A stretch of 20,424 bases of DNA from a virus: the IMG/VR virus record IMGVR_UViG_3300047317_000672, positions 1 through 20,424 of that record. One strand, given 5' to 3'. The position numbers were made by a program, and so were the translations under genes. This document shows positions 1 through 20,424 of this stretch, piece by piece. The notes beneath the pieces were generated by a model. It made no database searches. It worked only from the letters and a program-made list of their open reading frames with translations, and was not told the origin of the DNA. Every line of letters begins with the position of its first letter. The first letter of the stretch is position 1.

Positions 1-183
1 GTCGACCCCACCACGGGCCGGCGGCGCACCGACGTCGGCGCCTCGGCCTACAAGCCGGACTGGCCGAAGTCGCTCGCCGATGCCGTCAAGAAGGCGACCA
101 CCTCGGCGCATCGCCGGGCGACCCTGGGCATGGTCGGCATCTTCCTCAACGAGCCCGCCGAGCTGGTCGACGCCGATGCGTAG
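1..183 (+). CDS. C-terminal 60 residues of an unidentified phage protein (5' end outside window)
   Basis: Frame 1 is open from the first base to a TAG at 181-183 and gives 60 residues with no start inside the window, so this is the tail of a longer gene. The end of the protein is basic and helical (residues about 25-45, with KKATTSAHRRA) and then acidic (ELVDADA). The stop overlaps the ATG of the next gene (ATGCGTAG), as expected for a real gene in this tightly coupled block. The KKA-T-A--RA helix faintly resembles the end of the core domain of phage single-strand annealing proteins (Erf/Rad52-like), which would suit a position before a replication gene, but the fragment is too short to claim that. 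Confidence 0.6.
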   Translation, partial: VDPTTGRRRTDVGASAYKPDWPKSLADAVKKATTSAHRRATLGMVGIFLNEPAELVDADA

Positions 184-427
184 GGACATCCCCACGCCCG
201 AGGGCTACTCGATGGAGGGCGTGGGCCCGGCGCCGACCTTGGAGTACGACCACAAGGCGCTCGTGGTCGCCATCGTGATTGCCAGCACGACCAGCGGCTT
301 CCGGGTCGTGCTCGAGGGGATGAGCACGACCGGCGAGTCGGTCGCGACCATGCTGGACGACCACGACATCGAGGCAATCGCCAACGCGGCTCGGGTCATC
401 CGGGCGGGCACCCTTGCCGATGCATGA
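176..427 (+). CDS. small hypothetical protein (83 aa)
   Basis: The reading frame is open from further upstream, but ATG 176 is preferred because it overlaps the preceding stop by 8 nt, the style of this operon. The product (starts MRRDIPTPEGYSM) has a hydrophobic strand (ALVVAIVIAS, about residues 30-39), a second strand (GFRVVLEG) and a C-terminal helix (EAIANAARVIRAG), so a small soluble alpha/beta fold is likely. There is no signal peptide and no motif that I recognise. It lies between the truncated upstream gene and the putative replication protein and is probably co-translated with both. Wobble positions are strongly G/C, which supports coding. Function unknown. Confidence 0.65.
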   Translation: MRRDIPTPEGYSMEGVGPAPTLEYDHKALVVAIVIASTTSGFRVVLEGMSTTGESVATMLDDHDIEAIANAARVIRAGTLADA

Positions 428-1121
428 ATGGGCCGGCGCGCCCTACGTCCGCATCTACTCGACCCTGGCGCGCGACCATCGCCGGGTCTGGCGCGATGAC
501 CAGCTGCTCGCCGGCTACGTCCGGCTCTTGATGGCAGCCGACGCCGCCTGGCCGGGCCCGGCCGAGCTGCCGCGCGGCGCCGACCCGGACATGGTCGCCC
601 GCCTGGTCGCCGAGGAGGTCATCGACGTCGAGGACGACCTGTATCACTTCCACGGGCTCGATGAGGAGCGGCGCGGGAGGGCGAAGCGGGGTCAAATCGG
701 CGGCTTCGTCCGGGCCGCGATGGCCGACCGGGATTCGCTGGGTCGCTTCGCTGGTACATCGCTGGACGCTGCACACACGAATGGCGCGGTCGAGCCGGTG
801 GAGGCGATTGCTGGTACCAGCGCCAGCGGACCAGCGAGTCCAGCGAGCCAGCCCGCCAGCCCGCCCGCCCGCCGAGAGGCGGGCGAGGCTGGCGCTCTAC
901 CCCCGCGCGCGCCCGCGCGCACGAGCGCGCCCGCGCGCGACCCCCGGCCCGACCCGTCCCGAATCGCTTGCCGCGACTACGACGCCCACCGAGCCGAGCA
1001 TCATTGGTGGGGTGCCGGCATCGGCTGGAAGTGCTCCATCTGCGAGCGCGAGGATGGCGAGAGCGGGCAGACCTTCCGCGAGCGCGCCGAGCGCCACACG
1101 CCGCCGGATTCGCCGTTCTGA
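420..1121 (+). CDS. putative DnaD-like replication protein with a C-terminal zinc motif (233 aa)
   Basis: ATG 420 overlaps the upstream stop by 8 nt. Residues 1-100 (PYVRIYSTL, then QLLAGYVRLLMAADAAW, then a helical MVARLVAEEVIDVEDD unit) have the layout of the winged-helix N-terminal domain found in phage DnaD-like or replisome-organiser proteins: an aromatic opening strand, a 'how large is this host-like' helix and a helix-turn-helix ending in an acidic wing. Residues 101-180 are a disordered Ala/Pro/Ser/Arg linker. Residues 184-208 hold C184, H190, H194-H195 and CSIC 205-208, a likely zinc knuckle. Its place before methyltransferase and packaging genes fits an early replication role. The linker DNA holds the repeat array at 737-938 and uses codons unlike the rest of the gene (GGA, CCA, AGT). 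No catalytic motif is visible; a plain DNA-binding regulator is the alternative. Confidence 0.5.
   Translation: MHEWAGAPYVRIYSTLARDHRRVWRDDQLLAGYVRLLMAADAAWPGPAELPRGADPDMVARLVAEEVIDVEDDLYHFHGLDEERRGRAKRGQIGGFVRAAMADRDSLGRFAGTSLDAAHTNGAVEPVEAIAGTSASGPASPASQPASPPARREAGEAGALPPRAPARTSAPARDPRPDPSRIACRDYDAHRAEHHWWGAGIGWKCSICEREDGESGQTFRERAERHTPPDSPF
737..892 (+). repeat. iteron-like array of GCTGG/CCAGC pentamers around a 12-bp palindrome; candidate replication origin
   Basis: GCTGG occurs at 737, 750, 761 and 810, then its complement CCAGC at 817, 823, 831, 840, 848 and 856 (spacing 6, 8, 9, 8 and 8), then GCTGG again at 888. The orientation flips at the perfect 12-bp palindrome GCTGGTACCAGC (810-821). 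The array lies inside the linker-coding part of the putative replication gene, as lambda ori lies inside gene O. Biased Ala/Ser/Pro coding could produce part of this, and there is no AT-rich unwinding element, so origin function is only a hypothesis. Confidence 0.35.
866..885 (+). other. GC-only hairpin with a GAGA (GNRA) loop
   Basis: CGCCCGCC (866-873) pairs with GGCGGGCG (878-885) across a four-base GAGA loop: eight G-C pairs and a GNRA-type tetraloop. It falls within the coding sequence of the putative replication gene, next to the pentamer array, and is very stable as RNA or single-stranded DNA. There is no T tract after it, so it is not an intrinsic terminator. Confidence 0.5.
907..938 (+). 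repeat. 14-bp direct repeat, alternating GC
   Basis: GCGCGCCCGCGCGC occurs at 907-920 and again at 925-938, separated by four bases. Each copy is close to self-complementary. It encodes the PRAPARTSAPARD part of the linker in the putative replication protein. Alternating purine-pyrimidine GC runs are prone to slippage and to Z-form DNA, so length variation between relatives would be expected here. Confidence 0.5.
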
Positions 1122-1345
1122 TGAATGAGCTCGAGCGCGCCCTTCAGCGGACCATCACCCGCCTCCTCATCGCGCAACGCTGGCCGTCGGGCCGCCCGAT
1201 GACCGATGCCGAGTGGTGGGCGACCCTGGAGGTCGCCGACGTGCTCGAGCTGCACGACCCCGAGCTTGAGCTGCACCGCAAATACACCTCCGGGCCGTCG
1301 GCCGAGTCATCCCCCGGCTCGACCGGCGGCCCGGCTGCGCGATGA
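1121..1345 (+). CDS. small hypothetical protein (74 aa)
   Basis: ATG 1121 shares a base with the previous TGA (TGATG). The product begins MNELERALQRTITRLL, a basic amphipathic helix, followed by WPSGRPMTDAEWWATLEVADVLELHDPELELHRK, a second helical acidic stretch, and ends in a disordered Ser/Gly/Pro tail. The pattern of two helices with paired tryptophans is common in small phage early proteins, but I recognise no family. Tight coupling with the replication-like gene upstream and the membrane peptide downstream suggests it is always made with them. Confidence 0.6.
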   Translation: MNELERALQRTITRLLIAQRWPSGRPMTDAEWWATLEVADVLELHDPELELHRKYTSGPSAESSPGSTGGPAAR

Positions 1346-1452
1346 TGGATGACCGCCCGCGCCGGCCGCTCCTCGGCTGCGCCCTCGGCCTAGCGACCGG
1401 GCTCGCCATCTGGCTCGCCTTCCTCGCCTGGGTCTTGTACGTCCAGCGATGA
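1342..1452 (+). CDS. 36-residue single-pass membrane peptide
   Basis: ATG 1342 overlaps the previous stop by ATGA, and its own stop overlaps the methyltransferase ATG by ATGA. The product starts MMDDRPRRP and continues as one hydrophobic segment (about residues 10-33, rich in Leu, Ala, Gly, Trp), ending VQR. With positive charges at the N-terminal edge it would probably insert with its N terminus inside. The perfect four-base overlaps at both ends are the main reason to accept so short a gene. Role unknown; it is far from the lysis genes, so a holin-type role is unlikely. Confidence 0.55.
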   Translation: MMDDRPRRPLLGCALGLATGLAIWLAFLAWVLYVQR

Positions 1453-2495
1453 CCGCGCCGGCGGCGACCGTCATCCACGGCGATTGCCTCGAGGTGATGG
1501 CGGCGATGGAAGCCGAGTCGGTCGACGCCATCGTGACCGACCCGCCCTACGGGCTGTCCTTCATGGGTCAGCATTGGGACCGCGGGGTCCCCAACGTGGA
1601 CTTCTGGCGGGCGATGTTCCGGGTCGCCCGGCCAGGCGCCTACCTCCTGTCCTTCGGCGGCACCCGGACCATCCACCGCATCACCGCCAACATCGAGGAC
1701 GCCGGGTGGGTCATCCGCGACCTCCTGGTCTGGGCGTATGCGTCGGGCTACCCGAAGTCGCGCGCCTCGCTCAAGCCGGCCTGGGAGCCCATCGTGATGG
1801 CGCGCAAGCCGGGCGGGCCGCCGTCCGGGCTGAACATCGATGATTGCCGCATCCCCTTCGCATCCGACGAGGACGCCGCCGGCGCAGCTGCCGGTCTATG
1901 GGGTGACGGCGAGGGGTCCTGGTACGCGAAGCCGCGCGAGGGCTATGTCCCGGTCGTACCAGCCAAGCCGGGCCGCTGGCCGGCGAACGTCCTGCTCACC
2001 GACCCCATCTTCGATGGCGGCTTCCTGGGCGTCGTAGGCGGCGGCGAGAGCGTGAGCACGGTGCGCACGTCGGAGGACCGCGACGAGCCCGGCGTAACGT
2101 GGAGCCTCGGCCGGTCGGGCGTGACCCCACGAGGGGTCGCCGATGCCGGCGGCTACTCGAGATTCTTCGTCATCCCGAAGGCAGATGCATCCGACCGCGA
2201 GCCCGTGCTGGGAAGCCTATCCGGGCTCGACCACGTCGACCGGGTCGCGGGGGTCGTTGGGACCGCCCGCCGGAACTACCACCCGACCGTCAAGCCGACC
2301 GAGCTGATGCGGCACCTGGTCCGCCTGGTCACGCCGGCCGATGGGGTCGTGCTGGACCCCTTCCTGGGCTCGGGTACCACCGTCCTGGCGGCCGCCGAGG
2401 AAGGCTTCGGGTCGGTCGGCATCGAGCGCGAGGCGGGCTATGTCGCCATCGCCGAGGCGCGCCTCAACGGTGTCCAGCTCGGGCTCGGTCTGTGA
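1449..2495 (+). CDS. DNA methyltransferase, beta class, probably N6-adenine (348 aa)
   Basis: The protein transfers a methyl group from S-adenosylmethionine to DNA. The catalytic motif DPPY (residues 31-34) precedes the AdoMet-binding motif DPFLGSGTT (303-311), which is the beta-class order. HPTVKP at 278-283 is the usual element just before motif I, and the region between (about 100-260) should hold target recognition. DPPY rather than SPPY favours N6-adenine over N4-cytosine. Length is typical of phage orphan enzymes. ATG 1449 overlaps the membrane-peptide stop, and the TGA overlaps the next GTG. No restriction endonuclease accompanies it, so it probably protects phage DNA or regulates packaging or replication. 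The target cannot be read from sequence. The gene itself contains no GATC, like the rest of the window. Confidence 0.92.
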   Translation: MTAPAATVIHGDCLEVMAAMEAESVDAIVTDPPYGLSFMGQHWDRGVPNVDFWRAMFRVARPGAYLLSFGGTRTIHRITANIEDAGWVIRDLLVWAYASGYPKSRASLKPAWEPIVMARKPGGPPSGLNIDDCRIPFASDEDAAGAAAGLWGDGEGSWYAKPREGYVPVVPAKPGRWPANVLLTDPIFDGGFLGVVGGGESVSTVRTSEDRDEPGVTWSLGRSGVTPRGVADAGGYSRFFVIPKADASDREPVLGSLSGLDHVDRVAGVVGTARRNYHPTVKPTELMRHLVRLVTPADGVVLDPFLGSGTTVLAAAEEGFGSVGIEREAGYVAIAEARLNGVQLGLGL

Positions 2496-2662
2496 CCGAC
2501 GAGCGGCCCACCGAGCCGGTCGTGCCGGACGACCGCTACATGGCGAACGTGCGGGAGGCGCTCGGCAACGGCTACGACCTGGTCTGCGCCCTCTGTGGCG
2601 TGGGCGTCTACGACGTCACCGACATCCACGAGCGGTCGTGTCCCGAGTACCGCGAGTCGTGA
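2492..2662 (+). CDS. small zinc-motif protein (56 aa)
   Basis: GTG 2492 overlaps the methyltransferase stop by GTGA. The product has CALC (residues 33-36) followed by HERSC near the end, a CX2C...HX3C pattern able to bind one zinc ion as a small knuckle. The N-terminal half is acidic and then helical (MANVREALGNGYD). No enzymatic motif is visible. It is the first of three consecutive tiny Cys/His proteins upstream of the HNH-terminase ORF. Binding to nucleic acid or to a packaging protein is a guess from context. Confidence 0.6.
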   Translation: MTDERPTEPVVPDDRYMANVREALGNGYDLVCALCGVGVYDVTDIHERSCPEYRES

Positions 2663-2663
2663 G

Positions 2664-2858
2664 GTGCCTCGGGCCCGCCGCATCAAGCCAGCCGTGCCGT
2701 GTCGGAATTGCGGGCACCATCCCGGCGACCACAAGGGATATCAGGGTGGGCCCGGCGGCGCCGGCTGCACCCTCTGTGGCCGGTGTCACGGGTACCGCGA
2801 TTGGGGTGCCGGCGTGACGAAGCCGGCCTGGGTCGACCCACCCTGGTGGCCGAGGTGA
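2664..2858 (+). CDS. small zinc-ribbon-like protein (64 aa)
   Basis: GTG 2664 starts one base after the previous TGA and is chosen over further upstream codons for that reason. The basic start (VPRARRIKP) leads into CRNC with a following HHPGDH, then CTLCGRC with a His (CHGYRD). Two CX2C pairs about 24 residues apart look like a zinc ribbon, with spare His/Cys for a second site. The C-terminus is Trp/Pro-rich (WVDPPWWPR). The reading frame has good wobble G/C bias. No named family is recognised; the role is probably nucleic-acid binding given the gene context. Confidence 0.55.
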   Translation: MPRARRIKPAVPCRNCGHHPGDHKGYQGGPGGAGCTLCGRCHGYRDWGAGVTKPAWVDPPWWPR

Positions 2859-2995
2859 TTGGTCACACGACCAGCTTCGCCGGCTGCCGCCATTGCGGGC
2901 TCGGCATCCGCTACTCGAGCCGGCTCGGTGCGTGGGTCCACCGCAAGACCCGGCTGCTCGGCTGCGCCAACGGCTACACGCGGGCGGCACCGTGA
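2855..2995 (+). CDS. tiny zinc-motif protein (46 aa)
   Basis: GTG 2855 overlaps the preceding TGA by GTGA (an alternative GTG is at 2846). The product contains CRHCG, then HRKT and a late Cys (LLGCANG), giving CX2C...H...C, a possible single zinc site. It is basic (several Arg/Lys). Its stop overlaps the GTG of the HNH-terminase ORF. The gene is short, but both end overlaps and the conserved-looking Cys pattern support it. It could be an accessory packaging factor; nothing in the sequence proves this. Confidence 0.5.
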   Translation: MIGHTTSFAGCRHCGLGIRYSSRLGAWVHRKTRLLGCANGYTRAAP

Positions 2996-4965
2996 CCAGC
3001 TGGAAGGGGAAGCGTGGGTCCACCCGACGCTGGCGTAGCCTCCGGGCCCAATGGGCTACCCGCCTCCCGGTGCCGTGCTCGAGGTGCGGTCGGGACGTGC
3101 TACCCGAGCACGCCTGGCACCTCGACCATACCGAGCCCGCATCCCGAGGCGGGTCGGACTACGACGCCAGGCCAGCTCATGCTTGGTGCAACCTCCAAGC
3201 GGGCGCCCGTGCCGTAGGCGAAGCACCGAGTGGCGCCAGCGTGCAGGGTGATAGGCGAAGCGGGCGTGTCGGGCATCCACGGCGGGCACGCGCGGTCGTA
3301 GGGGGTGGGGTGGGTCCGGTCGACATCGAGGCGCGCGAGGGTGGGGTCGGTTTTTCTGACGGCGACGTTCTGTGGACAGGCCAAGGCCGGGCCGTATCGC
3401 CCTCCCCGGCCGAACTCCCCGGACCTCGGGCTGCTCTCGCCGCACCCGCGCAGGACCCCGCGGAGGACGAGGTCATCACGCCGGGTCCCGACGACCGCTC
3501 CTGGGATGCAGCACCCTGGCTGGCCGATTTGCGCCTCGTGCCGGGCGACGCCTGGTGGCCGCGCCTCATGTCGGCACCGCACCCGAGCGCGGTCGGGTCC
3601 TACGGCGCCGAGGTCGCCGCGTTCGCCGAGGGCCGGACCGGCTTGCCGCTGCGCTGGTGGCAACGGCTGGTCGCCGCGCGCGTGCTCGAGCACGACGCCG
3701 ACGGGTCGCTGGTCTGGCTGGTCTGGCTGCTATCGACCGCCCGCCAGGTCGGGAAGAGCTGGCTGCTACGCGAGCTGTTCCTCTGGCGCATCCACCAAGC
3801 CGAGCGCTTCGGCGAGCCGCAATTGGTCCTGCACATGGGGAAGGACCTTCCGGTCTGCCGCGAGATTCAGCGGCCGGCTCGAGCCTGGGCCCGCAGCCAG
3901 GGTGGCTACACCGTCCGCGACTCGAACGGCATGGAGGAGATTGAGACGCCCGACGGCTCGCGCTGGCTCATCCGCGGGCGCGGCTCGGTGTACGGCTACT
4001 CGTCCAGCCTGGGCGCCGTCGATGAGGCTTGGAAGGTCGACACCGAGATTGTCGAGGACGGGCTCGAGCCCACGATGGCCGAGCGCGCCTCCTCGCAGCT
4101 CGCGCTCGTGTCGACCGCGCACCGGGCCGCGACCGCGCTCATGCCGGACCGCCGGGCGGCCGCGCTCGGGCAGCTGATGACCCCGTCCGATGCTCTCCTG
4201 GTCGAGTGGTCGGCGGCCGCCTCCTCGGCGCTCGATGACCAGCGCGCCTGGCGCCAGGCTTCGCCCTCCTGGTCGAGCCGGCGCGAGCGCCTGGTCCGGG
4301 CGAAGCACCTCCGGGCGATGGCCGGCGCCTCCGAGGACCCCGACGAGCCGGACCCCATCGAAGCCTTCCGAACGCAATGGCTCAACATCTGGCCGGCGCG
4401 CCGGGCGGTCGCCGCCGACGAGCGCATCGAGCCGCTCGTGGATGAGGCGGCCTGGCGCGACCTCGCCGACCTGACCCTGGCGCCGGCCGGCCAGCTGTCG
4501 CTGGCGCTCGAGGACTACTTCGGGCGCGGTGCCGGCGCGGCCGCCGCGGTCGAGCTGCTCGACGGGCGGGTCTTCGTATGGGGACGCCGATTCGAGCGGC
4601 GGGTCGAGGCGAGCGAGTGGCTGGCGCTGCTCGCAGCTGCGCATCCGGGCAGCTCGCTCGTCCTGGGCGCCTCGATGTCGCCCGACGACGTCGCCGGCAT
4701 GGAGGTCGCCCTCGAGCGCGCCGGCCCGTCGACCACCCGCGTCGCCTTGCCTCGGCTGCGCGACCTGGTCGCCGAGCGGCGCCTGGTCCACGACGGCGGC
4801 GCCGACCTGACCGGGCAGCTCGCCGGGCTGCGAGTGGTGCGCGGCGTCAACGGGCTCACCGTCTGGCCGCATAGCCCGCGGGCCGACCTGGCGCGCGCGG
4901 CCGCCTGGGCGGTCGAGGCGGCGACCCGCACGCCGGCGACCGCCGACGAGCCGGCCGTGTTCTGA
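2992..4965 (+). CDS. HNH endonuclease-terminase large subunit joined in one ORF (657 aa)
   Basis: GTG 2992 overlaps the upstream stop (GTGA). Residues 25-70 form an HNH nuclease: CSRC (29-32), HLDH (43-46) and H63...C66-N67, the ββα-metal pattern with structural zinc. Residues 71-175 are a low-complexity, Gly/Arg/Pro-rich linker with weaker wobble bias. Residues about 180-655 are a large terminase: the ATPase has STARQVGKS (248-256, Walker A) and LGAVDEAW (340-347, Walker B with D344/E345), and a C-terminal RNase H-like nuclease region opens around LALEDYFGRG. Terminase pumps DNA into proheads; HNH partners such as HK97 gp74 assist end cutting in cos phages. Usually these are separate genes. 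No in-frame stop separates them, though GTG 3310 behind a G-rich stretch might also start terminase alone (551 aa). Confidence 0.85.
   Translation: MTSWKGKRGSTRRWRSLRAQWATRLPVPCSRCGRDVLPEHAWHLDHTEPASRGGSDYDARPAHAWCNLQAGARAVGEAPSGASVQGDRRSGRVGHPRRARAVVGGGVGPVDIEAREGGVGFSDGDVLWTGQGRAVSPSPAELPGPRAALAAPAQDPAEDEVITPGPDDRSWDAAPWLADLRLVPGDAWWPRLMSAPHPSAVGSYGAEVAAFAEGRTGLPLRWWQRLVAARVLEHDADGSLVWLVWLLSTARQVGKSWLLRELFLWRIHQAERFGEPQLVLHMGKDLPVCREIQRPARAWARSQGGYTVRDSNGMEEIETPDGSRWLIRGRGSVYGYSSSLGAVDEAWKVDTEIVEDGLEPTMAERASSQLALVSTAHRAATALMPDRRAAALGQLMTPSDALLVEWSAAASSALDDQRAWRQASPSWSSRRERLVRAKHLRAMAGASEDPDEPDPIEAFRTQWLNIWPARRAVAADERIEPLVDEAAWRDLADLTLAPAGQLSLALEDYFGRGAGAAAAVELLDGRVFVWGRRFERRVEASEWLALLAAAHPGSSLVLGASMSPDDVAGMEVALERAGPSTTRVALPRLRDLVAERRLVHDGGADLTGQLAGLRVVRGVNGLTVWPHSPRADLARAAAWAVEAATRTPATADEPAVF
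3301..3346 (+). other. G-run cluster (possible G-quadruplex) in the HNH-terminase linker
   Basis: Runs GGGGG (3301-3305), GGGG (3307-3310), GGG (3312-3314), then GGG (3339-3341) and GGGG (3343-3346) lie on the coding strand. The first three have single-base loops; the fourth run is about 24 bases away. A three-tier quadruplex with one long loop is possible in DNA or mRNA. It falls in the linker between the two domains and just before a possible internal start. Confidence 0.3.
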
Positions 4966-5195
4966 TGCCGACCCTCCGCGGCACGATGGGGATATGGAGC
5001 GAGGACCCGGCCGAGCCGTGCCGTTGGTGCGGCGAGCCGACCTTCTCCCGGCTGGCGCCGCTCGGCGACTCGCGCCTGGTCCCGCTGCACGCGGTATGCG
5101 GCGCCGAGGTCATCGTCCTCTACCGCGACCTCGAGGCCGGGCGCCTCATCCCCGACGAGGTGACCGCCCGCCTCCGACGGCTGCAATCCGGGTAG
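4965..5195 (+). CDS. small zinc-motif protein (76 aa)
   Basis: ATG 4965 overlaps the terminase TGA (TGATG). CRWC (residues 19-22) and HAVCG (about 42-46) form a CX2C...HX2C zinc knuckle, followed by a hydrophobic strand (EVIVLYRDL) and a C-terminal helix (IPDEVTARLRRLQSG). This is the last gene of the packed leftmost block and lies between terminase and the promoter at 5218. It does not resemble a small terminase subunit (no helix-turn-helix or oligomerisation region), although its position would allow it. Function unknown. Confidence 0.6.
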   Translation: MPTLRGTMGIWSEDPAEPCRWCGEPTFSRLAPLGDSRLVPLHAVCGAEVIVLYRDLEAGRLIPDEVTARLRRLQSG

Positions 5196-5202
5196 CCCGT
5201 TC

Positions 5203-5217
5203 TGCCGCAATCCGGCA
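5203..5217 (+). other. short inverted repeat between terminase block and next promoter
   Basis: TGCCG (5203-5207) and CGGCA (5213-5217) flank a five-base loop. The nonamer GCAATCCGG also occurs at 5183-5191 and 5207-5215, a 24-bp direct repeat. The stem is too weak and lacks a T run, so termination is unlikely; a regulator site next to the promoter is possible. Confidence 0.3.
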
Positions 5218-5246
5218 ATGACAATGTACCCGCCGTCGTGTATATT
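5218..5246 (+). promoter_or_regulatory. sigma70-like promoter with an overlapping TGACAA/TTGTCA dyad
   Basis: ATGACA (5218-5223, five of six matches to the -35 consensus) and TATATT (5241-5246, five of six to the -10) are separated by 17 bases, the optimal spacing. This is the most AT-rich patch in the forward region and sits in a 100-bp gene-free gap, so it stands out in 70% GC DNA. TGACAA (5219-5224) and TTGTCA (5248-5253) form an inverted repeat with one arm on the -35 and the other near the expected start at about 5253, a layout that would suit repressor binding. It should drive the small-gene cassette 5297-6199. Confidence 0.6.
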
Positions 5247-5296
5247 CTTGTCACGGGCCGATGGAGCCCGGAGCACAAGGAGCACAAGAGCACCCG

Positions 5297-5524
5297 ATGA
5301 ACGAGTACCGCACCAAGGTCGTCGCCGTCGCCAACCGGCGCGGCGGCAAGGACACCATCCACCGCGTCGACTGCCGCTACGTGGTCGCCGCAGACCCCTT
5401 CTACGTCCGCCCGGTCCCGATGGGCGGCCCGGCGGGCCCAAGCCACCGCATCTACCGAACGTGTGGCACCTGCCTCAAGGGACTCAGCACCTTCCGCCTC
5501 CCGGCGGAGGAGGAGACCAAGTAA
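5297..5524 (+). CDS. small Cys/His-motif protein, first gene of the promoter-driven cassette (75 aa)
   Basis: ATG 5297 is preferred over ATG 5261, which would lie only about 8 nt from the predicted transcription start; AAGGAG at 5278-5283 precedes 5297, though 13 nt away. The protein has a strand-forming start (TKVVAVANRRGGKD), then HRVDCRYV and later CGTCLKG: an HX3C...CX2C pattern that resembles the small metal-binding modules seen in many phage proteins of unknown role. The tail is acidic (AEEETK). Its stop overlaps the next ATG. Confidence 0.65.
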   Translation: MNEYRTKVVAVANRRGGKDTIHRVDCRYVVAADPFYVRPVPMGGPAGPSHRIYRTCGTCLKGLSTFRLPAEEETK

Positions 5525-5817
5525 TGACCACCAAGACCACCCGCACCGACCTCACGGTCGATGACATCGAAGCCGGCTACGCGAACGACGCCTGGCTCGG
5601 CTTCGGCTATCTCGGCGAGCGCCAGCGCGCCGGGTCCAGCCCGGCCGGCATCGCTGCCGCCGACGCCTACCTCCTCAGCATTGCGAACGCGCAAGGCTGG
5701 ACGCCCGACGAGCTGTTCGCCTGGCTGAACTCCAAGAACGGTCGCCACTTCGGCGACGACGCCTTCGGCGGCCGCGGTCCCGCGGCCGGCGCCTACCTCG
5801 TAAGGAGAATCGCATGA
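5524..5817 (+). CDS. hypothetical protein (97 aa)
   Basis: ATG 5524 overlaps the previous TAA (TAATG) and has a strong purine-rich site (GGAGGAGGAG, about 5505-5514). The product is mainly helical, with DLTVDDIEAGYANDAWLG, a helix over ADAYLLSIANAQG, and a turn-rich Gly region (GDDAFGGRG) near the end. The segment TPDELFAWLNSKNGRHFGD resembles the N-terminal part of small host- or phage-encoded regulatory domains but matches nothing I can name. It is the second gene of the cassette behind the 5218 promoter and is likely co-expressed with its neighbours. Confidence 0.65.
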   Translation: MTTKTTRTDLTVDDIEAGYANDAWLGFGYLGERQRAGSSPAGIAAADAYLLSIANAQGWTPDELFAWLNSKNGRHFGDDAFGGRGPAAGAYLVRRIA

Positions 5818-6020
5818 CCCCCACCGCCACCGCCGGCACCCACGAATGGGACCGGCTCGCCGCTGAGGCGACCATCATCGCCGGCACAATCGCCGAGACC
5901 CTCGCCGACGGGGTCCTGCCCGAAGGGCTCTGGATGAACGAGGACCGCATGGCCCGAGTCGTGGAGCACCTCCGCAACGCCATCGAGGCAATGGGCGAGA
6001 TGCCCGAGGCGACCCGATGA
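5814..6020 (+). CDS. hypothetical small helical protein (68 aa)
   Basis: ATG 5814 overlaps the previous stop (ATGA) and is preceded by a clear AAGGAG. Two amphipathic helices are visible: HEWDRLAAEATIIAGTIAETLADG and RMARVVEHLRNAIEAMGEM. This is an acidic helical hairpin without Cys or membrane segment. It might pair with the DNA-binding protein encoded next, whose ATG overlaps its stop, but that is speculation from coupling alone. Confidence 0.65.
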   Translation: MTPTATAGTHEWDRLAAEATIIAGTIAETLADGVLPEGLWMNEDRMARVVEHLRNAIEAMGEMPEATR

Positions 6021-6199
6021 CCCTCGCGCAAGCGGCCGCCGCGCTCGGCCTGGACGCCTCCACCCTGCGCCGGCAGATTGCGCGCGGCTCGCTGCGCGCC
6101 CGGAAGGTCGGCCCGGTCTGGACCGTCACCCGGCCCGAGGTCGAGCGGTACCGCGCGGCCCACCTCGGCCGGCGCGCCAACCGCCAGCCGACGGAGTAG
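6017..6199 (+). CDS. helix-turn-helix DNA-binding protein, excisionase/MerR-like (60 aa)
   Basis: The sequence LAQAAAALGLDASTLRRQIARG is a clear helix-turn-helix, followed by the wing SLRARKVGPVWTVTRPEVERYRA. This is the pattern of excisionase-family/HTH_17 domains, where the wing contains an R-x-G-x-x-W/R-x-(I/V) strand and a helix closing on E-x-x. It comprises one domain and a short basic tail. ATG 6017 overlaps the upstream stop. Such proteins act as Xis recombination factors or transcription regulators. It lies more than 13 kb from the integrase and in the opposite orientation, so local regulation (for example of the 5218 promoter with its dyad) is as likely as excision. Confidence 0.7.
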   Translation: MTLAQAAAALGLDASTLRRQIARGSLRARKVGPVWTVTRPEVERYRAAHLGRRANRQPTE

Positions 6200-6250
6200 A
6201 CGCCCGGCGTAGGATGCTCGCGGCGCCCGGCCCGAAGCGAGGGCTGCGCC

Positions 6251-6460
6251 ATGCCGCGAGATTCACTCGGCCGCTACACGACCCGCCGTCCCCGCCTCGT
6301 AGGCGCCGGGCGGCGTCTCCGTTTGGTCGGCGCCACCTACGACGGGCCCGAGGTCGGCGGCGTCCGCACGGGTACGCCGTTCGTCCTGGGCGGGCCCGCC
6401 GTCCAGCCGGCACCCGCACCCGAGCCGAAGGCCACCCGGTCCAGCCGCTCGGACAGCTGA
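6251..6460 (+). CDS. small basic hypothetical protein before portal (69 aa)
   Basis: ATG 6251 follows a 51-bp gap; only a weak purine stretch (GCGAGGG, 6238-6244) precedes it. The product begins MPRDSLGRYTTRRPRLVGAG and is Arg/Gly/Pro-rich with a disordered tail. A 'DSLGRY' opening is common in small phage proteins located beside portal genes. The sequence is basic at the N-terminus and could bind DNA or the portal. The gap upstream contains TAGGAT at 6210-6215, a plausible -10 element. No family identified. Confidence 0.5.
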   Translation: MPRDSLGRYTTRRPRLVGAGRRLRLVGATYDGPEVGGVRTGTPFVLGGPAVQPAPAPEPKATRSSRSDS

Positions 6461-6461
6461 C

Positions 6462-7688
6462 GTGGGTCTACGCGCGGAACTCCGCGCGCGCATCTCATCG
6501 AACATCCTGACCGCGACCGACGGCCGCGACGTCGTCCAGAACTCGCCCGACGGGTGGGTCGTGGAGCAGCCGATGTTGTGGTGGAAGGGCGACGGCATCG
6601 CCGGGCCCTTCGGCAATCCGATTCCGGGCGCGACCCCCTGGGCGAATCTGGCCGGCATCCCCGCGGTCGCCCGCTGCACCTCAATCATCGTGGACGAGCT
6701 GTCCGCGGTCCCCTGGAAGCTCTACCGCGGCCGCGAGGAACTCGGTCTGCCCGATTGGATTGCCGACCCCCAAGCGCTTCGGCTGGACGGGCGGGTCGTG
6801 GACCCCGCCGGCGTCGCGGGGGTCCGCCTCTCGCACGTCGACTTCTGGTCGAACTGGCTCACCGATGCTCTGTGGTGGGGTGACGGCGTCATCTTTGCGC
6901 CCACCCGTGACTCGGACGGCGCGCCCAAGCCACCGCTCTGGCTGGTCGACCCGCTCGTGCTCGAGATTCGCAACGGCGACTACTGGGTCCGCGACTACAA
7001 GCTCGCGCCGGCCGCCGTCATCCACCTCCGCGGTCCTGGGCCCATCGTGGAGGGCCGCGGGTCCGGCGCCTTCAGCCGCTTCGCCGCCGAGCTGGGCTAC
7101 ACCCTCACGGTCAAGGACTACGCCGCCTCCATCTTCTACTCGGGCGTCCCCGCCGGCTACCTCAAGGTCAACAAGGACGGGCTCACTCAAGCGAAGGCCG
7201 ATGAGCTGTCGGAGAAGTGGGACGCGAAGCACGGCGGGCCGGCGCGCAAGACCGCGGTCCTGAACTCGACCACCGACTACAATCCGCTCACCTGGTCGCC
7301 GGCCGACTCCACCCTGGTCGACGTGGTGAACGCCAACCTGAACGAGCTGGCGAATGCCTTCGGGGTCCCCGGCTACATGATTGGAGCCTCGGGCGACCAA
7401 GCGACCTACGCCAACCTCGAGGGCCGCCGGCGCGACCTGGTCACCTTCACTTACCTCCCCTGGTCGAGCCGCATCGAGGCGACCCTCGACGCCCAATTCC
7501 CGCGCGGCGTGAACATGAAGGTCGCGCTGGACGGGCTGCAACGCGGCGACGCCTCGACCCGCGGCCCATTCCTGACGTCGATGGTCGCCTCGGGCATCTA
7601 CCCGAAGGCCTACGCGCAAGACCTCGAGGACGTGCCGCCGCAGTACCTCGAGGGCGAGCCGGCGGCGACAGATGAGGTGACGGCATGA
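6462..7688 (+). CDS. portal protein, HK97 family (408 aa)
   Basis: This forms the dodecameric ring at the unique capsid vertex through which DNA is packaged and ejected. Diagnostic features include an early hydrophobic-aromatic region (PWANLAGIPAVARCTSIIVDELSAVPWKLYRG, residues about 50-85 in two parts), the central VDFWSNWLTDALWWGDG and the stem/crown region with FGVPGYMIGA then a helix containing TYANLEGRRRDLVTF, all typical of the HK97 gp3-like portal family; length is normal. GTG 6462 starts one base after the previous stop region and is the first start in frame. It is followed by the maturation protease with ATGA overlap, the usual head-gene order. Confidence 0.93.
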   Translation: MGLRAELRARISSNILTATDGRDVVQNSPDGWVVEQPMLWWKGDGIAGPFGNPIPGATPWANLAGIPAVARCTSIIVDELSAVPWKLYRGREELGLPDWIADPQALRLDGRVVDPAGVAGVRLSHVDFWSNWLTDALWWGDGVIFAPTRDSDGAPKPPLWLVDPLVLEIRNGDYWVRDYKLAPAAVIHLRGPGPIVEGRGSGAFSRFAAELGYTLTVKDYAASIFYSGVPAGYLKVNKDGLTQAKADELSEKWDAKHGGPARKTAVLNSTTDYNPLTWSPADSTLVDVVNANLNELANAFGVPGYMIGASGDQATYANLEGRRRDLVTFTYLPWSSRIEATLDAQFPRGVNMKVALDGLQRGDASTRGPFLTSMVASGIYPKAYAQDLEDVPPQYLEGEPAATDEVTA

Positions 7689-8290
7689 GCGAATCCACGA
7701 CCATCATGTTCCCGGTCGAGTGGCGCTCGGTATCCACCGACGAGCGCATCGTGTCGGGCATCGCGGTCCCCTGGAACGAGACCAGCTATCTCACCGCGGA
7801 CCCCAAGGGCGAGCGCTTCCTGCCGGGCAGCCTCACCCGCTCGGTCAAGGCGAAGGGCGACCGGCTCAAGCTCTTCCGCGGCGGCAAGGAGCACCAACAC
7901 GAGTCGGCGGTCGCCCGCCCGGTCGGGCTGGACGCCCGGCACGCCGACGGGCTATGGGCGTCCTGGCGCTTCGCCAACACGCCGGCCGGCGATGCCGCGC
8001 TCAACGAGGTCGCCGAGGGGATGCTCGACTCCTTCTCGGTCGGCTTCCGTGCCATCCGCACGGGCCGCGGCATCGACGGCGCGCGGGAGATTGCCGAAGC
8101 CGAGCTGCTCGAGGTCACCCTCCTCCCGATAGGCGCCTACGACGGCGCCAGGGTGCTCGAGGTGCGCGCACCGGCGCCCGGCCGGTCGGCGGCCGACGAG
8201 CTGGACGAATGGCTGGCTGCGCACCCGGTCCCCGAGGTCGACCGGACCCCGCTGCCCGAGCTGCACCGTTGGACTGGACGCCGCGCGTAG
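7685..8290 (+). CDS. prohead (capsid maturation) protease, HK97 gp4-like, S78 family (201 aa)
   Basis: This serine protease cleaves the scaffold (delta) part of the major capsid protein during prohead maturation. ATG 7685 overlaps the portal stop. The family core is clear: RIVSGIAVPWNE at 21-32, a probable catalytic His in the KEHQHES stretch (H70 or H72), the active-site Ser in DSFSVGF (115-121, probably S118) and the acidic partner in LLEVTLLPIGAYDGARV (E143). The C-terminus (about 165-201) is an Asp/Glu/Pro-rich tail that may interact with capsid protein. Position between portal and capsid is canonical. Confidence 0.93.
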   Translation: MSESTTIMFPVEWRSVSTDERIVSGIAVPWNETSYLTADPKGERFLPGSLTRSVKAKGDRLKLFRGGKEHQHESAVARPVGLDARHADGLWASWRFANTPAGDAALNEVAEGMLDSFSVGFRAIRTGRGIDGAREIAEAELLEVTLLPIGAYDGARVLEVRAPAPGRSAADELDEWLAAHPVPEVDRTPLPELHRWTGRRA

Positions 8291-8430
8291 ACTGCCGAAC
8301 GTCAATCGCCGCGCCCGCCCGGCCCGTCCGGCGCCGCCGATAGCCCACCCCCTCGCGGGGGTCACGCCCGGCAAGGTCGAGAACACTCGGATGCACCGCG
8401 GACACCGAACGCATTCGGAGGTCCCTGGTA
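8291..8430 (+). promoter_or_regulatory. structured leader of the major capsid gene: two hairpins, the second covering the ribosome-binding site
   Basis: This 140-bp gene-free gap is the largest in the head region. ACCCCC (8347-8352), TCGC loop, GGGGGT (8357-8362) is a perfect 6-bp hairpin. CCGAA (8405-8409), CGCA loop, TTCGG (8414-8418) is a second, and its right arm overlaps the Shine-Dalgarno GGAGG (8417-8421) of the ATG at 8431 (9-nt spacing). TAGACT at 8288-8293 could be a -10 element, but no -35 at a suitable distance is seen. The leader could tune capsid translation or protect the mRNA. Confidence 0.5.
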
Positions 8431-9597
8431 ATGCCCGTGTCCTACCTCGACCGTCTCCTGGACGAGCGCACCTCGCTCACCGGGGTCATGACGGGTCTAC
8501 GCGACCGCGCCGCGACGGAAGAGCGCGATATCACCGAGCCCGAGCGCTCGGAAATCACCCGCCTTCAGGAGCGGTGCGTCGAAATCGACGGGCTGCTCAC
8601 CGAGCACGCCAGCCAGGCTGAGTCGGCCCGCGCGTTCGCCTCCCTGGCGCAGCGCATCGACGCCTCGCGCGCCGAGGCGGCCGAGCAGCGCGGGCCCGCC
8701 GGCCGGCGCGAGTCGACCGCGCTCGTGACCCCTGGTCAGCTGGTCACCGACTCGGCCGAGTTCCGCGCCTACAACGGGCGCGGCCAGATGACCGCGGTCG
8801 AGGTGACCGACTACCTCGACCTCGAGCAGCGCGCGCCCATCATGACCACCGACCTCGCCATCCCGGCCTTCGTGTGGTCGAATCCGACGCCCACCCTGCC
8901 GACGCCGCTCGCCAATGCGTGCAGCGTGGTCCGGGTCAGCTCGGGCAACGTGGAATGGGTCGAGGAGGGTCCCGACCCGGTCGCCGCGGTCGTGCCGGAA
9001 GGCACCGCCAAGCCGGAGGCGGCCATCGTCTTCACGCCGCACGCCTCGAGCCTGGACACAATCGCCCATTGGGTCCAAATCACCCGCCAGGCGCTCGCCG
9101 ACGCCTCGTATATGCGGTCCCTCATCGAGGGGAAGCTGCGCCGCGGTCTGGCGCGCAAGGTCGAGGCGGATATCGCCGCGCTGCTCGAGGGCGCGGCCCT
9201 TCAGACGGCCGTCGATGCCGACCTCCTGCACGCCATCCGGGTCGGTATCGGCCTGGTCGAGTCGGCCGGCTACAACCCGAACGCGGTCATCCTCAACCCG
9301 GCCGACTATGCCGCCCTCGATATCGCCGTGATGGTCGAGTCGGTCGACGGCCCGGCGCGCAAGACATCGTTTTGGGGTCTGACGCCCATCCCCGTCCCGA
9401 GCCACCCGGCCGGGACCGCCATCGTCGGCGACTTCAAGGAGGGCGTCACGCTCTTCGACCGCGGCGTCGCCGACGTGTTCGTGACCGACAGCCACGCCGA
9501 CTTCTTCGTCAAGAACTTGCTGGTCATCCTCGCCGAGGGTCGCTACAAGAGCGCCATCACCGACCCGCTCGCGCTCGCCGAGACGGCGGCCGCCTGA
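8431..9597 (+). CDS. major capsid protein, HK97 fold, with N-terminal delta (scaffold) domain (388 aa)
   Basis: This makes the icosahedral shell. Residues 3-90 form a charged coiled coil (LDRLLDERTSLTGVM, ERSEITRLQERCVEIDGLL) like the delta domain that serves as built-in scaffold and is removed by the protease upstream; the cut probably falls at about residues 90-110. The rest fits the HK97 fold: SVVRVSSGNVEWVEEG, the spine-helix region SSLDTIAHWVQITRQALADAS with long helix RSLIEGKLRRGLARKVEADI, then NPNAVILNPADYAAL and FWGLTPIPVPSHPAGTAIVGDF with a closing KNLLVILAEGRY. GGAGG 9 nt before ATG is among the stronger sites here. The long leader (8291-8430) suggests special control. Confidence 0.95.
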   Translation: MPVSYLDRLLDERTSLTGVMTGLRDRAATEERDITEPERSEITRLQERCVEIDGLLTEHASQAESARAFASLAQRIDASRAEAAEQRGPAGRRESTALVTPGQLVTDSAEFRAYNGRGQMTAVEVTDYLDLEQRAPIMTTDLAIPAFVWSNPTPTLPTPLANACSVVRVSSGNVEWVEEGPDPVAAVVPEGTAKPEAAIVFTPHASSLDTIAHWVQITRQALADASYMRSLIEGKLRRGLARKVEADIAALLEGAALQTAVDADLLHAIRVGIGLVESAGYNPNAVILNPADYAALDIAVMVESVDGPARKTSFWGLTPIPVPSHPAGTAIVGDFKEGVTLFDRGVADVFVTDSHADFFVKNLLVILAEGRYKSAITDPLALAETAAA

Positions 9598-9932
9598 TGG
9601 CGTATCTGCCCGGCGCCGGCTACCCGGACCTCCCGACCCTTCGGGCCTGGCTCAAGGCGCCCGCGACCGTCTTGCCGGACCCCGAGCTGGAGGTCATCGC
9701 CGGCGCCGAGCAGACCGCACAGACCCACCTCCTGTCCTGGGACGACCCGGCGCTCGCGCCCGACGACGTGGTCGCCGCCTTCTATCGCCGCTGTGCCCGC
9801 CACGCAGCTGCCAAGGCCATCCCGCTCGGCATCCTGGGCGCCGATGCCGAGTACGGCGCCGTCCGGCTGTCCAAGTGGGAGTCCGAGGTCGACCGCCTCG
9901 AGGCGCCCTACTCCGTACCCGTCATCGCATGA
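9597..9932 (+). CDS. head-tail connector, gp6-like adaptor (111 aa)
   Basis: ATG 9597 overlaps the capsid stop (TGATG); the frame is open further upstream but that part shadows the capsid gene. The product is an all-helical protein (PTLRAWLKAPATVLPDPELEVIAGAEQTAQ, then DDVVAAFYRRCARHAAAKAI, then SKWESEVDRL) of the size and pattern of HK97 gp6/lambda-like connector proteins, which form a ring under the portal. Immediate location after the capsid gene is the classical place. Identification rests on position, length and helical pattern more than on a motif. Confidence 0.7.
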   Translation: MAYLPGAGYPDLPTLRAWLKAPATVLPDPELEVIAGAEQTAQTHLLSWDDPALAPDDVVAAFYRRCARHAAAKAIPLGILGADAEYGAVRLSKWESEVDRLEAPYSVPVIA

Positions 9933-9941
9933 GGTGAAGCC

Positions 9942-10169
9942 GTGACCGAATCCACCAAGCCGGCACCCGAGCCCGAGCTGCCGCCCGACGACCCGGCGCC
10001 CGATGCGGTGCCCGGCGTCGTGTCGCCCTTCGCCGAGGCGGGCGACCGGACCACCCTGGTCGACCGGGTGCGCGATGCGGTCGCCTCGGGCGAGGTCACG
10101 CCAGCCACCGAGCCCGATGCCGACCCGGCGCCGGTCGAGGACCCCGATGCCGGCTCTGACCCGAGCTGA
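9942..10169 (+). CDS. small acidic Pro-rich protein in head-tail region (75 aa)
   Basis: GTG 9942 has a GAGGTGAA stretch just before it. The protein is Pro/Glu/Asp/Ala-rich at both ends (EPELPPDDPAPDAV; DADPAPVEDPDAGSDPS) with one helical piece between (TTLVDRVRDAVASGEV). This composition suggests an intrinsically disordered linker or decoration protein. Its last 23 bp overlap the next gene. Wobble positions are almost all G/C, and the frame is open across the region, so it is probably expressed. Not recognised; may be a capsid decoration or a head-tail accessory. Confidence 0.5.
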   Translation: MTESTKPAPEPELPPDDPAPDAVPGVVSPFAEAGDRTTLVDRVRDAVASGEVTPATEPDADPAPVEDPDAGSDPS

Positions 10170-10512
10170 AATCGCAGCTGCCATCGCCGGCGTGCCCGGC
10201 GTGACCCCCACGCCCGACCGGCCGCCCTCGCTGGACGCCGGCGCCGCCTGGCCGGTCTGGCGCTCGGAGACGCCGGTGCAGGGTGGCTGCGCCGCCGAGC
10301 TGCGCTGGTACGTCCTGGTCGTGGGACCCAACGGGTCGGAGGGCGCGACCGTCGAGGCGGCCGACCCGATGCTCGCGCCGCTGGTCGCCGCGCTGCGCGG
10401 TATCGGCCTGGTCATCGAGACGGTCGAGCCCGTCCGCCTCCCGGTGGAGCCCGGCGGGTCCGCGGTGCCGGCCCTCCGGGTCGCCATCGTGGACAACGTG
10501 TGGACCGGCTGA
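10147..10512 (+). CDS. head closure/tail terminator-like protein (121 aa)
   Basis: ATG 10147 is favoured by length and by GAGGA at about 10137-10141 before it; the frame overlaps the previous gene by 23 bp. The product starts with a helix (LTRAEIAAAIAGVPGVTPTPDRP) and then strands (AELRWYVLVVGPNG, GLVIETVEPVRLPV, ALRVAIVDNVW): a small alpha/beta-sandwich. In siphophages the second or third gene after the connector encodes the head-closure (stopper) or tail-terminator protein, and strand-rich content of about 120 residues fits that. The motif evidence is thin, so I rely on context. Confidence 0.55.
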   Translation: MPALTRAEIAAAIAGVPGVTPTPDRPPSLDAGAAWPVWRSETPVQGGCAAELRWYVLVVGPNGSEGATVEAADPMLAPLVAALRGIGLVIETVEPVRLPVEPGGSAVPALRVAIVDNVWTG

Positions 10513-10877
10513 TGCTGACCGGCGCCGAGTTCACCAACGGCCCGCAGGTCGCCCGCGCCATCGCCTCCGTCGGCGACCGCGCGAGCGATGCCGGCAAGGT
10601 CGCCGCCGAGCTGGCGGCCATCGGCTTGGACGCCGCCCGCCGGGAGGCGCCGCGCCGGACCGGCACCCTGGCCGCCAGCCTGGCGGTCGATGTCGGGCAG
10701 AACGAGGCCGAGCTGGGAACGGACGTCGGCTACGCGCCCTTCGTGGAATTCGGGACGGTCTATATGCCGGGCGTGCGCTTCATCGGCGCCGGCTACGAGG
10801 CGATGAAGGCGCGGGCCGAAGGGGTCGCGACTCCGTGGATGGAAGGCATCCTCGCGGATGCCGACAAGATGGCTTAG
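10512..10877 (+). CDS. HK97 gp10-like tail completion protein (121 aa)
   Basis: ATG 10512 overlaps the previous stop (TGATG). The signature of the gp10-like family is present: APRRTGTLAASLAVDV (about residues 46-61) followed by VGYAPFVEFGTVY (75-87) and a hydrophobic Gly turn (RFIGAGYEAM). This family includes tail completion/neck proteins that join tail to head or cap the tube. An N-terminal helical region (RASDAGKVAAELAAIGLDAARRE) precedes it. The order connector, stopper-like, gp10-like, tube matches HK97 morphogenesis. Confidence 0.8.
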   Translation: MLTGAEFTNGPQVARAIASVGDRASDAGKVAAELAAIGLDAARREAPRRTGTLAASLAVDVGQNEAELGTDVGYAPFVEFGTVYMPGVRFIGAGYEAMKARAEGVATPWMEGILADADKMA

Positions 10878-10886
10878 GAGGGTCTG

Positions 10887-11396
10887 ATGCCGCCGCTCTT
10901 CATGCGCGAAATCTCGCTGACGCTGGACGATGGCGTGCAGGTCGCGCCGCTCGAATTCAAGTGCGACGTGCACGCCGCGACCATCGAGCCGCAAGCCGGC
11001 GACGTGGTCACCTACGTCACCCTCTGCCCGGACGGGACGTACAGCCAGCGCGCCGCGACCACCTACATCCTCCACCTCGTCGGCGTGCAGAATTGGGATG
11101 CAGCCGGCCTGGCGAAGTACCTGGACGAGCACGACGGGGTCGAGCTGTCCTTCATCTACCAAGCGCACGGGGTCGCCGCGAACACGACGGCCGACCAGCC
11201 GGCGAAGCAGGGTACTTGCGTCGGCATGGCGCCGACCTATGGCGGCGAGCGGGATACCTGGGCCGAGTACGACGTCGAGCTGCCAATCAGCGGCACGCCC
11301 GACACGCTCACCGCGCCGCCGGCGGCCTTCGTCGCCCGTGAAGCGGTCGGCGAGGGCGAGCCTCGAGGCAAGGCGAAGGCGACGGCGGCGGCGTGA
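10887..11396 (+). CDS. major tail (tube) protein (169 aa)
   Basis: AGGAGGG at 10876-10882, four bases before ATG, is the strongest ribosome site in the tail region, as expected for a protein made in hundreds of copies. Strand-rich composition (SLTLDDGVQVAPLEFKCDVHAATIEP, VVTYVTLCPDG, YILHLVGVQNW, LSFIYQAHG, WAEYDVELPISG) is typical of the tail-tube fold that stacks hexameric rings. The C-terminal tail is Lys/Ala/Gly-rich and disordered. It is directly followed by the G/T chaperone pair and tape measure, the invariable order in long-tailed phages. Confidence 0.85.
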   Translation: MPPLFMREISLTLDDGVQVAPLEFKCDVHAATIEPQAGDVVTYVTLCPDGTYSQRAATTYILHLVGVQNWDAAGLAKYLDEHDGVELSFIYQAHGVAANTTADQPAKQGTCVGMAPTYGGERDTWAEYDVELPISGTPDTLTAPPAAFVAREAVGEGEPRGKAKATAAA

Positions 11397-11815
11397 CGGC
11401 CGAAGCCATCGAGCCCGACCCCGAGCCCGATGAGGATGTCGATGACCTCACCCTGGTCGCCCTCGAGCACCCGGTCATCCACAAGCGGCTCGACCTGTCG
11501 AAGCTCAACGTGGCCGAGGTCTTGTCGCTGGGCGACATCGATGACATGGCGCGCGAGCTGGGCACCGACCCCGGCCGGCTCGCCGCGACCCTGGCGCGCA
11601 ATCCGGGCGCCGTCTCGCTCGAGGTGTCGGTCGTGCTCGCCTGGATTATCGCCCGCAAGCGCGACCCCGACCTCGACATCGGCACCGTGCGCCGGACGTG
11701 GTGGGTCGACCTGGTCGGCGTCGGGACCCGGAAGCCACCGCCGGACCCTACGCCGGCTCGGACGAGGAGCCCGCGCTCGTCCGGGCGGCCTGGCTCGTCT
11801 CGCACGCGCGGCTAA
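11393..11815 (+). CDS. tail assembly chaperone G-like (140 aa, last part outrun by a -1 frame)
   Basis: GTG 11393 overlaps the tube stop (GTGA). The product starts with an acidic region (EAIEPDPEPDEDVDDLT), then helices (KRLDLSKLNVAEVLSLGDIDDMARELG, LAATLARNPGAVSLEVSVVLAWIIARKRD) and a short region WWVDLVGVGTRKPPP. Beyond about 11725 this frame turns into Arg/Ser/Pro shadow sequence while the -1 frame becomes strongly coding, so the authentic C-terminus of G is uncertain. In lambda the G protein and its G-T frameshift fusion chaperone the tape measure before tail assembly; position here is identical. Confidence 0.8.
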   Translation: MTAEAIEPDPEPDEDVDDLTLVALEHPVIHKRLDLSKLNVAEVLSLGDIDDMARELGTDPGRLAATLARNPGAVSLEVSVVLAWIIARKRDPDLDIGTVRRTWWVDLVGVGTRKPPPDPTPARTRSPRSSGRPGSSRTRG

Positions 11816-11955
11816 TGGGCGTCCCGCTACGACGGGACGTCCGCGACATCACCCTCCTCGAGGTCGAAGCCTGGCGGGCATACGACAAGGCGCTCGCGGC
11901 CCAATCGCGGATGGCCGCCGGCGGGCGCGGGCGCAGCCGGCACCGGAGGCAATGA
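11698..11955 (+). CDS. T-like part of the tail chaperone, probably expressed by -1 frameshift from G
   Basis: This frame is offset by -1 from the G-like gene and overlaps its end (11698-11815). It has good wobble G/C from about 11734 (PEATAGPYAG then EEPALVRAAWLVSHARLMG) and reads helical VRDITLLEVEAWRAYDKALAAQSRM with a basic tail, the pattern of T domains in siphophages. No ribosome site precedes GTG 11698, so translation by -1 frameshift from G is the best explanation; the fusion would span 11393-11955. I see no classical X-XXY-YYZ heptamer. A P-site slip on CCT to CCC at 11746-11749 is the only weak candidate. Confidence 0.7.
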   Translation: MVGRPGRRRDPEATAGPYAGSDEEPALVRAAWLVSHARLMGVPLRRDVRDITLLEVEAWRAYDKALAAQSRMAAGGRGRSRHRRQ

Positions 11956-11956
11956 C

Positions 11957-13084
11957 GTGGCGCTGACCCTCCTGGTCAAGTTCCTGGCCGACGCATCGCA
12001 GCTTAAGGACGAGGCTGCGAAGGCGAGCGGCGGCGTCGACGTGCTCGGGCATTCCATCGACATCGGGGTCATCGCGAAGGGCGCCGCGGTCGCCGGCGCG
12101 GTCGGCATCGCGGTCAGCGCCATCGCCGACATGACGATGGCTGCATCGGCCGACCGCGACGAGCAGAACGCGCTCGCGACCGCGATGGAGAACTCGGGCG
12201 CCAACATCGCCGGGTGGGAGGAGAAGGTCAATTCGGCTATCGATGCCGGCCAGGCGCTCGCCTTCTCGGACAGCGAGATACGCGACTCGATGGCGACCCT
12301 CACCGCGGCGACCGGCGACGTCGACAAGGCGACCGCCGAGCTCGCGGTCAGCCAGGACATCGCCCGCGCCGCCGGCGTCGACCTGGCGACCGCCTCGGAT
12401 GCCGTAGCCAAGGCGAACGCTGGTCAGGACGGCGCGCTGCGCAAGCTCCTCCCTGGTCTCGAGAAGGGCGCGACCGCGCAGGACACCATCGCGGCGGCAT
12501 CCAAGCGGGCGGCCGGCGCCGCCGACACCTACGCCAAGAGCACGAAGGGAATGGGCGAGCAGGGGTCCATCGCCTTCAGCGAATTGACCGAGACGATTGG
12601 GTCCGTGTTCCTCCCCATCTTGGACGCCCTCATCCCGGCCCTCATCCCGATTCTGAGCGCCTTCGGTCAGCTCGTGAAGGCCATCCTGCCGCTGCTCATC
12701 CCGCTCATCAAGGCGCTCGGGGTCGCGCTCGGCATCGTCGCCAAGGTGCTGGTAGCCGTGGTGAACGCCATCGTGAAGGTCGTGACGTGGATGAGCACCC
12801 TGATACAGAAGGTGGGCTCGCTCCTGTCCAAGCTCGGCCCGCTGCAAGCGGCCGGGAACTTCCTGGGCGGCATCATCGGCAAGAGCGCGCCGGCGTCCTT
12901 CGGCTCGCCGGCGGCGGCGCCCTTCGGCCTGGGCCCGTCGACCAGCTCGGCGACCGCCGGCTGGTCGGCCGTGACCATCAATGCCTTCGGCGACCCGCAG
13001 CTCATCGAGGCGGCAGTCGTCCGGGCGATGCGCCGCTATGACCGGACCAACGGCGCCACGCAGCTCATCCCCCGATGGTCGTAG
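11957..13084 (+). CDS. tape measure protein (375 aa)
   Basis: GTG 11957 has GGAGG at 11945-11949 (7-nt spacing); the nearer ATG at 11952 is out of frame. The product has an Ala/Gly-rich helical N-terminus with hydrophobic stretch (VIAKGAAVAGAVGIAVSAIA, about 38-57), a long helical middle (ATAELAVSQDIARAAGVDLA), then four or so strongly hydrophobic helices around residues 215-275 (ALIPALIPILSAF, LPLLIPLIKALGVALGIVAK) and a terminal (GDPQLIEAAVVRAMRRYD) motif common at the ends of actinophage-type tape measures. It sets tail length and passes into the host membrane. At 375 residues it is short; about 0.15 nm per residue predicts a tail near 55-60 nm. Confidence 0.9.
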   Translation: MALTLLVKFLADASQLKDEAAKASGGVDVLGHSIDIGVIAKGAAVAGAVGIAVSAIADMTMAASADRDEQNALATAMENSGANIAGWEEKVNSAIDAGQALAFSDSEIRDSMATLTAATGDVDKATAELAVSQDIARAAGVDLATASDAVAKANAGQDGALRKLLPGLEKGATAQDTIAAASKRAAGAADTYAKSTKGMGEQGSIAFSELTETIGSVFLPILDALIPALIPILSAFGQLVKAILPLLIPLIKALGVALGIVAKVLVAVVNAIVKVVTWMSTLIQKVGSLLSKLGPLQAAGNFLGGIIGKSAPASFGSPAAAPFGLGPSTSSATAGWSAVTINAFGDPQLIEAAVVRAMRRYDRTNGATQLIPRWS

Positions 13085-14817
13085 CCGAGCGGCCAGGCGC
13101 CTTCGGTATCCGGCTGCGCGTCCCGACCCTCCGCGAGGCGGGCATCGTCACGGTCGAGGTGCAGGTCGGCGAGCCGGGCATGGCGCTCGACGGCTGCCAG
13201 CTGCTCGAGCTGACCTGGACGTGGGGTGCCTCGGGCGACAACGGGGTCGTGACCACGGCCGATGCCGGCGGCGGCACCATCCGGCTCGTTGACCCCGGCC
13301 GCCTGTTCGACCCGACCAATGCCGAGTCCACCTTCAGCGGCATCGGCACGGTCATCCGCATCCTGCTCAACGGCACCATCGCGTTCCGCGGGCGCATCGA
13401 TGCCGTGCAGCACGACCTCGAGATAGCGACCCTCGGCCTGGTCGATGCGGTCGCCGCGCTGGCGGCCGTGCAATTCGTGGAGACCAACGTGCCGGCCGAG
13501 ACCACGAGCCAGCGCATCACCCGCATCCTCGACCTCGCCGCCTGGCCGGCCGACCGCCGCGACATCGGGCCCGCCGGCCGCGCCCTCCAAGCCGGCACCG
13601 TGTCGGCGGATGCGTGGACCGAGGTGCTCGAGGCGACCCGGAACGAGCTGGGCGCGCTCTGGCTCACGCCCGACGGCAAGGTCGCCTTCCGCGACCGCAC
13701 GACGGCATGGACCGGCGGCCCGCCGGTGATGACCTTCGGCTGCCCGCCCTCGGATGCCTTCATCGGCACGATGCAGATGCGCGGCGACCAGAGCGACCTT
13801 GTGAACATCCTGTCGGCCGCCCGCCGGACCGGCACGCAAGCGACCGTTCAGGACACGACCAGCCTCGCCCTCTACGGCCGGCACACACACGTCCAGAACG
13901 ACCTCGAGCTGGCGACCGATGACGAGCGCGACCTGTGGTCGAACTTCTACCTGGTCCGCCAGGCCAACCCGGTCGCCGGCATCGAGCGCTTCACGATGCG
14001 CCCGGACACCGAGGCTATCTCGGCTCTGCTCACCCTGCCGTTGGGCGCCATCGTGCGGGTCTACGACGAGCACCACGGGCCCATCATCGACCGCACTAAT
14101 CGCTGGCTCGGGCTCAAGTGGTCGGTCGCACCCGACCACGTCGAGGTCGAGGCGGTCGTGGGCGAGGACGCGAGCATCCGCCAGGTCGAGCGCAGCCTCA
14201 CCATCGACCTCCCGTCCGAGTGGGAGGCGGCCCAAGCGTATCGGCCGCTCACGACCGTCCCGCCCAATCCGCCCGACCTGACGCAGAACGGGTCGTTCGA
14301 GCTGGACATGGCCGGATGGGAACTCAATCCGGCCGGGTCGAACGTGGCGGTCGTGGTCGACGCGGCAGCTGCGCAGTATCCCGGCACGAAGGTCGTGAAG
14401 GTGACGGGCTCGGGCATTGCCGCGCCGGGTCTGCGCTCGCTGCTCGTCTCGCCGCCACAGATGCCGGTCATCCCCGGCATGACCTACCGCCTCCGCGCCT
14501 TCGGCAAGCGCATCACGGGCACGGCCGCCGGTCTCCAAGTGCTCGGTCACGGCCGCAACGACGCGTCGAGCGGCATCGCCCTCAATGCCATCGTGCTCAC
14601 CTGGAACGCGAACACCTCGGGCGCCGGCGCCTACATGGAGGGCTGGTACACCGTGCCGGCCGACGGCACCGTGACGCAGCTCGCCATCAACATCGCCCTC
14701 ACCGGGTCGCCCGCGAGCACCGAGGTTTGGGAGGTGGACGACATCACCCTGGTCGCCGGCAATACGGTCTACGCCGGGCTCGGGCTCGCCTACGCGCTCA
14801 TCCCGCGGACCGGCTGA
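13075..14817 (+). CDS. tail-tip/hub protein with a C-terminal carbohydrate-binding-like module (580 aa)
   Basis: ATG 13075 overlaps the tape-measure stop by 10 bp. Residues 1-390 are mixed beta (FGIRLRVPTLREAGIVTVEVQVG, GGTIRLVDPGRLFDPTN, FRGRIDAVQHDL, LGLKWSVAPDHVEVEAVVGE) as in baseplate/hub proteins that follow the tape measure in siphophages. A linker (TTVPPNPPD) leads to residues 405-580, which begin NGSFELDMAGWELN and have VIPGMTYRLRAFGKR and a last strand EVWEVDDITLVAG, a jelly-roll typical of CBM4/9-like carbohydrate-binding domains. The next gene ends in a similar module. A role in tail tip assembly and surface-sugar binding is likely; the exact subunit (Dit, Tal) cannot be fixed. 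Confidence 0.75.
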   Translation: MVVAERPGAFGIRLRVPTLREAGIVTVEVQVGEPGMALDGCQLLELTWTWGASGDNGVVTTADAGGGTIRLVDPGRLFDPTNAESTFSGIGTVIRILLNGTIAFRGRIDAVQHDLEIATLGLVDAVAALAAVQFVETNVPAETTSQRITRILDLAAWPADRRDIGPAGRALQAGTVSADAWTEVLEATRNELGALWLTPDGKVAFRDRTTAWTGGPPVMTFGCPPSDAFIGTMQMRGDQSDLVNILSAARRTGTQATVQDTTSLALYGRHTHVQNDLELATDDERDLWSNFYLVRQANPVAGIERFTMRPDTEAISALLTLPLGAIVRVYDEHHGPIIDRTNRWLGLKWSVAPDHVEVEAVVGEDASIRQVERSLTIDLPSEWEAAQAYRPLTTVPPNPPDLTQNGSFELDMAGWELNPAGSNVAVVVDAAAAQYPGTKVVKVTGSGIAAPGLRSLLVSPPQMPVIPGMTYRLRAFGKRITGTAAGLQVLGHGRNDASSGIALNAIVLTWNANTSGAGAYMEGWYTVPADGTVTQLAINIALTGSPASTEVWEVDDITLVAGNTVYAGLGLAYALIPRTG

Positions 14818-17183
14818 TGGCGACCCGCACCTTCGCCTCCAACAAGTCCAGCCTGTTCGCCGACGGCTCGTCCAACCTCGGCGGCGGCAACGACCCGCAT
14901 ATGCCGGTCGGCGGCCCGTGGTCGGGCTACACCTTCCGCTCGGCGGTCCAATTCAGCCTCGACTTCAGCGGCATGAAGACCATCACGTCGGCCGTGCTGC
15001 GCATGAAGACGTCGAGCCAGGTCCACGTCGGATTCAGCTCGACCCCGGACTTCTACGTCCAGCGCGCGACCGGGTCCTGGTCGGCGAACAGCTCGAGCGG
15101 CTCGAGCGACGGCGGCTCGGGATGGGGGACCAGCCCGACGGTCTATCCGGGCCCGGCGTCGACCACCACGGGCCGCTCGGCGAAGCGCGCACCGACCGGC
15201 GAGAACGCGAGCTTCGACACCGACATCACCGCCATCGTGAAGGCCTGGGCGCCCACCTCCATCCCCGGCGGCGGCGGCGCCGCGAACTACGGCGTGCTCC
15301 TGGTCTACCAAGCCTCCGGCGACGTCACCGAGTTCCAATCCTTCAAGGACGGCACCGCGGGCGACCGGCCCTCCATCATCGTCACCTACACGACCGACAC
15401 GCCGCCCACCGCGACGGCGACCGGCCCGACCGGCGTCGTGACCACCAATCGCCCGCCGCTCACCGGCACCGGCTCGGACCCCGACGGCGACGCCATCACC
15501 GCCTATCAGGTCGAGGTCCGCCAGGGGTCGACGGTCGTTTACACCTACACCGCGACCGCGGGCGCCGGCTTGGGGTCCGGCGGCACGTCGTACTACTTCA
15601 CCGCGACCGCCGACCTCCCGTCGGGCGCGCTCACCTCGCACGCTCGCGCCCAAGCGGCCGGCGTATGGGGTGCCTACTCGGCCGACGTCCCCTTCACGGT
15701 CGACCGCCCGCCGACGTGCGCGACCCCCACCGCGCCGGTCGGCAACGTCGGCGGCACCCTGCGCCCGAACATCGTGTTCACCGGCGCCGACCCCGACGGC
15801 GACCCGCTCGAGGTCTACGACGTCGAGGTCTACCAGTCGACCGCGGGCACGCCGACCGGCTCGGCGGTCTACGCCGCGACCAGCCAGGCGGGCGGCATCG
15901 CCGGCTACACCGTCACGCATACGCCGACCGCCAACCTCCCGTCGGGCTCGTGCGCCGCGCGCGCCAGGGTCCGCACCCGCGGCGTCTGGTCCGCCTGGTC
16001 GGGCTACTCGGCCTTCGTGGTCGTGACCGCCAACCCGTCGGTCACCTGGCTCTGGCCGCCGACGCCCGGCGGCCCGCTGCTCATGATTGCGCAGCACATC
16101 GCGCCCGGCGCCAGCATCGGCACCTCGACCCTCCGGCATCAAGCCGACGTGCAGCCGCCGTCGGGCGCGACCATCACCCGCCTCCACCGCAAGGTCGTCC
16201 GGCTCGACGGGCCCGGCGCGCCGTCGACCATCCAAGACAGCGATTGGGCCGGCTTCGTGTCGGGCGTCGCCTCGTCGCCCTTCGCGCTGAACTCGGGCGG
16301 CTTCGCGGGGATGGCGTGCACCTACGAAATCACCTGGGACGCCTACTCGTCCAACGGCGGCGTGACCTCTACGACCCGGCGCGGGCGTGCCGTATTCGGC
16401 GAGTGGCAGGGTGCCGTCTACCTGGGCGACAACGTGACCGCGCTCGGGGTCACCGAGACGCCCACCCGCTTCCCGAACGGCGCGGCACCGACCGTCGGGA
16501 CGGATATGCAAACGACCTGGTACCGCGCCCAAGTCAATCGCTGGTCGCCCAACGGCGCGGCACCCTGGCGCCTGGGCGACCTCCCGACGGTGCTCGCCGA
16601 GCTGCCAGCCCAAGGCGCCTACCTCGGCATCTACACGCGCACCTATCTCAACGAGCCCGACTCCGACCTCCTGGGCGGCGCCGGCTCGTTCGAGGACGCC
16701 TCGCTGCCCGGCTGGCGGCCGCCTGGTGGCACCAACGCGGCGAGCATCGCCTTCGTCGGCGCGCCCGACGGCGGGCGGGTCCTGCGCATCATCGGCACCG
16801 GCGGGAACTACCCGGCGCTCAACTCGCTGGACATCCCCATCATCCCCGGCGGCACCTACGTTCTCACCGCCACCGCGAAGCGCGCCTTCGGGTCGATGAA
16901 TGCCCGCGCCAGGGTGGACACCTACGGCATCGACGCGAACGGCGCGCTCTACAACCTCAACCGCTCGTACTCGGTCGTGTTCACGGCCGGCGCGTTCACG
17001 ACCCTGGCAAGCTCGGCCTTCACCTTCTCGCCCGACACCGCCATCGCTCGGGTGCTCTGCTTCATCGATGCAGCGGCGGTCGACCCCGGCAACGGGTGGG
17101 ACTTCGATGCCGTGACCCTGGTCGGGCCGCCCGGCACCATCGGCTACGACCGGCTCGACGTCAGCTGGTCGAGCGCCGGGTGA
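14817..17183 (+). CDS. large modular tail fibre/receptor-binding protein (788 aa)
   Basis: ATG 14817 overlaps the hub stop (TGATG); although the frame is open far upstream, that part shadows the hub gene. Modules: residues about 1-193 resemble a DNRLRE/CBM-like beta domain (FRSAVQFSLDFSGMK, AVLRMKTSS, FDTDITAIVKAW, then RPSIIVTYT); two tandem fibronectin-like repeats at 195-297 and 298-402 share SDPDGDAITAYQVEV/ADPDGDPLEVYDVEV and LPSGALTSHARAQ/LPSGSCAARARVR; a unique part 403-620 (WLWPPTPGG onward); and a carbohydrate-binding-like module 623-788 (GSFEDASLPGW, IIPGGTYVLTATAKR, WDFDAVTLVG). This points to a host-surface receptor-binding protein. No enzymatic depolymerase motif is visible. It is the longest plain structural gene here. 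Confidence 0.75.
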   Translation: MATRTFASNKSSLFADGSSNLGGGNDPHMPVGGPWSGYTFRSAVQFSLDFSGMKTITSAVLRMKTSSQVHVGFSSTPDFYVQRATGSWSANSSSGSSDGGSGWGTSPTVYPGPASTTTGRSAKRAPTGENASFDTDITAIVKAWAPTSIPGGGGAANYGVLLVYQASGDVTEFQSFKDGTAGDRPSIIVTYTTDTPPTATATGPTGVVTTNRPPLTGTGSDPDGDAITAYQVEVRQGSTVVYTYTATAGAGLGSGGTSYYFTATADLPSGALTSHARAQAAGVWGAYSADVPFTVDRPPTCATPTAPVGNVGGTLRPNIVFTGADPDGDPLEVYDVEVYQSTAGTPTGSAVYAATSQAGGIAGYTVTHTPTANLPSGSCAARARVRTRGVWSAWSGYSAFVVVTANPSVTWLWPPTPGGPLLMIAQHIAPGASIGTSTLRHQADVQPPSGATITRLHRKVVRLDGPGAPSTIQDSDWAGFVSGVASSPFALNSGGFAGMACTYEITWDAYSSNGGVTSTTRRGRAVFGEWQGAVYLGDNVTALGVTETPTRFPNGAAPTVGTDMQTTWYRAQVNRWSPNGAAPWRLGDLPTVLAELPAQGAYLGIYTRTYLNEPDSDLLGGAGSFEDASLPGWRPPGGTNAASIAFVGAPDGGRVLRIIGTGGNYPALNSLDIPIIPGGTYVLTATAKRAFGSMNARARVDTYGIDANGALYNLNRSYSVVFTAGAFTTLASSAFTFSPDTAIARVLCFIDAAAVDPGNGWDFDAVTLVGPPGTIGYDRLDVSWSSAG

Positions 17184-17350
17184 TGCCGGCCGACCTGTAC
17201 GACCTGGCCGCGCTCTTCATCGCGGTCGCCGCGGTCGGCGCCATCCTCTCCATCCCCGGCGTCGCGCCCGAGTCGAAGGCGGCGGCGCTCGGAGTCATCA
17301 TCGGCGGGCTGCTCATCGTAGCCGCCATGCGCAGGAGGTCGGACCAATGA
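17183..17350 (+). CDS. putative holin, two membrane helices (55 aa)
   Basis: ATG 17183 overlaps the fibre stop (TGATG) and its own stop overlaps the lysin ATG (ATGA). Two hydrophobic segments are visible: residues 5-24 (LYDLAALFIAVAAVGAILSI) and about 34-50 (AALGVIIGGLLIVAAM), separated by a short polar turn with PGVAPESK and followed by a basic tail MRRRSDQ. This size, hairpin topology and C-terminal positive charge match small class II holins. Placement immediately before the endolysin gene is the main support. Holins form membrane lesions that release or activate the lysin. Confidence 0.75.
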   Translation: MPADLYDLAALFIAVAAVGAILSIPGVAPESKAAALGVIIGGLLIVAAMRRRSDQ

Positions 17351-18402
17351 CCGACGTCGATACCCGCGACCGGCTGAGACTGCCTCGGCCCGACCGCATC
17401 CCGAACGCCTCCAACGAGCGCGAGGTGCCGCCCATCGATACGGGCGGCACGTTCCGCCCGGACTGGCGCAAGCAGAATCCCGCGTCGGACCCCAAGGAGC
17501 CCTACGGGTCCGAGTCGGCCGGCACCGGCGACGACCACGGCTGGTCGAATTGCACGATGACCGCGGCCGCCCTCGCCTTCGCCTACGCGACCGGCGACAA
17601 GTCGGGCCCGTGGGGTGGCGATATGCGCCACCACCAAGACGACCTGTCGGGCGGCACCGACCTCTACGACGCCGACATCGCCTTCAATCGGATGGGTCAA
17701 AACCTCGACGTGCTCATCGGCGAGGGCTGGTCGCTGCTCAAGGCGAAGCGCAACGAGGGCCGCGCCATCATCGTGCAGGGTGAAGGGAACGTGCCGGGCA
17801 GCGAGTCGTTCGACGGCGGCCATGCGTGCTGCATCGGCCTGGAGACCGCGAGCGACGGCAAGTGGCTATGGGGTGACCCGCTCGCGTCGGGCTGGCAATG
17901 GGTCACCGAATCGAGCATCCGTGATTGGGCCGAGAATCTGTCGACCGGCATCTACTTCGCCGCGACCAAGGTCGCGCCCATGCCCGGCGGGTCCGAGCCG
18001 CCACCGCCCGAAGGAGGCGACATCGTGGAGAGCTTCTTCGTCCCGACCAGCCCGCAGCTCGCGTCGGTCAAGACCGGCGCCTGGCTGTACCAGAACAGCG
18101 GGCTCGCCTCCGACCCGGCCAACATCCAAGTGGACCCCGGCCGCGATATGCCGCTGGTCGGCAAGACCGGCGACGCCCATATCGTCGCCTACGTCAAGAG
18201 CGACGGCACCCGGACCGATGACAGCTATTGGGTCAAGAACGGCGACGTGACCGGCACCAAGACCGACCCGGCCTTCCCGGCCGGCGGCGGCGGCGCCTCG
18301 CAGGACGACATCGATGCGGCGGTCGCGGCGGCCCTCGTGGACCGCGACGACGATTGGACCGAGTGGCTGCTCGCCGGGTCGCCTGGTACCGCGGTCGAGT
18401 AG
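17347..18402 (+). CDS. putative endolysin, C39-like (papain-fold) cysteine peptidase (351 aa)
   Basis: AGGAGGT at 17333-17339 lies 7 nt before ATG 17347. Residues 1-65 are a basic, flexible leader; residues about 66-205 carry a possible Cys-His-Asp triad: C69 (GWSNCTMTAAALAF), H159 (FDGGHACCIG) and D177 (LWGDPLASGW), the order and spacing of C39-like peptidases found in some actinophage lysins. A Pro/Gly-rich hinge (MPGGSEPPPPEGG) leads to a small beta domain (about 225-310; ASVKTGAWLYQNSG, IVAYVKSDGTRTDD) that may bind the wall, and an acidic helical tail (QDDIDAAVAAAL). It should cut peptide cross-bridges. Amidase or lytic motifs are absent. Confidence 0.7.
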   Translation: MTDVDTRDRLRLPRPDRIPNASNEREVPPIDTGGTFRPDWRKQNPASDPKEPYGSESAGTGDDHGWSNCTMTAAALAFAYATGDKSGPWGGDMRHHQDDLSGGTDLYDADIAFNRMGQNLDVLIGEGWSLLKAKRNEGRAIIVQGEGNVPGSESFDGGHACCIGLETASDGKWLWGDPLASGWQWVTESSIRDWAENLSTGIYFAATKVAPMPGGSEPPPPEGGDIVESFFVPTSPQLASVKTGAWLYQNSGLASDPANIQVDPGRDMPLVGKTGDAHIVAYVKSDGTRTDDSYWVKNGDVTGTKTDPAFPAGGGGASQDDIDAAVAAALVDRDDDWTEWLLAGSPGTAVE

Positions 18403-18403
18403 G

Positions 18404-18643
18404 TTGGCCGAGGCCGGCGCCTCACGGCCGGGCAGCCTATCGGGCGCCGGCCAGCTCGAGAATGAGGACGACCCCGTGGTCATCGTGCGCACGGGGTCGG
18501 TCGAGCTGGTCGATGATGAGCACGCGCCGCATTGCTACCTCTACGTCCCCGACCTCTCGAGCCAGACCGGGTGGGGTGCGCACCGCGTCCCCCTGGGCCC
18601 GGACCCCGCACCGCGCCGGCGCGTGGGCTTCGCTCGGGATTGA
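18404..18643 (+). CDS. small hypothetical protein after the lysin (79 aa from TTG, or 55 from GTG 18476)
   Basis: The frame is open and has strong wobble G/C up to TGA 18641-18643. The start is uncertain: TTG 18404 is one base after the lysin stop, while GTG 18476 would give a shorter product. The core reads DDPVVIVRTGSVELVDDEHAPHCYLYVPDL followed by TGWGAHRVPLGPDPAPRRRVGFARD, i.e. two or three strands then a basic tail. No signal sequence and no membrane helix, so it is not an evident spanin or second holin. It is the last forward gene before the convergent junction. Confidence 0.5.
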   Translation: MAEAGASRPGSLSGAGQLENEDDPVVIVRTGSVELVDDEHAPHCYLYVPDLSSQTGWGAHRVPLGPDPAPRRRVGFARD

Positions 18644-18823
18644 GGGTCTTGTTGAGGGTCAGCGGGCCCGCGCGGACCCCCGTCCACGCACGATTAGCCC
18701 TTGCGGCGAAGGAAGCTCGGGTTTCCTGTGTCTGCGCACGGCACGCACGATTGGGTCGTGACTGGCCGTGCCAGCTCGTGCACGACCGAGACCCCCATTG
18801 AGGGTCAGATAAGGGGTCACGGG
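18644..18823. other. convergent junction with GGGTCA repeats, direct repeats and palindromes
   Basis: No gene is visible in these 180 bp, which separate the forward structural genes from the leftward integrase group. TTGAGGGTC occurs at 18640-18648, 18652-18660 and 18798-18806, the last two followed by AG; GGGTCA occurs four times (18656, 18802, 18814, 18821). CACGCACGATT appears at 18685 and 18742. GCGGGCCCGC (18662-18671) and TCGTGCACGA (18776-18785) are perfect palindromes. GGGTC/GACCC stems at 18656-18679 and 18790-18806 could serve as two facing terminators, but no T tract follows either. Confidence 0.5.
18790..18806 (-). terminator. weak candidate terminator hairpin for the leftward genes
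   Basis: GACCC (18790-18794), a 7-nt loop, then GGGTC (18802-18806) form a five-pair stem lying 18-34 bp past the end of the leftward gene that stops at 18824. There is no T run on the reverse strand, so if termination occurs here it is either Rho-dependent or not intrinsic. It overlaps one of the TTGAGGGTCAG repeats. Confidence 0.25.
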
Positions 18824-19771
18824 TCAGCCTCCCCGCACGACCGTTTGCCAGAGCCGGAGCAGCTCGGCTTCGGTCGGCGTGAGGTCCAGCTCGGCCGTAA
18901 TGAGGTTGGCCGCGTCGGTCTTGCCGGCCGCCATCAATGCCGCGATGGCCGGCGCCGCCGCGGCATGGAGGGCGTCCAGCGCAGCCGCCGTCGGGTAGTC
19001 GGCCGGGTCCAGCCCTACGGCACGCCACACGGTCGGAGAGCCCGCTGGCTCGTCCGAGTGGGCGGCTACGCCATTCGCCTTGGTCTTGGGCGCCTGGGCC
19101 GGCCTGGGCGCCTTGGTGGGCCGCGGGAGAGCCTCGTCGGGCGTCACCACGGGCGGCTCGGCCCGGAGCGACACCTCGGCCTTCTCGAGGATGGCGGTCC
19201 GGCCGCGCTCGTCCATCCACGCCCGGCGCTTGGACACCTTGGCGAGGTCGCGCGTGTAGGCCAGCCATTTGCCGTCGACCCGCTCGGCGACGGTCACCTC
19301 GTAGCCGCCCACGTCCACGACGTCGGATAGGCCAGGCTTGAGCGCGTAGATGCCGCCGGCCTTCTCGCCGCGGGGTCGATTGGGCTCGACCTGGCGCAGG
19401 AGCGGCCAGCGGACGTCGGGTGCGGGCAGATTCGGAATCTCGGTCACGGTCAGTACCTCCGGGGACTGTGGTGCGGCCCATAGGCCGTCTGACTTCGGTG
19501 CCGCGTCTCCGCGGCGATGGCGGCGGGTCCTGTGGTGCCCGCCCAAGGTGAGACCGGCGCGCTCGAACTCATGGCGCTTGCCGGCGAGGACCGGCCCGGC
19601 CGTATGGGCTGTCGCTGAGAGCTGGACGACCACGCCCGCCGGATTGACCACGTCGACGTGGCCGCCCTGGCGGACGTAGGCGGTCCAGCCCTGGCGTAAT
19701 GCCTGGCGCGCCAGGTCGCGGAAGTCGGCGGACCGGAAGGCTCGCAGGACGTCGGTCTGCGCCGGGCTCAT
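18824..19771 (-). CDS. protein with a HicA-like N-terminal domain and an unknown C-terminus (315 aa)
   Basis: The ATG at 19771 overlaps the stop of the upstream membrane gene (ATGA), which favours it over the in-frame ATG at 19798. Residues 10-65 read FRDLARQALRQGWTAYVRQ, GGHVDVVNPAG, VVVQLSATAHTAG, KRHEFERAGL: helix, Gly-aromatic strand, GGH, strand, strand and helix ending 'AGL', the layout of HicA mRNA interferases (dsRBD-like fold), with GGH at the place of the family's GSH, which holds the catalytic His. Residues 110-200 are a second, unrecognised domain (GGIYALKPGLSDVVDVGGYEVTVAERVDGKWLAYTRD), then a disordered linker rich in Pro/Lys and a helical C-terminus. HicA alone is about 60 aa, so this is a fusion. 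No HicB partner is seen. Confidence 0.6.
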   Translation of the reverse strand: MSPAQTDVLRAFRSADFRDLARQALRQGWTAYVRQGGHVDVVNPAGVVVQLSATAHTAGPVLAGKRHEFERAGLTLGGHHRTRRHRRGDAAPKSDGLWAAPQSPEVLTVTEIPNLPAPDVRWPLLRQVEPNRPRGEKAGGIYALKPGLSDVVDVGGYEVTVAERVDGKWLAYTRDLAKVSKRRAWMDERGRTAILEKAEVSLRAEPPVVTPDEALPRPTKAPRPAQAPKTKANGVAAHSDEPAGSPTVWRAVGLDPADYPTAAALDALHAAAAPAIAALMAAGKTDAANLITAELDLTPTEAELLRLWQTVVRGG

Positions 19772-20043
19772 GCGGCGAAGTCCAGCGTGGGGTCCCACAT
19801 GAAGAGCACGAGCGCCAGCGATAGCAGCCGGCCGAGGATGACGAGCACCTGGGCGACCGGGACGGTCGGGCGCCCGGCGGCCAACGCTACGACCTGGTCG
19901 ACCGCCTGGGCGACCGCGGTGCGGCGCGCCTCATCCTCGACCTCGGCGATGGTCGTGCCGTAGTGGGTCCAGCCTGGTAGCAGCATCGAGAGGGCGACGA
20001 GCAGCCGGTCGCCCGTCACGGTCGCGGGCTGTCGAGCATTCAT
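19768..20043 (-). CDS. small membrane protein between integrase and HicA-like gene (91 aa)
   Basis: The ATG at 20043 overlaps the integrase stop (ATGA) and its TGA overlaps the next ATG, so three genes are translationally coupled. The N-terminal two thirds are helical and soluble (ALSMLLPGWTHYGTTIAEVEDEARRTAVAQAVDQVVALAAG); the C-terminus has one hydrophobic helix, residues about 62-83 (VAQVLVILGRLLSLALVLF), ending MWDPTLDFAA, so it is a likely tail-anchored or single-pass protein. Not recognised. Given its partner, a role in superinfection exclusion, lysogeny or toxin control are all guesses. Confidence 0.65.
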   Translation of the reverse strand: MNARQPATVTGDRLLVALSMLLPGWTHYGTTIAEVEDEARRTAVAQAVDQVVALAAGRPTVPVAQVLVILGRLLSLALVLFMWDPTLDFAA

Positions 20044-20424
20044 CCTTGCGCCTCCATCGCGTAGGGGTCGAGGGCGCCCGCCACGTCACCGTCGGTATGG
20101 AGATAGCGAGCCGTCGTCGCCAGGGTCGCGTGACCCAAGATGCGCTGGACGGTGCGCACGTCGACGTTCGCCTTGAGCATCCTGGTCGCCGCCTCGTGCC
20201 GGAAGTCGTGCCAGCGGTAGGGCCCGATGCCGACCTCGGTCTGCACCTTCATGAAGTGCTCGTAGAGGGAGTTGGCACGGAGCGGCGAGCCCGGCTTGCG
20301 CCGGCTGGCCGGGTCGACGGGCACCGTGAAGATGAAGCCGGTCCGGTCGGCCGACCCGTTCTCGAGCTGCCAGCGCCGGCGCTTCTCGAGCGCCTTCACC
20401 GCGAACGAGGCGAGCGGGATGATG
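20040..20424 (-). CDS. tyrosine integrase, C-terminal catalytic part (N-terminus beyond window edge)
   Basis: The frame is open on the reverse strand from 20423 to TGA at 20040-20042 and has no credible start, so the gene continues beyond the window (a GTG at 20399 is internal). Catalytic residues visible: the YRWHDFRHEAATRML box (H-x-x-R), ILGHA with the second His, and TARYLH with the nucleophilic Tyr; the first Arg is upstream of the window. It catalyses attP-attB integration and marks the phage as temperate (or a prophage). Being the first of three coupled leftward genes, it would direct expression of the membrane and HicA-like proteins. Confidence 0.92.
   Translation of the reverse strand, partial: IIPLASFAVKALEKRRRWQLENGSADRTGFIFTVPVDPASRRKPGSPLRANSLYEHFMKVQTEVGIGPYRWHDFRHEAATRMLKANVDVRTVQRILGHATLATTARYLHTDGDVAGALDPYAMEAQG

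Follow-up and report, generated by a model that had tools for sequence, protein, structure and literature searches.

The DNA analysed here (the window) is an entire IMG/VR virus record of 20,424 bases. It contains one long open reading frame in which an HNH domain is followed, without a stop, by a complete large terminase (TerL) fold, confirming the 657-residue HNH–terminase frame described in an earlier, sequence-only reading. The GTG start overlaps the stop codon of the upstream ORF (GTGA at 2992–2995), and the frame offers more start codons farther 5′, for example TTG 2893. The parts of the ORF are:

2992..4965, plus strand: HNH-TerL fusion ORF, 657 aa, open frame with a GTG start
3010..3231, plus strand: HNH domain, residues ~7–80, with CxxC, LDH and HxxCN (PHROG 589, Pfam HNH, fold)
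3232..3441, plus strand: disordered linker, residues 81–150, stop-free across the family
3310..3312, plus strand: candidate internal GTG start, upstream of the putative cohesive-end site (cos)
3469..4956, plus strand: large terminase, ATPase and RNase-H-like nuclease, residues ~160–655 (PHROG 9, Foldseek)

The N-terminal part matches PHROG 589 (E=7.5e-8) and Pfam HNH (E=5e-4, just under the Pfam cut-off), and the TerL part matches PHROG 9 (E=1e-19). An AlphaFold2 model, computed with 70 aligned relatives as input, has a mean pLDDT of 86. It consists of two confident domains, residues ~7–80 (HNH fold, pLDDT ~90) and residues ~160–655, joined by a disordered stretch with pLDDT below 50 at residues 81–150. 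The best solved-structure match of the TerL part was HK97 TerL (6z6d, Foldseek E=5.7e-19), and a PDB sequence search with the family profile returned chance matches only. An N6/N4 DNA methyltransferase (1449–2495, plus strand; Pfam E=9e-32) is encoded a few hundred bases before the fusion gene, and a small helix-turn-helix protein (HTH_17; 6017–6199, plus strand), possibly an excisionase or a small-terminase-like DNA binder, lies between TerL and the portal gene.

A sequencing error could have hidden a stop or frameshift in the linker. A second IMG/VR record from another metagenome (L002) shares 5137 of 5146 bases with the window from position 3230 onward, and its protein is unchanged over residues 81–657. 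This agreement excludes such an error downstream of 3230. A peptide in frame 2 of the linker (from 3305) was rejected as an alternative coding sequence: it had no family match, and it is the in-frame reading that is conserved. Searches of viral contigs yielded 9 loci and then 80 loci (from 337 candidates), the two sets partly overlapping. In every relative with enough sequence upstream of the TerL core, an HNH-like domain stands in frame with TerL without a stop, so the domain order recurs in independent phages, which the sequence-only reading had named as support for a fusion; in L010, the most distant relative, no HNH-like domain was seen before the contig edge. Among the relatives examined, we found no close one with HNH and TerL as two separate genes. 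An HNH-based search, which used a narrower HNH alignment (the broad one was too divergent), returned two classes: members running into TerL or to the contig edge, and stand-alone HNH genes stopping 22–43 residues after the CN motif.

Two functional genes might nonetheless share a frame by chance, through a lost stop, and be made separately from an internal start such as GTG 3310. For the window's own linker, chance alone gives a stop-free frame about one time in four (P about 0.25), so the single ORF is by itself weak evidence against this. We therefore counted stops in 16 spanning members of the window's clade, with linkers of 44–153 codons. Their 1344 linker codons contain no in-frame stop, while the remaining frames hold 37 and 43; shuffles of the 16 linkers predict 28, and the product of P(0) is about 6e-14 when linkers are treated as independent. 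Two close relatives, L028 and G004, have linkers of equal length that differ at 35 sites across 170 codons, with no frame-breaking indel. In this pair alone, dN/dS is about 0.6 in the linker and about 0.2 in the TerL core; the looser constraint is what separate genes would predict, but together with the absence of stops it indicates a linker that is most likely translated yet weakly constrained. Sister clades with short linkers are fused too. Internal starts between HNH and the putative cos are present in most genomes, so separate production of TerL is possible, and GTG 3310 is a possible TerL start. Overall we consider two genes in a shared frame unlikely. The comparison instead supports a natural HNH-TerL fusion, common to many independent phages with the same domain order; as encoded, HNH domain and predicted packaging motor are one protein in a large family of uncultured phages.

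The relatives also revealed a pattern in where their contigs end. Of the contigs in the window's clade, 38 start within the linker, many of them at one shared spot. In ten contigs of 15–26 kb, HNH lies at the right end and TerL at the left end, in the same direction: a search of 28 parent records for HNH found it opposite the TerL end in eight contigs of 21–26 kb (G001–G005 and G008–G010), and G030 and G032 were added later. In all eight, the HNH frame is open to the right edge, 26–126 codons past the CN motif, and the TerL frame is open to the left edge. G004 carries a 14-nt terminal repeat, and joining its ends over this repeat places HNH and TerL in one frame, open across the junction; the other contigs have gaps or no overlap between their ends. 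Two further pairs, L031/L040 (100% identical) and L038/L088 (99.8% identical), are by their sequences the same phages caught joined and ended: the contigs of L031 and L038 continue across the linker, whereas those of L040 and L088 begin inside it, 34 and 35 nt after a T-run.

This T-run belongs to a cos-like element (T-run, ~48 nt, C-run) found near the ends of the linear contigs. The spacing from T-run to C-run is 45–49 nt in nine ORFs and 40–47 nt in genomes of the sister clades. Our pattern scan missed the in-ORF element at its usual spacing in 7 of the 16 linkers (L031, where a different C-run was matched at 31 nt, and six without a match), partly owing to variants such as ACCCC that were absent from the pattern. 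Many left contig ends fall 13–16 nt before the C-run, and right ends scatter from T-run +29 to +51. In the window the corresponding features are:

3351..3355, plus strand: T-run TTTTTCTG, left landmark of the putative cos element
3380..3387, unstranded: putative virion DNA end (cos cut) inside the ORF, T-run +29–36, C-run −13–16
3400..3407, plus strand: C-run CCCTCCCC, right landmark of the cos element, 49 nt after the T-run start

The position of the cut in the window (codon ~130–132) was transferred from the contig ends of its relatives.

Could the fusion be an ordinary one, with its cos elsewhere and the ends in the linker produced by low coverage, strain variation or trimming during assembly? 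All ends counted are metagenome contig ends, the right ends scatter, and those of G001 lie off the expected base, leaving about 75 nt unaccounted for. Such artefacts, however, would not be expected to place HNH and TerL at opposite ends of the same 15–26 kb contigs, or to fall, in dozens of contigs, on the same fixed DNA landmark. They would also have to follow that landmark into the sister clades, where it sits upstream of HNH and where contigs tend to end upstream of HNH as well. We judge an assembly origin very unlikely. The shared spot, the placement of HNH and TerL at opposite ends and the joined and ended pairs together indicate that a cos very probably lies inside the HNH-TerL gene, at about 3380–3387 in the window. 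Recurrence of the ends at one element in many genomes matches the unique, sequence-defined ends expected of a cos-type phage, and we infer that these are true cos ends. The gene would then, very probably, be complete only in circular, concatemeric or prophage DNA. In the left ends of L017, L036, L041 and L053 there is no start codon before the TerL core, so TerL there cannot start on the linear DNA alone; GTG 3310, being upstream of the putative cos, would need joined DNA too. The sequence-only reading is thus partly supported: a natural fusion, one of its two options, and the domain order hold up, but it overlooked both the probable cos that would split the ORF in linear virions and the sister group in which the same fusion has the cos-like element upstream.

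The window itself looks like a joined form. Compared gene by gene, it is a circular permutation of the linear relative G001: it starts at what is ~17.36 kb in G001, passes HNH (20.9–21.1 kb), crosses the junction into TerL, and continues through portal, protease, capsid and tail genes, with the integrase (~14.5 kb in G001) at its far end. It could derive from circular, concatemeric or prophage DNA. The C-terminal part of a tyrosine integrase, cut by the window edge (20040–20423, minus strand), suggests a temperate phage; the source is probably a small (~20–26 kb), cos-type, temperate phage. No relative was confirmed in 84,980 bacterial and archaeal genomes, and hence no host was found. One protein of the tail region (13075–14817, plus strand) has a weak match to a carbohydrate-binding module (CBM_4_9, E=1.7e-5).

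We then considered what each half of the protein might do. The TerL active-site positions are:

3739..3759, plus strand: Walker A ARQVGKS, residues 250–256; R251, Q252, G254 and K255 invariant in 70 sequences
4021..4026, plus strand: Walker B acidic pair D344-E345, invariant in 70 sequences
4510..4515, plus strand: nuclease motif I, E507-D508; E/D in nearly all members
4666..4674, plus strand: nuclease motif II position, G559-A560-S561, without Asp; equivalent of HK97 D388 lost
4885..4887, plus strand: nuclease motif III, D632; D in 60 of 70, H in 9

The motifs of an HK97-type packaging ATPase, RQxGK and DE, are therefore intact, in a part whose fold matches 6z6d. The RNase-H-like nuclease uses three acids in HK97 TerL (D302, D388 and D471; PMC9410871). 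Here its fold is present and the motif II acid is absent: at the end of the motif II strand, placed from the predicted strand 555–559 of the AlphaFold2 model, none of 69 family members has an acidic residue. We read the TerL part as likely to work like a TerL motor and make no claim of an active TerL nuclease. In the HNH domain, C26, C29, D42, H43, H60, C63 and N64 (aligned-segment numbering) are invariant in 15 aligned members; the zinc ligands and His-metal core (CxxC, DH, HxxC, N), and with them the metal-binding and general-base residues, are thus conserved, whereas conservation does not extend to the middle Asn of H-N-H. That TerL has lost its second nuclease Asp is a hint that cutting falls to the HNH domain. 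The same Asp is also absent (VALQxNG) from TerL of Joann, Maja and Morrissey, phages with a separate HNH, and it is retained in BlueFeather, likewise with a separate HNH, so a coupling between gain of HNH and loss of the TerL Asp is only suggestive. The TerL proteins of Morrissey, Joann and Maja entered our set as L109, L110 and L111; in each, the separate HNH gene lies near the right genome end.

Phage terminase loci often carry HNH genes, some of them homing genes (PMC10448857); the one here might likewise be a homing endonuclease or selfish element inserted before TerL, with no part in packaging. A mobile insertion sits poorly with an HNH domain that is kept in frame throughout a diverse clade and is found on the side of TerL that faces cos, the arrangement of HK97-like systems, in which cos cleavage is promoted by GP74 (PMC9410871). 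We regard homing as extremely unlikely. In location, the domain resembles a GP74-like packaging HNH, being in frame with TerL and beside the putative cos.

HK97, whose TerL is the best structural match, likewise combines an HNH protein, GP74, with TerL at cos. It differs in keeping HNH and TerL as two proteins, where the fusion is one, and in having D388, the equivalent of which the fusion protein lacks. HK97 is not known to have a cos inside a coding frame. In four isolated cos phages of actinobacteria (BlueFeather, Maja, Joann and Morrissey), unlike in the fusion, HNH and TerL are annotated as separate genes: HNH is the final gene on the right or close to it, and TerL sits at the left end or nearby. 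Among isolates, the closest HNH is that of BlueFeather (46% over 65 aa). In the BlueFeather genome, whose ends are deposited, a similar T-run precedes the right end by about 38 nt; the HNH gene ends in a stop, two more genes precede the genome end, and TerL has its own start.

In the sister IMG/VR clades (L005–L009, L051, L061, L085 and L089), an HNH-like domain is fused to the same TerL family through a short linker. There the cos-like element lies to the left of the entire fused gene, and many members have a degenerate HNH (DHxPPL...SCxxC). A phylogeny of the TerL part unites the long-linker members (42 of 43; 99% SH-aLRT), leaving L039 just outside. The simplest history would be that HNH and TerL, flanking a cos, were joined in frame once in the long-linker clade. 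Seven of the sister-clade members (L007, L008, L009, L051, L061, L085 and L089) carry a second, different HNH-like domain in the N-terminal ~90 aa fused to TerL. Its motif is DHxPPLxxHxH...CCxLVPSCxxC, with the usual final H/N often replaced, and it may be a different or dead nuclease.

Taken together, we consider it highly probable that the window encodes a natural HNH-TerL fusion of a small, probably temperate cos phage, with cos within the linker-coding DNA. In the linear virion genome, coding would begin with TerL at the left end and finish with HNH at the right. After injection, the ends would anneal and be ligated, restoring the single ORF. The fused protein, which we infer to be made at full length, would then recognise and cut cos, within its own gene, on concatemers and package the DNA, the flexible linker giving HNH access to cos during DNA translocation by the TerL ring; a single-chain cutting-and-packaging motor, as the sequence-only reading proposed, is plausible. 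Somewhat less firmly, but still as the likely case, the terminase gene holds its own cos in the functional sense: the virion would lack an intact terminase gene, the enzyme would be made only after circularisation (or from a concatemer or prophage), and each cut would destroy a copy of the gene. Terminase synthesis would thus depend on joined DNA.

Cooperation between HNH proteins and terminases at cos is known from HK97, yet poorly understood. With HNH and TerL covalently linked, their stoichiometry and geometry are set, and purification as a single chain could become possible. A terminase ORF with an internal cos would make expression of the packaging motor depend on genome topology and, if it works as proposed, give packaging a built-in order and feedback control. 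In a limited, open-access literature search we found neither a fused HNH-TerL nor a cos inside a terminase gene, and no description of terminase expression tied to genome topology. For annotators, linear records in the window's clade cut the HNH-TerL gene in two; start codons for TerL are then few or absent, and the HNH half can be misnamed. Two UniProt entries from uncultured Caudovirales phages, A0A6J5RK67 (602 aa) and A0A6J5QUV0 (586 aa), match the query structurally across nearly its whole length; annotated merely as 'HNHc domain containing protein', they are probably HNH-TerL fusions already deposited.
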